Source: an uncultured Alphaproteobacteria bacterium (lineage in GTDB: Bacteria; Pseudomonadota; Alphaproteobacteria; Rhodobacterales; Rhodobacteraceae). From it: a DNA stretch of 64,000 nucleotides. The translations under genes and the position numbers were made by a program. Location of the stretch: positions 1 to 64,000 of the forward strand of contig CACGMO010000002.1 in NCBI GenBank assembly GCA_902574225.1, given 5' to 3'. The notes beneath the pieces are model-generated. The model saw only the letters and a list, made by a program, of their open reading frames with translations. It searched no databases and was not told the DNA's origin. This document shows, one piece after another, positions 1-64,000 of this stretch. The first letter of the stretch is position 1; the number at the start of each line of letters is the position of its first letter.

Positions 1-1380
1 CACGAACTTACTTATCAGCAATTTGTTGCTGCTTGTATTAAACTTGCAAATGCGATATCTGATAAAAATTTAAAAAATGAGATAATTGGAATATTTCTTC
101 CAAACTCTATTTTATTTTTAATCTCTTACTTTGCTATTCTTATTTCTGGGAATAGGCCTGCATTACTAAATTACTCATTACCAGATCTCGCCTTAGGTAA
201 AATGATAGATAATTTAGAGCCATCACTGCTCATTTCCGATAAAGAACTCCTAAAAAGCCAAAGCATTATCGTGAAGATAGAAGACTATTTAGAATTAAAA
301 GTGTCGAGTATAGATGAAGCTGATTTTATATGTGAAGGTACGGAAGTAGGCGCCATTTTGTTTTCTGGTGGTACAACAGGAATTCCTAAGCAGATTAATC
401 ATTCGCATAAATGTATAATTTCCATGGTTGATCGAATGGAGTGGGGATGGCCAACTACTCCAAATGAAAAATGGTTGGTAGTTGCACCATTCACACATAT
501 TTATGGGTTTTTAACGGGTGTGACAAACCCACTCTTAAAGTCTGGCACCGTTTTTATACCAGATGCGTTTGATCCAAAACTTATAGTTGAAAAACTTAAC
601 AGTGAAGAGATTACAGTTTTTGGCGGAGGTCCCCCAGCTATATATCAAGCTTTACTCTCTGTTGAAAAGTTTGAAAAAAATCAAATTCCTCATTTAAGAG
701 TATGCCCTGGCGGGGGAGCACCATTTCCTGTGGTCGTTCATAAAATGTGGAAAGAAAAAACTGGAATACCAATTTATGAGGGATATGGTATGACGGAAAT
801 TGCCCCCATATCAGTAAATACAGTTGAAAATGGTACTAAGCTGGGCTCAGCTGGCAAGGCAGTTCCTGATACTGTAATTGATATTGTCGATATTGAAACG
901 GGAAGGCAAGTTTTGAATTATGGTGAGATAGGTGAAATTCGAGTTAAAGGCCCGCATATGATGATGGAATATGAAGGCAATGTTAAGGAAACTAAAACAA
1001 CTATAAGAGATGGATTTATTTACACTGGTGATATTGGAATGCTAGATATTAATGGGTTTCTATCTATAACAGATAGAAAAAAAGATGTGATATTTGTGAA
1101 AGGCTTTAACGTATTTCCTCGAGAAATTGAAGAACAATTAATGTCTCAATCAAATATTTCTGCGGTTTGTGTTGTTGGGAAACAGGATAGCCGAAGCGGT
1201 GAGACTCCTGTTGCCTTCATTACCCTCAAGACTGATGTAGATATCTCTATCATTAAGAAATATTGTGAGGATACAATGCTACCCTATAAAGTTCCCTCAG
1301 AATTTATAATTTTAGAAAATTTACCACTGACCCCAGCAAAAAAAGTTGATAGGGTAGCTTTGAAAGATAGGTTGGTTTAA
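1..1380 (+). CDS. AMP-dependent acyl-CoA synthetase/ligase, 5' end outside window
   Basis: This is an adenylate-forming (ANL superfamily) enzyme that would activate a carboxylic acid to acyl-AMP and then acyl-CoA. The frame is open from base 1, so the gene starts before the window; the ATG at 202 is internal. 459 residues are visible. The P-loop-like motif ILFSGGTTGIPK, the YEGYGMTE motif, the TGDIG and TDRKKDVI hinge motifs and a C-terminal TPAKKVDR with the usual catalytic lysine are all present, so both the large and small domains are complete at the 3' side. It converges on the dehydratase gene with 22 bp between the stops. The substrate cannot be read from the sequence. Family assignment is secure; the specific acid is unknown. 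Confidence 0.93.
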   Translation, partial: HELTYQQFVAACIKLANAISDKNLKNEIIGIFLPNSILFLISYFAILISGNRPALLNYSLPDLALGKMIDNLEPSLLISDKELLKSQSIIVKIEDYLELKVSSIDEADFICEGTEVGAILFSGGTTGIPKQINHSHKCIISMVDRMEWGWPTTPNEKWLVVAPFTHIYGFLTGVTNPLLKSGTVFIPDAFDPKLIVEKLNSEEITVFGGGPPAIYQALLSVEKFEKNQIPHLRVCPGGGAPFPVVVHKMWKEKTGIPIYEGYGMTEIAPISVNTVENGTKLGSAGKAVPDTVIDIVDIETGRQVLNYGEIGEIRVKGPHMMMEYEGNVKETKTTIRDGFIYTGDIGMLDINGFLSITDRKKDVIFVKGFNVFPREIEEQLMSQSNISAVCVVGKQDSRSGETPVAFITLKTDVDISIIKKYCEDTMLPYKVPSEFIILENLPLTPAKKVDRVALKDRLV

Positions 1381-1402
1381 AAAGTACTTCTCAGACTGCG
1401 AA

Positions 1403-2365
1403 TTAATACTTTCCAGATATCAAATTGAAATGTTTTTCCATATTTATATTTCTTCCACACATCAAAGCTACGGAAGGCCCATAAGGTTTAAACTTTTTAT
1501 TCAAAAGTGATGCTATAGCTACCGCTCCAGCCCCTTCAACTATTTGAGACTCACGCCAATAGGCATAGTGAATTCCATCTGCAATTTCTTTTTCGCTTAC
1601 GAGAACTATTTCATCAACTAATTGTTTTGTAAGTTGAAAAGTGTACTTATTATCAAGACCAATACCTCCTGTTAGAGCATCAGCAAGACTTTCCTCTTCT
1701 TTAACAAAAATTGGTTTTCCTGCTTTTTGAGCTTCATACATTGCAGCGCCCCTATCCATCGAAACGCCAATTACTTTTAAATTTCGGTTCAAGCCTTTTA
1801 AGGCCTTGGCCACTCCACAGATAAGCCCACCCCCCGATAGGGGGACAAAAGCAAAACTTAGTTTAGGAATTTGTCGATGAATCTCTAGCCCTAAAGTCCC
1901 TTGACCTGCTATTACATCAATATTGTCAAATGGAGAAACGTAGGTCATCCCTTCGTCAAGTGAAAGTCTATCTGCTTCTAGTTGCGCTTCGTCTTGATTT
2001 TCTCCTACTAATCGTACTTCGGCACCCAGCGCTTTTATTCCCTCAATCTTATTAATAGGAACAAGTTTGGACATGCATATTATGCATTTTATCTTCATCA
2101 AATTAGCAGCAAAAGCTAGGCCCCGGCCATGATTTCCGGTGGACAATGTCACAACTCCTGCCTTTTTTTGTGCTTGGTTAAGGTTTGATATTGCGTTAAT
2201 TGCACCCCTTATTTTAAAGCTTCCGGTTATTTGTTGATTTTCTAGTTTCAAATATATTTGTTCTCCAATAGCCGCTGATAGAGCCTTAGATTGGACCACT
2301 GGGGTGGTAACTATATGCTTAGAAATTATTTTCTCAGCACGTAATATATCTTCAAATAAAAGCAT
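1403..2365 (-). CDS. PLP-dependent threonine/serine dehydratase family protein
   Basis: Fold-type II PLP enzyme of 320 residues, the size of catabolic threonine/serine dehydratases without a regulatory ACT domain. The Schiff-base lysine is K51 in the GSFKIRGA motif. STGNHGRG is the substrate-carboxylate loop, and the glycine-rich SGGGLICG loop should hold the PLP phosphate. It would deaminate L-threonine or L-serine to a 2-oxo acid and ammonia. The family also contains racemases and the ectoine-degradation enzyme EutB, and I cannot separate these by eye. It is divergent from the dehydrogenase gene at 2445 across 79 bp, which must hold both promoters. Confidence 0.88.
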   Translation of the reverse strand: MLLFEDILRAEKIISKHIVTTPVVQSKALSAAIGEQIYLKLENQQITGSFKIRGAINAISNLNQAQKKAGVVTLSTGNHGRGLAFAANLMKIKCIICMSKLVPINKIEGIKALGAEVRLVGENQDEAQLEADRLSLDEGMTYVSPFDNIDVIAGQGTLGLEIHRQIPKLSFAFVPLSGGGLICGVAKALKGLNRNLKVIGVSMDRGAAMYEAQKAGKPIFVKEEESLADALTGGIGLDNKYTFQLTKQLVDEIVLVSEKEIADGIHYAYWRESQIVEGAGAVAIASLLNKKFKPYGPSVALMCGRNINMEKHFNLISGKY

Positions 2366-2444
2366 TTCTGACTATTCTACGGTAAACGTCTAATTTCAAA
2401 TCATCTTCGTTTTTATTATGGCTTTTTTTTGATATGATAACAAC

Positions 2445-3302
2445 ATGATCTCAAAAAGCTTCAATAAGGATATTTTAAAAGAGAAAATAGGGTTAGCTGG
2501 CTGCGGAAATATGGGCTTACCTATGCTAAATGCAATGTTGACTAAAAATATTGATGCAAGGGGATATGATATTGAAAGAAAGACAACACTACTAAGCTTA
2601 GGAAAAAACTTTGTAAGTTCTAAGAAGAAGTTTCTCGATGATAGGAATATTATAATTAGCGTAGTAAGAGACGCATCAGATACTGCCGAGTTGTGTCAAG
2701 GAAACAATGGGTTATTTGAGCAGCAATCTAGTAAGGTACTAATTATTGCATCAACACTATCGCCAAAGTTTGTGATGAGCTTAAAAAGTAGGGCGCCCAA
2801 AAACATCACGATTATTGATGCCCCCATGTCTGGAGCAACAATCGCCGCTAATGAAGCAAGACTGACTTTTATGGTTGGATGTGAAAAAGTTTTTTTCAAT
2901 TATATTAAGCCTCTCTTAGGATTGATGGGTACCCGAGTAAATCGTATTGGAAATTATGGATCAGGTATGATGGTAAAAGTGCTTAATAATTTTATTGCCG
3001 CAAGTTCTGTTGTATCTGTTAGGCATGTTTTGCACCAGGCTCAAAAGTTTGAGCTTGATATAGATGCTTTGTTCAAGACTATTGACACTTCTTCTGGACA
3101 AACCTGGTTTGGTACAAACAGGGCCGATATAGAATGGTTTAAAGAAAACTTCGAAAATGATAATACTATGGGTATTCTTAAAAAGGATGTGGAGGCGTAT
3201 GTTGATTCATTTGAAAATGAATCTGATTTGGACAAATTTGTGTCGGGTGAACTTAGTACCGCTATTATCAAAGCTATAAATAATATGCCGGTAACAAAAT
3301 GA
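2445..3302 (+). CDS. NAD(P)-dependent 3-hydroxyisobutyrate dehydrogenase-like beta-hydroxyacid dehydrogenase
   Basis: A 285-residue member of the beta-hydroxyacid dehydrogenase family (3-hydroxyisobutyrate, tartronate-semialdehyde and related dehydrogenases). The Rossmann motif GLAGCGNMG lies at residues 17-24. The substrate-binding segment DAPMSGA is at about 125-131, where the family usually has SGG. The catalytic lysine is K178 in the segment GSGMMVKVLNN. It oxidises a 3-hydroxy acid with NAD(P). The start is an ATG with a weak ribosome binding site. The HAD-family gene follows 29 bp downstream on the same strand, so the two are probably co-transcribed. Substrate is not determinable. Confidence 0.88.
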   Translation: MISKSFNKDILKEKIGLAGCGNMGLPMLNAMLTKNIDARGYDIERKTTLLSLGKNFVSSKKKFLDDRNIIISVVRDASDTAELCQGNNGLFEQQSSKVLIIASTLSPKFVMSLKSRAPKNITIIDAPMSGATIAANEARLTFMVGCEKVFFNYIKPLLGLMGTRVNRIGNYGSGMMVKVLNNFIAASSVVSVRHVLHQAQKFELDIDALFKTIDTSSGQTWFGTNRADIEWFKENFENDNTMGILKKDVEAYVDSFENESDLDKFVSGELSTAIIKAINNMPVTK

Positions 3303-3331
3303 TTAATTAGAAGTTTTTTAGGGATTAATAA

Positions 3332-4048
3332 ATGAACAAAATTAAAGCGCTTACTTTCGATACTGGCGGAACTATACTCGACTGGCACTCAGGTTTTAGA
3401 GACGCATTAAAGATCGTTGGTGATAAATATAATTATAAAAAAGATTGGGCTTCTCTGGGTAATGAATTAAGAAGAAGAAGCCTAAATGCAATGCTCAATT
3501 TAGGCGAAAATGAGCCACCAAAATATAATTTTGACGATGCTCATAGATTTATTTTAGAAGAATTAATTAAGGAAAACAATTTAACGAATTTTACAAAGGA
3601 AGACATTCAATATATTGCTTACGAAACCGTTCATAATCTAAAGTGTTGGGAAGATTTTCCAGATACGCTCCCGAAATTGAAAAAAAAGTTGTTGGTATGT
3701 TCATTTACTATACTTAGTTATCGGATAATAATTGACACCGCACGAAAAAACTCTCTTAGTTGGGATGCAGTATTTTCTTGTGAAGGCATAAAAAAATATA
3801 AACTTTTACCAGAAGCATACAGTACTGTGAGTCGGCACCTTCAACTTAAGCCTGAGCAGTGCATGATGGTTGCTTGCCACAATTTTGATTTAGACGCAGC
3901 AAAACGCGTAGGTTATAAAACAGCCTTTGTTAAACGACCAGATGAATGGGGAGAGCAGGGACCACCAGATCCAATTCCAAATTCTCAGCATGATTTAATA
4001 GCTGAGGACTTCCCAGATTTGCTTGTTAAAATTGAAGAGTTTTTGTAA
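3332..4048 (+). CDS. HAD-superfamily hydrolase, 2-haloacid dehalogenase (type II)-like
   Basis: 238 residues, the usual length for the type II haloacid dehalogenase branch of the HAD superfamily. The nucleophile is D10 in the segment ALTFDTGGTILDW (motif I). A serine or threonine in VCSFT serves as motif II, and ACHNFDLDAAKRVG is motif III, followed by the typical FVKRPDEWG tail. The motif before motif III that normally reads KPDPxxY is KLLPEAY here. The enzyme would hydrolyse a 2-halo acid or a phosphate ester; many family members are not dehalogenases. An AGGGA ribosome binding site precedes the ATG. It converges with the Fe-S subunit gene. Confidence 0.85.
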   Translation: MNKIKALTFDTGGTILDWHSGFRDALKIVGDKYNYKKDWASLGNELRRRSLNAMLNLGENEPPKYNFDDAHRFILEELIKENNLTNFTKEDIQYIAYETVHNLKCWEDFPDTLPKLKKKLLVCSFTILSYRIIIDTARKNSLSWDAVFSCEGIKKYKLLPEAYSTVSRHLQLKPEQCMMVACHNFDLDAAKRVGYKTAFVKRPDEWGEQGPPDPIPNSQHDLIAEDFPDLLVKIEEFL

Positions 4049-4077
4049 GGTTTTCCAAGCTTTTTTTAAAATCAAGA

Positions 4078-4797
4078 TTAGTTATTCTCTCTTTTCTTTG
4101 CTTCTTTTATTAGTGGATCAACCACCTTTCCCTTTAGATCAATGCCTATACCACATTTGCATCCTGGACAATCTAAACAAGTATCTAAACCGAGGTTTAC
4201 GGCTTGAGTTATAGCATCATTTTTTTGCGAGTTACTCGAGACTGGATCCATTACAATAGTTTGTAGCTTTAATAATGAAAAAGGATTTCCGTACTCGTAC
4301 CTTTCCTCTGAATCAACTCTATTTTTTTCATGCAACGGACAATTATGAAGACAAGCATAGCACTCTATGCAGGATGTAAGTTCATGATAATCGTCGGATG
4401 CATCAACATTAAGATCATTTCCCCCTGAGCTTCTATAAATCTTACCTCTAAGTTGCCTAGATATCTGATCTCTTCTCACCACTAAATCGGTTATTACTGG
4501 CAGTGTTGACATCGCTCTTAATTCATCATTTTCTCTTACTACAGAACGACACGCTATTCTAGGCAATCCATTGATATCTATAGTGCAAACCCCGCAGTTT
4601 CTTGCCCGACACCCATACCTAAAAGCAAGGTCAGGAATTTTTGTTTCTTGTGCTTGAAGCAAAACATCAAGTGCCATGGGCTTTTCTCTCTCATGTCTCT
4701 TTTGATATTTGAAGTCGACTGGCATATCTTTACCCTCTGAATGGGTAACGATGGTGACATTAAGATATTTTTTATCCTCAGTGCGTCTAACAGTCAT
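4078..4797 (-). CDS. Succinate dehydrogenase/fumarate reductase-like iron-sulfur subunit
   Basis: 239-residue electron-transfer subunit. A plant-type 2Fe-2S centre is formed by C63, C68, C71 and C83 in the N-terminal ferredoxin domain. The C-terminal domain carries C143/C146/C149/C153 and a second group C207/C210/C213/C215 with compact spacing for the remaining clusters. It overlaps the stop of the flavoprotein gene by 4 bp (ATGA type), so the two are translationally coupled and form one enzyme. No membrane-anchor (sdhC/D or frdC/D) gene lies beside it, so the complex may be soluble or use an anchor from elsewhere. Direction of the reaction and the exact dicarboxylate substrate are inference. 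Confidence 0.88.
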   Translation of the reverse strand: MTVRRTEDKKYLNVTIVTHSEGKDMPVDFKYQKRHEREKPMALDVLLQAQETKIPDLAFRYGCRARNCGVCTIDINGLPRIACRSVVRENDELRAMSTLPVITDLVVRRDQISRQLRGKIYRSSGGNDLNVDASDDYHELTSCIECYACLHNCPLHEKNRVDSEERYEYGNPFSLLKLQTIVMDPVSSNSQKNDAITQAVNLGLDTCLDCPGCKCGIGIDLKGKVVDPLIKEAKKRENN

Positions 4798-6749
4798 AGT
4801 ATTTTTTGGTCTCCCACTGCTGCCTCATTACTTCCTGGTGAAACAGCAATTGAAGACTTTTGAATATTCATGATTTTTTTGTAGCGTCTTTCGAGCACGC
4901 TATCCTTTAAACTCATAGGCATAAGTCTTAAAATCCTTGCTCCCAAGAACTTTTTTTGTTCTTCTAACTTAAACTTAATTAGTTTTTTAAACTCAGTTTG
5001 TTTCCTTGGTAATCGGGTAACATTAACTCCAGCACCAAAAAATTTTACAATTGTTGAATACGGCTTGGAAAAAAGTGAGATATTGGGACGGTCAGCTCTA
5101 ACGTGGCCTCCTAGACTCCCATCCCTTTCTAGTGCTGCGGTAGCCATTAGTTCCGCAGTATCAAGCATGTTTTCGAGCTCAAAGTACTCAATTAAACCCT
5201 GATTCCATTTAACACTGTTTGAAATACTGATATTTTTCAGCTTTTTTTTTGTTTTACTAATGAATAATTTAGTTTTATTAAGCCTTTCCTCATCTCTAAT
5301 TGGTCCTAAGTTTTCCCAACATTCTTTTTGGACAGTGAGCTTAATTCTTGATGCGTGTAAATGACCTTTTTGTCCAATTAGCGAATTAACTCTTTCAGCT
5401 TTCTCAATAAATAATCTTTTATTTAAACTGTTCATTCCAGATATATTTCTTGAGTGAATAGCCGCATTCTTTCCGGCGCGCTGTCCAAAAACAGCTCCCT
5501 CTGTTAAAGAGGTAGACCCAAGTCTGTTAGCACCAAAAAGTCCGCCCATTGCCTGACCCGCAGCAAATAATCCCGATATTCCATGTTGTTTTAAACCTTT
5601 TGGTCCACCTATAGAGCAACAATTCTCATCTACCCTTATTCCTCCCATCATATAGTGTGCACTGGGTCTGACCTCCCATAAGTCTTCACATTGAGACTCT
5701 TTCTTACTCATTGCCTGTCTTACATTATTATAGGCTGACGGCAAACTTCCTTTTAGAAAACTCATAAAGTATTTGCCTGATTTCGGAGCTTTTTTGTTAG
5801 CTGTCATATCCAGATATGCGCCACCATTCTTTGTCCCTCTTCCATCTTCAACGGCTTTCATTATTGCTGCAGAACATTCCGCTCGTGTTCTTAAATATAC
5901 GCCATCCAAAATCACTTTTTTATTCTTATCTCTTAATACACCTAAATAGCTCGCAGTAACTGGTTCACCTCCCAATAATCCCTCAAAAGCAGGGGGAGAT
6001 GTGAGGCAAAACGGTAAGAACTGTATCTGTTCCATATCTACTAATTCAGCACCAGCGCGAGCAGCAATGGCATAGCTATCACCAGTATTTCCTCTCATTG
6101 TATCGGTTTTTGGAAAATATAATGTTGAGAGTCCTCCAGACGCGACAATTATAGAAGCACACATAACCGCTAATAGTTTGCCTTTCTGAGCATCATAGAT
6201 AAGTGCTCCAACAATTGATTTTGTGTTTTCTTTTTTATTTTCAGTTATGATATCGATTAACCAACAATCCTCTTTATAATCAATTTTTGTATCTTTTACT
6301 ATTGAGTTCCAATTTGCATGGCCAAATGCGACACCACTATTTTTATGTCCGACACTTCTCCTCTTTGTATGTCCACCCATCGGAAGAGGAAGAGGGTCAG
6401 GATTTTTTGTAATTCCAGAAATTTTAGGCCTTAGGCCGTTGGCTCTTACTTTGTCATAGGCCCTTTGACTGTCTTTTGCAAAAGCAGACGTTATATTAAC
6501 GTCTGGAAGATCACCACCTGCTAATTGTAAATTTTCTGATAAAGCGTCTTCACTATCGTCTGCCGACCCAGACGCCCTAACAGTTGCAATACCTTCAGAA
6601 ATTTTTGTGTCAGATGCACTTAGGGGGTCTTTGGTCACCAATAAAACTGATGCCCCCATTTCTGAAGCAGTTTCCGCAGCATTTGATCCAGAGCCGCCCG
6701 AACCTACAACCAGTACATCATACTGTTCCCAGACCAAATTTATTCGCAT
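4794..6749 (-). CDS. Fumarate reductase/succinate dehydrogenase-like FAD flavoprotein subunit
   Basis: 651-residue FAD enzyme. The dinucleotide-binding motif GSGGSG is at residues 16-21. The capping/active-site segments SAHYMMGGIRVDE and GLFAAGQAMGGLFGANRLG are present, and the C-terminal helical domain has the family's arginine/histidine motif as GGHVRADRP. In true SdhA/FrdA a histidine holds FAD covalently near the N-terminus; the matching stretch here reads KISEGIATVR, so the flavin is probably not covalently bound. First gene of a two-gene operon with the Fe-S subunit. Such pairs outside the sdhCDAB operon often act on other substrates, so a dedicated catabolic oxidoreductase is possible. 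Confidence 0.88.
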   Translation of the reverse strand: MRINLVWEQYDVLVVGSGGSGSNAAETASEMGASVLLVTKDPLSASDTKISEGIATVRASGSADDSEDALSENLQLAGGDLPDVNITSAFAKDSQRAYDKVRANGLRPKISGITKNPDPLPLPMGGHTKRRSVGHKNSGVAFGHANWNSIVKDTKIDYKEDCWLIDIITENKKENTKSIVGALIYDAQKGKLLAVMCASIIVASGGLSTLYFPKTDTMRGNTGDSYAIAARAGAELVDMEQIQFLPFCLTSPPAFEGLLGGEPVTASYLGVLRDKNKKVILDGVYLRTRAECSAAIMKAVEDGRGTKNGGAYLDMTANKKAPKSGKYFMSFLKGSLPSAYNNVRQAMSKKESQCEDLWEVRPSAHYMMGGIRVDENCCSIGGPKGLKQHGISGLFAAGQAMGGLFGANRLGSTSLTEGAVFGQRAGKNAAIHSRNISGMNSLNKRLFIEKAERVNSLIGQKGHLHASRIKLTVQKECWENLGPIRDEERLNKTKLFISKTKKKLKNISISNSVKWNQGLIEYFELENMLDTAELMATAALERDGSLGGHVRADRPNISLFSKPYSTIVKFFGAGVNVTRLPRKQTEFKKLIKFKLEEQKKFLGARILRLMPMSLKDSVLERRYKKIMNIQKSSIAVSPGSNEAAVGDQKIL

Positions 6750-6883
6750 CTTATACCCCAGTCAATATAAGTAACTAAACATATTTCAGGCTTTAAATAT
6801 ATTTAAAAAAGAGAATGTGGTCTAGTATTTTAAAAAGGACATCATTTATAAACGATACAATCTATTAAAATCCTTTAAAAGAG

Positions 6884-6896
6884 TTGTATAATACAA
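6884..6896. promoter_or_regulatory. 13-bp perfect inverted repeat upstream of the flavoprotein operon (candidate operator)
   Basis: TTGTAT-A-ATACAA, a perfect odd-length palindrome, lies in the 285-bp gap between 6750 and 7034, about 135 bp upstream of the flavoprotein start. It contains TATAAT on the + strand. GntR-family operators often look like this, but no regulator of that family is visible nearby, and AT-rich DNA gives such palindromes by chance. I see no other structure in this gap. Confidence 0.25.
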
Positions 6897-7034
6897 TAGG
6901 CATGATGCGTCTAAAATAACCTTGGATTAGCATTTGCGTAGTAAAATATTTTTTATTTATTGTGTTAAATAAGTAAAATCACTTACAGATGGAAAATAAA
7001 AACAGAGTGCCTATAAAAGCATTGTTTATGAGAT

Positions 7035-7802
7035 TTATTTTTTGGAAAAATCATCAGCCATTCTTAACGAGTTCATAAACTCAGCGCGCCTAAGAACCAA
7101 ATATAAAATAAGCTGAACTAGAGGTTTTTCACTTTTCAAATTTTTTTCAATTAAATCTTCATCAATTGTTCTGATAAGACAGTTTTCTAAGGCAAACGCA
7201 CTGTTATTATGTTTTTTGCCTCTTATCAATGTACTTTCCCCAAAGCATGTGCCCATTGTTAAAGTAGCTAATTCTCTATTATTTTTTGTAAATAACTGCA
7301 CGCTTCCTTTTTCCAGAAAATACATTCTATTGTTTGAGAAACCACTTCTGAAAATCCATGTACCCTCTTCAAACTTTCTAAGCTTTGTATCTTTCTCATT
7401 TTTTAAAAGAAATTTTTCTTCAAAAAGGAGAGGTGCTTTATCATCATCCGAAACTTGAAAAATTCTTCTTAAGCTGTATTTAATGATGGATTTTGCAAGC
7501 GCCCCCGCGCTATTAATTTGACTTCTTACTGGATCACCAGCCAAGCTGTAGAGATCAACTTTTTTATAGCGCCTATACTTAAGTTCATTTTCTCGTCCCA
7601 GGATTGTTTCCGCTACACCTATTGGATCATTAGTCTTCAATAGCTGTGTAAATTTATTCGCCCCGTAGCTTAATAGTTCTCCACTTTTAATGATATAGCA
7701 TGCGTTTCGGCAATCGAAATCTATCTCACAATCCTCCAAAACTGTTAGTTCGCTGATGTACTCCTTTGGAACGTTTTTAATTAGTTCAGAAATCTTTAAC
7801 AT
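7035..7802 (-). CDS. Cyclic-nucleotide-binding domain protein (two CNB-like domains)
   Basis: 255 residues. The C-terminal two-thirds is a recognisable cNMP-binding beta-roll: GTWIFRSG, MYFLEKGSVQLFTKN and GTCFGESTLIRGK form the phosphate-binding cassette region, where the family has GE(L/M)xxL...R. The N-terminal part (YIIKSGELLSYG and GVAETILGRE) looks like a second, degenerate copy. There is no helix-turn-helix, so it is not a Crp-type repressor or activator; it may be a cAMP sensor acting on a partner. A class III adenylate cyclase lies at 18498. It stands alone, with the homocysteine methyltransferase remnant downstream on the same strand. Confidence 0.8.
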   Translation of the reverse strand: MLKISELIKNVPKEYISELTVLEDCEIDFDCRNACYIIKSGELLSYGANKFTQLLKTNDPIGVAETILGRENELKYRRYKKVDLYSLAGDPVRSQINSAGALAKSIIKYSLRRIFQVSDDDKAPLLFEEKFLLKNEKDTKLRKFEEGTWIFRSGFSNNRMYFLEKGSVQLFTKNNRELATLTMGTCFGESTLIRGKKHNNSAFALENCLIRTIDEDLIEKNLKSEKPLVQLILYLVLRRAEFMNSLRMADDFSKK

Positions 7803-7911
7803 TTTTTACAAGAAACTATTTTTGTTGCCTTGTTATTAGCGATACATAGTTTAAAAATCAATAGCCTAATAAGTAGGGAATTGCTATAGAAGATTTATGA
7901 CCTTCTCCTCT

Positions 7912-8351
7912 TCAAAATAGACCTTTTTTAATTCTCTTTTTACTTTTATCAGTCTCTTGCCACGGCCGTCCTAGTTTTGAAAAATGCTCATCTGCGGAAT
8001 ATCTTATCGAAACAGGCGTTTTTTTGGTGTTTCGCATCTCTCGAAAATGTCGAGGCGTTGCACCACAACAACCACCAATTATTTTTGCTCCGGCTGCAAA
8101 ATTTATTTCTCTAACTCTCTTTCCCTCATTATGTAATTTCAAGCGACAACTTGAGCCTCCAAAAGAATTTGTAGAATTAACTGAGGTTCTGCCTCAAGAA
8201 AATCTATATGAAGTTCGGCAATTTTCTTTGACTGCTTTAAATTCCAAAGTTCTGGAGTATCTCCTGTCAATAGCCCTTTAAGAAACAAATTAGTTTCGGT
8301 AGCCCCATCAGCTAGCAAAAACTTAGCCTCTGAAAGACGATCAAGGCTAAT
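7912..8351 (-). pseudogene. Betaine-homocysteine S-methyltransferase remnant (internal deletion plus frameshift)
   Basis: Read on the minus strand from about 8351, one frame gives LLADGATETNLFLKGLL and GDTPELWN, the N-terminal signature of bacterial betaine/homocysteine S-methyltransferases. Near 8175-8195 the homology moves to another frame, giving TNSFGGSSCRLKLHNEGK. About 20 residues later the text jumps to GAKIIGGCCGATPRHFREM, the C-terminal zinc-site motif (GGCCG). Around 200 central residues, including the first zinc cysteine, are missing. A stop codon at 8352-8354 also lies in frame immediately upstream. It cannot make a working enzyme. It sits 17-22 bp after metY on the same strand, a sensible place for a methionine-synthesis gene. 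Confidence 0.9.
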
Positions 8352-8372
8352 TTATAGATACATTTTGGAAGG

Positions 8373-9680
8373 TTACTTTTTATCTGCAATTTGAAGTGCT
8401 TGATCTATATCCGTTATTATATCATCTATATGTTCAATACCTACTGCCAGCCTGATATATCCTGGAGTAACGCCTGCTTTAAATTGATCTTGCAGAGATA
8501 GTTGGGAATGGGTGGTTGATGAAGGGTGAATAGCTAATGTTCGTGTGTCACCAATATTAGCAACATGATAAACCATCTTAAGATTATCAATAAATTCCTT
8601 ACCCGCGTCGGCACCTCCACGTAAAACCATTCCAACAATAGGGCCATAACCAGTTTTCAGATACTTATCAGCAGTTGTCTTATCTTTACCTTCAAAAAGA
8701 GATGGATAAATGACTTGTTGCACTGCTTTGTGCTTCAAAAGATAGTTAGCCAACTTTTCTGCATTTTCCTGATGTGCTTTAAAACGTAATGGGAGTGTCT
8801 CAAGTCCTTGAATTATATTAAATGAGTTCATTGGAGATACTGCTGAACCTAGGTCCCGTAACAGAACCACTCTGGCTCTGACAGCGAAAGCGATGGGCGC
8901 ACCTAATGCTTCAGGCACCAATTGTCCCCAAACAGCTCCATGATAGCTTTCATCTGGTTGGTTAAATAATGGCTGCCTTCTGGGATTTGCCGTCCAGTCA
9001 AAGTTCCCGCTATCAACTATAATTCCGCCTATAGAATTACCATGCCCACCTATATACTTTGTGAGTGAATGTATGACAATTGCTGCACCATGTTCGATTG
9101 GCCGACACGTTAGTGGAGAAACCGTATTATCTATAATTAAAGGTATGCCCAATTCTCTACCTATACTAGCAACTTCTTCAATTGGAAAAACTTTCAGTTT
9201 AGGATTTGGAACTGTTTCTCCAAAAAAAGCTCTAGTTTTTTCATCTACAAGCTCCCCAAATGTTTCAGGTTTTTCGGGATCGGCAAAGCGAACCTCAATG
9301 CCGAACTGCTTAAAAGTGTTAACAAATAAGTTCCAAGTTCCACCATAGAGGTGAGGAGAAGAAACAATATTATCTCCTGCACTGCATAAATTTTGAATTG
9401 CTAAAGCAGTTGCTGAAGAACCTGAGGATAGAGCAAGTGCTGCAGCTCCCCCTTCTATCGAAGCAACTCTTTCTTCAAGAACTGCGTTTGTTGGATTCAT
9501 TATACGCGTATAGATATTGCCCAGTTCTTTTAGAGCAAACAGATTAGCTGCATGTTCTGTATTGTTGAATTGATAGCTAGTTGTTTGATATATAGGAACA
9601 GCTACAGCATTTGTGTTAGAATCGCTCCTATATTGTCCACCGTGTAGAACCAAAGTTTCGGCATTTGTATAATCAGACAT
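8373..9680 (-). CDS. metY: O-acetylhomoserine sulfhydrylase / aminocarboxypropyltransferase
   Basis: 435-residue Cys/Met-metabolism PLP enzyme. The N-terminal ETLVLHGGQ and the YTRIMNPT loop are typical of the O-acetylhomoserine branch. The PLP lysine is K208 in HSLTKYIGGHG. It makes homocysteine from O-acetylhomoserine and sulfide (direct sulfhydrylation) in the cytoplasm. The 435-residue length, longer than MetB/MetC (about 390), fits MetY. A GGGGTGA ribosome binding site precedes the ATG. The Lrp-family gene at 9817 is divergent and is the likely regulator. I looked for a SAM-II type riboswitch in the leader and did not find one. Confidence 0.93.
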   Translation of the reverse strand: MSDYTNAETLVLHGGQYRSDSNTNAVAVPIYQTTSYQFNNTEHAANLFALKELGNIYTRIMNPTNAVLEERVASIEGGAAALALSSGSSATALAIQNLCSAGDNIVSSPHLYGGTWNLFVNTFKQFGIEVRFADPEKPETFGELVDEKTRAFFGETVPNPKLKVFPIEEVASIGRELGIPLIIDNTVSPLTCRPIEHGAAIVIHSLTKYIGGHGNSIGGIIVDSGNFDWTANPRRQPLFNQPDESYHGAVWGQLVPEALGAPIAFAVRARVVLLRDLGSAVSPMNSFNIIQGLETLPLRFKAHQENAEKLANYLLKHKAVQQVIYPSLFEGKDKTTADKYLKTGYGPIVGMVLRGGADAGKEFIDNLKMVYHVANIGDTRTLAIHPSSTTHSQLSLQDQFKAGVTPGYIRLAVGIEHIDDIITDIDQALQIADKK

Positions 9681-9734
9681 ATTTCACCCCGCTAGATTTT
9701 TCTGGACAATAAGAAAAATTTTCTTAAATATGAA

Positions 9735-9744
9735 CAAATATTTG
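9735..9744. promoter_or_regulatory. 10-bp palindrome in the metY/lrp intergenic region
   Basis: CAAATATTTG is a perfect palindrome 55 bp upstream of the metY start. With the Lrp-like site at 9782 it could form part of a multi-site regulator-binding region. It is short and in AT-rich DNA, so chance is a fair alternative. Confidence 0.2.
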
Positions 9745-9781
9745 CAAAAAACTCTAATTTATTTTATTTTTGCCTATTATT

Positions 9782-9796
9782 TAGAAAATATTTCTA
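9782..9796. promoter_or_regulatory. Candidate Lrp-family operator between metY and its divergent regulator
   Basis: TAGAAA-ATA-TTTCTA matches 14 of 15 positions of the E. coli Lrp consensus YAGHAWATTWTDCTR as I recall it. It lies 20 bp before the ATG of the Lrp-family gene, in the 136-bp region shared with metY. This suggests autoregulation and control of metY. The match is seen in sequence; binding is inferred. Confidence 0.5.
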
Positions 9797-9816
9797 TTAT
9801 TTGGAATAAAAGAAGA

Positions 9817-10269
9817 ATGGATGACATTGATAGAAAACTTTTAACCCTACTGCAAGTAAATGCAGATCTACCTTTATCCGAAATCGCAAAGAGAGTAGGT
9901 ATTTCATCAACTCCTTGCTGGAATCGGATCAAAAAGCTGGAAGAACAGGGTGTAATTAAATACAAAGTATCACTTGTTGACCAAGAAAAGGTAGGTTACG
10001 CTGTCACGGTTTTTCTCTCTATCTCAGTGAGTAACCATAACTCAGATTGGTATGCCGAGTTCGAGAAAGTTGTGATGCGTTACAACAACATTTTAGAAGT
10101 ACATCGGTTGACTGGATCGAGCGCAGACTACTTGTTAAAAATCATTGCAAAGAGTATTGAGGAATATGACGCCTTTCAGCAGCAATTAATATCGGAGATC
10201 CAATTTACTGGTATGTCCTCAAGCATATCTTTGAAAGAGGTAAAAAATAGTAAGCAGATACCAGTATAA
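9817..10269 (+). CDS. Lrp/AsnC family transcriptional regulator
   Basis: 150 residues from the ATG at 9817, the usual Lrp length. A longer frame from 9730 adds 29 hydrophobic residues with no family match, and an AAGAAG ribosome binding site sits just before 9817. The N-terminus DDIDRKLLTLLQ leads into a helix-turn-helix (SEIAKRVGISSTPCWNRIKKLE, about residues 18-40), followed by the RAM/ligand domain with the effector-loop motif HRLTGSSADYLLK. It should bind an amino acid and control the divergent metY gene. Two candidate palindromic sites lie in the shared region. Confidence 0.92.
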   Translation: MDDIDRKLLTLLQVNADLPLSEIAKRVGISSTPCWNRIKKLEEQGVIKYKVSLVDQEKVGYAVTVFLSISVSNHNSDWYAEFEKVVMRYNNILEVHRLTGSSADYLLKIIAKSIEEYDAFQQQLISEIQFTGMSSSISLKEVKNSKQIPV

Positions 10270-10275
10270 CATGTG

Positions 10276-12729
10276 CTATGATCTCATTCTCGATCCGTCA
10301 GGATCCCAAGGACTATTACCAAGCACCACACAACTCTTCTCTTTTCCTACTATATGGGTTTTAAGTTCTATGCCTGGTTTGGAAAACTCGGGTTCAACAA
10401 AAGCCATTGCTAATGATTTATCAACTTTATAGCCGTACCCACCTGATGTTGTCATGCCAATTCGTTTATTATTTTTAGACCATATAGGTTCATATCCATT
10501 TGCCTCCATCTCTGCATCTTTAATTTCTAAAGTAATTAAAGTTTTTTGGAGTGCTTTTTTCCCTTCCAATAATTCTTTTAAAGCCGGTGTCTTCCCTACA
10601 AACTCCACATTTTTGCCTCTGGATATCCATCGATTTAGTCCTGTTTCGCCTGGTGTGTAGGCTTGCATGAATTCGCTATTCCAAATGCCAAAACTTTTTT
10701 CTAGCCTTAGAGTGTTAAGAGCATAATAGCCATATTCTTGGACACCAAGGTCATTTCCTTTTGAAATAAGTAATTCTCGTAGAGCGTTCAATTCTAAAGC
10801 ATGACAATTTATCTCGTAACCAAGTTCACCTGCAACTGACAATCGTGCGATTTTTGTCTTAATTAGTCCAATGTCGATTTCATTACATGACATGAACTTT
10901 AAATTCTCGTTTGATACGTCGAAGTTTGTTAATCTTTCAAGCAATTTTCTAGAATTTGGACCTGAAATTGCGTAGCCGCCAATATTATCACTTATATCTA
11001 CAAGTGAAACCTCACCATCTGAGTGAATACTTTTTGTTCCACCTGGTAAATGATCATGAAACCATCTCAAATGCCACTCTCTTAGATAATAGCTTCCCAT
11101 AATCCAAAAAACATTATTTCCCCAGTTGAAGCATGTTAGATCTCCCTTTAATCTTCCATCGTGCCCTAACATTACCGCAAGCTTGACTTTATTGTTGCTC
11201 GGTATATCAGTAGCTAATAATTGATTGAGCCACATCTCAGCACCTGGTCCCTTAATTTCAAATCGACTAAACCCAGAACTATCTAATATCCCAGCATTTT
11301 CTCTCACATTAAGGTGTTCTTTTTTTACAATTTCAAAAGCATTTGATCGTTTTAAACTTGGTGTTTCTTTGAAATTTTTTGGTCCAAACAATAATGGTAT
11401 CTCGAGGCCCCAACTGTTACCAAATATTGCCCCATTATTTTTTTGAACTTCCCAAACGGATGTTCTTTTTAGATCTCTGCCTGCTGGCAGCTGCTCATTA
11501 GGGTAGCTCATAACAAACCGCCTGCTGTAGAATTGACCTGTTGTTTGTTTTATATACTCTCTATTGGAAGCAAAATCACCATAACGAGCAATGTCCATCG
11601 ACCATGGATCAGCTTCGGTTTCTCCAAAGATCATCCACTCAGCTAGTGTTTTTCCAACGCCACCTCCCTGAAGAAAGCCTGCCATGACACCACAAGCAAG
11701 CCAGTAGTTTTTCACTCCTCTCACGGGTCCTACAAGAGGGTTCCCATCTGGAGAAAAAGTGAACGCTCCATTTACCCAATTTTTTATCCCAACATTTTTT
11801 AGGTCTGGATACCTTTCAAAAGAGAGAGCCAATTCATTTTCTATTCGATCAAAGTCTTCTTTAAATAACTCCATCCCAAAATCCCAAGGCGCTCCATCAA
11901 TAGCCCAATGCTCGTGATCAATTTCATAAATTCCAACTAAAATACCTTTGTCCCACTGTCTCATATACGTAAAACCCTCAAGGTCTACAGTCATAGGGAC
12001 TTCGAAATCCATTGCTTCAATTGTAGGAATACTTTCCGTTACCAAGTAATGATGTTTTAAAGGAGAAATAGGCAAATTCAATCCTGCCATCTTTCCTACT
12101 TGCTTTGCCCAAAGCCCACCTGCATTCACGACATGCTCAGCAACTATCATTCCTTTTTCGGTGTGTACTTCCCAACAACCGTCAACTCTCTGTTTTAATT
12201 CATTTACCTTATTATTCTCAATTACTTCAGCTCCATATTTTTTTGCAGCTTTGGCATATGCCCAAACAGTGCCTGTTGTATCAACATAGCCCTCTCTATC
12301 AGCCCACAGCCCACCCAAGACTCCTTTAATATCCATTATCGGACATTTGTTTTTTATCTCCTCTGGAGTCATAAGATAAACGTCTTCTATGCCTATAGTT
12401 TGATATGTTCTATATGCTGATTGAAGCCATTCCCACCGATCAGGAGTGCTCGCAATTGTTATACCTCCAGTCATATGCAATCCAATGTCCTGACCGCTTT
12501 CTTCTTGAATTTTTGAAAGTAAATCTAGGGTATATCCCTGCAAAGCTGACATGTTTGGGTCAGCATTCAGTGCGTGTACCCCCCCGGCAGCATGCCAACT
12601 AGAACCTGCAGCTAAAACGGATCTCTCTAGAACAACAGAATCAGTCCAACCATTTTTCGCTAGGTGATATAGAACAGAAACGCCAACAACGCCGCCGCCA
12701 ATTATAACGACTTGATACCTATCTTTCAT
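10276..12729 (-). CDS. Dimethylglycine/sarcosine dehydrogenase-like FAD enzyme with GcvT domain
   Basis: 817 residues from the ATG at 12729, which has a strong GGGGGGAAG ribosome binding site 4-5 bp upstream; an in-frame ATG at 12765 is less likely. Residues 11-16 (GGGVVG) bind FAD, and H46 in GSSWHAAGG is the position of the covalent FAD histidine in dimethylglycine dehydrogenase. From about residue 430 a GcvT-type tetrahydrofolate-binding domain follows (FEIKGPGAEMWLNQLLATDIP to the typical PWDPDGSRMR end). It would oxidatively demethylate dimethylglycine or sarcosine and pass the one-carbon unit to tetrahydrofolate. It is the last gene of the leftward operon with the CaiD-like hydratase. 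Confidence 0.9.
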   Translation of the reverse strand: MKDRYQVVIIGGGVVGVSVLYHLAKNGWTDSVVLERSVLAAGSSWHAAGGVHALNADPNMSALQGYTLDLLSKIQEESGQDIGLHMTGGITIASTPDRWEWLQSAYRTYQTIGIEDVYLMTPEEIKNKCPIMDIKGVLGGLWADREGYVDTTGTVWAYAKAAKKYGAEVIENNKVNELKQRVDGCWEVHTEKGMIVAEHVVNAGGLWAKQVGKMAGLNLPISPLKHHYLVTESIPTIEAMDFEVPMTVDLEGFTYMRQWDKGILVGIYEIDHEHWAIDGAPWDFGMELFKEDFDRIENELALSFERYPDLKNVGIKNWVNGAFTFSPDGNPLVGPVRGVKNYWLACGVMAGFLQGGGVGKTLAEWMIFGETEADPWSMDIARYGDFASNREYIKQTTGQFYSRRFVMSYPNEQLPAGRDLKRTSVWEVQKNNGAIFGNSWGLEIPLLFGPKNFKETPSLKRSNAFEIVKKEHLNVRENAGILDSSGFSRFEIKGPGAEMWLNQLLATDIPSNNKVKLAVMLGHDGRLKGDLTCFNWGNNVFWIMGSYYLREWHLRWFHDHLPGGTKSIHSDGEVSLVDISDNIGGYAISGPNSRKLLERLTNFDVSNENLKFMSCNEIDIGLIKTKIARLSVAGELGYEINCHALELNALRELLISKGNDLGVQEYGYYALNTLRLEKSFGIWNSEFMQAYTPGETGLNRWISRGKNVEFVGKTPALKELLEGKKALQKTLITLEIKDAEMEANGYEPIWSKNNKRIGMTTSGGYGYKVDKSLAMAFVEPEFSKPGIELKTHIVGKEKSCVVLGNSPWDPDGSRMRS

Positions 12730-12794
12730 ACTTCCCCCCTTTTTAGAATAAATATTCTTCTCCAATTGCCACTACTTAAGTTGAAACTAATAAA

Positions 12795-13586
12795 TTATTT
12801 TCCTTTCCACTTTGGATCTCGTTTTTCAGCAAATGCTTTTGCACCCTCAATTTGATCCTCACTCGAATATAAATGATCAACAGTTTTAAATTGCCTCTTG
12901 GTTATTCTGTTTAAGGCATCTTGAAATTTTAAATCCTCTGCTTCACGCACAATTTCTTTTATGGCTGCATAAACTAGAGGTGGTCCACTTGCTAAAATCT
13001 CGGCCAAGTTCCATGCTTTTTTTCTAAGCTGATCAAATTTAACTATTTCTTTTATTAATCCATACGACATTGCCTCTTGGGCATTAAACCATCGCCCTGT
13101 CAACAAAAGGTCCATAGCAACATGATAAGGTATTCTTTTTGGAAGCTTTATAGAGGCTGCATCAGCAACAGTTCCTGAACGAATTTCGGGTAATGCAAAC
13201 GTAGCATTTTCTGAGCAGATAATTAAGTCACAAGACAAAGCTATCTCTAATCCACCACCACAGCAAATACCATTTACCGCGCAAATTACCGGCTTATTGA
13301 GGTTCCCAAGTTCTTGAAGTCCTCCAAAACCTCCGATGCCATAATCGCCATCCACAGCATCTCCATCAGCTGCTGCTTTTAAGTCCCAACCTGCAGTGAA
13401 AAATTTCTCGCCCTCAGCTCTTAAAATAGCTACGCGTAGGTTTGAATTATCTCTGAATTCCATGAAGATTTCACCCATCCTTTGGCTGGTAAGCAGATCG
13501 ATGGCATTTGCCTTAGGGCGGTCGAGTGTGACCTCAAGAATTGCTCCCTTGATTTTTGTTTTTAATTCATTCGTCTTTATTGCCAT
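12795..13586 (-). CDS. caiD: Enoyl-CoA hydratase family protein, carnitinyl-CoA dehydratase (CaiD)-like
   Basis: 263 residues. Several stretches match E. coli CaiD as I remember it: LDRPKANAID, EKFFTAGWDLKAAA, the GGFGGLQE loop, and a C-terminal SEDQIEGAKAFAEKRDPKWKG almost the same as in CaiD. The two catalytic glutamates are E114 (GGGLEIALSCD) and E134 (FALPE). It would interconvert crotonobetainyl-CoA and carnitinyl-CoA. It lies between a CoA ligase and a dimethylglycine-dehydrogenase-like gene, with an acyl-CoA dehydrogenase first in the operon, which fits betaine-type acids as substrates. Family call is firm; carnitine specificity is likely but inferred. Confidence 0.85.
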   Translation of the reverse strand: MAIKTNELKTKIKGAILEVTLDRPKANAIDLLTSQRMGEIFMEFRDNSNLRVAILRAEGEKFFTAGWDLKAAADGDAVDGDYGIGGFGGLQELGNLNKPVICAVNGICCGGGLEIALSCDLIICSENATFALPEIRSGTVADAASIKLPKRIPYHVAMDLLLTGRWFNAQEAMSYGLIKEIVKFDQLRKKAWNLAEILASGPPLVYAAIKEIVREAEDLKFQDALNRITKRQFKTVDHLYSSEDQIEGAKAFAEKRDPKWKGK

Positions 13587-13597
13587 TTTACTACTGT

Positions 13598-15658
13598 TTA
13601 ATAATTTTCTCTTATAAGTGCATCAGCTGCAACAACTTGATTTGATTTTACTAAAAGAGGGTTTATCTCCAATTCAACTAATTTAGCTCTTTCTTTTAAA
13701 GCATAACGTTGCAGTGAAAAGATTGCCAAAATTATCTTGTCGATATTAGCAGCTTTTTTATTTCTGTACCCATTTAATAAAGGCCATATTTTTAATTTTT
13801 CTAATGCTCTTGCTATCTCAGTCTTATTACAGGGCATACACAAAGTGACGGAGTCTTTTCGCAACTCTGATAAAACTCCACCCTCTGCTATAGTTATCAT
13901 AAAGCCATGTTGTGGATCTCTTACAATTCCAACTAAAAGCTCAACTAAACAATTATCTATTTGGCGCTCTATTAGAAATTCTTTTGACCTAGTTAATTTT
14001 TTCATATTGTTGAATTTATTAAGAAGTTCATTTTCATTATCTATCCCAAGAACTACTCCTGAAACATCCGTCTTGTGATTAATACCTATGGCTTTTAAAC
14101 AAACAGTATTTTTAATAGTTCTAAATTTATTTAAGAGAGAATTTTTATCTTTAATTATAAAACCTTTCGGAACATTAATGCCTATACCACTTAAAACTTT
14201 TTTTGATTGATACTCATCTAGCACCCGAGATTTTTCATTTGGCCAGCGTTCCCATATAATAGATGGCGTACTCTTTACTTTCCAATGTTTACTCACATTT
14301 TGTAATGCCTTTAGAGCGGCAAGACTATTTTCTAACCCAGTCAGTGGAATTATTGAATGCCTTATTAAATCCTTTGCAAACTTTTCCGGCATATTTTCTT
14401 CAAGTGACGTTATTAGCCCGACTGGGCATTTTGCATTTTTTTTAGCTTCTTTAAGCGCTGCAATTGCTGGATACCAGGCATCTGAGGAACAGCGACCTTG
14501 TTTAGGCAGATCCATAATTATAAATAAAAAATCATATGTTTCTCCCATCATACTTTTAAATGCCACAGTCAGCTTGGCTTGGTCATTCCAAACATATGTT
14601 TGATAATCTAATGGATTAGATAAATGAACTAAATCACCTAACGCGGATTTGAGTTTTCTTTTTTGTTTAGAGCTAAGTTTTGGAAATGTAAAATGTAATG
14701 GTTCAGCTAAATCAGCAATTAGGCTTGCCTCTCCACCAGAGCAGGACAGTGAGGCAATTTTATTCCCGCTTATCGGTTGATGAACATGTAAAATCATTAA
14801 TGTATTTAAAAGGCTCTCAAGACCATCAACAGTTGCAATACCTAATTTATTGAGCAGAGCTATCGCTCCTTGATAATTTCCTGCCATTGTGGCAGTGTGA
14901 GAAACAGTAGCATTTTCTGCTAACTTCGATTTACCTACCTTTAAAGCTACTATTCCTTTTTTTAAAGTTTTAGCTTCTCTTGCCAACTTTTCAAAATCTT
15001 TGGGATTTATTATCCCCTCGATATGCAGGCCAACAGCAGTTACTCTTGAGTCTTTTAATAATTCCAAAGCTATTTGAGCTTGATTAAGTTGACCCTGATT
15101 GCCAACCGTTATCACATAAGCAATAGGAAGGCCTCTGCACTGCATAGTCAAATTAATTGCAATATTGGAACTTTGAGTCAGTATAGCGACTCCTTTATTG
15201 ACCTGTTCTCCACCATGCTGGTCAGGCCAGATAAGTGCATTGTCTAAATAATTTATGAAACCATAACAGTTTGGACCTAATATGGGCATTTGGCTGGCTG
15301 CTTTAACAATTTTATCCTGTAGTGTCTTACCTTCTTCTGATTTATCATCAACCGATGTTTCGGAAAACCCCGAAGCGAAACATACAACTCCTCCTGCATC
15401 TATCACGGATAGCTCTTCGATAATTGAAACAGTTTTTTCTCTATTAACCCCTACAAAAACGGCATCTGGAGATGATGGCAGGTCAAAAGTTGTTCTATAA
15501 CACTTGACTCCCCCTATAGTTTTTTTTGTGGGGTGAACAGCCCAGATCTCACCTAAAAATGAATTCTTTTTTAGTTCTTTTACAACATTTTTAGACCAAC
15601 TTCCTCCATAAACGGCGATAGTTTTTGGTCTTAAAAGTCTATTTAACGACCTAACCAA
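13598..15658 (-). CDS. ADP-forming acyl-CoA synthetase (acetate-CoA ligase-like)
   Basis: About 686 residues from a TTG at 15658; an ATG at 15730 is possible but would overlap the upstream gene by 70 bp, and the TTG gives the standard family N-terminus (LNRLLRPKTIAVYGGSW). Domains in order: CoA-binding Rossmann domain (about 1-130), succinyl-CoA-ligase-like domains with the phospho-histidine in VSHTATMAG, then a C-terminal ATP-grasp domain (about 470-680). It makes acyl-CoA from a free acid, CoA and ATP with release of ADP and phosphate. In this operon it is the natural enzyme to charge carnitine or gamma-butyrobetaine, replacing CaiB/CaiC. Substrate is inferred from context. Confidence 0.87.
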   Translation of the reverse strand: MVRSLNRLLRPKTIAVYGGSWSKNVVKELKKNSFLGEIWAVHPTKKTIGGVKCYRTTFDLPSSPDAVFVGVNREKTVSIIEELSVIDAGGVVCFASGFSETSVDDKSEEGKTLQDKIVKAASQMPILGPNCYGFINYLDNALIWPDQHGGEQVNKGVAILTQSSNIAINLTMQCRGLPIAYVITVGNQGQLNQAQIALELLKDSRVTAVGLHIEGIINPKDFEKLAREAKTLKKGIVALKVGKSKLAENATVSHTATMAGNYQGAIALLNKLGIATVDGLESLLNTLMILHVHQPISGNKIASLSCSGGEASLIADLAEPLHFTFPKLSSKQKRKLKSALGDLVHLSNPLDYQTYVWNDQAKLTVAFKSMMGETYDFLFIIMDLPKQGRCSSDAWYPAIAALKEAKKNAKCPVGLITSLEENMPEKFAKDLIRHSIIPLTGLENSLAALKALQNVSKHWKVKSTPSIIWERWPNEKSRVLDEYQSKKVLSGIGINVPKGFIIKDKNSLLNKFRTIKNTVCLKAIGINHKTDVSGVVLGIDNENELLNKFNNMKKLTRSKEFLIERQIDNCLVELLVGIVRDPQHGFMITIAEGGVLSELRKDSVTLCMPCNKTEIARALEKLKIWPLLNGYRNKKAANIDKIILAIFSLQRYALKERAKLVELEINPLLVKSNQVVAADALIRENY

Positions 15659-15660
15659 TT

Positions 15661-16821
15661 TTATCCGCCCAAAGGTCTCAGAAGTTCCCGACTGATTATA
15701 TGTCTTTGGATTTCTGATGTTCCATCCCAAATTCTTTCAATTCGTGCGTCTCTCCAAAAACGCTCAAAAGGAAGGTCATCCATCAATCCCATCCCACCAT
15801 GTAGTTGAATACAAGTATCTGTTACTCTAGCTAGCATTTCTGTTGCATATAGCTTTGCTGATGCAATCTCTCTGTTTGCTGGAATTTTATTATCCAATTT
15901 TGATGCAGCAGATAGTGTAAGAAGGTCTGCAGCATCGATTTCAGTAATCATATCTGCGAGCTGAAAACTTACTCCTTGGAACTGACTTATTTTTTTTCCA
16001 AACTGCTTTCTCTCAGTGGTAAAGGGAAGTGTCAATTCGAAAGCTCTTCTTGCTCTACCTACTGATGTCGCGGCAACAGTTAATCGTGTCGCGTAGAGCC
16101 ATTCATTAGCAATATCAAAACCTCTATGGACTTCTCCCAAAACTTGATCATCGGAAAGTCGACATTCGTCAAACCTTAAAATACAATTTTTGTATCCTCT
16201 ATGCGATACAGAGTTGTATCCACCACATATTTCAAATCCTGGCGTACCTCTATCCACAAGAAAACAGGAGATTTTTTTCTTTTTACCTTTTTCTGTTTCC
16301 TCTTCCCCAGTTGCAATAAAAACAATAACAAAGTCAGCTATGTCGGCATGACTTATAAAGTGTTTGGTTCCATTTACAATCCAGTCGCCACCCTTTCTTT
16401 GCCCAGTGCATTCCATCCCTCTAACATCGGAACCGGCACCTGGCTCTGTCATTGCTAGTGCATCAAACTTTTCACCTTTGATTGCGGGGATAAGATACTT
16501 ATCCTTTTGTAGATCATTGCAAGCCATAAGGATACCAGACGGCCTACCAAAAAAAACCGTTAAGGCATTCGAACCTCTACCGAGTTCTCTCTCTAAAAGC
16601 GTAAACTCTAAATGATTCATTCCACCGCCCCCTAGTTCCTCCGAGAAGTTAGCGGCAAAAAAGCCTATTTCTTTACATTTCCTTGCAATTTCTGCTCCTA
16701 TTTCTCTCGGAACTTCCCCAGTTTTTTCAACAATTTTTTCGTGAGGATAGATCTCTTTTTCCAGAAAATCTCTGGTTGTATCAACTATCATAGATTGCTC
16801 GTCAGTTAATTCTAAATACAC
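15661..16821 (-). CDS. Acyl-CoA dehydrogenase (Asp at the usual catalytic Glu position)
   Basis: 386-residue FAD enzyme with the full acyl-CoA dehydrogenase pattern: ALAMTEPGAGSDVRG substrate/FAD loop, RKQFGKKISQFQGV, IQLHGGMG and FWRDARIERIWDGTSEIQR. In most family members the last motif has catalytic Glu (IYEGTSxI); here it is Asp in WDGTSEI. First gene of the leftward operon with the CoA ligase, CaiD-like hydratase and dimethylglycine-dehydrogenase-like gene. A plausible role is oxidation of gamma-butyrobetainyl-CoA to crotonobetainyl-CoA, like CaiA. It is divergent from the amidase gene across 144 bp. Confidence 0.9.
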   Translation of the reverse strand: MYLELTDEQSMIVDTTRDFLEKEIYPHEKIVEKTGEVPREIGAEIARKCKEIGFFAANFSEELGGGGMNHLEFTLLERELGRGSNALTVFFGRPSGILMACNDLQKDKYLIPAIKGEKFDALAMTEPGAGSDVRGMECTGQRKGGDWIVNGTKHFISHADIADFVIVFIATGEEETEKGKKKKISCFLVDRGTPGFEICGGYNSVSHRGYKNCILRFDECRLSDDQVLGEVHRGFDIANEWLYATRLTVAATSVGRARRAFELTLPFTTERKQFGKKISQFQGVSFQLADMITEIDAADLLTLSAASKLDNKIPANREIASAKLYATEMLARVTDTCIQLHGGMGLMDDLPFERFWRDARIERIWDGTSEIQRHIISRELLRPLGG

Positions 16822-16913
16822 TGCTCTACCGATCCTATAACTTGTAAAAATAATAAAGTTAGTTTAATCCTAATCCTAAATTTGATAAAAAACAAAATCA
16901 AAAGTAACAGAAA

Positions 16914-16932
16914 TTAGAAATTACAATTCTAA
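16914..16932. promoter_or_regulatory. Imperfect inverted repeat in the amidase/acyl-CoA dehydrogenase divergent promoter region
   Basis: TTAGAA...TTCTAA arms of 6 bp surround a 7-bp centre, in the region that must carry promoters for both the leftward carnitine-type operon and the amidase. It resembles the arms of the Lrp-like site at 9782 but with wider spacing. Candidate operator only. Confidence 0.28.
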
Positions 16933-16965
16933 AAGTAACTCAACTTAGGCTCTCATAAAAGTATT

Positions 16966-18387
16966 ATGGAAAAACACTCGCTGAAAGAAATTATTGGACT
17001 TTTGAAAGATAGAAAAATTTCTGAGAAAGAACTATTACAACACTACTTCTCGAGAATAAATAAATTCAATCCCAGTCTTAATGCGCTTGTTTCTCTTAGG
17101 AGCATAGATGAAGTTTTAAAGGATCTTGAAAACTTAAAAGGTTGTTCCGTGCAAAAAAAAACAAAAAGTCTTTTCGGCATTCCTCTGGCTGTAAAAGATT
17201 TGGTTGATGTAAAAGGCCTGCCAACAACCTATGGAGTGCCGAAATATAAAAATAATGTAGCAAAAAAAAATAGTATTATTGTCGATCGGTTAATTGATAG
17301 TGGTGCTTTAATTATTGGAAAAACAAATACGCCGGAGTGGGGGCTTGGTTCGCACACATTTAATAGAGTTTTTGGCGCTACCGCCAATCCTTATGATGTG
17401 TCAAAAACTGCCGGTGGTTCCAGCGGTGGTGCAGCAGCCTCTATCGCTGCTGATTTAATTCCGATAGCTGATGGCTCTGACATGATGGGTTCATGCAGGA
17501 ATCCGGCTGCTTATTGTAATTTATATGGGTTTAGGCCAACACCGGGCCTTATCCCGGAGGAAAGATCAAAGACTAGGCATAAAAAATTGCCCATTTTATC
17601 AACTTTGGGCGCTTTAGCAAAAACGCCTGAAGATTTAGCTTATTTCCTTGATATTGTATCGGGGTCACATAAATCCGACCCTTTCTCCTTTGATTTAGAT
17701 TGCTCATTTGATGATGTATACCTAAGGGATGAAGAAATGCATGAACGAAAAATTGCCTGGTTTAATGATTTAGGTGGTTACTACCAGGTTGAAGAAGAAA
17801 TATTGGAACAGTGTAAGAAAACTCTTTTGTCTTTAGCCCAAAATAGAGTTGTGGTAGAAGAAATAGAGCCGGAAGCCAACCCTTATCATTTGAGCAATAG
17901 CTGGAAAATATTAAGATCAAAAAGTTTGTATGACGAATTTTCAAATTACAATCTGAGTTCAGATGAAAAAATCCTTACTGTCGATTGGGAAATTAAAAAC
18001 GGTCAAGTAGTTAAAGAAACGGATCTTGAAGAAGCACTTGCATGGAGATCACTGTGGGAAAATGAAATTAATTCGATTTTTAAAAAATATGATTATTTGG
18101 CATTGCCAGTTGCACAGGTGTATCCCTTCGATAAAGACATTCCTTATCCCTCAAACATCAATGGTAAACAAATGGAGACATATCATCAGTGGATGGATAT
18201 TGTGGTTTTATCGAGTATTCTGGGGCTGCCAACTATCGCTGTTCCTGTGGGTTTAAATAGAAATGGACTGCCCATGGGAATGCAAATAATAGGAAAGAGA
18301 AAATCCGATTTAGATTTAATTGCGTTTGCAAAAAAATATGAAACCATATTCTCTTGCTCAGAAATAGTGCCTCAAAAATTTAATTAG
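16966..18387 (+). CDS. Amidase signature family hydrolase
   Basis: 473 residues, typical for the amidase signature family. The catalytic triad positions are visible: lysine in GIPLAVKDLVD, cis-serine in AGGSSGGAAAS and the nucleophilic serine in the GSDMMGSCRNPA motif (usually GSDTGGSIR.PA). It hydrolyses a carboxamide to acid and ammonia in the cytoplasm. It is divergent from the acyl-CoA dehydrogenase operon and may release an acid for that pathway, but this is context only. The GatA role is less likely, as gatB and gatC are not nearby. Confidence 0.88.
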   Translation: MEKHSLKEIIGLLKDRKISEKELLQHYFSRINKFNPSLNALVSLRSIDEVLKDLENLKGCSVQKKTKSLFGIPLAVKDLVDVKGLPTTYGVPKYKNNVAKKNSIIVDRLIDSGALIIGKTNTPEWGLGSHTFNRVFGATANPYDVSKTAGGSSGGAAASIAADLIPIADGSDMMGSCRNPAAYCNLYGFRPTPGLIPEERSKTRHKKLPILSTLGALAKTPEDLAYFLDIVSGSHKSDPFSFDLDCSFDDVYLRDEEMHERKIAWFNDLGGYYQVEEEILEQCKKTLLSLAQNRVVVEEIEPEANPYHLSNSWKILRSKSLYDEFSNYNLSSDEKILTVDWEIKNGQVVKETDLEEALAWRSLWENEINSIFKKYDYLALPVAQVYPFDKDIPYPSNINGKQMETYHQWMDIVVLSSILGLPTIAVPVGLNRNGLPMGMQIIGKRKSDLDLIAFAKKYETIFSCSEIVPQKFN

Positions 18388-18497
18388 ATGTGTTCATTTT
18401 TTGAATTAAATAATAACATCAAGTAGGTCATTGTTTTATTAGTTAGGGTGAATCTGCAGAATTTATTATTATACTGGAAAAAGGACATTGAACGTTT

Positions 18498-19772
18498 ATG
18501 AATTTCCAAGATTTTTTCAATCCTGATAGGGTGATAGACTTAAGTTTTTTCAATTTTGAGAACGCTATTACTGCTTGTTACTACGCAGATAAGGATTTGA
18601 GAGTTAAAAAGGTTAACAAAAATTTTAAAGGCTTTTTCCCGGTTCTAGGCAATGTCAAAGATGCATACTTTCCAGATATTTTAAAGCAGCTAGGTGTAAC
18701 AGACGAACAGATACAACTTTTTGAGAATGAAATCCACAATAAGGGATCTGTTTTAATTCCGAAGGTCAAAATTATTATTGATGATAAAGAGAGGCTTTTT
18801 TCACTACTTTCAACAAAAACAAAAAATTCTGATTTTGAATACTTAAACGGAATTCAAGGTCAATTCGTAGATAGAACGAATGAACATGAGTTAACTAAGC
18901 AACGGGACTCACTTATAGAAGGGCAATTGAAAGACAAACAAATAATAGAAGAAAAAAGTAAAAAACTCGAAAGCTTAGCAACTAGGCTGGCAAAATATCT
19001 GTCTCCTCAAATTTATAAGAATATTTTTGAGGAAGAAAAAGACCAGGGAGTTTCTCACAGTAGGAAGAACCTAACAGTATTTTTTTCTGATATCGTGAGT
19101 TTTACTGATTTGACTGATAAAATGGAGCCTGAAAAACTGGCCCTGATCATCAATTCCTATCTCTCAGAAATGTCAACAATAGCAATTAAACACGGCGGCA
19201 CAATTGATAAATTTATTGGAGACGCTCTAATGGTTTTTTTTGGCGATCCAGAGACCCTAGGAGAAACCGATGACGCTTTAAAGTGTATAGAAATGGCCAT
19301 AGATATGCAGGAAAGAGTAAAGGAATTGCAGACACATTGGAGGGGCTTGGGAGCAGTCGAAGGTATATCAGTTAGGATGGGTATATCAAATGGGTTTTGT
19401 ACTGTAGGGAACTTTGGTTCGGATTTACGATTAGATTATACTATACTTGGAAGTCCCGTGAATCTTGCTGCAAGACTTCAGTCAATGGCTGAAATTGATG
19501 ACATGCTTGTCGATGAAAATACAAAAAACCTTATTTCAAATGAAGTAGAAACGGAGTTTTTTAAAGAATTTACACCTAAAGGCTTTGTCAGGCCTATTGG
19601 AGTTTATAAGGTCAAAAAATTAAGGTCTCATAAGCAAGATAAAATCAGATTATCTCATAAAGGGAAAAGAGTTGAAATTAATGTAACCGACAGCTCTGAT
19701 ATTCGTGCGGCAATCGAAGAACTAAAGTCTATCCAAGAAGCATATGAAAAGCAGTTAGATAAGCAAGATTAA
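18498..19772 (+). CDS. Class III adenylate cyclase with N-terminal PAS-like sensor
   Basis: 424 residues. Residues about 20-128 look like a PAS-type sensor, 130-165 are a charged helical linker typical of cyclases, and 190-385 form the catalytic domain. Metal-binding aspartates are D198 (FFSDIVSF) and D242 (FIGDALMVFFGD). K238 is the purine-selecting lysine, and the second selectivity position is Thr in DYTILGSPVNLAARL, the pattern of class IIIb enzymes that respond to bicarbonate. No membrane segment is seen, so it is cytoplasmic. It probably makes cAMP, and cyclic-nucleotide-binding proteins occur at 7035 and 37466. An AAGGA ribosome binding site precedes the ATG. Confidence 0.9.
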   Translation: MNFQDFFNPDRVIDLSFFNFENAITACYYADKDLRVKKVNKNFKGFFPVLGNVKDAYFPDILKQLGVTDEQIQLFENEIHNKGSVLIPKVKIIIDDKERLFSLLSTKTKNSDFEYLNGIQGQFVDRTNEHELTKQRDSLIEGQLKDKQIIEEKSKKLESLATRLAKYLSPQIYKNIFEEEKDQGVSHSRKNLTVFFSDIVSFTDLTDKMEPEKLALIINSYLSEMSTIAIKHGGTIDKFIGDALMVFFGDPETLGETDDALKCIEMAIDMQERVKELQTHWRGLGAVEGISVRMGISNGFCTVGNFGSDLRLDYTILGSPVNLAARLQSMAEIDDMLVDENTKNLISNEVETEFFKEFTPKGFVRPIGVYKVKKLRSHKQDKIRLSHKGKRVEINVTDSSDIRAAIEELKSIQEAYEKQLDKQD

Positions 19773-19795
19773 TAAAAAGACAGTGGTTTTTACCT

Positions 19796-20233
19796 TCAGC
19801 GTAGTTTTTCAGATACCTTGCTAGTTGCTTTTATCGTCACTAGAGCAGTAGCTGTTAATATCTTCTTTTTATTCTTGATCGTATACACTTTCGTCTCACC
19901 ATGAAAAATACTTCGGCCTCCTTGTAAAATTTCCGCTTCAGCAACTAGTTTTTCGCCATCTGCGATGTTTAGAAAATTAATTTTGAATTCAATTGTAAGG
20001 GGCTCTTTCTCTTTACCCATTAATGTCATTGCAGCAAAGCCGGCAGCATTGTCAGCTATAGCTCCAGAAACTCCTCCATGAAATAAACCGTGTTGCTGAG
20101 TTATATTATTTTGATAAACCACTTCTATCGATGCGCGCCCAGGAGATATTGTGGAGAGTTTAGCCCCTATATAAGGCATTAGAGGTTGATTTGAGAACGA
20201 GGCTCTAAGTTCCTCCTCATTTCGATTATCCAT
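19796..20233 (-). CDS. PaaI-family hotdog thioesterase
   Basis: 145 residues with the hotdog-fold motif QHGLFHGGVSGAIADNAAGFAA, whose HGG and acidic residue form the active site of PaaI-type acyl-CoA thioesterases. It would hydrolyse an aromatic or short acyl-CoA. Its start lies 3 bp after the stop of the AhpD-like gene, so the two are co-transcribed. It converges with the cyclase gene. A second, different PaaI-like gene is at 30407. Confidence 0.85.
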   Translation of the reverse strand: MDNRNEEELRASFSNQPLMPYIGAKLSTISPGRASIEVVYQNNITQQHGLFHGGVSGAIADNAAGFAAMTLMGKEKEPLTIEFKINFLNIADGEKLVAEAEILQGGRSIFHGETKVYTIKNKKKILTATALVTIKATSKVSEKLR

Positions 20234-20236
20234 GAT

Positions 20237-20839
20237 TTAAACCCTATGTTTCCCAGGTGTCCAATTAGTATTTTCCATGAGATGTTCTTTGCCTTTTTCA
20301 ATTGGTAAATCTTCCAAAGCTGAACCCATACTGTCATTCCAACGATTGAGAAAGCCGAACAATGCAATTACGCCCATAATTTCAACAATATCATAATCAT
20401 TCCAGTAATTTTTTAATTGAGATACTTCTTTTTCTGCAACTTTGTTAGGAACAGATGCTGCTGCGAAAGCGAAGTCCAGGGCAGCTTTTTCTGCGCTAGA
20501 AAAAGCTGAAGAGTTTGCATAATTCCATACCTCTTCCAATCTCTTTTTTGTGCAGCCGAAGCGTTCAGCTCCTAAAATAGTATGAGCTTGGCAATAAAGA
20601 CACCCTGAGGCAAAACTTGTTACATATCCAATAAGCCGTTTAAACTCAGGGGTAACTTTTCCTTTGCATTCCATTACAGCCTTATTGAGATCTGTAAATG
20701 CATCGGCTATTTTGGGATGGTAACTCATAGTTTTAACGGAACTCGGTATAACACCAAGCGGTCCTTTGAAGAACTGGATCTTTTTTAATAGACTTGGGTC
20801 AATATCATTTTCATTTAGTGGTTCTACAATTTCCATCAT
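20237..20839 (-). CDS. AhpD-like/carboxymuconolactone-decarboxylase family protein (peroxidase-related)
   Basis: 200 residues of the alkylhydroperoxidase-D-like family. The redox centre is C80-x-x-C83 with H87 in the motif SGCLYCQAHT, inside an all-helical fold. Family members reduce peroxides or act as thiol-dependent oxidoreductases; the exact substrate is unknown. First gene of a two-gene leftward unit with the thioesterase. The 407-bp region upstream (20840-21246) contains no protein gene that I would accept; it holds the structured element at 21052-21130 and the promoter for the rightward sugar operon. Confidence 0.85.
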   Translation of the reverse strand: MMEIVEPLNENDIDPSLLKKIQFFKGPLGVIPSSVKTMSYHPKIADAFTDLNKAVMECKGKVTPEFKRLIGYVTSFASGCLYCQAHTILGAERFGCTKKRLEEVWNYANSSAFSSAEKAALDFAFAAASVPNKVAEKEVSQLKNYWNDYDIVEIMGVIALFGFLNRWNDSMGSALEDLPIEKGKEHLMENTNWTPGKHRV

Positions 20840-21051
20840 TTCCTCGTAGTGTTATTTCATAAGATGCTTTCAAAAAATTATTTCAGAATAAATTCAAAAT
20901 AGCACGAAATTAAATCACTTATTATTCGCTAAATGTACACAATACTTACAATTGATAAATGATTACTGGGCTGCATATTTGGATGCCATTTATTTAGAAC
21001 TAAGTTATTTTTTGGCTTTATTTGATTGCAATATTGCCGAAGAGGAAATTT

Positions 21052-21130
21052 AAAAAAAAGGTTCCCCTCATACATAGGTTTGGGTTTATATTGGGAGTAT
21101 GAGGGGACTGCATGGCTGCAAAATACATGC
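21052..21130 (-). ncRNA. Candidate small RNA or terminator with two hairpins and T-run on the minus strand
   Basis: On the minus strand, a 5-bp stem (GCATG/CATGC, 21130-21126 with 21114-21110) is followed by an 11-bp perfect stem (TCCCCTCATAC with GTATGAGGGGA; 21107-21097 and 21073-21063, 23-nt loop), then ACC and eight Ts (21059-21052). That is the shape of a Rho-independent terminator ending a short transcript. No gene ends here on the minus strand, so either a small RNA or early termination in the leader of the AhpD-like gene is possible. I do not recognise a known RNA family. Confidence 0.4.
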
Positions 21131-21246
21131 CATAAGTTACGATAACACATTTGTAATGGAAAAAAAATCATAGTTTTTTATCAACTAAGGTTACTTTTCT
21201 CTTATAATATAATAATTATATGTTGTCATGAAAGCAGGAGTTAAAG

Positions 21247-22386
21247 TTGCCCGGATTTGAGGTTATTGACGAAAAAGAAAAAAAAGCAATCTCCAGGATC
21301 TTTGATGAGGGAAAAGTTTTCTTTGCTCATGGTTTTGATAAAAGAAGGAAGCATTATCACGTTAGAGAATTTGAACAAAAGTTGAAAGCCGTTTTCAACC
21401 CAAAAATGGCTGACGTTTTATGCGTTTCATCTGGTACGGCTGCAATTAAAGTGGCTCTCAAAGCTCTCGGTATTGGAAGAGGTGATGAGGTTATAACTCA
21501 GTCCTTTAATTTTATTGCAACTGTTGAAGCGATTGTAGACACTGGTGCAAATGTTGTTTTTACTGATATCGATGATACGTTGAACATGTGTCCCAAAAAT
21601 TTAGAAACTTTAATTTCTAAAAAAACAAAAGCTATAATTCCTGTTCATATGCTGGGTGTACCAGCAGATATGATATTAATTAACAGGATTGGAAAAAGAA
21701 ATAAAATTCCAGTAGTTGAAGATGCATGCGAAGCAATAGGGGCCAAGGTTGCCGGCAAATATGTTGGAGGCTTGAGTGAATTTGGTGTTTTTAGTTTCGA
21801 CTTTGGTAAAATGATTACAACTGGTGAGGGTGGAGCTCTGTTTTCCAAGAAGAAAAGTGATGGAAAAAATGCTAGAATGTATCATGATCATGGCCACAAA
21901 AATATTCCTAGTCTGCCAAGAGGGTTAGATCATGCCGGACTGATTGGGTTTAATTATAGAATGACAGAAATAAGTGGAGCATTTGGCAAGGTCCAGCTAA
22001 AAAAATTCCCGAGTATTTTAGGAGACTCGAAAAAAAGATACCACACTCTCGAAAAATTTATAAACCACAAAGAAATACAATTTAGACATGTTAACTCAGG
22101 AAGCGAGCCCAATTATGATACTTTTGTGATCTCTATAAAAAATAGAAAACTACGTGACCAAGTAATTAGTGTACTAAACAAAGCTGGTTTTGGTACAAAA
22201 AATTTACCTGATGCTTTTAACTGGCATTGTGCATATTTTTGGGAACATATTGATAAAAATATTAGGAATAAAGAGGTAAAAAATTGTTATGATAGATTGC
22301 GTAACTGCGTTGCAATTCCGATTTTAGTATCGAGGTCAGTTACAGATTACAAAAATATTGCCAGTGATATTAATGAATGCTCTTAA
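21247..22386 (+). CDS. kdnA: DegT/DnrJ/EryC1-type aminotransferase, KdnA-like (8-amino-Kdo transaminase family)
   Basis: 379-residue PLP aminotransferase. The Schiff-base lysine is K188 in FSFDFGKMITTGEGG. The N-terminus (MPGFEVI...), the FAHGFD...YHVREFE segment and YHDHGHKNIPSLPRG closely resemble KdnA proteins as I remember them; KdnA aminates 8-oxo-Kdo to 8-amino-3,8-dideoxy-manno-octulosonate. Start is TTG with an AGGAG ribosome binding site 6 bp upstream, and a TATAAT at 21203. First gene of a tight operon with the cytidylyltransferase and GMC oxidoreductase. LegC/PseC-type amino-sugar transaminases are the alternative. Confidence 0.85.
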   Translation: MPGFEVIDEKEKKAISRIFDEGKVFFAHGFDKRRKHYHVREFEQKLKAVFNPKMADVLCVSSGTAAIKVALKALGIGRGDEVITQSFNFIATVEAIVDTGANVVFTDIDDTLNMCPKNLETLISKKTKAIIPVHMLGVPADMILINRIGKRNKIPVVEDACEAIGAKVAGKYVGGLSEFGVFSFDFGKMITTGEGGALFSKKKSDGKNARMYHDHGHKNIPSLPRGLDHAGLIGFNYRMTEISGAFGKVQLKKFPSILGDSKKRYHTLEKFINHKEIQFRHVNSGSEPNYDTFVISIKNRKLRDQVISVLNKAGFGTKNLPDAFNWHCAYFWEHIDKNIRNKEVKNCYDRLRNCVAIPILVSRSVTDYKNIASDINECS

Positions 22387-23173
22387 TGAAAATTTAGTTA
22401 TAGTCATTCCCGCTCGTAAAAACTCCAAAAGGCTAAAAAATAAAAACTTTAAAAATTTTTTTGGGTTTCCTTTATTTGAGTGGAGCTTGGCTGCGGGTTT
22501 ATTTCTAAAGCAACGGCTCAGTGGGTTAAGAGAAATTTCAGTAGTTTGCACCAGTGATGATGACCAGATTTTAGATTTAGTAAAAAAGAAATATTCATCG
22601 AGTATTTTAGCAGTTCGAAGAAAACCAGAACTTTCTGATGATAATGCAATTCTATCTGATGTCATATTTGATTGTATCTACAAGCTAGCTGAGAGACACG
22701 TTATCCGTTTGGATGACTACCTATCAGGGAGCTTTATTTTATTGCAACCTACATCACCTATTAGACTAAAGGATGATTTAGTGTCTTTTTGTAGACAAAT
22801 TAATAACTTAGGGAATAATCTTTCTATGGTGTCTGTAAATAAAAACTACAGCGAGATAAAAGATATCTATGAGATAATTGAATTTAGCGAAGCAAAATCC
22901 AACTTTTTATTGGGCCACATTGGTAAAAAAATGCTTAAAGTGCGTGACATTAAAAAAGACAGTAATTTGGCTTTTGTAGATGGAAGTTTGTATTTAGGTT
23001 TGATGTCTATGCTAAAAGAAAAAGGCTTCATGCCTGCAGCCAAGACCTTGGCTTTTCCTCTTTCAATTAAGCGCTCAATAGATATTGACACGGAAGAGGA
23101 GTTTGACGATGCATTAGTGTTGATCAAAGAGTTGCAAAATTTGGAAATAGAGTATGTCTCACCAAAGATATGA
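22373..23173 (+). CDS. Acylneuraminate cytidylyltransferase (NeuA-type) family protein
   Basis: About 266 residues from the ATG at 22373; a TTG at 22358 is also in frame. The nucleotide-binding motif IPARKNSKRLKNKN is the NeuA-type signature (IPARGGSKRLPxKN), unlike KdsB's IPARYASTRLPGK. Later LLQPTSPIR matches the family's second conserved block. It should form a CMP-activated ulosonic acid from CTP. It overlaps the 3' end of the kdnA-like gene and its own 3' end overlaps the GMC gene by 20 bp, so all three are translationally linked. Whether its substrate is an eight- or nine-carbon sugar acid is open. Confidence 0.85.
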   Translation: MNALNENLVIVIPARKNSKRLKNKNFKNFFGFPLFEWSLAAGLFLKQRLSGLREISVVCTSDDDQILDLVKKKYSSSILAVRRKPELSDDNAILSDVIFDCIYKLAERHVIRLDDYLSGSFILLQPTSPIRLKDDLVSFCRQINNLGNNLSMVSVNKNYSEIKDIYEIIEFSEAKSNFLLGHIGKKMLKVRDIKKDSNLAFVDGSLYLGLMSMLKEKGFMPAAKTLAFPLSIKRSIDIDTEEEFDDALVLIKELQNLEIEYVSPKI

Positions 23174-24698
23174 TTTAGCGGTTGTTGGTGCTGGAACAGC
23201 TGGTCTTGAAATTGCAAAAAATGCAAGTAGGTCAGGTTATAAAGTGTGTTTAATAGAGCAGGGACACTCTGAGGGTAAAAGTTATCTAAATAAAATACCG
23301 TTATTATCAGGAAAATTACTGCAAAATGATAAACACTGTTTAAGCTTTATATCCAAGAAACAGTCTGGTTTAGAAGATAGGGAATTGCCTATTCTTCAGG
23401 GAATTGGTTTTGGTGGTTCAAGCTTAATCAATGGAAATGTCTCATACTTAGGTTTTGAAAAACGGTTTAGGGAGGTTTTTTCTTTTTGGCCGAAAAGTAT
23501 GTTCCAGAGAGTTAAAAAGCACATATACCATAACCCAAATTTTTCGTATAATAGAGAGTATGGATATTCAGATGAACTAACAAATATTTTTTGTAAAGCC
23601 CTCAACAATATTGCAGTTCCTGAGGTTACGGATTTAGATAATTTTATAGAAGGATGGGCAAAAATTCATCTTAATATTCAAGGATCAAAGAGATATAACT
23701 TTTCGAATGATTTTAACGAAAATGCAAACCACAAAAACATTGAAAAGTTAGCAAGCACGCGTGCTATTAAAATCGTTTTCAAAGACAACTATGCTTCAGG
23801 TGTTGAGTGCGAAAATTTAGTAACTAAGGCCAAAATTACTGTTAATGCAAAAAAAATTATTCTTTCGGCAGGCACAATATTCTCACCTATAATTCTTATG
23901 CGGTCGGGGATCGGAGACCCAAAGGACGTTTGTAAAGCCGGTGCCCCTTTGAAGTTTCAGCAAGAGCATGTAGGAAAACATTTGAAAGATCATGCTAACT
24001 TCAGGATTGAATTTGATTGTATAGGGTTCGATACGCTTAACCAAAAAACACGTGGGTTGAAATTATTTAACGAATTTTTTAAGTACATAACCTCAAAGAA
24101 TTCGATCTTTAAAAGTCCGGGTGCCACTCTTGCCTGGAATAAATCAAGTTTTAATAAGAAAGTTAGTATAAACAGCTTGGTTAGGTATCATTTAGTGCAT
24201 TTTACACAAGAACGAAGCTTGTTATCGTCCAAAGGTATAAAATTTCAAAAAGCCCAACGAGCGTCAATAGGGTGCTTTCAAGTTTTTCCAAAATCTGAAG
24301 GTTCGATTTCTCTTGATAATAAAAATAATATACAAATTGATCCAAACTATTTGTCAAACAAATTTGATAGAGCGCTTGCTCACAAAGCTTTTAGAAGTGG
24401 TATTGATCTCCTGAAAAGAGCAGGCTTTGCAAAAAGTGGAAAAAATTTAATTAATGATGATATTGAACAAAATATAGGATCAGAAACGTTTTCTGGTTAC
24501 CATCTGATTGGAACTAATAGGATGAGCGACGATAAAAATAGTGGAGTAGTTGATGGAAGTTTTAAAGTATTTGGAATCAACAATCTTTATGTATGTGACG
24601 CCTCAATATTTCCAGATTTCGTTTCAACACATCAATATCTGCCTACTTTGGCTGCTAGCAAGATTTTTTGTTTAAATCAGGGGTTTCTCAGTGATTAG
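23154..24698 (+). CDS. GMC-family FAD-dependent oxidoreductase
   Basis: 514 residues. FAD-binding motif VVGAGTAGLEIA near residues 9-20, GFGGSSLINGNV, SAGTIFSPIILMRSGIGD, HVGKHLKDH and the C-terminal CDASIFPDFVSTHQYLPTLAA are the glucose-methanol-choline oxidoreductase blocks. Family members oxidise primary alcohols to aldehydes or sugar hydroxyls to ketones. Its reading frame overlaps the cytidylyltransferase gene by 20 bp, so it belongs to the sugar operon. A testable role is oxidising a terminal hydroxyl of an ulosonic acid to an aldehyde for the KdnA-like transaminase. It converges with neuC, overlapping it by 11 bp. Confidence 0.87.
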   Translation: MSHQRYDLAVVGAGTAGLEIAKNASRSGYKVCLIEQGHSEGKSYLNKIPLLSGKLLQNDKHCLSFISKKQSGLEDRELPILQGIGFGGSSLINGNVSYLGFEKRFREVFSFWPKSMFQRVKKHIYHNPNFSYNREYGYSDELTNIFCKALNNIAVPEVTDLDNFIEGWAKIHLNIQGSKRYNFSNDFNENANHKNIEKLASTRAIKIVFKDNYASGVECENLVTKAKITVNAKKIILSAGTIFSPIILMRSGIGDPKDVCKAGAPLKFQQEHVGKHLKDHANFRIEFDCIGFDTLNQKTRGLKLFNEFFKYITSKNSIFKSPGATLAWNKSSFNKKVSINSLVRYHLVHFTQERSLLSSKGIKFQKAQRASIGCFQVFPKSEGSISLDNKNNIQIDPNYLSNKFDRALAHKAFRSGIDLLKRAGFAKSGKNLINDDIEQNIGSETFSGYHLIGTNRMSDDKNSGVVDGSFKVFGINNLYVCDASIFPDFVSTHQYLPTLAASKIFCLNQGFLSD

Positions 24699-25812
24699 GA
24701 GTCTCAAAAAATGTTTTCTGTAAATTTAATTCCCAAACTTTTTTATCGCTTAAAATCTTTGTAAACTTTTTTGCAGATTGACCGGTTCCAAAACTTTTAT
24801 CGGGTTCAAAGCGCTTACCCCATTGTTGTTCAACTAGTTTGTCAAGTTGCCTGTCTTTAAAAACATCAAAGTTTTTAATACTTCTTGCTCCCCCCCTTCT
24901 AAATTGGCGAGAACCTATGTTTATTGAGGAAATCCCAAGAAAAGGAGCTTCTCGAACACCCACAGAACTATTACCTATAATAACTTGAGAGTGTTTTAGT
25001 AATGTCGAAAAATATGCAAATCTCATCGAAGGTATTTGTTTAAAATGTGATTTGGGTAATTTTCCAATTGTCTTAAAAATTATTTCACATCCCGGGTCAT
25101 TGTTTGGAGAAATAACTATGAAGTTCTTTTGTGTTTTTTTTAAGGAATCGCAACAGAATTGGATCTCTTTCTTTAAACTCTCTAATTCTGAAGTGACAGA
25201 ATGAAAAATAAAAATCCCATAATTATCCCACTTAATATCGTAGTAATCCAAGACTTCATTTAGTGAAATTGAATTTCTTGCTTTATGTGTATCGAGTTCC
25301 GGAGACCCTAGCACAAAAACTCTATCCGGGTGTTCTCCAAGTTTTGTGACGCGTTTTTTTGCCGATTTTGAACTCACAAAGTGGACTGTGCATAACTTTG
25401 TATTACAATGACGATAAACTTCATCTATAGTCCCTGATACCTCTCCTCCTTCAATGTGCGCGCTTCTTATGTTCTTTGTTGCACAAACAAGAGAGGCAGC
25501 AACTGCCTCAATTCTATCTCCATGGATCACAACAAGATCGGGTTTTAATCGGCCGACATATTCAGAAATTCCAGTAATAGTTCGAGAAAGAATCTTGTCC
25601 GGTGGATCTCCTTCCATCTGATTGACAAATTCAAATCTTGTGATGTTTTTTATTCTTGAAACTTCTATACTAGTAAGCCCATACTTCTCTAGAAGGTGCA
25701 TACCAGTGACAAAAAAATAAATGCTAAACCCCGCTGAATTTGCGCTTGCTGCTAACGGTTCAAGTTTACCGAAGTCAGCTCTTGTACCTGTTATAAATAG
25801 TAGTTTTTTCAC
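24688..25812 (-). CDS. neuC: Hydrolysing UDP-N-acetylglucosamine 2-epimerase (NeuC/LegG type)
   Basis: 374 residues. The N-terminal ITGTRADFGKL motif, IHGDRIEAVAASL and the segment SAHIEGGEVSGTIDEVYRH are the hallmark of hydrolysing UDP-HexNAc 2-epimerases; GNSSVGVREAPFLG is the nucleotide-binding C-terminal motif. It releases ManNAc or a related hexosamine from the UDP sugar for condensation with phosphoenolpyruvate by the neighbouring synthase. It is 10 bp downstream of neuB on the same strand. Confidence 0.9.
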   Translation of the reverse strand: MKKLLFITGTRADFGKLEPLAASANSAGFSIYFFVTGMHLLEKYGLTSIEVSRIKNITRFEFVNQMEGDPPDKILSRTITGISEYVGRLKPDLVVIHGDRIEAVAASLVCATKNIRSAHIEGGEVSGTIDEVYRHCNTKLCTVHFVSSKSAKKRVTKLGEHPDRVFVLGSPELDTHKARNSISLNEVLDYYDIKWDNYGIFIFHSVTSELESLKKEIQFCCDSLKKTQKNFIVISPNNDPGCEIIFKTIGKLPKSHFKQIPSMRFAYFSTLLKHSQVIIGNSSVGVREAPFLGISSINIGSRQFRRGGARSIKNFDVFKDRQLDKLVEQQWGKRFEPDKSFGTGQSAKKFTKILSDKKVWELNLQKTFFETPNH

Positions 25813-25822
25813 ATCAACCTCT

Positions 25823-26851
25823 TTATTCCAAATCTGACCACTTTATCTGAATATTTTTAGCAATGTCTCGTTTTAAGGTTTTTCCTAAAACTTTTTCAAA
25901 TTCGAAAGCAGGTATTTCTCCATTTCCGGGTCTTCTGGCCCAGATATTTTGTCTATTAATAGTATCGCCTTTTTTTAGATTTTTATCGCTAACGATGGAA
26001 GATCGTGCAAATTTATAAACATCTTTTTCCACGTTGGCTATAAACTTCTTTCTATCTCTAGAATAAGCTACCTCCTTACTTCTTTTTATTAGGTACTCAA
26101 GTTCGTCTGGATCCATTGAGCAGGAAATATCAGGTCCTTGTCGGTCTTTGGTATCAGTAAAATGCTTTTCTACAATTGTTGCACCGAGTGCAATAGCTGC
26201 TAAAGCCATAGTTGGTCCAATTGAATGATCTGAGAAGCCTATCTCGGCATTGGGGAACTTATCGGATAGCTGTGCCAAGCTACCAAGTGCTATATCTTCT
26301 GGTGGGCAAGGATAAATGTTTGTGCATTCTAAAAGTGCATATTCAATATTTTTTCTCTCTAATATTTCTACGGGCTTTTCTACCGACAATAAGTTTTGCA
26401 TGCCTGTAGAAAGAATAATTGGCTTCCCAAAATCTGCTATATGCTCAATTAAGAGAAGATTATCACATTCTCCAGAACCAATCTTAAAAGCAGGCACATT
26501 TATATCATTCAAAAAATCCGCTGCAGATCTTGAAAAAGGAGTAGAAATATAAATCATTCCCAAGTCCTCCACTTGTTTCTTTAATTTGATTTCTTCATCT
26601 TTTGTTAAGGAACATTTTTCCATCACATCCCATATTGAGACATTTGCGTTAGGGGGCATGATTTGTTTTGCATCAGGTGTCATCTCATCATCAAGAAAGT
26701 GTGTTTGATGTTTAATTACTTCACAGCCTCTATCAGCAGCTGATTTAACCATTTGCTCTGCAACCAGCAAATCGCCACCATGATTGATACCCAATTCTGC
26801 AATGATTAGAGGGGCCTCTTTAGAGCTGATAGTCCTATTTTTTATTTTCAA
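25823..26851 (-). CDS. neuB: N-acetylneuraminate/legionaminate synthase (NeuB family)
   Basis: 342 residues: a TIM-barrel NeuB domain (residues about 10-250) starting IIAELGINHGGDL, with STPFSRSAADFL, FKIGSGECDN and FSDHSIG, followed by a C-terminal SAF/antifreeze-like domain ending NIWARRPGNGEIPAFEFEKVLG. It condenses phosphoenolpyruvate with an N-acetyl hexosamine to make a nonulosonic acid. The IKHQTHFLDDEM stretch resembles Campylobacter LegI (NeuB2) more than classical NeuB, from memory, so a legionaminic-type product is possible. No LegB-type 4,6-dehydratase is present in the window. Confidence 0.92.
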   Translation of the reverse strand: MKIKNRTISSKEAPLIIAELGINHGGDLLVAEQMVKSAADRGCEVIKHQTHFLDDEMTPDAKQIMPPNANVSIWDVMEKCSLTKDEEIKLKKQVEDLGMIYISTPFSRSAADFLNDINVPAFKIGSGECDNLLLIEHIADFGKPIILSTGMQNLLSVEKPVEILERKNIEYALLECTNIYPCPPEDIALGSLAQLSDKFPNAEIGFSDHSIGPTMALAAIALGATIVEKHFTDTKDRQGPDISCSMDPDELEYLIKRSKEVAYSRDRKKFIANVEKDVYKFARSSIVSDKNLKKGDTINRQNIWARRPGNGEIPAFEFEKVLGKTLKRDIAKNIQIKWSDLE

Positions 26852-26952
26852 AATTTTTAAGCCTATCTTTTAAAATAATGAGTGAGTAAAATGATATTGC
26901 TCAATTAATACGCAAGCAATGCTTTAATAGGTTAATTTTTTGGGAGTGTCGA

Positions 26953-28323
26953 TTGAAATTTAATTTGAAAAAAAAAATCTTTGCCTCAATCGTTTTCAAT
27001 CTTTATCAGTTTCTTTGGTATTTATTTTTGCCAATTGCATTATTGTATTTCTACTATCGCTCTATAAAAGAACCAGGCTATGCTTCAAATCTTACAGAGA
27101 GATTAAGTTTCTACAAAAAAGACTTTAAAGGAGCTTGTTGGTGCCATGCAGTATCTTTAGGAGAATTCAGAGCGGCACGCCCAATTTTTGATAAGCTTCT
27201 TCTCAATGGAGAAAAACTGTTAATTACTACGCTGACTTTATCTGGCAAACGTGCCGCCCAGCGGCAATATCATAAAGAAATAAATGAAAATAAAATGGTT
27301 ATTGTTTACGCTCCACTTGAAATAGGTTTCATGTTTAAAAGATTCCTTAAAAATTTTAATCCGAAGTGCTGTATAATTCTTGAGTGTGATTTATGGCCAG
27401 TAATGATCACGACTACTTGCAAGGAAAAAATTCCTCTCATATTTGCCCAGGCTCACTATCCTGAAAAAGGGTTCATTAGAGATAAAAAATTCCCTTTTCT
27501 GAAAGCTAGTTTGATTGAAAAATTTGATTTAGTTTTATCTAAATCCGAAAGGCATAAGAAAAGATTTGAGTACTTTGGGGCTAAAAAAGTCTTAATTATG
27601 GGAGATACTAGATTTGAACAACAAGTTCCATTAGACCAAATTAATGCAGCTTTGAAACTAAAAAAAAGAGTTCTTAAGAAATATTTTACGATTTGCTTTG
27701 CCAGTATTGGGAAGCAGGAATTTGAAATAATCAGTGAAATAATAAGAGATCTATCTGATAAGCATAAAGATATTTTTTTTGTGCTAGTTCCCAGACATCC
27801 CAATGACTTTAGCAAACACAAGATGCTGTTTGAAGGTTGCTCAATAAAAGTAAAACCTCGTAGTGAAATTGTATGGATCAAAACAGATTTTAAAATTTGT
27901 AATGAAAAAAATCTTGAAGACTTAAACAATGCTAGTTTGTTATGGGGTGATAGCCTTGGAGAATTGAATTTTTATATGGCCATGTCTGATATTGTTTTTA
28001 TGGGTGACTCTTTAAACAATGAAGGATCCCATAATATAATTGAGCCTTTTGCTTTGCAAAAACCTGTAATTGTGGGCCCAAGTATTTGGGGCATCGAATA
28101 TCCAGCATTGGAAGCGCTAGATGTTGGTATTCTAAAAAAGATTAGCGGGCGAAAAGAGTTATCATCTGCTCTGGTTTCAGCTTATCACGATAAGAAAAGT
28201 AACAACGCTGATGAAAATCAGGTAAAAAATATTAAAAACTTTTACAAGAGTAACCAAGGAGCCTCTGACCTATTTATGGATCAAATGTTCAGCAATAAGT
28301 TTCTGGTATTAAATAATAATTAA
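26953..28323 (+). CDS. waaA: 3-deoxy-D-manno-octulosonic acid (Kdo) transferase
   Basis: 456-residue GT30 glycosyltransferase. An N-terminal hydrophobic segment (about residues 10-33) anchors it to the inner membrane. HAVSLGEFRAARP contains the catalytic glutamate, and FMGDSLNNEGSHNIIEP is the CMP-Kdo-binding block. It adds Kdo, or a Kdo analogue, from the CMP-sugar to lipid A precursor. Start is TTG with GGGAGTG upstream. It is divergent from neuB across 101 bp, so the ulosonic-acid genes surround its donor-sugar chemistry; it could use an amino-Kdo donor. Confidence 0.93.
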   Translation: MKFNLKKKIFASIVFNLYQFLWYLFLPIALLYFYYRSIKEPGYASNLTERLSFYKKDFKGACWCHAVSLGEFRAARPIFDKLLLNGEKLLITTLTLSGKRAAQRQYHKEINENKMVIVYAPLEIGFMFKRFLKNFNPKCCIILECDLWPVMITTTCKEKIPLIFAQAHYPEKGFIRDKKFPFLKASLIEKFDLVLSKSERHKKRFEYFGAKKVLIMGDTRFEQQVPLDQINAALKLKKRVLKKYFTICFASIGKQEFEIISEIIRDLSDKHKDIFFVLVPRHPNDFSKHKMLFEGCSIKVKPRSEIVWIKTDFKICNEKNLEDLNNASLLWGDSLGELNFYMAMSDIVFMGDSLNNEGSHNIIEPFALQKPVIVGPSIWGIEYPALEALDVGILKKISGRKELSSALVSAYHDKKSNNADENQVKNIKNFYKSNQGASDLFMDQMFSNKFLVLNNN

Positions 28324-28324
28324 G

Positions 28325-29494
28325 CTAATATTCAGCTTGATTTATTTCTTTATTGGGTAAGTAAGTTAGTGAAACTATTGATATAAGAGCCAACGCCCCG
28401 ACTAATAAAAATGCATAATAGTAACTCTGGGTTAAATCAAATATAGCCCCCGCTACAATCGGTCCCGTTACCGAGCCTATTGCCCCAAAAAATGTTATCT
28501 TACCAAAGATACTTCCGAGATTTTTTAGACCAAAGTTTTCAGCGATAATAAAGGGGGTTATTGTAAAGTGCCCTCCGTGTGAGAACCCATAAAAACAAAG
28601 GAGAATATAAATAAAGAGTATATTTTCTGTGAAAGGTATAGTGACCAAGGCGATAGTCATGGGAAACAGACAAACTATATACGTTTTTTTGCCTCCTAAT
28701 CTATCTGCTAAAATGCCAATAGAAAGTCTCCCAAAAATACTTGCAAAACCTATTGTTGATAGAAGTAAAGCACTGTCTTTTAGAGATAATCCTACATTTA
28801 AACCGTGTGCTGCAATGTGTGTCATAGTAGTGAACATAGCGAAGAAAATACAAAACTGACAGAAAGCCAAAAGGTTAAAAACTTTTTTGTTCAAAACCTG
28901 AAGATTAGCTTTCTCATTAGGTAATTTTCTGCTTGGTGTATTTGGGTTTGACATTAGTGATGCAGCCAGTATTAATCCAATACTTGCTGCAATGCCGAGA
29001 TAAATTGTAGCCGTGCGCCACCCAAAGCTGACTATTAAAAATGCTATGAGAGGAGGCATCACCATTTGTCCCATTGCAGTGCCTATTTTGGCAATTGAAG
29101 TCATAAGCCCTCTTTTGGTATCAAACCATTTTGCAATAGTTGATAATGTGGATATATCATGAGTGCTAAGACCAGTTCCAATAAAGAAAATAAATATCAA
29201 AAATAAATGCCAGACCTCACTGGATTTAGAAAAAAGGATAAAACCTATCCCAAAGATGAATCCATTGACCCCCAATACAATTTTTGGTCCATATCGATCA
29301 TTTAAATATCCTCCCGGTATCGCAAAGATGCCCCACGCAAGCCAACCGGCAGCTCCAATTGATGAAAGAACTGTTCTTGACCAACCAAACTCTTTTTCTA
29401 GTTCGGTCATAAGTACGCCGTAGGTAAATAACATTCCAACAATTATGAACTGTGTGACAAATGCGCCGACAACCACGTTTACTTTTTTTATCAT
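28325..29494 (-). CDS. MFS transporter, oxalate/formate-antiporter/monocarboxylate-type
   Basis: 389 residues with about 12 hydrophobic segments. The loop 2-3 motif GGYLNDRYGPKIVLG and the WFDTKRGLMTSIAKIGTAMGQ segment match the OFA/monocarboxylate-porter branch of the major facilitator superfamily. Probably carries a small organic anion across the inner membrane. Its stop is 1 bp from the end of waaA (convergent). The substrate cannot be told. Confidence 0.85.
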   Translation of the reverse strand: MIKKVNVVVGAFVTQFIIVGMLFTYGVLMTELEKEFGWSRTVLSSIGAAGWLAWGIFAIPGGYLNDRYGPKIVLGVNGFIFGIGFILFSKSSEVWHLFLIFIFFIGTGLSTHDISTLSTIAKWFDTKRGLMTSIAKIGTAMGQMVMPPLIAFLIVSFGWRTATIYLGIAASIGLILAASLMSNPNTPSRKLPNEKANLQVLNKKVFNLLAFCQFCIFFAMFTTMTHIAAHGLNVGLSLKDSALLLSTIGFASIFGRLSIGILADRLGGKKTYIVCLFPMTIALVTIPFTENILFIYILLCFYGFSHGGHFTITPFIIAENFGLKNLGSIFGKITFFGAIGSVTGPIVAGAIFDLTQSYYYAFLLVGALALISIVSLTYLPNKEINQAEY

Positions 29495-29615
29495 TTCTAA
29501 ATCAGACCTATCGGAAATACACCCAGCACGTTCATATTAATTTTATTTATTGATGATGCCAAAGAGAATGTTAAAATTAAGAAAGTAAAATATATTTGAT
29601 GTTTTGGTGAAAAAA

Positions 29616-30410
29616 ATGCAAGAAAAAAAAGTGTGCTTAGTGATTGGTGCTGGAGCCGGTATTGGTGTAAACGTTGCAAAAAAATTTGCGTCTTCTGGTT
29701 ACCATGCAGTGATTTCAAGAAGGACTAATCAAGAAGGTTTAGATAATTCAATTGCAAATATTGAGAAGGAAGGCGGTAGGGCGACTGGTTTTTTAATTAA
29801 TGCAATAGAAGAAAATTCTTTAGAAAATCTTATTGAAAAAGTCGAAGAGAGTATTGGCCCGATTGGCGTTGCAGTTTTCAATTTAGGTTCTCAGATAGGA
29901 AATAGATCGCTATTTGAAACTTCTGATAAGGTATTTGAAAGAGGGTGGAGAATGGCTACATTAGCTCTTTTTCGGACAGCCAAAAAACTTTTTCCTTATA
30001 TGGAAAAAAGGGGAGGTGGAACTCTTTTAGTGACGTCATCTACAGCAGCCGTCAGGGGTAACAGGGGGCAACACTCTCATGCCGCTTCTATGGGAGGACG
30101 GCGTATGCTTTGCCAGACCCTAAACGCTGAGTTTTCCAGTAAAGGAATTCACACAACCCATATTATAATTGACGGAGCCGTCGATGCCCCCGATACGCTA
30201 GGAAAGATGCTCGGTGAAGAAGCCTATCAAGCACTGCGAAGGGAAAGGGGTTTAGAAAAAGACGGTTTATTGTTACCTGATAAAATAGCTGAGACATATT
30301 ATCATCTTGCTGATCAACACAGATCAGCATGGACACATGAAGTCGATCTTAGAGCATATAACGATGATCCTTGGTGGAACACACCAAGAAATATAGCTAA
30401 CAGTATCTAA
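29616..30410 (+). CDS. Short-chain dehydrogenase/reductase family protein lacking the Tyr-x3-Lys pair
   Basis: 264 residues from the ATG at 29616, which has GGTGA 6 bp upstream; an in-frame TTG at 29604 is an alternative. The cofactor motif GAGAGIG and SRRTNQ suggest NADP binding, and LLVTSSTAAVRG carries the usual catalytic serine. Where the family has YxxxK the sequence reads HSHAASMGGRRM, with neither Tyr nor Lys in register. So it may be a non-catalytic or differently catalysing member. It overlaps the convergent thioesterase gene by 4 bp. Confidence 0.83.
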   Translation: MQEKKVCLVIGAGAGIGVNVAKKFASSGYHAVISRRTNQEGLDNSIANIEKEGGRATGFLINAIEENSLENLIEKVEESIGPIGVAVFNLGSQIGNRSLFETSDKVFERGWRMATLALFRTAKKLFPYMEKRGGGTLLVTSSTAAVRGNRGQHSHAASMGGRRMLCQTLNAEFSSKGIHTTHIIIDGAVDAPDTLGKMLGEEAYQALRRERGLEKDGLLLPDKIAETYYHLADQHRSAWTHEVDLRAYNDDPWWNTPRNIANSI

Positions 30411-30859
30411 CCAATCACTTTGTAGGGTTTTGGCGTAAACCATGAGCTATCTTGAGCTACATCATTATGGTAAAGGGACATTTGCTGAGTTCCTGTAGAC
30501 ACAGTGATGTCGTTTTGGATCAACTCGCATTGGGTGAACGCAAAATTCTTTCCCTCGCGAAGTATCGAGGCTTCTGTTGTTACTTTGCCAGGTTGGCACG
30601 GGTTTAAATATTGTATATTTAATCCTAAAGTTAGGCCGGTAGTGAAGCCTTCATGGATAAGATCAATCACAAAAAACATTGAAGCGTCTAATATAAAGGA
30701 AACAGTTCCGCCATGTGCTATTGTTCCTTTGGTATGGCAAAACTCAATAGGTATATACCAATCAACTTTTACAGTTTTGTTTTTTATGTTTAGCTCTGTC
30801 ACACATGGTTCAAGTCTTTCTTGTATTTTAGCGTATCTAATCTCTGAAGGATCTGTCAT
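30407..30859 (-). CDS. PaaI-like hotdog thioesterase
   Basis: 150 residues. CHTKGTIAHGGTVSFILDASMFFV holds the HGG motif and the acidic residue of the hotdog thioesterase active site. It would cleave acyl-CoA esters. It stands alone between two rightward genes, overlapping the SDR gene end-to-end by 4 bp. Distinct in sequence from the thioesterase at 19796. Substrate unknown. Confidence 0.8.
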   Translation of the reverse strand: MTDPSEIRYAKIQERLEPCVTELNIKNKTVKVDWYIPIEFCHTKGTIAHGGTVSFILDASMFFVIDLIHEGFTTGLTLGLNIQYLNPCQPGKVTTEASILREGKNFAFTQCELIQNDITVSTGTQQMSLYHNDVAQDSSWFTPKPYKVIG

Positions 30860-30932
30860 CTTTTAACTTCTACTAGTTTTCGGTTTATTATCAAAAATAA
30901 ATATGAACACGATAAAAATAAAAAAAACATAA

Positions 30933-31712
30933 ATGTGCAAGCATATTTTTACACCTATAGCTCATAGAGGAGGCACTGAGGCAGCTTTCGAAAACACCTT
31001 TGAAGCGTTCGCTGATGCCTATGCACTAGGATATAGATGGTTCGAAACGGATGTACAAATTTCCAAGGATGGATTTCTATACGCTATTCATGATAGTAAT
31101 TTAAAAAGGATTGTCGGAATTAATATTAATATTAATGAGCTTAACTCAGAGGATTTAGATCAAATATTAATAAGCGGCAAATATAGGATTCCCAGGCTTG
31201 ATTTATTGCTTCGAAAGTTTCATGACGTTACCTTTAACCTGGACGCTAAAAACATAAATGCTGCTAAAGCCCTAGTCAAACTTCTAAATAGTGATAAATC
31301 CTTTCAAAACCTTTGTCTGGGTTCGTTTAGCCATAAGACTATGAATTATATGCGAAAGTTTCTAAAAAGAGATCTCCCAATGTCTTTTAGTCAATGGGAG
31401 GTATTCTTACTGATCTTGGACATTAAATTCAATAAAGACAAGAAATACAATGCTAGCTATCTTCAGATTCCTAAGACCTATTTGGGTTATAAGCTCATAT
31501 CCAAAAAATTATTAGACTACTGCAAAAAAAATGGAATAAAGGTACATGCTTGGACAATTAATGAAAGAAACGAGATGAATAAGCTTATTGGAATGGGAGT
31601 GGATGGAATAATGACTGATAACTGTCGAACTCTCCTAGATGTTGTAAGGAAACATAAATTCTTTGAAAAGAAAATAGTTTTGCATCCCTTTTTAAATACT
31701 CAAAGGTCCTAA
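30933..31712 (+). CDS. Glycerophosphodiester phosphodiesterase family protein
   Basis: 259 residues of the GDPD TIM-barrel family. The N-terminal IAHRGGTEAAFENTFEAF, FETDVQISKDG and YAIHDSNLKRIVG carry the metal and catalytic histidines and acids (HRG...E.T...EtD...H). The C-terminal VHAWTINERNEMNKLIGMGVDGIMTD is equally typical. It cleaves glycerophosphodiesters to glycerol-3-phosphate and an alcohol such as choline, which could feed the betaine pathway seen in this window. No signal peptide, so cytoplasmic like UgpQ. There is almost no ribosome binding site before the ATG. Confidence 0.9.
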   Translation: MCKHIFTPIAHRGGTEAAFENTFEAFADAYALGYRWFETDVQISKDGFLYAIHDSNLKRIVGINININELNSEDLDQILISGKYRIPRLDLLLRKFHDVTFNLDAKNINAAKALVKLLNSDKSFQNLCLGSFSHKTMNYMRKFLKRDLPMSFSQWEVFLLILDIKFNKDKKYNASYLQIPKTYLGYKLISKKLLDYCKKNGIKVHAWTINERNEMNKLIGMGVDGIMTDNCRTLLDVVRKHKFFEKKIVLHPFLNTQRS

Positions 31713-31775
31713 CCCACATTAAAATAAATTAAATTTTCGCACTCTTTAAAATCACAATTAATTCAAAAAAAAAAT

Positions 31776-32975
31776 ATGTTGCAAACAAAAAATCCCTCAG
31801 TAATCGCTCTCTCCACAGCCTCTGCAGCCTCCGTGACTGGTCTAGCTTTTATCAGTCCTATAATTTTATTAATTAAAAACCATTACAACACTAGTTCTAA
31901 TGAAGTCCAGTTGACGATAACTATTTATCTTATGGCTATTTGTATTTCTCAGATCTTTTGGGGACCTTTGTCCGATTTAATTGGAAGACGTGTAGTGTTA
32001 ATAATCGGAGCTAGTCTTTTTTCATTAGGTGGGATTTTAGCGTCTTTAAATTTGGCTTTTGAAGTATTTGTATTTTTTAGATTTTTGCAGGGAGTTGGTG
32101 CAGCGGCTTGTCTTTCGATGCCAAGAGTAATGTTGACTGAAAGCTATGGAGTAAAAAAAGCAGCAGCTAAAATGTCGACCTTATTAGCTTTTATGGCTAT
32201 TTTCCCTATCCTTAGTGCTGCTTTTGGTGGCTACATTGGCGAGAATTATGGATGGCAAACAAACTTTTTTACTCTGTTTATCTTTGGTTCCATTATTTTT
32301 TTACTGAATTTTGTATATTCACCAGAAACAATTAAAAATAAAAATAAGAGACTTACATTTAGAACAACATTTCTTGATTTTAGATACTTATTTGGCCAAA
32401 TATCTTTTCTTTATTTTGCCAGTGTTTCATCCATTCAAGCCGCTTTTTTCTTTTCAATGGCCGGTTTTATGCCTTACCAATTCGAACGTTTAGGCGCCTC
32501 GCCAACAGAGTTTGGGCTTTGGTTTTCTTTAACCAGCGTAGGGTATATAATCGGAAATATTGTTAGTAATAAGTACTCAAGCTGGCTAGGTCTAGAACGG
32601 TTTTCCTTTTTAGGGTGTTTTTGGTGTTTATTATCTATTGCTTTGATGTTTTTGTCTGAAATACCGCTAATTAGTACTCCATTAACACTTGCTTCAGCCT
32701 GTTTTATGTTTGGGTTAGGCAATGGGCTAATATTAGCAAATGTATTAGTCTTAGCACTTTCATCCGTGAAGCAAAACTGCGTTGCTTCTGCAAGTGGACT
32801 TCTAGGTGCTATGCAAATGTTTTGTGGCGCTATTCTGGGAAGTTTGATAGTATTTCTAGGGGGAGATAGCGACTTTTCGCTGTCGTTAGTTGTTCTTTTT
32901 ATCCTTAGTATATTTTCTATACTATGCTGCTACCGAGGAGGGCTCTCGTCAAAGATCTTAAGATCAAAATGTTAA
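31776..32975 (+). CDS. MFS transporter, Bcr/CflA (drug-efflux DHA1) type
   Basis: 399 residues, about 12 hydrophobic segments. The segment ISQIFWGPLSDLIGRRVVLIIG is the conserved loop 2-3 motif and RFLQGVGAAACLSMPRVM the motif C-like region of proton-driven exporters of the Bcr/CflA group. Inner-membrane efflux of a small molecule is likely. It is the middle gene of a loose rightward group with short gaps. Confidence 0.85.
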   Translation: MLQTKNPSVIALSTASAASVTGLAFISPIILLIKNHYNTSSNEVQLTITIYLMAICISQIFWGPLSDLIGRRVVLIIGASLFSLGGILASLNLAFEVFVFFRFLQGVGAAACLSMPRVMLTESYGVKKAAAKMSTLLAFMAIFPILSAAFGGYIGENYGWQTNFFTLFIFGSIIFLLNFVYSPETIKNKNKRLTFRTTFLDFRYLFGQISFLYFASVSSIQAAFFFSMAGFMPYQFERLGASPTEFGLWFSLTSVGYIIGNIVSNKYSSWLGLERFSFLGCFWCLLSIALMFLSEIPLISTPLTLASACFMFGLGNGLILANVLVLALSSVKQNCVASASGLLGAMQMFCGAILGSLIVFLGGDSDFSLSLVVLFILSIFSILCCYRGGLSSKILRSKC

Positions 32976-33033
32976 TTGGTTTGCGATGAAAATTGATAAG
33001 GAATAAATCAAAAATCCTGATAGAGAAAAAACT

Positions 33034-34224
33034 ATGTCGAAATTGAATTTAAATGATGAAAAACTACAAGAGTGGATGGATGATTATGTTGAGAAAAATA
33101 AGTTCAATGGTTGTTCTTTGAGTATAGCAGATGTAGAGGGTAACACATTATTAGACATTGCCAGCGGTCATGCCGATAAAGAAAAAACCAAAGAATTTAA
33201 TTCTCTATCCATCGTAAGAATTTTCTCAATGACGAAGGCTATTGTCTCAATGTGTCTGCTTCAATTACTTCGTGACAAAAAGATAAATGTCAAAGATACG
33301 TTAGACTATTATTTTGACAATTATTCCAATTGCTTTGCTCTTATAAAAAATGCAAAGGATTTAACAGAATTAGAAAAGACAAAAGCACCATCTATTTATC
33401 AATTGCTAAATCATACTTCGGGATTATCTTATTTTTTTAATGATGATTTAATCGGGCGGGAATATTTAAAGGAAAGTCTTACAGCTACTCCCGATAACTA
33501 TAATCTTTCGGTTTTTGCTGATAAGATATCTAGGTTACCTTTATCTTTCAAGCCCGGTTCAAGATGGAATTATTCTGTCGGGATTGATATTGCTGGGCGA
33601 TTAATTGAGATAATTTCTGGTGAGCCTCTAGATGTTTATCTAAGGAGAAATTTACTAGATCCGTTGGATATGAAAGATACCGAATTTTTTCTGCCAAAGA
33701 CAAAAATTGATCGTTTTACAGATTGTTTTTTTTACAATGAGATGCAGGAGAATTTTTTACCTCTGGTTAAGCAATATGAAAATTTCTACTATCAAAAAGA
33801 TGAAGTAACAAATTTCTCCGGTGGATCAGGACTTTTGTCGACTGGTCGTGATTATCTTAAGTTTGCAAGTCTTTTGCTTAACGGTGGAAAATATAATAAC
33901 ACAAAGATCTTTGAGGACGATGTTATGAATAGTATAAGAGTAAATTCATTACATCGAGATATCGCATCAATTGGGGTAAAAACTTTTGCACAGATGCCAA
34001 CCACAGGAATGGGGCATAGCCTAGCAGGTAGCGTAATTACCAACCCCAATCCAGATTTTACCAGTAGTCTCGGGGATTTCGGATGGGGCGGTATGGCAAG
34101 TAATTATTTTTGGATTGATTTTAAAAAAGGGTACACGGCCGTTTTTATGACTCAATTGTTGCCGTCTGCTTCTTACCCCAATAGAAAAGAACTAAAAAAA
34201 TTGGTTCATCAGTCTTTGCATTGA
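33034..34224 (+). CDS. Serine hydrolase of the beta-lactamase (class C)/esterase family
   Basis: 396 residues. The SxxK motif is S65-M-T-K68, a tyrosine motif appears in WNYSVGIDIAG, and GHSLAG is a candidate for the third motif. No signal peptide is seen, so it is probably a cytoplasmic esterase or amidase related to EstB rather than a resistance enzyme. It is followed by a clear terminator structure at 34327. Confidence 0.85.
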   Translation: MSKLNLNDEKLQEWMDDYVEKNKFNGCSLSIADVEGNTLLDIASGHADKEKTKEFNSLSIVRIFSMTKAIVSMCLLQLLRDKKINVKDTLDYYFDNYSNCFALIKNAKDLTELEKTKAPSIYQLLNHTSGLSYFFNDDLIGREYLKESLTATPDNYNLSVFADKISRLPLSFKPGSRWNYSVGIDIAGRLIEIISGEPLDVYLRRNLLDPLDMKDTEFFLPKTKIDRFTDCFFYNEMQENFLPLVKQYENFYYQKDEVTNFSGGSGLLSTGRDYLKFASLLLNGGKYNNTKIFEDDVMNSIRVNSLHRDIASIGVKTFAQMPTTGMGHSLAGSVITNPNPDFTSSLGDFGWGGMASNYFWIDFKKGYTAVFMTQLLPSASYPNRKELKKLVHQSLH

Positions 34225-34283
34225 TAGCATAACGGTATTGCAAAAAAGCATGTTGTGATCAAAGGCTCTCAGAAGTAAACATA

Positions 34284-34317
34284 GAGGAGTTGCTGACGTC
34301 TGCCAGCAACATTCCTC
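34284..34317 (+). other. Stable hairpin just upstream of a Rho-independent terminator
   Basis: GAGGA and GTTGCTG pair with CAGCAAC and TCCTC (7-bp inner stem 34289-34295/34304-34310, 8-nt loop, then 5-bp outer stem with small asymmetry). It precedes the terminator by 9 bp, so the 3' end of the serine hydrolase transcript carries two hairpins, or a short stand-alone RNA ends here. Confidence 0.5.
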
Positions 34318-34326
34318 CCTTCACTG

Positions 34327-34353
34327 GGCCGCATTGATTGCGGCCTTTTTTTT
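34327..34353 (+). terminator. Rho-independent terminator after the serine hydrolase gene
   Basis: GGCCGC-ATTGATT-GCGGCC forms a 6-bp all-GC stem with a 7-nt loop and is followed directly by eight Ts. In this AT-rich genome such a GC stem stands out. It separates the upstream group from the small membrane protein/acyl-CoA dehydrogenase pair. Confidence 0.9.
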
Positions 34354-34401
34354 GTTTGATTACAGAAGTTGTAGTTTATTATAAATTGAACAGGGGGCCA
34401 A

Positions 34402-34563
34402 ATGGTTAGATTCGCGCTTAAATTAATTGGAGCATCGTTTTTGGTGCTTTGGTGGCTAGTATCAGGATTTTTTAAAAAAATACTCGATGTCTTAAAGTTG
34501 GTTGCAAGAATTAAGAAAATATTTGTGAGTCAAAGAGAAAATTCTAAAGGGGGAGATAGGTGA
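34402..34563 (+). CDS. Small membrane protein, 53 residues, function unknown
   Basis: An ATG at 34402 with a strong AGGGGG ribosome binding site 5 bp upstream opens a 53-codon frame. Residues about 5-24 (ALKLIGASFLVLWWLVSGFF) are one transmembrane segment, followed by a basic tail. Its stop at 34561-34563 overlaps the ATG of the acyl-CoA dehydrogenase by one base, and the GGGGGAG inside its end acts as that gene's ribosome binding site. The start signal, the coupling and the terminator just upstream make it a real gene. I do not recognise a family. Confidence 0.65.
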   Translation: MVRFALKLIGASFLVLWWLVSGFFKKILDVLKLVARIKKIFVSQRENSKGGDR

Positions 34564-35732
34564 TGAAGGATATAAATTTTAAACAGTCTGAGGATGCATT
34601 ATTTCTCGAAGAAGAACACATAATCTTAAAAGAACAGATAAAAAAATTCGTTGAAAATGAAGTAAAACCTAAAGCGACTAAATGGGAAGTGGAGGGCTTT
34701 ATACCAAGAGAAGTTTTCAAAAAAATGGGTGCTTTGGGGTTTTTAGGCATTACTTATCCTACCGAATATGGTGGATCCGAAATGGATGTTCGAGGCAGTG
34801 TGGTTTTTGCTGAAGAACTTGGCAAGTCAACATTTTCTGGCTTTGCAATAGCTTCTTTAGTGCATACTGATATGGCTTCAGTTCATTTACTAAATGCCGG
34901 TAATATAGAGCAAAAGGAAAAGTATCTTTCCGATATAATTTTAGGCAATAAAATTTCTTGTGTTGCAGTAACAGAACCACATGCTGGGTCTGACGTGAAA
35001 AGCATAAGAACGAAGGCCCAAAAAGTTGGAAGTAAATATATCATCAATGGATCGAAAATCTTTATTACGAATGGAGTTCATGCTGATATCTATTTTGTTG
35101 CAGCAAAAACTAGTGATGGGTTGCAGCAATCAAGTAATATAACAATGTTTATAATTAGAAAAGATAACCCTGGGCTGATTGTAAATAAGCAGTTAGATAA
35201 GCACGGTTGGAGGTGTTCCGATACTGCGGAACTATTTTTTCAAGACTGTGAAGTAGAGGAATCTGACGTGCTAGGGACCCTAAATAAAGGCTTTTACGCG
35301 ATTATGCAAAACTTTCAGAATGAGAGATTGGTTATGGGTTCAATGGCTATGGGTGAGGCTCAAGCTGCTATTGATACCACCGTAGATTATGTTAAAAATC
35401 GAGATGCTTTTGGTGGGAAGTTATGGGAAAAACAGACTGTAAGACTTAAGCTTGCGGAACTCCAATCAAAGGTGACTGCTGCGCGCTACATGGTATATGG
35501 TGTTGCCAATAAAGTTAGGCTTGGGGTTGATGTGATAAAAGAAGTATCAATGATTAAAGTTCTTTGTGGAGAGCTAGTTAACGAGGTAATGTATGCTTGT
35601 CTGCAATTACACGGTGGAACTGGGTACATGACAGGGACCGATATTGAAAGATTAACTAGAGATGCTAGAGCTCAGTCGATTGGAGGAGGTGCTACCGAGG
35701 TTATGTTGGAAGAGGTAGCCAAGCGTATGTAG
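34563..35732 (+). CDS. Acyl-CoA dehydrogenase, isovaleryl/long-chain-type catalytic Glu placement
   Basis: 389 residues from the ATG at 34563 (GGGGGAG 8 bp upstream); a GTG at 34560 is also in frame. VAVTEPHAGSDVKS, RDAFGGKLWEKQTVRLKLAEL and LQLHGGTGYM are family blocks. The usual C-terminal catalytic Glu is Gly here (SIGGGATEV), and a Glu in FQNERLVMGSMAMGE sits where isovaleryl-CoA and long-chain enzymes have theirs. It oxidises an acyl-CoA to the 2-enoyl-CoA and passes electrons to ETF. It is translationally coupled to the small membrane protein and faces the enoyl-CoA hydratase gene. Confidence 0.92.
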   Translation: MKDINFKQSEDALFLEEEHIILKEQIKKFVENEVKPKATKWEVEGFIPREVFKKMGALGFLGITYPTEYGGSEMDVRGSVVFAEELGKSTFSGFAIASLVHTDMASVHLLNAGNIEQKEKYLSDIILGNKISCVAVTEPHAGSDVKSIRTKAQKVGSKYIINGSKIFITNGVHADIYFVAAKTSDGLQQSSNITMFIIRKDNPGLIVNKQLDKHGWRCSDTAELFFQDCEVEESDVLGTLNKGFYAIMQNFQNERLVMGSMAMGEAQAAIDTTVDYVKNRDAFGGKLWEKQTVRLKLAELQSKVTAARYMVYGVANKVRLGVDVIKEVSMIKVLCGELVNEVMYACLQLHGGTGYMTGTDIERLTRDARAQSIGGGATEVMLEEVAKRM

Positions 35733-35747
35733 TAAAGTCATACCGGT

Positions 35748-36509
35748 TTATTTGAAGAAATTCCCTTTAAGGTTTCCATAAGCTAAACTAAAAATATCTT
35801 GGTCATTGTAGGAAGTGGCTTTAGCCAGTGCATTCGAATGGTTGTTTACGCTCTCTTTAGTCAGGACAAAAGGCAAACGTGGCATTTTTGCCGCTTTTTC
35901 AGCAAGTTTAATCGTTTCGAGCTCCAGTTTGCTCGGACTAAAATAACTGTCGATTAGCCCCCAATCTTTGGCAGTTGAAGAATTGAGTTTTTTTGCCAGC
36001 AGCAGAAGTCTTTTTGTTTTCGCAGGACCAAGTAGAGCAATTAATCTAGGTACTGAGCCCCAACTCATATTTAACCCTCTCTCAACTTCCGGTACGTAAA
36101 ACTTTGCCGCCGTTTCAGCAAGTCTCAAGTCACATGAAATAGCAAGAGCAACTCCACCTCCCACGCACCATCCCTTAATTTCACATACGGTTAGACAGCT
36201 AAGCTTCTCCCAGGCATCACACATGATCTTTCCAAGTTGGAAGTAATTTCTGTTCTCTTCAAAACTAAGCTTATCAAGCTTTAAAAACTCTTTATCCTTT
36301 AAATCGAAGCCGAAAGAAAAATTTTGTTTGCCTCCAGACAAAATGATTGCCATCAAATTGTTGTTTTGGGCTAGTTTGTTGGCAACCTCCGTTAGCTGCC
36401 GAATGACACCCAAAGACAAAAGGTTTGAATGCTTTCCGCTATCAAATGAAACAGAGACTATTTTATCTGTTATAAACTCAACGTTAACCATTAATTTGAT
36501 AATAAACAT
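35748..36509 (-). CDS. Enoyl-CoA hydratase/isomerase family protein
   Basis: 253 residues of the crotonase superfamily. AIILSGGKQNFSFGFDLKD and EIKGWCVGGGVALAISCDLRLAE give the two oxyanion-hole segments. The first catalytic Glu position is Ala (GGVALAI), while FYVPEVERG keeps the second. So it may be an isomerase or another crotonase-fold activity rather than a hydratase. Start may be the ATG at 36509 or the one at 36491. It converges with the acyl-CoA dehydrogenase (15 bp between stops), suggesting a shared pathway. Confidence 0.85.
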   Translation of the reverse strand: MFIIKLMVNVEFITDKIVSVSFDSGKHSNLLSLGVIRQLTEVANKLAQNNNLMAIILSGGKQNFSFGFDLKDKEFLKLDKLSFEENRNYFQLGKIMCDAWEKLSCLTVCEIKGWCVGGGVALAISCDLRLAETAAKFYVPEVERGLNMSWGSVPRLIALLGPAKTKRLLLLAKKLNSSTAKDWGLIDSYFSPSKLELETIKLAEKAAKMPRLPFVLTKESVNNHSNALAKATSYNDQDIFSLAYGNLKGNFFK

Positions 36510-36658
36510 TATTTCAGATAAATAAATTATATTTGGCTTTTGGATTTAATAAATTGGACCTTCAATTTTAGAATTTAAAAAGTAGGTCTTTTAATAAATA
36601 TAAATAATCGATAGCTTTCTCATTTTGTTGGTGTATCCTTTGGAAAACGAGGTTTGTT

Positions 36659-37453
36659 ATGGATGTAATATTTCATGGTGTGCGAGGATCAACTCCTACA
36701 GCTGACAAAAATTTCTTAAAGTACGGCGGAAGCACGACCTGCACTGAAATACTTCATGAACAATTCCAAATTATTTTTGATGCTGGAACAGGTTTTCAAA
36801 ATGTAACGATACTTAAAGATCGTCCCACATATCTGATTTTTTCTCATTTTCATTACGACCATATCCAAGGGTTGCCTTTCAATCATCAGATTTTTGACCC
36901 ATCCAATAAAGTCATAATTTCTTCCGGTTTGGTAAATGCGGATGAGTTGAGAGAAGTATTCGTCAGAGCTTTTCAACCAATGTATTTTCCAATTCCGTTG
37001 GTAGATACTCTGAAAAACTTAAAGTTCGTGGAATTTGACTTGATTATGGCCGAACTTGAGCATCTATGTTCTTTAAGTACCATAAAGCTGAATCATCCGG
37101 GGGGAGCTGCTGGATATATTGTTGAAAAAGATCAAAAAAAGGTATGTGTGTTTCTTGATCACGAATATGGACAAGAACCAGTTATTGATGATGAACTTAT
37201 AAAACGTGCTATAAATAGTGACCTTATAGTATGGGATGGAATGTTTTTAGATGAAGAACTTCCCCCCAAAAAAGGCTGGGGCCACTCAAGTATTGAGCAG
37301 GGAATTACTTTCTCCGAAAAAACGGCCTGTAAAAATTTAGCAATAGCGCATCATGCTCCTAATAGAAATGATGAGCAACTTAATGAGCACTCTAATAATT
37401 TGTCTAGCGACAAGGTTTTCTTTGCCCATCAAGGCTTGGCTCACACAGTCTAA
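36659..37453 (+). CDS. MBL-fold metallo-hydrolase
   Basis: 264 residues of the metallo-beta-lactamase fold. The metal motif is H63-F-H65-Y-D67-H68 in FSHFHYDHIQG, with later ligands in LNHPGG, FLDHEYG and HHAPNRND. The N-terminal VRGSTPT and YGGSTTC resemble the RNase Z/PhnP-like branch that often hydrolyses cyclic phosphodiesters. GAGG ribosome binding site before the ATG. The cyclic-nucleotide-binding gene begins 12 bp after its stop, so a cAMP-related role is possible but not shown. Confidence 0.87.
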   Translation: MDVIFHGVRGSTPTADKNFLKYGGSTTCTEILHEQFQIIFDAGTGFQNVTILKDRPTYLIFSHFHYDHIQGLPFNHQIFDPSNKVIISSGLVNADELREVFVRAFQPMYFPIPLVDTLKNLKFVEFDLIMAELEHLCSLSTIKLNHPGGAAGYIVEKDQKKVCVFLDHEYGQEPVIDDELIKRAINSDLIVWDGMFLDEELPPKKGWGHSSIEQGITFSEKTACKNLAIAHHAPNRNDEQLNEHSNNLSSDKVFFAHQGLAHTV

Positions 37454-37465
37454 AATAGCGATAAA

Positions 37466-37804
37466 ATGAAAAAATTAAATTATAAGTCGGGTCAGTATAT
37501 TTTTAAAGCGGGAGATAAAGGCAAAGAAATTTTCTTGCTTATGTCGGGGGACGTCGGGTTATTTTTGCCCACTAATGATACTAAAGAACCAAATTTTATG
37601 ATTGGAGAGAATGAAGTTTTTGGAGAAATGGGTGTAATTGAACACAAGCCCAGAATGGCTAGCGCACGCTGTATGTCCGACGCTACTGTAATTTCCTTGT
37701 CCGAAAGTGAATTCGAAGCAAGAGTTGAAAAAGCCGATCCTTTTATTAGAGCTTTGCTAAGAATATTGTCTCAGAACTTGAGAAATCTACAGGATAAAAA
37801 ATGA
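37466..37804 (+). CDS. Single-domain cyclic-nucleotide-binding protein
   Basis: 112 residues that are just one cNMP-binding domain: GQYIFKAGDKGKEIFLLMSGDVGLFL, then NEVFGEMGVIEHKPRMASARC as the phosphate-binding cassette (GE...R.A.A). No DNA-binding or enzyme domain is attached, so it would act through a partner. It sits 12 bp after the MBL-fold gene and overlaps the small lipoprotein gene by 4 bp. Confidence 0.85.
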   Translation: MKKLNYKSGQYIFKAGDKGKEIFLLMSGDVGLFLPTNDTKEPNFMIGENEVFGEMGVIEHKPRMASARCMSDATVISLSESEFEARVEKADPFIRALLRILSQNLRNLQDKK

Positions 37805-38010
37805 TTTTTAAAAATGCTGGAAGAATAGTTTTATATGCGATCTTTATACCGGTTATATTTGTTGGCTGTAAGTCAACTGTAGACGAAGTTACTATGTATA
37901 CATGTAAGGCAGTAGAAACAAATATTGCCAAATGCAGCCAGCTGATAGCTGATGATATTTCTGACACAAATGCAAATACACTGTCTTCTGTCAATGAAGG
38001 TGACCTGTAG
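37801..38010 (+). CDS. Small putative lipoprotein, function unknown
   Basis: 69 residues. An N-terminal hydrophobic segment (about 9-22) ends in IFVGCKS, a plausible but not perfect lipobox with the acceptor cysteine at C23. The rest is short and acidic with two more cysteines. Start codon overlaps the stop of the cyclic-nucleotide-binding gene (ATGA), so it is co-translated. No family recognised. Confidence 0.6.
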   Translation: MIFKNAGRIVLYAIFIPVIFVGCKSTVDEVTMYTCKAVETNIAKCSQLIADDISDTNANTLSSVNEGDL

Positions 38011-38020
38011 ATTTAAGTCA

Positions 38021-38434
38021 ATGAATATTGTAGAGCGAGTCAATTTTAAGACAGAAGGGTATCAAATTATAAATATCACTGAGAAAATTCAGGAATTGGT
38101 TGCCTTCCATAAATTTAAAAAAGGTTTAGTGAATTTATCTATACTGCATACTAGTGCATCTCTGACGGTTCAAGAGAATGCTTCTAAAGATGTTTTAAAT
38201 GATATAAGGAATTTTTTAAGTAATTTAGTTCCAGACTCTGGAAACTATCTTCATGATGTGGAGGGTTCGGATGATATGCCTGCACATTTAAAAACATTGA
38301 TTACAAACACTAATTTAACGGTGTCTGTAGTTTCAAATAAATTGGTGCTTGGGGTCTGGCAAGGAATATACCTGTGTGAGTGGCGCAAATTTGGTAAAAC
38401 TAGATCTATAATCGTTCACTTACTTGGTGAATAG
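38021..38434 (+). CDS. YjbQ/UPF0047 family protein
   Basis: 137 residues from the ATG at 38021, the standard length of the family; an earlier in-frame ATG at 37952 would overlap the lipoprotein gene and adds no family sequence. LSILHTSASLTVQENA, DDMPAHLKTLI and GVWQGIYLCEWR are the UPF0047 blocks, with conserved histidines that bind a metal. Members show thiamine-phosphate-synthase-like activity in vitro, but the physiological role is not settled. It lies 10 bp after the lipoprotein gene. Confidence 0.9.
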   Translation: MNIVERVNFKTEGYQIINITEKIQELVAFHKFKKGLVNLSILHTSASLTVQENASKDVLNDIRNFLSNLVPDSGNYLHDVEGSDDMPAHLKTLITNTNLTVSVVSNKLVLGVWQGIYLCEWRKFGKTRSIIVHLLGE

Positions 38435-38466
38435 AAAGATAATGATAAAAACATCCTAGAAAAAAC

Positions 38467-38494
38467 TTGACAATATGGATAGAAATAATAGGAA
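38467..38494 (+). promoter_or_regulatory. Candidate promoter for rplU-rpmA
   Basis: A perfect TTGACA -35 box (38467-38472) is followed after 16 bp by TAGGAA as a weak -10 (38489-38494), 25 bp before the L21 start. It is the cleanest sigma-70 -35 match seen in an intergenic region here, which fits a strongly expressed ribosomal operon. Confidence 0.5.
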
Positions 38495-38519
38495 TACGTC
38501 ATAAGTTTGAGAGTTGAAG

Positions 38520-39104
38520 ATGTACGCAATTATAGAAACTGGCGGTAAACAATATAAGGTCCAAAAAAACGATATTTTGGCGGTAGAAAAACTGTCTGCC
38601 AGAGGTGGAGATAAAGTGCAGTTTAATACGGTTCTTTTAACCGGAGGTAAAGAAGTAAGAGTGGGTGACCCATTAGTTAAAGGAGCAGGAGTTCAGGCTA
38701 CCGTTATCGATCAAATAAAAGATAAGAAAGTTATATCATTTGTTAAAAGGCGTAGGAAAAGTTCATCTAAGAGTAAGAAAGGCCATAGGCAGCAAATTAC
38801 CCTAGTAAAAATAACCGAAATCTTAGAGTCCGGCGCTGATAAAACCAATATTCAAGAGGCAAAATCTGGAAAGGGTCTTAAAATCGATTATTCTGCAAAG
38901 GTGAATAGCAGTAAAAAGAATGAAACAGCTATAGAGACGGTGAAGGCCAAGGCCGTAAAAAAGACACCAGTGCAAAAAGAGCTAAAAGCACAGAAAGAAA
39001 CTAAGGCAGTGAAAACAGCTAGCGTGGCAACAGACAAGCAAAAAAAGGGCACTACTAAAAAGCCAACCGCGGTTAAAAAGGAAGTAAAGAAAAAATCAAC
39101 TTAG
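38520..39104 (+). CDS. rplU: 50S ribosomal protein L21 with long Lys/Ala-rich C-terminal tail
   Basis: 194 residues from the ATG at 38520, giving the canonical MYAIIETGGKQYKVQ start. Residues 1-102 are the L21 fold with VKRRRKSSSKSKKGHRQQ, the RNA-contacting block. Bacterial L21 is usually about 103 residues; here about 90 extra residues rich in Lys, Ala, Thr and Glu follow, probably unstructured. Such tails occur in other alphaproteobacteria. It is first in the rplU-rpmA group, ahead of obg. Confidence 0.95.
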   Translation: MYAIIETGGKQYKVQKNDILAVEKLSARGGDKVQFNTVLLTGGKEVRVGDPLVKGAGVQATVIDQIKDKKVISFVKRRRKSSSKSKKGHRQQITLVKITEILESGADKTNIQEAKSGKGLKIDYSAKVNSSKKNETAIETVKAKAVKKTPVQKELKAQKETKAVKTASVATDKQKKGTTKKPTAVKKEVKKKST

Positions 39105-39135
39105 GCTAGGGCCAGGTGATTATTAGGAGAATGTT

Positions 39136-39405
39136 ATGGCACATAAAAAAGCTGGTGGATCATCAAGAAACGGAAGAGATTCCGCTGGACGCAGACTTGG
39201 GGTAAAAAAGTATGGTGGAGAAATTGTGTCACCAGGCAACATCATTGTTAGACAACGAGGTACGAGGTGGTTCCCCGGAGAGAACGTCGGGATTGGCAAA
39301 GACCACACTTTATTCGCCCTAAAAGATGGTAAAGTAAGATTTTCGAAGGGTTTTAAGAAGCGTAAGTTTATTTCTGTAGAAGAGACGGTCGCAGCTGCTG
39401 AATAG
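39136..39405 (+). CDS. rpmA: 50S ribosomal protein L27
   Basis: 89 residues. [20 protein letters not shown] is the conserved N-terminus that reaches the peptidyl-transferase centre, followed by GVKKYGGE and [10 protein letters not shown]. No N-terminal leader needing processing is seen, unlike Firmicutes L27. An AGGAG ribosome binding site precedes the ATG. 31 bp after rplU. Confidence 0.97.
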
Positions 39406-39418
39406 ATTTGGGTCTGAG

Positions 39419-40009
39419 TTGGTTTCAGATTATATCGGTCTTATCTTCTTTATTGTGGCAATGGTAGGATCTCCTGGGCCAGCGAACATTATTCTTTTTG
39501 CGCTAGGCTGTACTCAGAAGTTTAGGGCTTCTATCCCATTCATATTAAGTGTTGTAATATCTAAGCAACTTATAATTTGGCCAATTGGATTTAGCCTGCT
39601 CCTAATAAACGATTTGATAGATCGATATTCAAGCATAATGATGATATTATCGATAATGTTTATCTCTTGGATAGGCTACAAGATTATTTTTATGGATCTA
39701 TCAGTAAAGAAAAAGTCAGCTACATGGGCTCCAAAGTTTTATCATGGATTGCTTGTTCATCCATTTAATCCAAAAGCGTGGATGATGATTACCCTAGCGT
39801 TTACGGCTTTCCAGAGCCAAGGGGTATCGACTGGGACGATTCCAATTATAGCTATAACTTTTCTGCTAATACAATTAATTTTTCATTCTGCTTGGTTCTG
39901 GTTTGGTTCTCTAGTGAGACAAGCTGATTTATCAGAAAAAAATAGTCGAATTGTAAAAATAGCTCTATTGATTAGCCTCATAGCGAGTATTGTATTTTCG
40001 TACTACTAA
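39419..40009 (+). CDS. LysE/RhtB-family amino-acid exporter
   Basis: 196 residues, about six transmembrane segments. AMVGSPGPANIILFALGCTQKF carries the conserved SPGPxxxx motif of the LysE/RhtB family, and HPFNPKAWMM is the second family block. Exports amino acids or analogues. Start is a TTG 13 bp after rpmA. It is an insertion between rpmA and obg. Confidence 0.85.
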   Translation: MVSDYIGLIFFIVAMVGSPGPANIILFALGCTQKFRASIPFILSVVISKQLIIWPIGFSLLLINDLIDRYSSIMMILSIMFISWIGYKIIFMDLSVKKKSATWAPKFYHGLLVHPFNPKAWMMITLAFTAFQSQGVSTGTIPIIAITFLLIQLIFHSAWFWFGSLVRQADLSEKNSRIVKIALLISLIASIVFSYY

Positions 40010-40054
40010 CTTTTAAAACTGAACTTTTAATTAACTGAAAGCTTACTTTTACCA

Positions 40055-41092
40055 ATGCAATTTATTGATTTAGCACTTATACACATCAGATCTGGGACTG
40101 GTGGATCAGGTTGTATAAGTTTCCGGCGTGAGAAATTTATCGAATTTGGTGGACCTGATGGCGGTGACGGAGGTAAAGGGGGCGATGTTGTTGTGAGAGC
40201 GATCTCAAATCTCAATACCTTAATAGACTTTAAATATAAGAGACACTATTTCGCTAAGAACGGTAGGCCCGGTATGGGACAAAATAAAACGGGAGCAAAT
40301 GGGGAAGATGTGATACTAAATGTTCCGATAGGAACTGAGGTGCTTTTGGAAAATAAGACAACAGTTTTGGTCGATTTAGTTAATGAGGGACAAGAGTATG
40401 TGATAGCAGAGGGTGGAAATGGTGGTTGGGGAAATAGTAGATTTAAGTCATCAACTAATCAAGCTCCAAGGCAAGCTAATAAAGGACACTCAGGTTCGGA
40501 ATTGATACTATGGCTAAGGCTAAAGTTGCTCGCCGACGTTGGTCTGGTAGGATTACCAAATGTGGGCAAGTCTTCCCTTTTATCAGTTATGAGCAATGCT
40601 AAGCCAAAGATTGGTGATTTTGCGTTCACAACACTAACGCCAAACTTAGGTATGGTGACTTATAAGAATGGCGACTTTATTTTAGCTGATATTCCAGGGG
40701 TTATAGAAGGAGCTAATGTCGGTAAAGGTATTGGAATTCAGTTTCTTGGTCATATAGAAAGATGTCAGGTTTTGGTTCACGTTTTAGATGTATCCTCAAA
40801 TAACATTTTATCTGATTTTGAAACTACATTAAAGGAATTGAAAGAATATAACATTGATCTGGTAGAAAAAATTAAGTGTGTCGTAGTTAATAAGGTAGAT
40901 AGCATAAAAAGTAAGAAGTTGGAAAAAATAGTAAAAACTTTTAATAAGAAAGGTATTGAAGTATTACCTATTTCTACCTTTTCGAGAGTTGGTATTGATA
41001 AGTTAAAGGACAATTTGCTTGAGTTATTAAAAAAAAATAAACTTAAAGAAGCTAAGCATAATGGGAGGACTGAAAAATGGAGCCCGATTTAA
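40055..41092 (+). CDS. obgE: GTPase Obg/CgtA
   Basis: 345 residues: an N-terminal glycine-rich Obg domain (about 1-158) with GTGGSGCISFRREKF and DGGDGGKGGDVV, then a G domain with G1 GLPNVGKSS, G2/G3 TTLTPN and DIPG, and NKVD as G4. It works in large-subunit ribosome assembly and stress control. No C-terminal extension beyond the core. Its end overlaps the proB start by 16 bp. Confidence 0.97.
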   Translation: MQFIDLALIHIRSGTGGSGCISFRREKFIEFGGPDGGDGGKGGDVVVRAISNLNTLIDFKYKRHYFAKNGRPGMGQNKTGANGEDVILNVPIGTEVLLENKTTVLVDLVNEGQEYVIAEGGNGGWGNSRFKSSTNQAPRQANKGHSGSELILWLRLKLLADVGLVGLPNVGKSSLLSVMSNAKPKIGDFAFTTLTPNLGMVTYKNGDFILADIPGVIEGANVGKGIGIQFLGHIERCQVLVHVLDVSSNNILSDFETTLKELKEYNIDLVEKIKCVVVNKVDSIKSKKLEKIVKTFNKKGIEVLPISTFSRVGIDKLKDNLLELLKKNKLKEAKHNGRTEKWSPI

Positions 41093-42222
41093 ATAAAATT
41101 AGTCCTGATAGAGAAAAAATATATCAGCAATCAAAGTCGATTGTCATAAAAGTCGGCTCATCTTTGCTAGTTGAGGATAAACTTGGGGCAATCAAAAAAG
41201 AATGGTTCGCGTCTTTCATTGAGGATATTATCGATTTACGAAAAAAAGGAAAAACCGTAATAATCGTTTCTTCAGGTGCAATAAATTTGGGAAGAAAAAT
41301 TCTTAATCTTAGAGGAAACGAATTAACTTTGGAACAAGAACAAGCAGCTGCATCCGTGGGACAGATTGAACTCTCTAAGGAATATCAAGAGCATTTTAAA
41401 TTAAAGGGCCTTATATGTTCACAGGTACTTATTACCTTAGATGATTTCACAAATCGTAGGAGATATTTAAATTGTAAATCAACATTAAAAACGTTACTTA
41501 AATTTGGTGTTATACCGATTGTTAATGAAAATGACACTGTCGCAACTGATGAAATACGATACGGAGATAACGATAGACTGGCTGCACAGGTCGCGTCTAT
41601 ATGTGAGTCAGACCTGTTAATATTGCTTTCCGATATAGACGGTCTGTACACTGAGTCACCAAAAAAGAGTAAGAATGCGGTGCATATTCCCTTTATCAAA
41701 GAGATCACAGAAGAAATTGAACTAATGGCCGAGGGACCAGAAAACAATTTTTCACATGGAGGTATGAAGACAAAAATTGAAGCAGCTAAAGTCACTACTT
41801 CGGTAGGCTGTAATTTAATTATCGCTGATGGCAAAACTCGTAATCCAATAAATAATATTTCTAAAAGGAAAGGAACATGGTTTCTAGCTTCTCAAAGCGT
41901 AAAAGCAGCAAGAAAAAAATGGATTCTAAACATGAAATCGCAAGGTGAAATAGAAATAGATTTTAAGGCAGAAAAAGCTTTAAAATCTGGAAATTCTTTA
42001 TTGCCAGTAGGCACAAAGAAATGTATTGGCTCTTTTACAAGAGGAGATGTAGTTACTGTTAAGGGAGAAGATGGTCAGATAATAGCTAAAGGGTTGGTCT
42101 CATTTAATCAGATTGAAGCGCAAAAAATAATCGGTCTGAAGTCTGAGGAGATATCCGGTGCATTAGGTTATAATCGAAAACCAGAGCTGATCCACAGAGA
42201 TAACATGGCATTCTTTAGTTAG
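41077..42222 (+). CDS. proB: Glutamate 5-kinase
   Basis: 381 residues: an amino-acid-kinase domain (IVIKVGSSLLVED, VSSGAINLG, NENDTVATDEIRYGDNDRLAA) and a C-terminal PUA domain (about 285-365, from SQGEIEIDFKAEKAL onward). It phosphorylates glutamate in the first step of proline synthesis. Overlaps obg and is 13 bp from proA. Confidence 0.97.
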   Translation: MEPDLNKISPDREKIYQQSKSIVIKVGSSLLVEDKLGAIKKEWFASFIEDIIDLRKKGKTVIIVSSGAINLGRKILNLRGNELTLEQEQAAASVGQIELSKEYQEHFKLKGLICSQVLITLDDFTNRRRYLNCKSTLKTLLKFGVIPIVNENDTVATDEIRYGDNDRLAAQVASICESDLLILLSDIDGLYTESPKKSKNAVHIPFIKEITEEIELMAEGPENNFSHGGMKTKIEAAKVTTSVGCNLIIADGKTRNPINNISKRKGTWFLASQSVKAARKKWILNMKSQGEIEIDFKAEKALKSGNSLLPVGTKKCIGSFTRGDVVTVKGEDGQIIAKGLVSFNQIEAQKIIGLKSEEISGALGYNRKPELIHRDNMAFFS

Positions 42223-42235
42223 GGAAAATTAAATA

Positions 42236-43489
42236 ATGAGTAACGATTTTAAAATATTAGAGGTTGGAAAAAAAGCAAACAGCGCTGCTTTGGCTCTTTC
42301 TGAAATTTCAGACACAGTAATCAGTGAAACTTTGGTATTGTTTTCAAGCTTAATTCAAAAACATAAAGATCAGATACTGAGATCAAATGCTGAGGATGTT
42401 CAGCTAGCAATTCTCAATAATTCAAGCAAAGCATTTGTAGATAGATTGAGGCTGGATGATGATAGAATTAATTCTTTGCAGACTGTAATGTTGGACGTAG
42501 CTAAACAAAAATCTCCGGTGGATCAAATTCTAGAGACAAATACACGTCCAAATGGTTTGGAGATTAATAAGGTCACCACTCCAATTGGTGTGATTGGCGT
42601 AATTTTTGAGAGTAGACCAAATGTTTTTTGTGATGCCGCAGCTCTTTGTCTCAAGTCAAAAAATGCATCTATTTTAAAACCAGGCTCTGATGCGTTAAAA
42701 ACAGTACAAGCATTATATGATATTCTCGCCATGGCTTTGTCGGTGATGGAAATGCCAGAAAATTGTGTTCAAATACTCAGGTCTGGCAGTAGAGAGGAAG
42801 TAAAGTTGTTAGTTAATATGACAGATTATGTTGATGTAGTTATACCGAGGGGAGGGCGGAGCTTGGTTGAATTTATAAAAAGGGAGGCAAAAGTTCCTGT
42901 GTTTGCTCATTTAGAAGGTATAGTTCATGTTTATGTTCATAAAAAAGCAGATCTTGAGATAGCAAAGAAAGTAGTACAAAACTCTAAGTCGAGGAGACCA
43001 GGTATCTGTGGAGCTGCGGAGACGCTTTTGATTGATAAAGAGTTCTACAACAGCAAAGGCAACGAGCTCATAGATTTCCTAATTGCTAATGGAATAGAAA
43101 TACGTGCAGATAAGGCACTATTTAAAAATGAATCCATTGTAAGTGTTTCTGATAGCGACTACGGATATGAATTTCTAGAAAATATTTTAGCCATTAAGGT
43201 AGTAGAAGACATTGATGCAGCTATATCACATATTAGAAATTTTGGATCAAATCATACGGACTGCATACTGACCGAGGATAAATCTGCCAGTGAGTTATTT
43301 TTTAGAAAGTTAGATAGCTCAATTCTTTTATGCAATGCATCTACTCAATTTGCTGATGGAGGAGAATTTGGTTTTGGGGCAGAAATTGGTATTTCCACTA
43401 ATAAACTGCACGCTAGAGGTCCGATAGGTGCTCAACATTTAGTTTCATTTCAATACCATGTAAATGGAAATGGGACGTTAAGACCTTAA
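42236..43489 (+). CDS. proA: Gamma-glutamyl phosphate reductase
   Basis: 417-residue aldehyde-dehydrogenase-fold enzyme. The catalytic cysteine is in SRRPGICGAAETLL; GVIGVIFESRPNVFCDAAALCLKS and PRGGRSLVEFIK are ProA-specific. Reduces gamma-glutamyl phosphate with NADPH to glutamate semialdehyde, the second step of proline synthesis. In many alphaproteobacteria nadD-rsfS-rlmH come next, but here a cell-wall peptidase gene follows on the other strand. Confidence 0.97.
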   Translation: MSNDFKILEVGKKANSAALALSEISDTVISETLVLFSSLIQKHKDQILRSNAEDVQLAILNNSSKAFVDRLRLDDDRINSLQTVMLDVAKQKSPVDQILETNTRPNGLEINKVTTPIGVIGVIFESRPNVFCDAAALCLKSKNASILKPGSDALKTVQALYDILAMALSVMEMPENCVQILRSGSREEVKLLVNMTDYVDVVIPRGGRSLVEFIKREAKVPVFAHLEGIVHVYVHKKADLEIAKKVVQNSKSRRPGICGAAETLLIDKEFYNSKGNELIDFLIANGIEIRADKALFKNESIVSVSDSDYGYEFLENILAIKVVEDIDAAISHIRNFGSNHTDCILTEDKSASELFFRKLDSSILLCNASTQFADGGEFGFGAEIGISTNKLHARGPIGAQHLVSFQYHVNGNGTLRP

Positions 43490-43497
43490 ATCAGCAA

Positions 43498-44094
43498 CTA
43501 AGAAGTCCAAGTTCTGAATGGGCCCGAGTCAATGTGAACAAATCCGGATCGTGCATATCTACCAACACCACCTGTCTTAAAACTTTTCGCTGCCCTACTT
43601 ATTTTATCGGTAGATCTTGTTCTCATTCTTATATCGGCAGCCATTGCTTTAACATGGTACGAATTTTGCGCAACGCCGTCTGTCATTCTTGAAAGCATTT
43701 TGTTGGTTTTACTAGTTCTATACCCCGATAAAAGATAGAACGGCTCAGAGCTATCAAGAAGCCCCTGCGTTGCCGATAAAATATCTATGTTTGCGGGATC
43801 ATAGGACCGAACCTTATTTTGTCGCCAATCTCTCATAAAATAGTCTATTTCTTTCAAAGCGTCGCTTACGTAAGAGCCTTCTATCCAGTAGACAGAATTT
43901 ATGAATTCCCCTGTGTTAAAATTCCGGAATCTTATCTTACGTATATCACCTGCTCCTCTTAAAAAACCAGGAGCTTTCGCTAAAACAGGTGCTGCTACCA
44001 CAATAGATGCCGTAGACACAAAAGAAGTAAGCAAGGATCTTCTTGTTATCATACCTGTTTCGCCTCGAATTATATCTTTCTCTTTATACGACAT
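43498..44094 (-). CDS. DUF882/M15-type YcbK family peptidoglycan peptidase, Tat-type signal
   Basis: 198 residues, or 184 from an internal ATG (MITRRSLL). The N-terminus TRRSLLTSF followed by a hydrophobic stretch ending VLAKA looks like a twin-arginine signal. The catalytic zinc pattern is visible as YHVKAMAADIRM (H...D) and FVHIDSG (H.D). It should cut peptide bridges in peptidoglycan in the periplasm. It is divergent from the L,D-transpeptidase gene, the same pairing as ycbB-ycbK in E. coli. Confidence 0.88.
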   Translation of the reverse strand: MSYKEKDIIRGETGMITRRSLLTSFVSTASIVVAAPVLAKAPGFLRGAGDIRKIRFRNFNTGEFINSVYWIEGSYVSDALKEIDYFMRDWRQNKVRSYDPANIDILSATQGLLDSSEPFYLLSGYRTSKTNKMLSRMTDGVAQNSYHVKAMAADIRMRTRSTDKISRAAKSFKTGGVGRYARSGFVHIDSGPFRTWTS

Positions 44095-44266
44095 ATTTAA
44101 TACACGATATAGGAAAAAATAAAAGATAAACTTTCGAATCAGTGGAATATTTTGTAAAAAAAGTTATCTTATTCATAGCTGCAACTGACCTATGTTAATA
44201 AATTGACGGCTATATTGTACCATGTCAAATTTTTAACACAAGGACCAAAATTACTGAGGGCGGAAG

Positions 44267-45922
44267 ATGGTTTACTATAAAATAAGCTCATATAATTATA
44301 AAAAGAGATTTTTATTTTTTAGCGACCGGTTTTTATCAAAGATCATGTGTGTCGTGGTTATGTTGAATATATTAGCGTTCGGAGCGCTTTCACAAGAAAA
44401 TGAACGGAAAAACGATTTACAGAGGGCTTCATTAAAGTCAGCACTTTCCGAATTTTATCTAGCCGAAAATCCAATATCAGCATTTTATAGTAAAAGAGAG
44501 TTTGAGCCATTTTGGATCGGGAATCATAAGAAACTTACAAGCCTTACAACTATTATTGGGGAGGCAGAGCTTCACGGCTTACCTTCCTCGCGATACCCCT
44601 TAGACGAGCTTAGTCAAGCAATATTTGAAAGTGATCCATCTCAACAGGCAAAGCTTGAGCTTATGGCAACGGAGGCCTTTTTGCTGTTTGCGCAAGACAT
44701 TTCAGGGGGTATTTTGAACCCCAGCATGATAGATGCTAACATCAACGTATCGCCACGGAGAAAAGAAACTGATAAGCTCTTAGCGGCTTTAACTGAAAGC
44801 TTAAACATAAATTTATTTTTTCGTAACCTTTTTCCAAAATCAAATGAATATGAGAGTTTGCGAGATGAGTTGAAAATCCTAAGAGAAGCCTCAATCAACG
44901 GGTCTTGGGGAGACCTTGTACCGACAGACGCTGTGTTAGCGGTAGGAATGACGCATGATAATGTACCTTTTCTTCGAAAAAGATTAAGTAACATGGGTTA
45001 TTTGGTGTACGAAGTTCATTCAAGGCTATTTGATGAGCAACTGAATGAATCGGTGAAGAGATTTCAAGAATATCACGGTTTAAACCCCGATGGCGTATTC
45101 GGAAAAAGGAGTATTGAAGCTATTAATGTTCCCGCTCAAACCAGGTTAATGCAGGTAATCGTTAATTTGGAGCGGATGAGATGGAATAATGAAGATCGAG
45201 GAGCTGAATACGTTTTGGTTAACCAGCCAAACTTTCGCGCATATTTCAAATCAGGAAACGAAAAAGTTTGGCAATCACGAGTAGTTATTGGCCTGCCTAG
45301 TAATCAAACAGCAGAATTCAATGACACTATGACCCATATGGTGGTAAATCCTACATGGCATGTTCCAAAGAGTATAGCGGTTGAAGAGTACCTTCCGCTG
45401 ATTCAGAGTGACCCCAATTTTTTGACCGATAATGAAATGGTTTTAATGGTTAGGGGTACAGATACTATAATAGACTCAAATTTGATTGATATGCAGGCGT
45501 TCACACCGGATAACTTTCCATTCCTTATTAAACAAATACCTAGCAACATTAATGCTTTGGGACTTGTTAAATTTATGTTTCCAAATAAGTTTAGTATCTA
45601 CATGCATGATACTCCAATGAAAGATTTGTTTTTCAAAGACGAGAGGACATTTAGTCATGGTTGTATAAGGTTGCAAGAACCCTTTCAATTCGCATATTCT
45701 TTACTGCGAGACCAAGAGGTTAATCCAGAAAGCAAATTTCAAGAAGTTCTTGAGAAAGCCGAAGAAACTTACATTAATTTATCAAGAAAAATTCCAGTTT
45801 ACATTACCTATCGCACTGCGTTCTTTGATGAGTTTGGTCAAATACATTACAGAGCGGATATTTATGGAAGAGATGCTCTCGTATACATGGCTTTGGTTGA
45901 TGCAGGAGTATCGATTTATTGA
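44267..45922 (+). CDS. L,D-transpeptidase, YcbB/LdtD type
   Basis: 551 residues. An N-terminal hydrophobic segment (about 25-45) is a signal or anchor; a peptidoglycan-binding domain (VKRFQEYHGLNPDGVFGKRSIEAIN, about residues 265-290) precedes the YkuD catalytic domain. The active site is S463-H464-G-C466-I-R. It forms 3-3 cross-links in peptidoglycan or attaches proteins to it. A GGAAG ribosome binding site precedes the ATG. Divergent from the M15 peptidase gene. Confidence 0.93.
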   Translation: MVYYKISSYNYKKRFLFFSDRFLSKIMCVVVMLNILAFGALSQENERKNDLQRASLKSALSEFYLAENPISAFYSKREFEPFWIGNHKKLTSLTTIIGEAELHGLPSSRYPLDELSQAIFESDPSQQAKLELMATEAFLLFAQDISGGILNPSMIDANINVSPRRKETDKLLAALTESLNINLFFRNLFPKSNEYESLRDELKILREASINGSWGDLVPTDAVLAVGMTHDNVPFLRKRLSNMGYLVYEVHSRLFDEQLNESVKRFQEYHGLNPDGVFGKRSIEAINVPAQTRLMQVIVNLERMRWNNEDRGAEYVLVNQPNFRAYFKSGNEKVWQSRVVIGLPSNQTAEFNDTMTHMVVNPTWHVPKSIAVEEYLPLIQSDPNFLTDNEMVLMVRGTDTIIDSNLIDMQAFTPDNFPFLIKQIPSNINALGLVKFMFPNKFSIYMHDTPMKDLFFKDERTFSHGCIRLQEPFQFAYSLLRDQEVNPESKFQEVLEKAEETYINLSRKIPVYITYRTAFFDEFGQIHYRADIYGRDALVYMALVDAGVSIY

Positions 45923-45958
45923 CCGGCTTGAGAAAATTTTTGAGTAAAATAGCATAAA

Positions 45959-47011
45959 ATGCTTACCCTACAAGACATTTCTAGTCAAATTGGTGGAACT
46001 CTAGTAGGCAATCCCGAATTATTAGTCGCTGGACCAAGTGAACCAAAGTTTGCGAGTGAGCAGCAACTAGCAATGGCACTTAGCAACAAATATATTAACG
46101 AAATTGGGCTGGGAAGAGCAAAAGCAGCTTTATTTACTGAGCAGGTCGACTGGAGAGCCTTGAAGCTGGAGGGAGCAATTTTCCTTAATAGGGGCAAGAC
46201 AGCTTTGTACGAGGTAAATAAAGTATTTCATAGTCCCCCAAAATGTGTAGAAGGTGTAAGCCAAAATGCGTTTTTAGATGACTCAGCAAGAATAGGGAAA
46301 AATGTAAATATTGGTCCATTTACGTATGTAGGACCTAATTGTGTAATTGGAGATAATGTGACTATTTTCTCTAATGTTACAATAATGAATAATGTAATTA
46401 TCGATGATGAAACAATTCTCCATTCCGGAGTAAGGGTTTTAGAAAATGTCATGATAGGTAAGAATGTTATATGCAATTCAAACGTTGTTATTGGAAGTGA
46501 TGGTTTCTCTTTTGTATCAGACACGGGTGAAGGTGTCGAAAAAGTGATGGAATCTAGGTCGGACGAGGTAAAAATGAGCCTGAAAAATTACCTCAAGGTC
46601 GAAAGTTTAGGTTCCGTAGAGATACACGATAATGTAGAGATAGGCGCCAATTGCTGTATAGATAGAGGTACAATAGCCAATACGATCATTGGAGAAGGCA
46701 CAAAATTAGATAACCTAGTTCACATAGCGCACAATGTACAGCTAGGTAGAAATTGTTTAATTTGTGGTCAAGTAGGAATAGCTGGATCTGCAAAGGTAGG
46801 TGATAGGGTGGTAATGGGTGGTCAGTCAGGAGTGGGTGATAATATACAGGTTGGATCGGATGTAATTCTGGCTGGCAAAACTGGTTTATCAGTTAATGCA
46901 AAGCCGAACCAGTTTCTGATGGGTAATCCTGCTATGTTGAAAAGTAGAAACATAGCATCCTATATGGCTTTTAGAAGGTTACCAAAAATAATAAAATTGT
47001 TGAAAAAATAA
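45959..47011 (+). CDS. lpxD: UDP-3-O-acylglucosamine N-acyltransferase (lipid A synthesis)
   Basis: 350 residues. An N-terminal UDP-binding domain (about 1-100) is followed by a left-handed beta-helix of hexapeptide repeats (from [16 protein letters not shown]). The catalytic histidine is in [13 protein letters not shown]. Transfers a 3-hydroxyacyl chain from ACP in lipid A assembly. It lies next to an ACP and a ketosynthase gene rather than the common lpxD-fabZ-lpxA-lpxB order. Confidence 0.95.
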
Positions 47012-47068
47012 TTCAGTAATATAGCGTGGCATATATCTTTAACATTCCTGTGTTATGGGATCTCTATA

Positions 47069-47329
47069 ATGGAAAACATAGACGAAAAAGTTTTAGAGTT
47101 GGTTGGAAAACAAACCGGTATCGATCCAAAGCAAATTCCTCTTCATAGAAAGTTTGAAGATCTAAATTTAGACTCTGTGGCCATTGTTGAATTGGTTTTT
47201 TCATTGGAAGAAACATTTGATATATCAATTCCATTTGAGGGTTTAGATGAGAGTGAGATAAAAAAGCGTTTTTACACAGTATCAACCCTTATCGATCACC
47301 TAAAAGATCTCTTGCAGAAAAATGCTTAG
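47069..47329 (+). CDS. Acyl carrier protein, possibly specialised (AcpXL-like)
   Basis: 86 residues. The phosphopantetheine site is the serine in LNLDSVAIVELVF; the protein is acidic and helical. The EETFDISIPFEG and following insertion with FYTVSTLIDHL remind me of AcpXL, which carries very-long-chain hydroxy fatty acids for lipid A in Rhizobiales. It sits between lpxD and a ketosynthase, which supports a lipid A-specific role. Housekeeping AcpP is normally more conserved around DSLD. Confidence 0.88.
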   Translation: MENIDEKVLELVGKQTGIDPKQIPLHRKFEDLNLDSVAIVELVFSLEETFDISIPFEGLDESEIKKRFYTVSTLIDHLKDLLQKNA

Positions 47330-47352
47330 CTCCTCATTTTTAATTAATTTTT

Positions 47353-48576
47353 ATGACTAACAGAGTGGTAATAACAGGAATGGGGGGTGTTTCATCTATT
47401 GGAATGTCAGTGCCCGAAATATATAATAGCTTGAGAGAAGGGAGGCCTGGAATTGGCCAACTTGAGTTTCCAGATATAACAAGACTAAAAGTAAAAACTG
47501 GCGGACAAATAAAAAACTTTGATCCAAGTAAGTATTTTGCATTGAAGCAAGTTGGTAGGACGGATCGATTTTCCCAATTTGCTTTGCTGGCTGCTAAAGA
47601 AGCAATTACGAGCGCGGGGCTCGAAAATTGTAAAGAGGAGTGGGCTGAAAATGCCGGTGTAATTTTGGGCTCTTCTATTGGTGGGATCGAAACTATAAAC
47701 CATAGCTATAAACAGGTTTTTGAGAAAGGGCATAATAGGCTGCACCCGCTTACTATACCAAAGATTATGAATAACTCAGCAACTAGTTTGATCTCGATTG
47801 AATATCATATACAGGGACCAAGTTTTACTGTCTCTTCTGCTTGTTCTTCTGCAAATCATGCTATGGGAATTGCTTACGAAAATATTAAATCAGGAAAATC
47901 CAAAATTCTGATTACGGGTGGAAGCGAGAGTTTTTTAAGTTTTGGAGGGATTAAACCTTGGGAAAGTTTAAGGGTTTTATCTCAAAGCAAGTGTCGTCCT
48001 TTTTCCAGAGGTAGAGATGGTCTCGTTCATGGTGAGGGTGCTGGTATCTTTATATTCGAGAGCTTGGCCTCCGCAAAAAAAAGAAAAGCAGACATCATCG
48101 CGGAAGTAGTGGGATTTGCAATGTCTTCAGATGCATCTGATCTCATAAAACCGAATAATATTGGTCCCCAAAAAGCTCTTGAAGGCGTATTGAAAGATGC
48201 AATGATAAATAAGACAGATGTCACCTATATAAATGCACACGGTACTGGTACTATGTTGAATGATAAAATGGAAAGTGAAGCAATTAAAAAAGTATTTGGA
48301 AGACACTCTAGATCTGTTAAAGTCTCGTCTACTAAAGCTATGCATGGTCATCTAATAGGCGCGACGGCAGCAATCGAACTATTGGCTTGCACGCTTGCCA
48401 TAAACGAAAACATTATCCCTCCAACTATTAATTATTTAGGTTTAGATCCTGCTTGCGATCTTGATGTAGTTCCAAATTATTCTCAAGAGTTAAAAAGTGT
48501 GGACGTTGTTCTTAACAATTCTTTTGGATTTGGTGGTATGAACGCAGTGTTAGCGTTAAAAAAATATTTAAATTAG
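47353..48576 (+). CDS. 3-oxoacyl-ACP synthase II-type ketosynthase
   Basis: 407 residues, the FabF length. The Cys-His-His triad is C164 (SSACSSAN), H296 (NAHGTGTM) and H333 (AMHGHLIGA), and FGFGGMNAVLA closes the active site. Condenses malonyl-ACP with an acyl-ACP. Next to a separate ACP and lpxD, so it may elongate the acyl chain destined for lipid A rather than serve bulk synthesis. It converges with the CorC-like gene with 3 bp between stops. Confidence 0.93.
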   Translation: MTNRVVITGMGGVSSIGMSVPEIYNSLREGRPGIGQLEFPDITRLKVKTGGQIKNFDPSKYFALKQVGRTDRFSQFALLAAKEAITSAGLENCKEEWAENAGVILGSSIGGIETINHSYKQVFEKGHNRLHPLTIPKIMNNSATSLISIEYHIQGPSFTVSSACSSANHAMGIAYENIKSGKSKILITGGSESFLSFGGIKPWESLRVLSQSKCRPFSRGRDGLVHGEGAGIFIFESLASAKKRKADIIAEVVGFAMSSDASDLIKPNNIGPQKALEGVLKDAMINKTDVTYINAHGTGTMLNDKMESEAIKKVFGRHSRSVKVSSTKAMHGHLIGATAAIELLACTLAINENIIPPTINYLGLDPACDLDVVPNYSQELKSVDVVLNNSFGFGGMNAVLALKKYLN

Positions 48577-48579
48577 GCA

Positions 48580-49869
48580 CTATCCTAGCTTTTTTATTTT
48601 TATTTTTGTTATACGATTTCCTTTTCTCTTTAATATTTCATACCGAAATCCATTAAAAATAAAAATTTGTTTTTCAGAGGGTATTGACTGTGCTTCATGT
48701 ATCACGAGTCCTGCAACTGTGTTAGCTTCCTCATCAGGGATATTCCAGTCTCTATGTCTATTAAGATCTCTAATAGTCATATTACCTTCGACTATTAATG
48801 AGTTGTCATTAAGCTCCTTTACCTGTTGTTCAATCACATCGTGTTCATCACTAATTTGACCTACTATTTCTTCTAAAATATCCTCTAATGTGATGAGCCC
48901 TCGAAGGTCACCATACTCATCCACTACTAGAGCAAAGTGTGATTTTCTTTTTAAGAATTGTTTCATTTGTTGATCAAGAGTAGTGGTCTCTGGAACAAAA
49001 TAAGGCTTCATCGCAACCTCAAGTATATTCATATCATTTACATTGAATCTTCTTGTAGACTGCCCGAGTCCAAATCCCTTGAATGATCTTAAAACATCCT
49101 TTGCATGAAGTACCCCAATCACATTTTCTGGGTTGTCTTCATAGATTGGAAGTCTGGTGTAAGGAGAATTTAGACACTTCTCAAAAATCTCATTAGGGGA
49201 ACTATTAGTGCTTATCATTTCGATTTGACTACGATGTAACATTATCTCTTCTACTTCTCGATTGCCGAGGTCCAAAGCTCCAAGGAGAATATCTCTAGCT
49301 TCTTTCTGTACTGCCCCTTCAGAGTGATGAAGCGATATAGCGCCTGCTATTTCCTCAGTTGCCATTTCTTCAATGTTATCGTCGGACTTAACTCCAAAAG
49401 CCTTGAAAGTAATTCTTACAAACAATCTAATTGCTTTAATAAAAGGAGTAAAGGCAAATACAAAGAACCTTACTAAACCTGCAACCCTTATTGAAACACC
49501 TTCTGGGTTGGTAATCGCGTAAGTTTTGGGCATAATTTCAGCGAAGACTAATATTAAAAAGGTCATAGTAAATGTAGCTATAATGACACCATTCTCTTGA
49601 AACAATGATGTGAAGAGAGAAGTTGCAAGAGATGTCGCAAGAATATTCACTAAATTATTTCCTAATAGCAATGCTCCAAGCAAGCTCTCTCCGTTTTCTT
49701 TCAAAGCTAATGCTCTTGTTGCCATTTTTGAACCCTTGGCTTTCAGTGCAGTTAGTTTGGCTTTACTTGCTCCTGTGAGAGCTGTTTCAGATCCAGAGAA
49801 AAAAGCCGAAATAATTAGCAGGCCAGCAATTGAGATTGATACAAGCCAAAAATTCGTGTCAATAAGCAT
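48580..49869 (-). CDS. CNNM/CorC-HlyC family protein (DUF21, CBS pair, CorC domain)
   Basis: 429 residues. Four hydrophobic segments of a DUF21 domain (about 1-190, with FFSGSETALTGASKAK and LLGNNLVNILATS) are followed by a CBS pair (about 210-335, with TRLPIYEDNPENVIGVLHAKD and FALVVDEYGDLRGLITLEDILEEIVG) and a CorC/HlyC domain. Likely a membrane magnesium or divalent-cation transporter regulator. Often found beside aroB in alphaproteobacteria; here beside xerD on the same strand. Confidence 0.92.
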   Translation of the reverse strand: MLIDTNFWLVSISIAGLLIISAFFSGSETALTGASKAKLTALKAKGSKMATRALALKENGESLLGALLLGNNLVNILATSLATSLFTSLFQENGVIIATFTMTFLILVFAEIMPKTYAITNPEGVSIRVAGLVRFFVFAFTPFIKAIRLFVRITFKAFGVKSDDNIEEMATEEIAGAISLHHSEGAVQKEARDILLGALDLGNREVEEIMLHRSQIEMISTNSSPNEIFEKCLNSPYTRLPIYEDNPENVIGVLHAKDVLRSFKGFGLGQSTRRFNVNDMNILEVAMKPYFVPETTTLDQQMKQFLKRKSHFALVVDEYGDLRGLITLEDILEEIVGQISDEHDVIEQQVKELNDNSLIVEGNMTIRDLNRHRDWNIPDEEANTVAGLVIHEAQSIPSEKQIFIFNGFRYEILKRKGNRITKIKIKKLG

Positions 49870-49903
49870 GATTTATTCCTTTCCTATATTCTTACCTATA
49901 TGT

Positions 49904-50833
49904 TTATAAGTTTTTAAAATCTTTTTTAGCAAAAGGGTGATTTTCTTGAACACTCTTTATCATTTTTTCATCTAGAATATGGGTATAAATCTCTGTGGTG
50001 CTGAGGTTTTTGTGACCAAGTAAAGTTTGTATAACTCTTAGGTCGGCACCATTTGACAATAAATGTGATGCGAATGCATGTCGGATTTTGTGCGGAGAAA
50101 CACTACGCGGGTTTAGTCCTGCAAATTTAGCAATTTTTTTTATAATCAAGAAAAATCTCTCTCTATTCAAATAGCCATTTTTTGATCTTGAAGGAAATAA
50201 AAAATCACTTTCATAAAGCGCAATGTCTGTTTTTTTTAACTCCGCCAAATATTTTTTAATCGCTGATATGGCTAATTTCGAAATCGGAACCATACGTTCT
50301 TTATTTCCTTTACCTTTAATTAATATTATTTCTGGTGTGCCAATAAAAAGTGACTTTCGTAGTGAAACGAGTTCACTAACTCTCATCCCACTTGCGTAAA
50401 GGATTTCAATTAAAGCTTTGTTTCTTGTTTTCTCAAGCTCATTTTTTCCCACTTTACTTGCAGAGTTCAATATTCTTAGCACCTCTTCTTCAGATAAGAA
50501 GCCGGGTATTTTTTTTGCGTTTTTAAAATTTTTTATATCCTCACACGGGTTCCGATCAAGCAAACCTTCCTTTATTAAAAATTTAAAAAATTGTTTTATA
50601 GTAGATAATCTCCTTGAGATAGTATTATCTGCAAAATGCCTCTCTCTTTGATTTTGGAAAAATTTGTTAATATCATCTTTTCTAAGTGTTTCAACATTTA
50701 AGTTTTTATCTTTTATAAAAGTAAAAAAAATCTTTAGATCCGCTCTGTATGAAGACGCTGTATTCAGGCTCATATTTTTTTCAGTTACCAGACTTAGTAG
50801 AAAGTCCGATGATATGTTATCGACATTTTTCAT
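49904..50833 (-). CDS. xerD: Tyrosine recombinase XerD
   Basis: 309 residues with the full tyrosine-recombinase active site: R151 (ASGMRVSEL), K174, H248 and R251 (PHKIRHAFASH), H274 and Y283 (TTEIYTH). Resolves chromosome dimers at dif with XerC. It overlaps the upstream secreted-protein gene by 4 bp. Its location near aroK-aroB is the usual alphaproteobacterial place for xerD, so it is the housekeeping enzyme and not a phage integrase. Confidence 0.94.
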   Translation of the reverse strand: MKNVDNISSDFLLSLVTEKNMSLNTASSYRADLKIFFTFIKDKNLNVETLRKDDINKFFQNQRERHFADNTISRRLSTIKQFFKFLIKEGLLDRNPCEDIKNFKNAKKIPGFLSEEEVLRILNSASKVGKNELEKTRNKALIEILYASGMRVSELVSLRKSLFIGTPEIILIKGKGNKERMVPISKLAISAIKKYLAELKKTDIALYESDFLFPSRSKNGYLNRERFFLIIKKIAKFAGLNPRSVSPHKIRHAFASHLLSNGADLRVIQTLLGHKNLSTTEIYTHILDEKMIKSVQENHPFAKKDFKNL

Positions 50834-52419
50834 TTGTTACGAGCCAATTTTTTCAAGGTATTTAAAGCTATTAGCTCGACCGAAATTTCGTTCACTAAAT
50901 CAATAAGTCCAATTTTTGTAAGCATACTCAAGCTCAGTTTGACCTCTTCGAACTCAGTTGAGAGTCCATCTTCTAGTAGGTTTAAACTTTCTAATAGAAT
51001 TAATCCCTTTTCCATTTGAGCATCAAGGTTTCTATTTGTAGGAAAACTTTTTTTAATTATTTCTATGTTTAGCTTTTTTACTAACTCGCAGAGCCCAGAA
51101 TCTGTTTTATGTTTTATGAACACCTTTTTTTTAATATCTATCAAGCAGTTGATATCAGGATTACTTGATTCCATCATGAAAAACTCATTGGTTATGCCAT
51201 CAGTAAGACTAAGCAGAGCAACGGCCAGATCTTTCAGTCTTTTGTCATCAGAATAATATAAGTTTTTTAGTTCATCTACGTATTCATTAGACAGATGCAC
51301 TAGTAATTTTTTTTTTTGAAATACTTTTGTAGCTTGTTTTAGAGCTAAAAGTTTTCTGTATTCACTATCGCCATTAAAAGCCTGATCTAATTGCAATACA
51401 ACCATTATTGCATCATTAGAGTTCTCTTTTTCATCAATTAGGCTTGATCTGTATAAGCTAAATAGAGTGTTTGCGTTGACTACGTACTTTGATGCTAATT
51501 GCTCCATAGATTTAATTCGTATTTTGGGGGAAATGCCCAATAAACTAAATGCATAAGCGTATTTGTTTGGTAATATGTCAGGAGGTAATAATTCTTTCTT
51601 ACCATGCAATAGATAAAAGCTTGTCGGACTCAAGTCATTAATATCGATATCATGAAGCCTATTAGTTTCAATGTCGGGATCTAAATAATTTAGTAATAAT
51701 TTTTTTTCTTTTTCATCAAATTGTTTCAAAGATGAACCCACCGTAAAAGCTAAGGCGGCTGCTTGCCAGTCATTTTTCCTGACGAAACATATTATTTTAA
51801 ACTGAAGCATTCCCTCAAAGTTTGGATATTTATTTGCCAAATCACAAGTTTTTGATAGTCTTCCGGTCATAGATGCAACTTGAATTTTTCTCTTCATAAG
51901 CTCAACTGACGGTTCTTTAATATAATTAAGGATCTCTTCTACTTCATCAATCGCACCCAAATTGATAAGTTGATCAATACGTGACAATAGGAACAAATAT
52001 CCCATATTCTTCACTCCTATGGAGTTTAGAGGAGGCTTTGCATCTACAAGTAGAAGTCTTTTAAAGATTTTATTAGTAGAACTTAAAGTAAGATCAGGCA
52101 TACTATTTAGCTTTTCCGAAAGTACTTTTTCGCTTGAGTTTCTCCACAAATCACTAGGGAACTTTGTTCTCTCAATTGAGATCAACCCTATGCCATTCAC
52201 GTTTATCTCTTCTAGGAAATTTTCTTCAACATTTTTTTTATCTAAATTGGAGTTTGATGATTTAGATATTAATGATATCTTTCCTATGCTGTTATACTCT
52301 TTGGTCGCATTCTGATGCTTACTTTCGTCCGAATATGCTTTAGAGAATATTATTACCAAGGCTAAAAAAAATAAGATAAAAGCCTTAATTTGTTGATTGA
52401 TGATCGATATTGACTTCAA
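50830..52419 (-). CDS. Secreted protein of unknown function in the xerD-aroK neighbourhood
   Basis: 529 residues starting at a TTG with AGGTGAA upstream. A basic start and hydrophobic segment (about 12-27) form a signal peptide with probable cleavage near KAYS. The rest is helical and hydrophilic, with leucine-rich repeats of helix-turn-helix look that resemble TPR/antifreeze-type solenoids, but I cannot place a domain. It is in an operon with xerD (4-bp overlap). A poorly conserved large protein at this spot is seen in other alphaproteobacteria, from memory. Confidence 0.75.
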   Translation of the reverse strand: MKSISIINQQIKAFILFFLALVIIFSKAYSDESKHQNATKEYNSIGKISLISKSSNSNLDKKNVEENFLEEINVNGIGLISIERTKFPSDLWRNSSEKVLSEKLNSMPDLTLSSTNKIFKRLLLVDAKPPLNSIGVKNMGYLFLLSRIDQLINLGAIDEVEEILNYIKEPSVELMKRKIQVASMTGRLSKTCDLANKYPNFEGMLQFKIICFVRKNDWQAAALAFTVGSSLKQFDEKEKKLLLNYLDPDIETNRLHDIDINDLSPTSFYLLHGKKELLPPDILPNKYAYAFSLLGISPKIRIKSMEQLASKYVVNANTLFSLYRSSLIDEKENSNDAIMVVLQLDQAFNGDSEYRKLLALKQATKVFQKKKLLVHLSNEYVDELKNLYYSDDKRLKDLAVALLSLTDGITNEFFMMESSNPDINCLIDIKKKVFIKHKTDSGLCELVKKLNIEIIKKSFPTNRNLDAQMEKGLILLESLNLLEDGLSTEFEEVKLSLSMLTKIGLIDLVNEISVELIALNTLKKLARNK

Positions 52420-52519
52420 TAATTACTTCACCTTTCGGAGGATCTTGTTCTATAAACAAATATAATAAAAAAGTTGAAATAAATATTATTACCGAACCTG
52501 TGATATAGTATCTTAGCAA
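52385..52519 (-). CDS. Possible 44-residue single-pass membrane protein
   Basis: A TTG at 52519 (GGA 11 bp upstream) opens 44 codons on the minus strand. Residues 7-23 are one hydrophobic segment (TGSVIIFISTFLLYLF), followed by EQDPPKGEVIIEVNIDH. The stop lies 35 bp inside the start of the secreted-protein gene, an overlap typical of coupled genes. The weak start signal and short length keep confidence low. No family recognised. Confidence 0.35.
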   Translation of the reverse strand: MLRYYITGSVIIFISTFLLYLFIEQDPPKGEVIIEVNIDHQSTN

Positions 52520-52640
52520 TCTTTATTCGTCCTTACTGAAGCCCAACTCTTTTATATAGTAAGTTTTTGCACCAATTTACGTTTTACTTGTTATATAAAA
52601 CAAATAATTACAATGTTGATATAGTAAATGAATTTATGCA

Positions 52641-53177
52641 ATGAAACAAATTTTATCTAAATCGATAGTGTTAACAGGTTTAATGGGAAGTGGAAAAAGC
52701 GCGATTGGTAAAGTCCTTTCTGAAAAGATGGGGGTCCCAATATCAGATACTGACAAAATAATTGAAAAAGAAGTTGGAAAAACAATTTATGAAATTTTTA
52801 ATGACTCAGGTGAAAAATACTTTAGGCAAGTTGAAGAAAAAGTAGTGGGTCGTGTTTTGAATGAAACTGCACACATAATTTCAACAGGTGGTGGATCTAT
52901 ATTATCTTCTAAAACAAGGAAAGCGATTAAATCAAAATCATTTTCTATTTGGGTTCAGTGTAATGTTGATATTATATCAAAGCGTATTCACGATCAGGAA
53001 AAACGACCTCTATTACAGAATAAAAATATATTAGATACTCTGGTCAAGAAGAATAGAGAAAGATTTAAGTTTTATAGACAAGCAGATATTCATATCGTCA
53101 ATGAAAGTCCTAATATAGAAATGACTGTAGAGGCCATAGTCGAAGAACTATTGTTGAAAAAGGTGATAAATAAATAA
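52641..53177 (+). CDS. aroK: Shikimate kinase
   Basis: 178 residues. Walker A GLMGSGKS is at 13-20, shikimate contacts are in PISDTD (D36) and EKYFRQVE (R62), and STGGGSILS is the GGG motif; EKRPLLQ is the lid. Phosphorylates shikimate with ATP. Its last base overlaps the aroB start, so the two are coupled. The promoter must lie in the 121-bp gap after 52519, where I see no strong boxes. Confidence 0.95.
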   Translation: MKQILSKSIVLTGLMGSGKSAIGKVLSEKMGVPISDTDKIIEKEVGKTIYEIFNDSGEKYFRQVEEKVVGRVLNETAHIISTGGGSILSSKTRKAIKSKSFSIWVQCNVDIISKRIHDQEKRPLLQNKNILDTLVKKNRERFKFYRQADIHIVNESPNIEMTVEAIVEELLLKKVINK

Positions 53178-54289
53178 TGATACGTAAAAAGTCTATAAGC
53201 ATTCGTTCTAAGAAAACCAACTACGATATATTTATAGGTAGAAATCTTTTAAAACAGAACAATAACTATCTTCAATTGGCTTTGGTAGGTAAGAAAATCG
53301 CTATTATTTCTGATAAAACAGTTCATAGGTTACAATATTCAAATTTTTTGGCTCAAATAAGCGATTTAAAAGTTGACCCTCACTTGTTTTTAATAGAACC
53401 AGGTGAAACTTCGAAGAACTGGAATGTTCTGAAAAAAGTTATTGATTGGCTAACTGATCTAAATTTTGACAGGACAGATTATGTTATCGCTTTTGGTGGA
53501 GGAGTAGTTGGAGATCTAGTATCTTTAGCTGCAAGTTTATTTCGTAGAGGAATAAATTTAATTCAAGTTCCGACAACCTTATTATCTCAAGTAGATAGTT
53601 CAGTAGGAGGCAAAACAGCTGTAAATAATGGGCCAGCAAAAAACTCTATTGGAACATTTTATCATCCCAAAGTTGTTTTTTGTGATACATCTTTTTTAAG
53701 CACCTTACCGGAGCGAGCATATCTTGCAGGATACGCAGAGGTTTTAAAAATGGCTCTTGTTTTTGATAAGGATTTTTACAAATTTTTAACAAAAAACCAG
53801 AAGCTTATATCATTGAGAGACGAAGTAGTTTTGTTGCGCATCATTGACAAATCTCTCGAACTAAAAAGCAAGGTTGTCGAAATCGATGAAACCGAGCAGG
53901 GAGAAAGAGCACTCTTAAATTTTGGTCATACCTTTGGACACGCTTTAGAGACTTATTTTAGCTACTCGGAAAAACTACTACATGGAGAAGCAGTCTCCCT
54001 CGGAATAGTTCTTGCTGCTCGTTTTTCTAACCAAGAGGGTTATTTGAGCGAACGCAAGCTTGAGATTATAGACGATCACTTGCACTCAATGAAACTTCCT
54101 ATCGTAACAACTCAAATTCATAATTCTAAGCTAGATATATTAAAACTGTTGACATTTATGAAACAAGACAAAAAAGTGATCGGCGACAATATTAACTTGA
54201 TTTTATTGAAAGATATAGGTAATGGCTTTATTGAAAGAAACGTGTCTTTTCAAAAATTAGAAAAATTTTTACAAGTTCAATTAAGTTAG
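53177..54289 (+). CDS. aroB: 3-dehydroquinate synthase
   Basis: 370 residues. NAD-binding and catalytic motifs: IAFGGGVVGDLVSLAAS, QVPTTLLSQVDSSVGGKTAVN, YAEVLKMALVFD, LNFGHTFGHALET and LLHGEAVSLG, the last two carrying zinc-ligand histidines. Second step of the shikimate pathway, cytoplasmic. The RND adaptor gene starts 3 bp after the stop. Confidence 0.96.
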   Translation: MIRKKSISIRSKKTNYDIFIGRNLLKQNNNYLQLALVGKKIAIISDKTVHRLQYSNFLAQISDLKVDPHLFLIEPGETSKNWNVLKKVIDWLTDLNFDRTDYVIAFGGGVVGDLVSLAASLFRRGINLIQVPTTLLSQVDSSVGGKTAVNNGPAKNSIGTFYHPKVVFCDTSFLSTLPERAYLAGYAEVLKMALVFDKDFYKFLTKNQKLISLRDEVVLLRIIDKSLELKSKVVEIDETEQGERALLNFGHTFGHALETYFSYSEKLLHGEAVSLGIVLAARFSNQEGYLSERKLEIIDDHLHSMKLPIVTTQIHNSKLDILKLLTFMKQDKKVIGDNINLILLKDIGNGFIERNVSFQKLEKFLQVQLS

Positions 54290-54292
54290 AGA

Positions 54293-55411
54293 ATGGTTAC
54301 CAAGCTCCATATTGATTTTAATAAACCGCTAAAACAAAAAGATAGATTGTTATCAATCTTTTTTTCTAGAAAAGCCGTAGCGGGATATATTATTTTAATA
54401 GTAGCTATTTGGATGATTCCTGGTTTATTTGTTGAGAATATAGAAAAAAGTGAGGCAATAAAACGAGATGATACTGAAAAGGTATTTGTAGTATCCGCTC
54501 AAAAAGTACAAAATCGCGATACCTTCAAGGTTGTGAGAGCCAGTGGCGTGCTAAAACCAGTCTTTGAAGTTGATGTCTTAAGTAAGAAAGACGGGGAAGT
54601 AAAAGAAATAGTAAAACAACGGGGGCAGCTGGTTGAAAAAAATGATGTTATTCTCGAAATAGATAAGGGAACCATACTGGCACAGCTAGAGGCTGGAGAG
54701 GCTGCCTTGAGATTAGAAGAGAAAAATTTTTCAATTACTGAAAGTCTATCGAAGAAAGATATGACATCGGAGTTGAATTTAGTTAGGGCTGAGGCCTCTT
54801 TGACACGAGCAAAAGCAGACATTGCCAATTTGCGAAATAATCTTAAAAACAGCACTGTTGTTGCAGGTATTGGTGGAGTTCTGGAGTTGTTAAATGTTGA
54901 AGCCGGTCAATTTGTCAAAAAAAATCAAAATATTGGAAAAATAATCGACCTTTCAAAAATGTTGCTCTTTGCACCAGTGGCTCAAACAGATGTTTCTAAA
55001 ATATCGCTAAGTGATGAAGTTGTAATCAATGTAACTGGAGTCGGAAACAGAAGGGGTGTAGTGAAACGTATAGCGTCTTCAGCCAGTGAGGCGACGCGAA
55101 CATTCATTGTTGAAATTGAAATTAATAATTCAGACAGGTCTTTGAAAGCGGGTATGAGTGCAGAGGTTGGTATTTTAGTCGAGAAGGTTCAGGCTTTTTC
55201 AATATCTCCAGCGCACCTAGCAATTGGAGAAGATGGGTCTTTAAAGGTAAAGACGGTGAGAAATAATATCGTTTTTGAGAATGATGTTTTGTTGGTGAGA
55301 ACCTCAGGTAATTTTGCTTTGGTTTCTGGGCTGCTAGATGATGATATCGTTTTAACAAATGGTCAGGCTTTTGTGAGCCCTGGAGACGAAATAGAGTATA
55401 AAATTAATTGA
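54293..55411 (+). CDS. RND efflux periplasmic adaptor (membrane fusion) protein
   Basis: 372 residues. One N-terminal transmembrane segment (about 29-46), then a lipoyl/barrel-sandwich part (GEVKEIVKQRGQLVEKNDVILEIDK), an alpha-helical hairpin (about 125-175) and beta-barrel. Links the inner-membrane pump to an outer-membrane channel. It is 3 bp after aroB and 9 bp before the permease gene; no TolC-like gene is in the window. Confidence 0.92.
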   Translation: MVTKLHIDFNKPLKQKDRLLSIFFSRKAVAGYIILIVAIWMIPGLFVENIEKSEAIKRDDTEKVFVVSAQKVQNRDTFKVVRASGVLKPVFEVDVLSKKDGEVKEIVKQRGQLVEKNDVILEIDKGTILAQLEAGEAALRLEEKNFSITESLSKKDMTSELNLVRAEASLTRAKADIANLRNNLKNSTVVAGIGGVLELLNVEAGQFVKKNQNIGKIIDLSKMLLFAPVAQTDVSKISLSDEVVINVTGVGNRRGVVKRIASSASEATRTFIVEIEINNSDRSLKAGMSAEVGILVEKVQAFSISPAHLAIGEDGSLKVKTVRNNIVFENDVLLVRTSGNFALVSGLLDDDIVLTNGQAFVSPGDEIEYKIN

Positions 55412-55420
55412 GAATAAAAC

Positions 55421-58400
55421 ATGAAATCAATAATTGAAGGCTGCTTTAAAAGACCTGGTGCCGTAATTTTGGCCCTTCTATTGATCTTCTTTTCAGGTAT
55501 CAATGCATTCCTATCTATACCTAAAGAAGCTTCACCAGACGTAGAAATTCCTGTCGCATATGTAAGTGTAGCGTATGAAGGTATATCTCCCTCTGATGCA
55601 GAAAAGTTGTTAACTAAGCCACTTGAAAAACAGCTCAAAACAGTTGCAGGATTAAAAAAAATGACCTCAGCGGCGACGGAAGGTTATACATCCATAACGG
55701 TTGAGTTTAATGCAGGTGAGGATATAGACCTTGTTCTAGAGGACGTCCGGCAAGCTGTAGACGATGCAAAAAAAGATTTACCAAAAAATGCAGAAGAACC
55801 AAAGGTAACAGAAATAAGTTTGGCACTGTTCCCAATCTTGTCAGTGTCTTTGTCTGGAAACGTTCCGGAGTCTTCTCTGATAAACATCGCAAATAATATT
55901 AAAGAAAAAGTTGAAAGTGTAGCCGGTGTTCTAGAGGTAGAAGTGGGGGGTGACAGAAAAGAGGTGATAGAAATACTTATTGATGCTAGTTCTATAGAAT
56001 CTTACGGTATAAACCCACAAAACGTCATTGGATTGGTGGCGGCTAATAATCAATTAGTAACCGCAGGTGCTATTGAAAATGAAAATGGTAGATTGGTTGT
56101 TAAAGTACCTGGGGTTGTTGAAACATTAGATGAACTTTTTGCAATGCCTATAAAAATCGCGGACGGTACCACTATAAATTTTGGTGATATTGCGATTATA
56201 AGAAGAACTTTTGAAGATAAGAAAAGTTGGTCCAGAGTCAATGGTAAACCAGCTGTGGTTTTAGATATAAAAAAGAGAGTAGGATCGAATATAATCGACG
56301 TAGTTGATGCCTCAAAAAAGGTAATTTCTGAGGAAGTGTCTAACATTCCGGGAAATATTAATGTAGATTATTTATTTGACGAATCTAAGTCGGTCAGAAA
56401 TTTACTTAATGATTTGGGAAACAACGTTTTCGCTGCAGTTTTAATCGTCTTAGTAATAGTAGTGCTGGCATTAGGAATAAAAAATGCTCTTTTAATTGGG
56501 TTTGCAATACCGAGCAGTTTTCTTCTTGGTTTTATCATTTTGAGCTACTTTGGGGTAACTATGAATATAATCGTCTTATTTTCTCTTATACTCGTAGCAG
56601 GTATTCTGGTAGATGGAGTTATTGTTACAACTGAGTATGCTGACCGAAAAATATCTTTGGGCCATGATAGAAGAGCTGCCTACTTAGAGGGTTCGGTAAG
56701 AATGTCGTGGCCCATAATAGCCTCTACAGTAACCACTTTGATGGTCTTTTTTCCTTTGTTGGTTTGGCCTGGTATCGTTGGTCAATTTATGAAATATTTG
56801 CCAATAACAATGATTGTCGTTTTGTCAGCATCTCTTTTAATGGCCTTGATATTCATTCCAATATTAGGAAGCTTTCTCGGAAAAATTTCGACTGAAAAAA
56901 GAACCAAAACAACGCCTCCGAAACTTTATAAAGATATTCTTAAAATCTCAGTAACACGACCGATACTTTCGATTTTTTTGGTGGGTTTATTGATAGTGGG
57001 ATCTTACTCGGCATATTTTTCTGCTAAATTAGGAGTTCAATTTTTCCCAGATATTGAACCAGAACAAGCAGTTGTTCAAATTCTTTCAAGGGGTGACCTG
57101 TCTGCTTCAGAAAAAAATTCTTTAGTGAAAGATACAGAGGCTTCAATTTCTAATTTAAATGGCGTAGATATAAATTTTGCAAAAACGGGAGCTGACGGAA
57201 GGACTAAAGATCTAGTAGGTTCGGTTCGAACCATTTTCTCTGATTGGGATGAACGTGAAACAGCCGCTGATTTAATGGAACGCATGAGAGGGAGTGTTAA
57301 ATTTTTAGAAGGCGCTAACATAAATATAGTGGCGCAGAAGGAAGGCCCGGGAGGTCAAGGAAAGCCAGTAAGAATTGAAATAACGGGCACTGACTTTGAT
57401 CAATTGAACAAAGCGTTATTTGTTATTAGACAGAAAATGAATAAAATAGATGGTTTTATTGATATTTCAGATAATTTGCCATCTCCTGGCTTAGAATGGA
57501 ATTTAAATATCGATAGAGAAATAGCCGCTAGACATGGTGTTACAGTTGCTAGTTTGGGCACAATGGTAAAGTTACTTACCAAAGGAGTTAAGGTTTCAGA
57601 TTACAGGCCAGACGATACAGACGAAGAGCTTGAGGTATTTTTGAGATACATAAAGTCTGAACGAAATTTAGACAGACTTCAGGAATTACGAGTTCCTACA
57701 TCCGACGGAAGATATGTGCCGTTGTCAGTATTTGCTGAACTTACGCCAGAAAAAAAGGGAGGCACTATATCTCGTTTAGATGGAAACAGACTTCGATCTA
57801 TAGAGGCAAATGTGAAGGAAGGAGTACAAGCACCGTTTTTAATTGAAAAACTTAAAAGTGAAATAGAGAATGTAACTTTCCCAAAAAGTGTGAGCGTAAA
57901 CTTTGCAGGTGAAGATGAAGATATCAAGGAAACACAAGCTTTTCTTGGGCAATCCCTAGTTTTCTCTCTCGTATTAATGTCAATTGTTTTAATGATCCAG
58001 TTTAATTCAGCATGGCAAACTATCGTAACGATGTCTGCAATCATTTTATCAACGGGCGGTATATTCTTGTTACTCTTTTTGACAGAAAGACCTTTTGGTG
58101 TCGTTATGTCCATGCTTGGTCTGATTGCACTTGCAGGTATTGTTGTAAATAATAATATTGTTTTGATTGATACCTTTAATGAATATAAAAGAAAAGGACA
58201 TAACCATAGAGAAGCTGCTTACATGGCAGGACTTACACGGTTTAGGCCCGTTATTCTGACAGCTATTACAACGATATTAGGCCTTGTTCCGATGGTCTTC
58301 AGTCTAACCATAAGATTTTCTGAACGAGATATACTTGTGGGAGCTCCTTCTTCTCAGTGGTGGGTCGATCTCTCTAGTACAATTGCTGGAGGACTGACTT

Positions 58401-58531
58401 TTGCCACGTTCCTCACGCTAATAGCCACCCCAGCCTTGCTGGTGATCGGAAGGACATCAGTTTTCTCAATAAAAGATAAATTAGTCACTCTATTAAAAAC
58501 AAAGCTTAGTACAAAAACCGTATCAACTTAG
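55421..58531 (+). CDS. RND-family efflux permease
   Basis: 1036 residues, with the RND pattern of 12 transmembrane segments and two large periplasmic loops (about 32-330 and 540-850). IPKEASPDVEIPVAYVSV, VRQAVDDAKKDLP and AGILVDGVIVTTEYADRK are family blocks; the proton-relay region has a single Asp (VDG) where drug pumps have two (DD). Inner-membrane proton-driven exporter; substrate unknown. The gene is followed by a terminator that lies within the end of the convergent C1-module gene. Confidence 0.93.
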   Translation: MKSIIEGCFKRPGAVILALLLIFFSGINAFLSIPKEASPDVEIPVAYVSVAYEGISPSDAEKLLTKPLEKQLKTVAGLKKMTSAATEGYTSITVEFNAGEDIDLVLEDVRQAVDDAKKDLPKNAEEPKVTEISLALFPILSVSLSGNVPESSLINIANNIKEKVESVAGVLEVEVGGDRKEVIEILIDASSIESYGINPQNVIGLVAANNQLVTAGAIENENGRLVVKVPGVVETLDELFAMPIKIADGTTINFGDIAIIRRTFEDKKSWSRVNGKPAVVLDIKKRVGSNIIDVVDASKKVISEEVSNIPGNINVDYLFDESKSVRNLLNDLGNNVFAAVLIVLVIVVLALGIKNALLIGFAIPSSFLLGFIILSYFGVTMNIIVLFSLILVAGILVDGVIVTTEYADRKISLGHDRRAAYLEGSVRMSWPIIASTVTTLMVFFPLLVWPGIVGQFMKYLPITMIVVLSASLLMALIFIPILGSFLGKISTEKRTKTTPPKLYKDILKISVTRPILSIFLVGLLIVGSYSAYFSAKLGVQFFPDIEPEQAVVQILSRGDLSASEKNSLVKDTEASISNLNGVDINFAKTGADGRTKDLVGSVRTIFSDWDERETAADLMERMRGSVKFLEGANINIVAQKEGPGGQGKPVRIEITGTDFDQLNKALFVIRQKMNKIDGFIDISDNLPSPGLEWNLNIDREIAARHGVTVASLGTMVKLLTKGVKVSDYRPDDTDEELEVFLRYIKSERNLDRLQELRVPTSDGRYVPLSVFAELTPEKKGGTISRLDGNRLRSIEANVKEGVQAPFLIEKLKSEIENVTFPKSVSVNFAGEDEDIKETQAFLGQSLVFSLVLMSIVLMIQFNSAWQTIVTMSAIILSTGGIFLLLFLTERPFGVVMSMLGLIALAGIVVNNNIVLIDTFNEYKRKGHNHREAAYMAGLTRFRPVILTAITTILGLVPMVFSLTIRFSERDILVGAPSSQWWVDLSSTIAGGLTFATFLTLIATPALLVIGRTSVFSIKDKLVTLLKTKLSTKTVST

Positions 58532-60543
58532 CGCTGCCTTCGCAGCCTTTTTTGATTAAAGTTCACGTTTGGTAGTTCTTTAAGCTTAAAAAGCTCTGGA
58601 TGGGTAGAACTGTTGTTAGGAAAGGCAGAGCCTTCTACAAAGTGTTTTTGAAAACTGGGCTCAACAGCAGTTTCAATTTTATGGACTTTTCTTACGAGCG
58701 AAGAGATTTCTCTCCTCGAGCTTACATCTAAAAGAGCGATGATCGCTCCAGCACCTGCCGAGTTTCCACTCGCCACAATTTGGCTGACTTGCCCATCAGG
58801 TACTAGACCAATAATTAAAGCATGTTCGGGAGATATCTGTGAGCCAAAAGCGCCTGCCAGTAAAATACTATCTATTTTGTTAACTCCGCTTTTTTCCAAT
58901 AAAATTTTAAAGCTTGCATGTAGGGCTGCTTTAGCGAGTTGAATTGCTCTGATATCCATGTTTGTTATAGATAATGAAACGTTGTTATCATTATATAAGA
59001 GATAGGAATTTGTTCTTTCAGAACTAGTACACCTATTTGAACCAGTTTGTGCTGCTGAACCAATCAATCCATTAGCATCTAGTAGCCCAGCTAAACGCAT
59101 TTCTGCAACTGCTTCTATAATTCCAGATCCACAAATACCCGTTACTCCAACCCCAGATATGTTTTCTGAAAAGCCTTCTTCATTAGACCATTGCTCACAA
59201 CCTATAACTTTAAAACGTGGTTCTTTGGTAATTGGATCTATGCGAACTCGTTCAATAGCGCCAGGTGCTGCTCTTTGACCTGCTGAAATCTGTGCTCCTT
59301 CAAGTGCTGGACCAGTTGGGCAAGAACAAGCAAAAATTTCCTCGCCTTTGGCTAGAAGTATTTCGGCGTTAGTTCCAATGTCAATTAAAAGAGTAGTGGT
59401 ATCTTTTAACTTCTCTGGCTGTTCTGCTATCAAAACAGATGCAGCGTCGGCACCAACGTGTCCCCCAATGCATGGCACTGTATAAACATAGCTTTCTGGA
59501 TTTAGAATTATACCTATATCCTCTGATTTTATATTGAGGCTGTCTGAAAACGCCAGAGGAAATGGGGCTTGACCCAGTTCCTTCGGATCAATCCCAAGAA
59601 GAAGATGATGCATAATGGGATTAGCAACAAAAACAATTTCAAAAACGCTATCTAGTTTGATCCCATGTTTTTCTGCAATTTTTCTTGTAAGCTCATTTAT
59701 ACCCTGTATGACTGAATTATTTAAAGTCGCTAAACCTTTTTCCTCCATCATGCAATATGAAACTCTACTCATGACGTCTTCACCATACCTTATCTGTGGG
59801 TTCATTATACCCATACTGCCAACAATATTCCCTGAGTTTAAATCACAAAGAGTAGCTGCAATTGAGGTTGAACCTAAATCAATTGCTACCCCAAATGCTG
59901 GTATCTCGGAATATCCAGAGTGAATGTCTAAAATTTCTGGAACGGTGTTTTCTTTATAATATAGTAAAACCGTGATTCCCCAATTACCTCTCCTCAATTT
60001 CTCCTGTAAATCTTTGAGAACCCGAACACTGCATGTAACCCCTTGAATATTCCAATCATCCTTCAAACTAATTTTTAGGCGTTCAAAGTCGCTCTCAAGA
60101 GAATCAAGTTGTGGCTCAGAAACCTGAACATAAAAGGCTTTTACCGATGTATTAAGAGAGAAATCGCGCAAACTGGTTTCTTTTTTTATAATCTGTTTAT
60201 GAATTTGACTATCCTCAGGAACATCTACCACTAAATCACCAAGAATTTTTGTTTGGCATCCAAGCCTTCTCTCCTCAGATAAATGAAATTTATTTCTATA
60301 GATAAGCTCAGTTTCATTTCTTTCTGACACGCTTGTTTGTTTGGAACGAATATTTAATTTGTTAAATTCTCCAAAAGTTAGCTCTACCTGACATTTTGAG
60401 CACCTGCCCCGCGCACCACAGATGCTATTTAAGTCTACAGAGAATTTTTGAGCAGCCTCAAGTATAGTGGTTCCTTTTTTTACGCGCCCCCTTATTCCTG
60501 AGGGTGTAAATACAATGGTCGCTGAAGAATTTCTGTTTTCCAT
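58528..60543 (-). CDS. RACo-like corrinoid-activating ASKHA-domain ATPase with N-terminal ferredoxin
   Basis: 671 residues. The N-terminal 2Fe-2S ferredoxin uses C42, C48, C51 (CGARGRCSKC) and C96. The rest is an ASKHA-fold activase: FGVAIDLGSTSIAATLCDL phosphate loop, LLIDIGTNAEILLAKG and CPTGPALEGAQIS. Such proteins reduce inactive Co(II) corrinoid to Co(I) at the cost of ATP, keeping corrinoid methyltransferases active. Last gene of a leftward four-gene unit. Its 3' end overlaps the RND permease gene by 4 bp. Confidence 0.9.
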   Translation of the reverse strand: MENRNSSATIVFTPSGIRGRVKKGTTILEAAQKFSVDLNSICGARGRCSKCQVELTFGEFNKLNIRSKQTSVSERNETELIYRNKFHLSEERRLGCQTKILGDLVVDVPEDSQIHKQIIKKETSLRDFSLNTSVKAFYVQVSEPQLDSLESDFERLKISLKDDWNIQGVTCSVRVLKDLQEKLRRGNWGITVLLYYKENTVPEILDIHSGYSEIPAFGVAIDLGSTSIAATLCDLNSGNIVGSMGIMNPQIRYGEDVMSRVSYCMMEEKGLATLNNSVIQGINELTRKIAEKHGIKLDSVFEIVFVANPIMHHLLLGIDPKELGQAPFPLAFSDSLNIKSEDIGIILNPESYVYTVPCIGGHVGADAASVLIAEQPEKLKDTTTLLIDIGTNAEILLAKGEEIFACSCPTGPALEGAQISAGQRAAPGAIERVRIDPITKEPRFKVIGCEQWSNEEGFSENISGVGVTGICGSGIIEAVAEMRLAGLLDANGLIGSAAQTGSNRCTSSERTNSYLLYNDNNVSLSITNMDIRAIQLAKAALHASFKILLEKSGVNKIDSILLAGAFGSQISPEHALIIGLVPDGQVSQIVASGNSAGAGAIIALLDVSSRREISSLVRKVHKIETAVEPSFQKHFVEGSAFPNNSSTHPELFKLKELPNVNFNQKRLRRQR
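58533..58553 (+). terminator. Rho-independent terminator for the aroK-aroB-RND operon
   Basis: GCTGC-CTTC-GCAGC (5-bp stem, 4-nt loop) followed by C and six Ts. It lies inside the last codons of the convergent corrinoid-activase gene, whose stop is at 58528, so the same bases encode the RRLRRQ-type protein end and a transcription stop for the opposite strand. Confidence 0.75.
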
Positions 60544-60552
60544 TCAATAATC

Positions 60553-61467
60553 TTATAATCTTTGCCGACGTCTTCTTGAAGTTCTCGTGCCCACAGTCCC
60601 GCCTTCCACAACTCTATTACTTTTGATCCAGTTTGCCCCATTAGGATCATGGTTCATTAAAAAGTCTGCTGACCTTATGGCATTAATTTCATTTTCATTA
60701 GTAGGGTTCATTATCGCACTTGTTAGGCCAGAACAAATGGCCATTGATAAATAAGAAGCATTAATTCCATGTCTATTAGGCAGTCCAAAAGAAATATTAG
60801 ATGCTCCACAAGTTGAGTTAACACCTACTTCACGAAGTTTTTTAACCAAGTCAAAAACTTGCAAACCAGCAGTCGCCATGGCACCAATAGGCATAACCAA
60901 AGGATCTACAACAATATCGCTCTTGGGTATTCCATAATCAGCAGCTCTATTAATTATTTTTTTTGCTACTTGAAAACGTACTTCTGGATTTTCAGATATT
61001 CCTGTGTCGTCGTTAGATATCGCAACAACGGGTACATTGTACTTTTTGACTAGTGGAAGAATTGTCTCCAATCTCTCTTCTTCGCCTGTAACTGAATTAA
61101 GAAGAGGACGTCCCTTTGCCGCCTCGAGACCAGCTTCTAAAGCAGCAGGTACGGAACTATCTATACAAATTGGAACATCAGTCAAACTTTGAACTAAGTT
61201 TATTAACTTTTTAATTAACGGTGGTTCTGTGATATTTGGATCAGGGTTATCATTATAAACAACACCAGCATTTACATCGAGGATATGAGCACCACACTTA
61301 ACTTGATTGAGTGCGTCCTTTTCTACAGTAGAAAAATCCTCGTTTTGTAGCTCTAGTGAAAGCTTTTTTCTTCCTGTAGGATTTATTCTTTCTCCAATTA
61401 TGCAAAACGGTTCATCAAAACCAATTTTTACTGTTTTGGATAATGACTCAATTATGGTGACACTCAT
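60553..61467 (-). CDS. Methyltetrahydrofolate:corrinoid methyltransferase (pterin-binding family)
   Basis: 304 residues of the dihydropteroate-synthase-like TIM barrel used by AcsE, MtgA and MetH: IIGERINPTGRKKL, AHILDVNAGV, ICIDSSVPAALEAGL, PLLNSVTGEEERL and GASNISFGLPNRHGIN are the pterin-binding motifs. It would move a methyl group between a corrinoid protein and tetrahydrofolate. It is 9 bp from the activase gene. A folate-synthesis DHPS (FolP) is less likely because GERINPTG and the NRHGIN loop belong to the methyltransferase group. Confidence 0.9.
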   Translation of the reverse strand: MSVTIIESLSKTVKIGFDEPFCIIGERINPTGRKKLSLELQNEDFSTVEKDALNQVKCGAHILDVNAGVVYNDNPDPNITEPPLIKKLINLVQSLTDVPICIDSSVPAALEAGLEAAKGRPLLNSVTGEEERLETILPLVKKYNVPVVAISNDDTGISENPEVRFQVAKKIINRAADYGIPKSDIVVDPLVMPIGAMATAGLQVFDLVKKLREVGVNSTCGASNISFGLPNRHGINASYLSMAICSGLTSAIMNPTNENEINAIRSADFLMNHDPNGANWIKSNRVVEGGTVGTRTSRRRRQRL

Positions 61468-61475
61468 TTTTCCTC

Positions 61476-62336
61476 CTAAGCGGGTATGCTCATATTTCTT
61501 GCAAACGCTGCACTTGCTTCTATTCCTCCCAAAGGAAAAAAATGCAACGAGTGTACATTTCTGAAAAGCTTGTTTTTTTTGTATGATTTTAAAGTATCAA
61601 CCATCTCTGTTGGTTCAAAAGGTAATAGCAGTTTAGTTAAATCCTTAGCTCGCTTTTTTAAGACTGATATTGAAGGTCCAACTCCACACATAATTGCATA
61701 CTTAATTAGGGTTTGCAGTCTTGTTGGTCCAGCAAGGCCTAAGCTTATTGGTAAATCAATTTGTTCTCTTTCCAGTACTTTTAACCATTCTATGACAGGT
61801 CGAAGATCAAAACAAAATTGGGTGGTTATTCCAATTTTCAATTTTGTTTTTAGTGCAAATTTTTGTTTTGCCTTAAGAGCGTTAACAGTTTTTTCTAGAG
61901 TCCCATCTTTATCAATGTCTTTATTCCCCTCTGGATGGCCTGCGATTTGAATTTTTTTAAATGCATGTTTTTCAAAGATCCCAGTTTCTAACATTTGAAT
62001 GGAATTAAATAGCTCTCCTTTTGGGTTTTTCCCATTTCCTGCGAGCAATAAACTTTGATTGACGCCTAAAGACGAATACTCTTTAACCCAATCTTCAAGT
62101 TCACCTGTGTTACGGATAATTCTTGCTGGGATATGAGGCATTGGGGCCATTCCCTCAGATATTAATCTTTTACAGGTAAAAAACATTTCTTCAATCGGTG
62201 TGTCTTCTAAATGCGCGACATAAACTGTTGTTTTCTTTGGCAGTATTCTTCCGAAGTCGTCAACTTTTTTTGCTGTTCTAGGCATAACCTCTATTGAAAA
62301 AGTCGTGGGGTCATTTGTTAAAGTATTTGTGTCCAC
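61476..62336 (-). CDS. MetF-like methylenetetrahydrofolate reductase family protein
   Basis: 286 residues. FSIEVMPRTAKK holds the family's catalytic Glu, with MPHIPAR, LLLAGNGKNPKGEL and TTQFCFDLRPV as flavin- and folate-binding blocks of the MetF TIM barrel. In this module it would run in the direction methyl-THF to methylene-THF, letting methyl groups be oxidised. Its start overlaps the upstream small gene stop by one base. Confidence 0.87.
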   Translation of the reverse strand: MDTNTLTNDPTTFSIEVMPRTAKKVDDFGRILPKKTTVYVAHLEDTPIEEMFFTCKRLISEGMAPMPHIPARIIRNTGELEDWVKEYSSLGVNQSLLLAGNGKNPKGELFNSIQMLETGIFEKHAFKKIQIAGHPEGNKDIDKDGTLEKTVNALKAKQKFALKTKLKIGITTQFCFDLRPVIEWLKVLEREQIDLPISLGLAGPTRLQTLIKYAIMCGVGPSISVLKKRAKDLTKLLLPFEPTEMVDTLKSYKKNKLFRNVHSLHFFPLGGIEASAAFARNMSIPA

Positions 62337-62638
62337 TAAGATAATCCCCCATTTTCAATAAGATCATTTAATTTCTTATTATCATAGTCAACTTCAAATC
62401 TTTTATTCTCTTTGCTAATTATATCTTCCAAAGATCCTTCACATAAAATGGGAGTCGTTTTTCTCCATTCCTTTAAGTAAGAATCTGTATCAATAAAATT
62501 TAGTTTCATAGCGCATTTATCGATGGCTTTTTCGAAGCGATCAGGCAGTTTTACTTTTTTTGCTTTACGCCCTTTGCCTACAATAAATTGAGCAGGAATA
62601 TCTCTCCAAAAAATATAAACAACTTGCTGAGAAGGCAT
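62336..62638 (-). CDS. Small 'virulence factor' family protein (PF13769-type) of the C1 module
   Basis: 100 residues. The N-terminus YIFWRDIPAQFIVGKGRKAK and LPDRFEKAIDKCAM match the small conserved protein called 'virulence factor' in databases, which I recall as co-occurring with MttB-type methyltransferases and MetF in marine alphaproteobacteria. Function unknown. First gene of the four-gene leftward unit, overlapping the MetF-like gene start by one base. Confidence 0.8.
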   Translation of the reverse strand: MPSQQVVYIFWRDIPAQFIVGKGRKAKKVKLPDRFEKAIDKCAMKLNFIDTDSYLKEWRKTTPILCEGSLEDIISKENKRFEVDYDNKKLNDLIENGGLS

Positions 62639-62748
62639 CTATTTTTATTCCTGTAAAAAGTTTTTATTGAGTTATAAGTTGCCTAATCATATAAGCAACT
62701 ACATGTTGCTATAAAAGTTTATTTTTTTCCACTTGTTTTTAAAAAAAT

Positions 62749-63407
62749 ATGAGAAATTTGAAGATAAAAGTAAAGTCTGCTAAAGGAAGATCCATTTCCT
62801 CTACAAGGTGGCTTCAGAGACAACTTAACGATCCTTTTGTAAAAGAGGCAAAACTTCAAGGATTTAGGTCTCGTTCAGCCTTTAAATTAATAGAAATTAA
62901 TAATAAATTTAATTTGCTTAAAAAAGGACATAATGTTTTAGATTTGGGGTGCGCTCCGGGTGGTGGTGTCAAGTTGCTGCTCAAAAGGTAGGTGTGAAAT
63001 CCTCTGAAGAGCTGGTTGTTGGACTAGACCTAAAGTCATGTGAGCCAATCATGGGGGTTAAATTTGTTGAAATAGATTTTTTGGATGAAACGCAATTTTT
63101 GGAGTTTGAAAATTCCTTAGATACAAAATTTAATATTATCCTCTCTGATATGGCTCCAAATTCTACAGGTCATAAAAAAACCGACAACCTTCAGATTATG
63201 GCACTTGTTGAGGCCGCGTCAGACTTTGCTATAAAATATTTGAAACAAGATGGGTGTTTTGTAGCGAAGGTATTAGATGCCGGTCCAGGCCCAGAGGTTC
63301 AAAGACTGGTTAACAAAAAATTTGAAAAAGTAATTAATTTTAAGCCCAAAGCCAGTAGATCTGACTCATCAGAGAGATACTTAGTCGCTATTGGATATAA
63401 AGAATAA
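62749..63407 (+). pseudogene. rlmE: 23S rRNA 2'-O-methyltransferase RlmE, one-base frameshift
   Basis: The first frame (62749-62991, 80 residues) encodes the N-terminal half with RSRSAFKLIEI and NVLDLGCAPGG. A second frame, open from 62949 to 63407, continues as GWWCQVAAQKVG and LSDMAPNSTGHKKTDNLQ, FVAKV...G and PKASRSDSSERYLVAIG. The join needs one extra base near GGTGGTGGTG (62959-62968), inside SAM motif I (CAPGGWCQVAAQ). The rest of the gene (catalytic K-D-K-E residues) is intact. Either a recent frameshift, a sequencing error at the GGT repeat, or rare frameshifting. RlmE methylates U2552 of 23S rRNA. Confidence 0.9.
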
Positions 63408-63418
63408 GGATAAATGAA

Positions 63419-64000
63419 ATGCAAATAAAGGAGGCTTTGACGTTCGATGACATATTGTTAGTACCTAATCAGTCAAATATTTTGCCAAATGAGACAAATA
63501 CTCAGACCCTAATAACAAGTAGCATCTCTCTTAATAGCCCAATTATGTCATCAGCTATGGATACTGTAACTGAATCAAGAATGGCAATCGCTATGGCTCA
63601 ATATGGGGGAATAGGAGTTATTCATAGGAATTTAAAGACAAAAGAACAGGTTGCTTGTGTTAATGACGTTAAGAGATTTGAAAGTGCTATTGTGTATAAC
63701 CCCATAACGTTGAGAGAAAATCAGAAGTTAAGTGATGCCAAGGATCTACAAAAAAAATTAAACATTACTGGTTTTCCGGTAGTGAATGAAAAGAACATCT
63801 TAAAAGGTATTCTAACGAATAGGGATATGAGGTTTGTGGAAAATTTAGAAACCCCGGTTAGTGAAATGATGACTGACACTAATTTGGCAATCGTCAATGA
63901 GCCTGTGAGTAATGAAAAAGCACGATCAATTTTGTCTGAACGCAGAATAGAAAAACTTTTAATCATAAATAAAAATAATGAATTGGTTGGCTTGATGACT
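63419..64000 (+). CDS. guaB: IMP dehydrogenase, 3' end outside window
   Basis: The ATG at 63419 (AAGGA 8 bp upstream) opens a frame to the window edge; 194 residues are seen. ALTFDDILLVPNQSNILP and PIMSSAMDTVTESRMAIAMAQYGGIGVIHRN are the IMPDH barrel N-terminus, followed by the start of the CBS pair (NITGFPVVNEKN, LKGILTNRDMRF). Oxidises IMP to XMP in GTP synthesis. It starts 11 bp after rlmE on the same strand. Confidence 0.96.
   Translation, partial: MQIKEALTFDDILLVPNQSNILPNETNTQTLITSSISLNSPIMSSAMDTVTESRMAIAMAQYGGIGVIHRNLKTKEQVACVNDVKRFESAIVYNPITLRENQKLSDAKDLQKKLNITGFPVVNEKNILKGILTNRDMRFVENLETPVSEMMTDTNLAIVNEPVSNEKARSILSERRIEKLLIINKNNELVGLMT

Follow-up and report, generated by a model that had tools for sequence, protein, structure and literature searches.

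A conserved gene set of apparently marine bacteria for the probable synthesis of an amino-sialic acid and its probable attachment to lipopolysaccharide

The window (the whole stretch of DNA analysed here, 64,000 nucleotides in length) carries six genes of interest between positions 21247 and 28323. All six ORFs were found where the preliminary description had placed them, and the first three overlap as an operon, as it had proposed. The features are as follows:

21247-22386, forward strand: KdnA-type DegT aminotransferase (AT); Pfam DegT, 252.8 bits, with class taken from the best structure match and trees
22358-23173, forward strand: NeuA-type cytidylyltransferase (CT); Pfam CTP_transf_3, 44.5 bits; overlaps the AT gene and has an in-frame ATG at 22373
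23154-24698, forward strand: GMC flavoprotein oxidoreductase; Pfam GMC_oxred_C, 90.8 bits, and GMC_oxred_N, 65.1 bits
24688-25812, reverse strand: NeuC, hydrolysing UDP-GlcNAc 2-epimerase (yielding ManNAc); Pfam Epimerase_2, 200.2 bits; TIGR03568
25823-26851, reverse strand: NeuB, N-acetylneuraminate synthase; Pfam NeuB, 230.3 bits; nearest structure 1xuu
26953-28323, forward strand: GT30 paralog (KdtA', WaaA-like), putative LPS-core transferase with CMP-nonulosonate as donor; Pfam Glycos_transf_N, 136.3 bits

The same gene order was found in 17 related loci (L014–L030), from records titled as uncultured Alphaproteobacteria, AG- isolates and Rhodobacteraceae MED-G56. Gaps in the set occurred only at locus ends (L016, L020, L024 and L026), and the GT30 gene of L022 was split over two frames. 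This conservation indicates that the six-gene arrangement is not due to chance. In a more distant relative, G030 (locus L031), the AT, CT, GMC and GT30 genes are contiguous, with 54, 30, 38 and 41% identity to the window, respectively, and NeuB and NeuC are encoded with them inside about 20 kb. Searches of Rhodobacterales samples (292 for GMC, with E ≤ 1e-40, and 284 for the AT, with E ≤ 1e-70) identified the same two genomes as carriers of both genes, so the co-occurrence anticipated in the preliminary description was observed, in two lineages only.

The AT has a TTG start codon and the N-terminus LPGFE, versus MPGFE in KdnA. Its Schiff-base lysine, Lys188, lies in the sequence SFDFGK and was present in all 12 aligned rows. 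The best match among solved structures was KdnA (5k8b, 203.6 bits; runner-up, 153.8 bits), with 33% identity over 382 residues, and the nearest sequence outside the island loci was an enzyme from G995 (42% identity). The window AT was placed alike in both phylogenetic trees, in a cluster with KdnA and the G995 enzyme (support values of 98/91 in the first tree and 93/87 in the second), and it fell outside the LegC and PseC groups, each of which was recovered at 100/100 in the second tree. The first tree included at least four rows apparently in the wrong frame (DegT_G956, DegT_G710, PseC_L189 and PseC_L190). For the second tree the rows were re-extracted in the match frame; DegT_G710 is still suspect in it (branch of 6.9), and seven rows are absent (DegT_G754, LegC_L176, LegC_L182, LegC_L184, PseC_L187, PseC_L188 and PseC_L192). 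The island is represented by seven rows (the window and 6 of the 18 loci), and L162 (from G472), which is similar to G861, is in neither tree. The NCBIfam scores of the AT were below the cut-off for both LegC (209.2 vs 420) and PseC (185.2 vs 423.5), and KdnA itself scored equally low on these models. A LegC-type reading was thus rejected on the basis of the sub-cut-off score and both trees, and the KdnA-type class initially assigned to this enzyme is upheld by the structure match and the phylogenies.

In G995, the sister AT gene adjoins a gene for a KdnB-like iron alcohol dehydrogenase (Fe-ADH; 42% identity to KdnB), with NeuB and a cytidylyltransferase (KdsB-like, under the cut-off) encoded downstream. 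The pairing of KdnB with a KdnA-type enzyme thus also occurs elsewhere next to a gene for a nonulosonate synthase. Seven further matches to the KdnA query had informative neighbourhoods in five cases (not L169 and L171, in which the ORF filter masked the AT gene), and the gene order in the inspected KdnA loci was KdnA-KdnB-KdsB-like.

Both domains of the GMC enzyme (PF00732 and PF05199) scored over the cut-off, and its N-terminal FAD motif (GxGxxG) reads GAGTAG. His450 and His493, which we take to be the catalytic positions by reference to glucose oxidase, were present in all 19 aligned sequences; the AlphaFold model had a mean pLDDT of 42. The best NCBIfam model was that of a generic choline dehydrogenase, a reading that was discarded because the score of 168.8 bits fell far short of the cut-off (605). 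A plasmid-borne relative was also dismissed, since the 947 records obtained by tblastn against plasmids were all below 60% identity, the best 20 lying at 27–28%.

The Pfam scan detected no Fe-ADH among the six locus genes. Both of the full Fe-ADHs found in the genome share 24–27% identity with KdnB, and their gene neighbourhoods are unrelated; a third match is weak and under the cut-off. The KdnB gene elsewhere in the genome that the preliminary description had named as evidence against its proposal was therefore not found among the full Fe-ADHs, in an assembly that is 88% complete, so its absence is not absolute. KdnB is named as the Kdo 8-oxidase of Shewanella (PMC5125639). Given that the AT is of the KdnA type, that AT and GMC co-occur and that the Fe-ADHs are not KdnB-like, it is reasonable to suggest from the sequences that the GMC enzyme may substitute for KdnB.

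The NeuC protein scored 340 bits on TIGR03568 (cut-off 235.9), and its nearest solved structure was 4zht, a bifunctional UDP-GlcNAc 2-epimerase/ManNAc kinase. NeuB, present as a single copy in the assembly (88% complete), matched SiaC/NeuB (1xuu) with 372.6 bits, versus 142.9 bits for the pseudaminic acid synthase 8h2c; its NCBIfam NnaB score (351.7) was below the cut-off of 399.65, as were those of three other NeuBs that were scanned.

These data suggest that the conserved gene set probably serves these apparently marine bacteria in the synthesis of a sialic acid carrying one more amino group. We propose, with a probability of about 0.6 and with a chemistry deduced from protein families and gene association, that the six genes build a terminally aminated sialic acid, 9-amino-Neu5Ac, and transfer it onto the LPS core. 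NeuC would hydrolyse and epimerise UDP-GlcNAc to ManNAc, and NeuB would condense ManNAc with phosphoenolpyruvate to give Neu5Ac, both steps being predicted from family matches. The GMC enzyme may oxidise the primary alcohol at the end of the chain, either at C9 of Neu5Ac or, prior to condensation, at the equivalent carbon of ManNAc (C6). Judging from its clade, the KdnA-type AT could aminate the resulting aldehyde, in the way that KdnA acts on C8 of Kdo. The GMC enzyme and this AT would thus be the counterpart, on a C9 sugar, of KdnB and KdnA on Kdo. The NeuA-type CT is predicted from its family to form the CMP sugar, and the GT30 paralog, rather than the housekeeping KdtA, would transfer it to the LPS inner core, as its gene associations suggest.

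The best fold for the GT30 paralog was 2xci (TM 0.56/0.70), and Glu71, presumably the catalytic residue, was present in all 25 aligned GT30 sequences. The GT30 fold and conserved residues are thus present, but the paralog is not an ortholog of canonical KdtA: the two formed separate clades (SH-aLRT 100, in a quick tree without bootstrap). The paralog clade was found in about a fifth of the sampled Rhodobacterales. NeuB-family proteins were present in 33 of 33 genomes with the paralog (25 with loci unfetched and eight with NeuB unseen in the fetched stretch) and in 3 of 20 without it (listed genomes lacking a paralog match, not a random draw); by genus, the corresponding values were 15/15 and 3/15, and all these genomes are from one family and not phylogenetically independent. 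In G283, the paralog is the last gene of a PseB-PseC-PseF-PseI (pseudaminic acid) run, with no canonical KdtA in the 17 kb fetched, and in G030 it is inside the AT-CT-GMC operon, about 7 kb from canonical KdtA. The view of this gene as the housekeeping Kdo transferase WaaA could not be sustained, as it belongs to a distinct clade tied to nonulosonate genes and a canonical-type KdtA is encoded on contig C52.

An alternative, confined to the transfer step and compatible with the chemistry proposed above, is that the paralog provides a second Kdo transferase activity, the amino-sialic acid being added by a different enzyme. GT30 enzymes are described as CMP-Kdo transferases (PMC5811610), canonical-type KdtA lies near the paralog in 17 of the 20 fetched Rhodobacterales loci, and in one such locus (L137) a gene for a GT29-like sialyltransferase was found as well. 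However, the tracking of NeuB by the paralog and its positions in G283 and G030 argue against this possibility, as does the lack of any other glycosyltransferase among the 30 window ORFs scanned (of 67 ORFs of at least 100 aa), and we regard it as rather unlikely. A relative of the Kdo transferase probably attaches the amino sugar to LPS. No GMC gene was found in the 20 other fetched loci with the paralog, indicating that the GT30 paralog does not need the amine. Twelve positions separate the five paralogs of amino loci from the 19 others, and the C-terminal half of the former carries acidic residues (D352, D285 and E357) where the others have glycine or mostly basic residues. We tentatively suggest that the clade is a new family of LPS-core nonulosonate transferases, acting on sialic and pseudaminic acids, one lineage of which may have adapted through these three residues to the positively charged CMP-9-amino-Neu5Ac made by the GMC/KdnA-type pair.

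The amine could also sit on another carbon, if the GMC enzyme were to oxidise the nonulosonic acid, or a precursor of it, at a secondary hydroxyl (C4, C7 or C8), with subsequent amination by the AT. Secondary alcohols can be oxidised by some GMC enzymes, and many DegT aminotransferases use ring ketones. GenQ also yields a ketone, from G418, as described in PMC4039129. Nevertheless, the AT groups with KdnA, whose product is aminated at its terminus, and lies apart from LegC and PseC, which act on ketones, making this position of the amine unlikely.

The preliminary description had left two products open, an amino-Kdo and a 9-amino nonulosonic acid. For the former, the GMC enzyme and the AT would act on Kdo, with activation by the NeuA-like protein and transfer by the WaaA-like protein, NeuB and NeuC being unrelated neighbours. 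The nearest solved relative of the AT, KdnA, does have a Kdo-derived substrate, the transferase belongs to the Kdo transferase family and the inspected KdnA loci include a KdsB-like gene. However, CMP-sialic acid synthetases account for all five solved structures matched by the CT profile (E ≤ 0.001), with no KdsB among them, and the NCBIfam model for the KdsB subfamily gave a score of 29.9, under the cut-off. A point against the Neu5Ac reading is that the best NCBIfam model for the CT was PseF (65.7), likewise under the cut-off. NeuB and NeuC accompany the other genes in the 17 loci and in G030, and the genome has a Kdo route elsewhere: a canonical-type KdtA, truncated at the contig end and hence scoring below the model cut-off, lies with KdsD and KdsB on contig C52, and contig C13 carries a KdsA-like gene, which we presume from its motif to be KdsA. 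Since NeuB, NeuC and the CT are nearest to Neu5Ac enzymes and the Kdo pathway is located elsewhere, the sugar appears from sequence comparison more likely to be sialic acid (Neu5Ac) than Kdo. Kdo was thus rejected as the main substrate, an amino-Kdo product is improbable, and of the two alternatives the 9-amino nonulosonic acid is to be preferred. A review reports Neu5Ac in the LPS of Rhodobacter capsulatus (PMC9631793).

It is very improbable that the GMC enzyme is a bystander, such as a choline-type dehydrogenase, with the AT following the customary UDP-sugar pathway to a legionaminic-like sugar: the best NCBIfam models are indeed generic choline dehydrogenase and the LegC family, but both score far below the cut-off, the GMC gene shares an overlap with the adjacent gene and has stayed beside the AT and CT genes in two lineages that are distant from each other, lying between the CT and GT30 genes in one case, and the AT lies outside LegC in the tree, with KdnA itself faring just as poorly on the models for LegC and PseC.

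If the 9-amino-Neu5Ac reading is correct, a zwitterionic 9-amino sialic acid would be added to the natural nonulosonic acids. We know of no report of such a natural compound, and a literature search covering few subscription journals yielded no paper on a bacterial 9-amino sialic acid, a GT30 sialyltransferase or the enzymology of KdnA/KdnB. It would also follow that a flavoenzyme can stand in for KdnB and that one branch of the Kdo transferase family is devoted to sialic acids. An amine in the LPS core would change surface charge and, possibly, recognition by phages and grazers. The proposal is directly testable by a single enzymatic series with the GMC enzyme, AT, CT and GT30 protein.

The system resembles KdnB-KdnA of Shewanella (Kdo8N), in which a KdnA-type AT is likewise encoded in an operon with an alcohol-oxidising enzyme and a CTP-transferase; both may also convert the terminal CH2OH of a 3-deoxy-2-ulosonic acid into CH2NH2. 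It differs in having a GMC flavoenzyme instead of the iron-dependent KdnB, a NeuA-type rather than a KdsB-type CTP-transferase, the NeuB/NeuC product in place of Kdo, and its own GT30 paralog. The oxidation and amination steps can be likened, by chemistry and not by sequence, to those of GenQ/GenB1, whose substrates are antibiotic sugars and not ulosonic acids, GenQ being, we assume, a member of the GMC family. In the gentamicin pathway (neomycin homologue, Neo11), the flavin-linked dehydrogenase GenQ gives the sugar C6' aldehyde, which is aminated by the PLP-dependent aminotransferase GenB1, so that a sugar CH2OH becomes CH2NH2 (PMC4039129). As in the Neisseria-type NeuC-NeuB-NeuA pathway, NeuB is near SiaC/NeuB, NeuC is near the hydrolysing epimerases and the CT is near CMP-Neu5Ac synthetases, but oxidation and amination genes are added here and a GT30-type transferase takes the place of an enzyme from a known sialyltransferase family. 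Finally, the window paralog has the fold and conserved residues of WaaA/KdtA, whereas it belongs to a separate clade tied to nonulosonate genes.

The positions and orientations reported for six genes in the window were reproduced, with the expected Pfam domains present:

21247-22386, + strand, KdnA-type DegT aminotransferase (AT)
22358-23173, + strand, NeuA-type cytidylyltransferase (CT)
23154-24698, + strand, GMC flavoenzyme
24688-25812, - strand, NeuC
25823-26851, - strand, NeuB
26953-28323, + strand, WaaA-like GT30 paralog

The AT, CT and GMC genes formed the overlapping head-to-tail operon proposed in the preliminary description, on the + strand, and were adjoined, as proposed, by NeuC and NeuB, a - strand pair convergent with GMC, and by the WaaA-like gene, a + strand gene beginning some 100 bases away from NeuB. 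The G+C content of the window is 36%, and the assembly (2.09 Mb, 76 contigs) is 88% complete. The case is built on gene content, gene order, families, clade placement and co-occurrence, all directly observed.

A scan with one genome per species yielded 240 GMC relatives, and the best 80 comprised 18 loci with at least 38% identity (L014-L031) and 62 with at most 29%. The six genes were found in the same order in 17 of the 18 closer loci (L014-L030), a count including gaps at locus ends (L016, L020, L024, L026) and a frame-split GT30 gene (L022). The record titles are uncultured Alphaproteobacteria (AG- isolates, presumably marine single-cell genomes) and Rhodobacteraceae MED-G56. The flanking genes were also common to these loci wherever they extend far enough, and the gene set therefore occupies a fixed chromosomal place. 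In the remaining locus (L031, genome G030), AT, CT, GMC and GT30 form a single operon, with a canonical KdtA and NeuC about 7 kb away and NeuB another 5.5 kb beyond. Among the 62 distant loci of these best 80, one (L080) had an AT match (32%), about 5 kb from the GMC gene. The suggested co-occurrence of GMC and AT was borne out in the Rhodobacterales samples, in which GMC (E <= 1e-40; 2/292 genomes) and AT (E <= 1e-70; 2/284) were found in the same two genomes, the window's own and G030. In the class-wide sample, GMC was detected (E <= 1e-70) in one of 385 genomes, the window's own; G030 would have been expected as a match, yet was not seen, and so probably lies outside that sample.

The nearest solved structure to AT was KdnA (203.6 bits; next, 153.8). 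AT sequences of the window and its relatives grouped with KdnA and the enzyme of genome G995 in our first tree (98/91) and in a second (93/87), with rows re-extracted in the frame of the match. LegC and PseC formed separate groups, each 100/100, in the second tree; in the first, LegC had 88/51 and PseC was broken up by rows apparently in the wrong frame. The KdnA-like identity of AT is thus upheld, as it falls outside the LegC and PseC groups of the second tree. AT scored 209.2 on the LegC model and 185.2 on the PseC model, and KdnA itself, as a control, was equally low (203.6 and 204.5).

A search of 398 Pseudomonadota genomes with the KdnA chain (E <= 1e-50) matched 13: three at 84-93%, taken as Shewanella, then G995 (40%) and the window (38%). 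In the two KdnA loci inspected (G955 and G857), KdnA, the Fe-ADH KdnB and a gene identified from sequence as KdsB-like are consecutive; PMC5125639 describes Shewanella KdnB as the Kdo 8-oxidase. In G995 (L164, 6549-11324), a KdnB-like Fe-ADH (42% to KdnB), a KdnA-like AT, a GT2, NeuB and a CTP-transferase are consecutive, possibly a KdnB/KdnA-based amino-nonulosonate locus in another bacterium. GMC occupies the place of the Fe-ADH in the window and G030. In the alphaproteobacterium G886 (L166, 4773-7821), a more distant KdnA-related aminotransferase adjoins a different kind of GMC-domain protein (26% identity over part), a pairing that may be of independent origin; a polysaccharide-export-type protein lies nearby. 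The seven remaining matches were fetched, with AT shown in five (L168, L170, L172, L173, L174) and not in L169 and L171; blastp found no homologue of KdnB or the window's GMC in these five, and L172 contains NeuB and CT. The window's genome has two full-length Fe-ADHs, one beside argG-like and esterase-like genes and the other beside chromate-transporter-like and EamA-like genes (all named by eye), and a third, weak match under the cut-off (window 53228-53686). Both full-length proteins have 24-27% identity to KdnB, in agreement with its reported absence, in a genome 88% complete.

Kdo and the NeuB product had both been proposed as substrate. NeuB scored 372.6 bits to SiaC/NeuB versus 142.9 to pseudaminic acid synthase (solved structures). 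NeuC was above its model cut-off, its nearest solved structure being a bifunctional UDP-GlcNAc 2-epimerase/ManNAc kinase. All five solved-structure matches of CT were CMP-sialic synthetases; its best NCBIfam model was PseF (65.7 bits, under the cut-off). Kdo pathway genes are located elsewhere: contig C52 carries KdsD, KdsB, one further gene and KdtA, in that order, and C13 carries a KdsA-like gene. Given these matches and locations, a Neu5Ac derivative is a likelier donor than Kdo, and of the two proposed substrates the NeuB product is the better supported. A review (PMC9631793) reports Neu5Ac from Rhodobacter capsulatus LPS. On contig C59 (L011/L003), a second NeuA/PseF-like gene lies at 1480-2214 of L003, and the glycosyltransferase-like frame after it has an additional weak CTP-transferase match; despite this second gene, a single NeuB was found in the assembly.

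The predicted structure of the WaaA-like protein (mean pLDDT 83) had Aquifex WaaA as best fold match, and the conserved GT30 residues are retained, including Glu71 (25/25), which we take to be catalytic. The WaaA assignment holds for fold and residues but not for canonical WaaA, as paralog and canonical clades are separate (SH-aLRT 100); the paralogs of the window group cluster with that of G030 in a subclade (SH-aLRT 90). The paralog was detected in 56/284 Rhodobacterales genomes (E <= 1e-40), and 20 of the 54 loci besides the window and G030 were fetched (15-17 kb each). NeuC was present in 17 of these, NeuB (56-60%) in 11, with an additional 30% NeuB in G283, and GMC in none of the 20; the one AT match was the PseC of G283. 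Canonical-type KdtA was likewise present in 17/20, so nearness by itself is ambiguous. This tie over the paralog's role is broken by two observations. In G283 (L149, 4054-9341), PseB-PseC-PseF-PseI and then the GT30 paralog overlap in one run, so that a pseudaminic acid operon ends in a Kdo-transferase-like gene (PseB, PseC and PseF above cut-off; PseI 339.2 versus a cut-off of 340.25). In addition, NeuB was found in 33/33 paralog-positive genomes (25 with unfetched loci, 8 with NeuB unseen in the fetched stretch) versus 3/20 negatives, which were listed non-matches rather than a random set (Fisher 3.5e-11 by genome and 1.1e-5 by genus, with samples that are not independent).

Twelve positions distinguish five amino-locus paralogs from 19 others (G283 left out), with Asp at 192, 285 and 352 in the former; position 357, not among the twelve, is Glu in 5/5, and the 19 others have K, R, Q, H or Y there. 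These acidic residues, from one lineage, would fit a cationic donor. Among the other paralog loci, L137 (G182) encodes a GT29-type sialyltransferase domain close to NeuB (4236-4970, - strand). In two loci without GMC or AT, CT lies between an SDR and a 310-aa protein (L141, G008; 5478-7899) and between Gfo/Idh/MocA-like and phosphatase-like proteins (L137, 10224-12630), perhaps reflecting different sugar modifications.

We infer that GMC would catalyze the oxidation step and that the amine would be placed at the terminal position, the modification occurring on ManNAc, Neu5Ac or CMP-Neu5Ac; the GT30 paralog would then transfer the sugar, putatively to the LPS core. The proposed GMC and KdnA-type pair would follow the logic demonstrated biochemically for GenQ/GenB1 of gentamicin (PMC4039129). 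This locus lacks KdnB and is therefore not an ordinary kdn operon; it also differs from an ordinary Neu5Ac operon. What appears to be new is KdnA-type amination with a flavoenzyme inside a sialic acid pathway having its own GT30 transferase.
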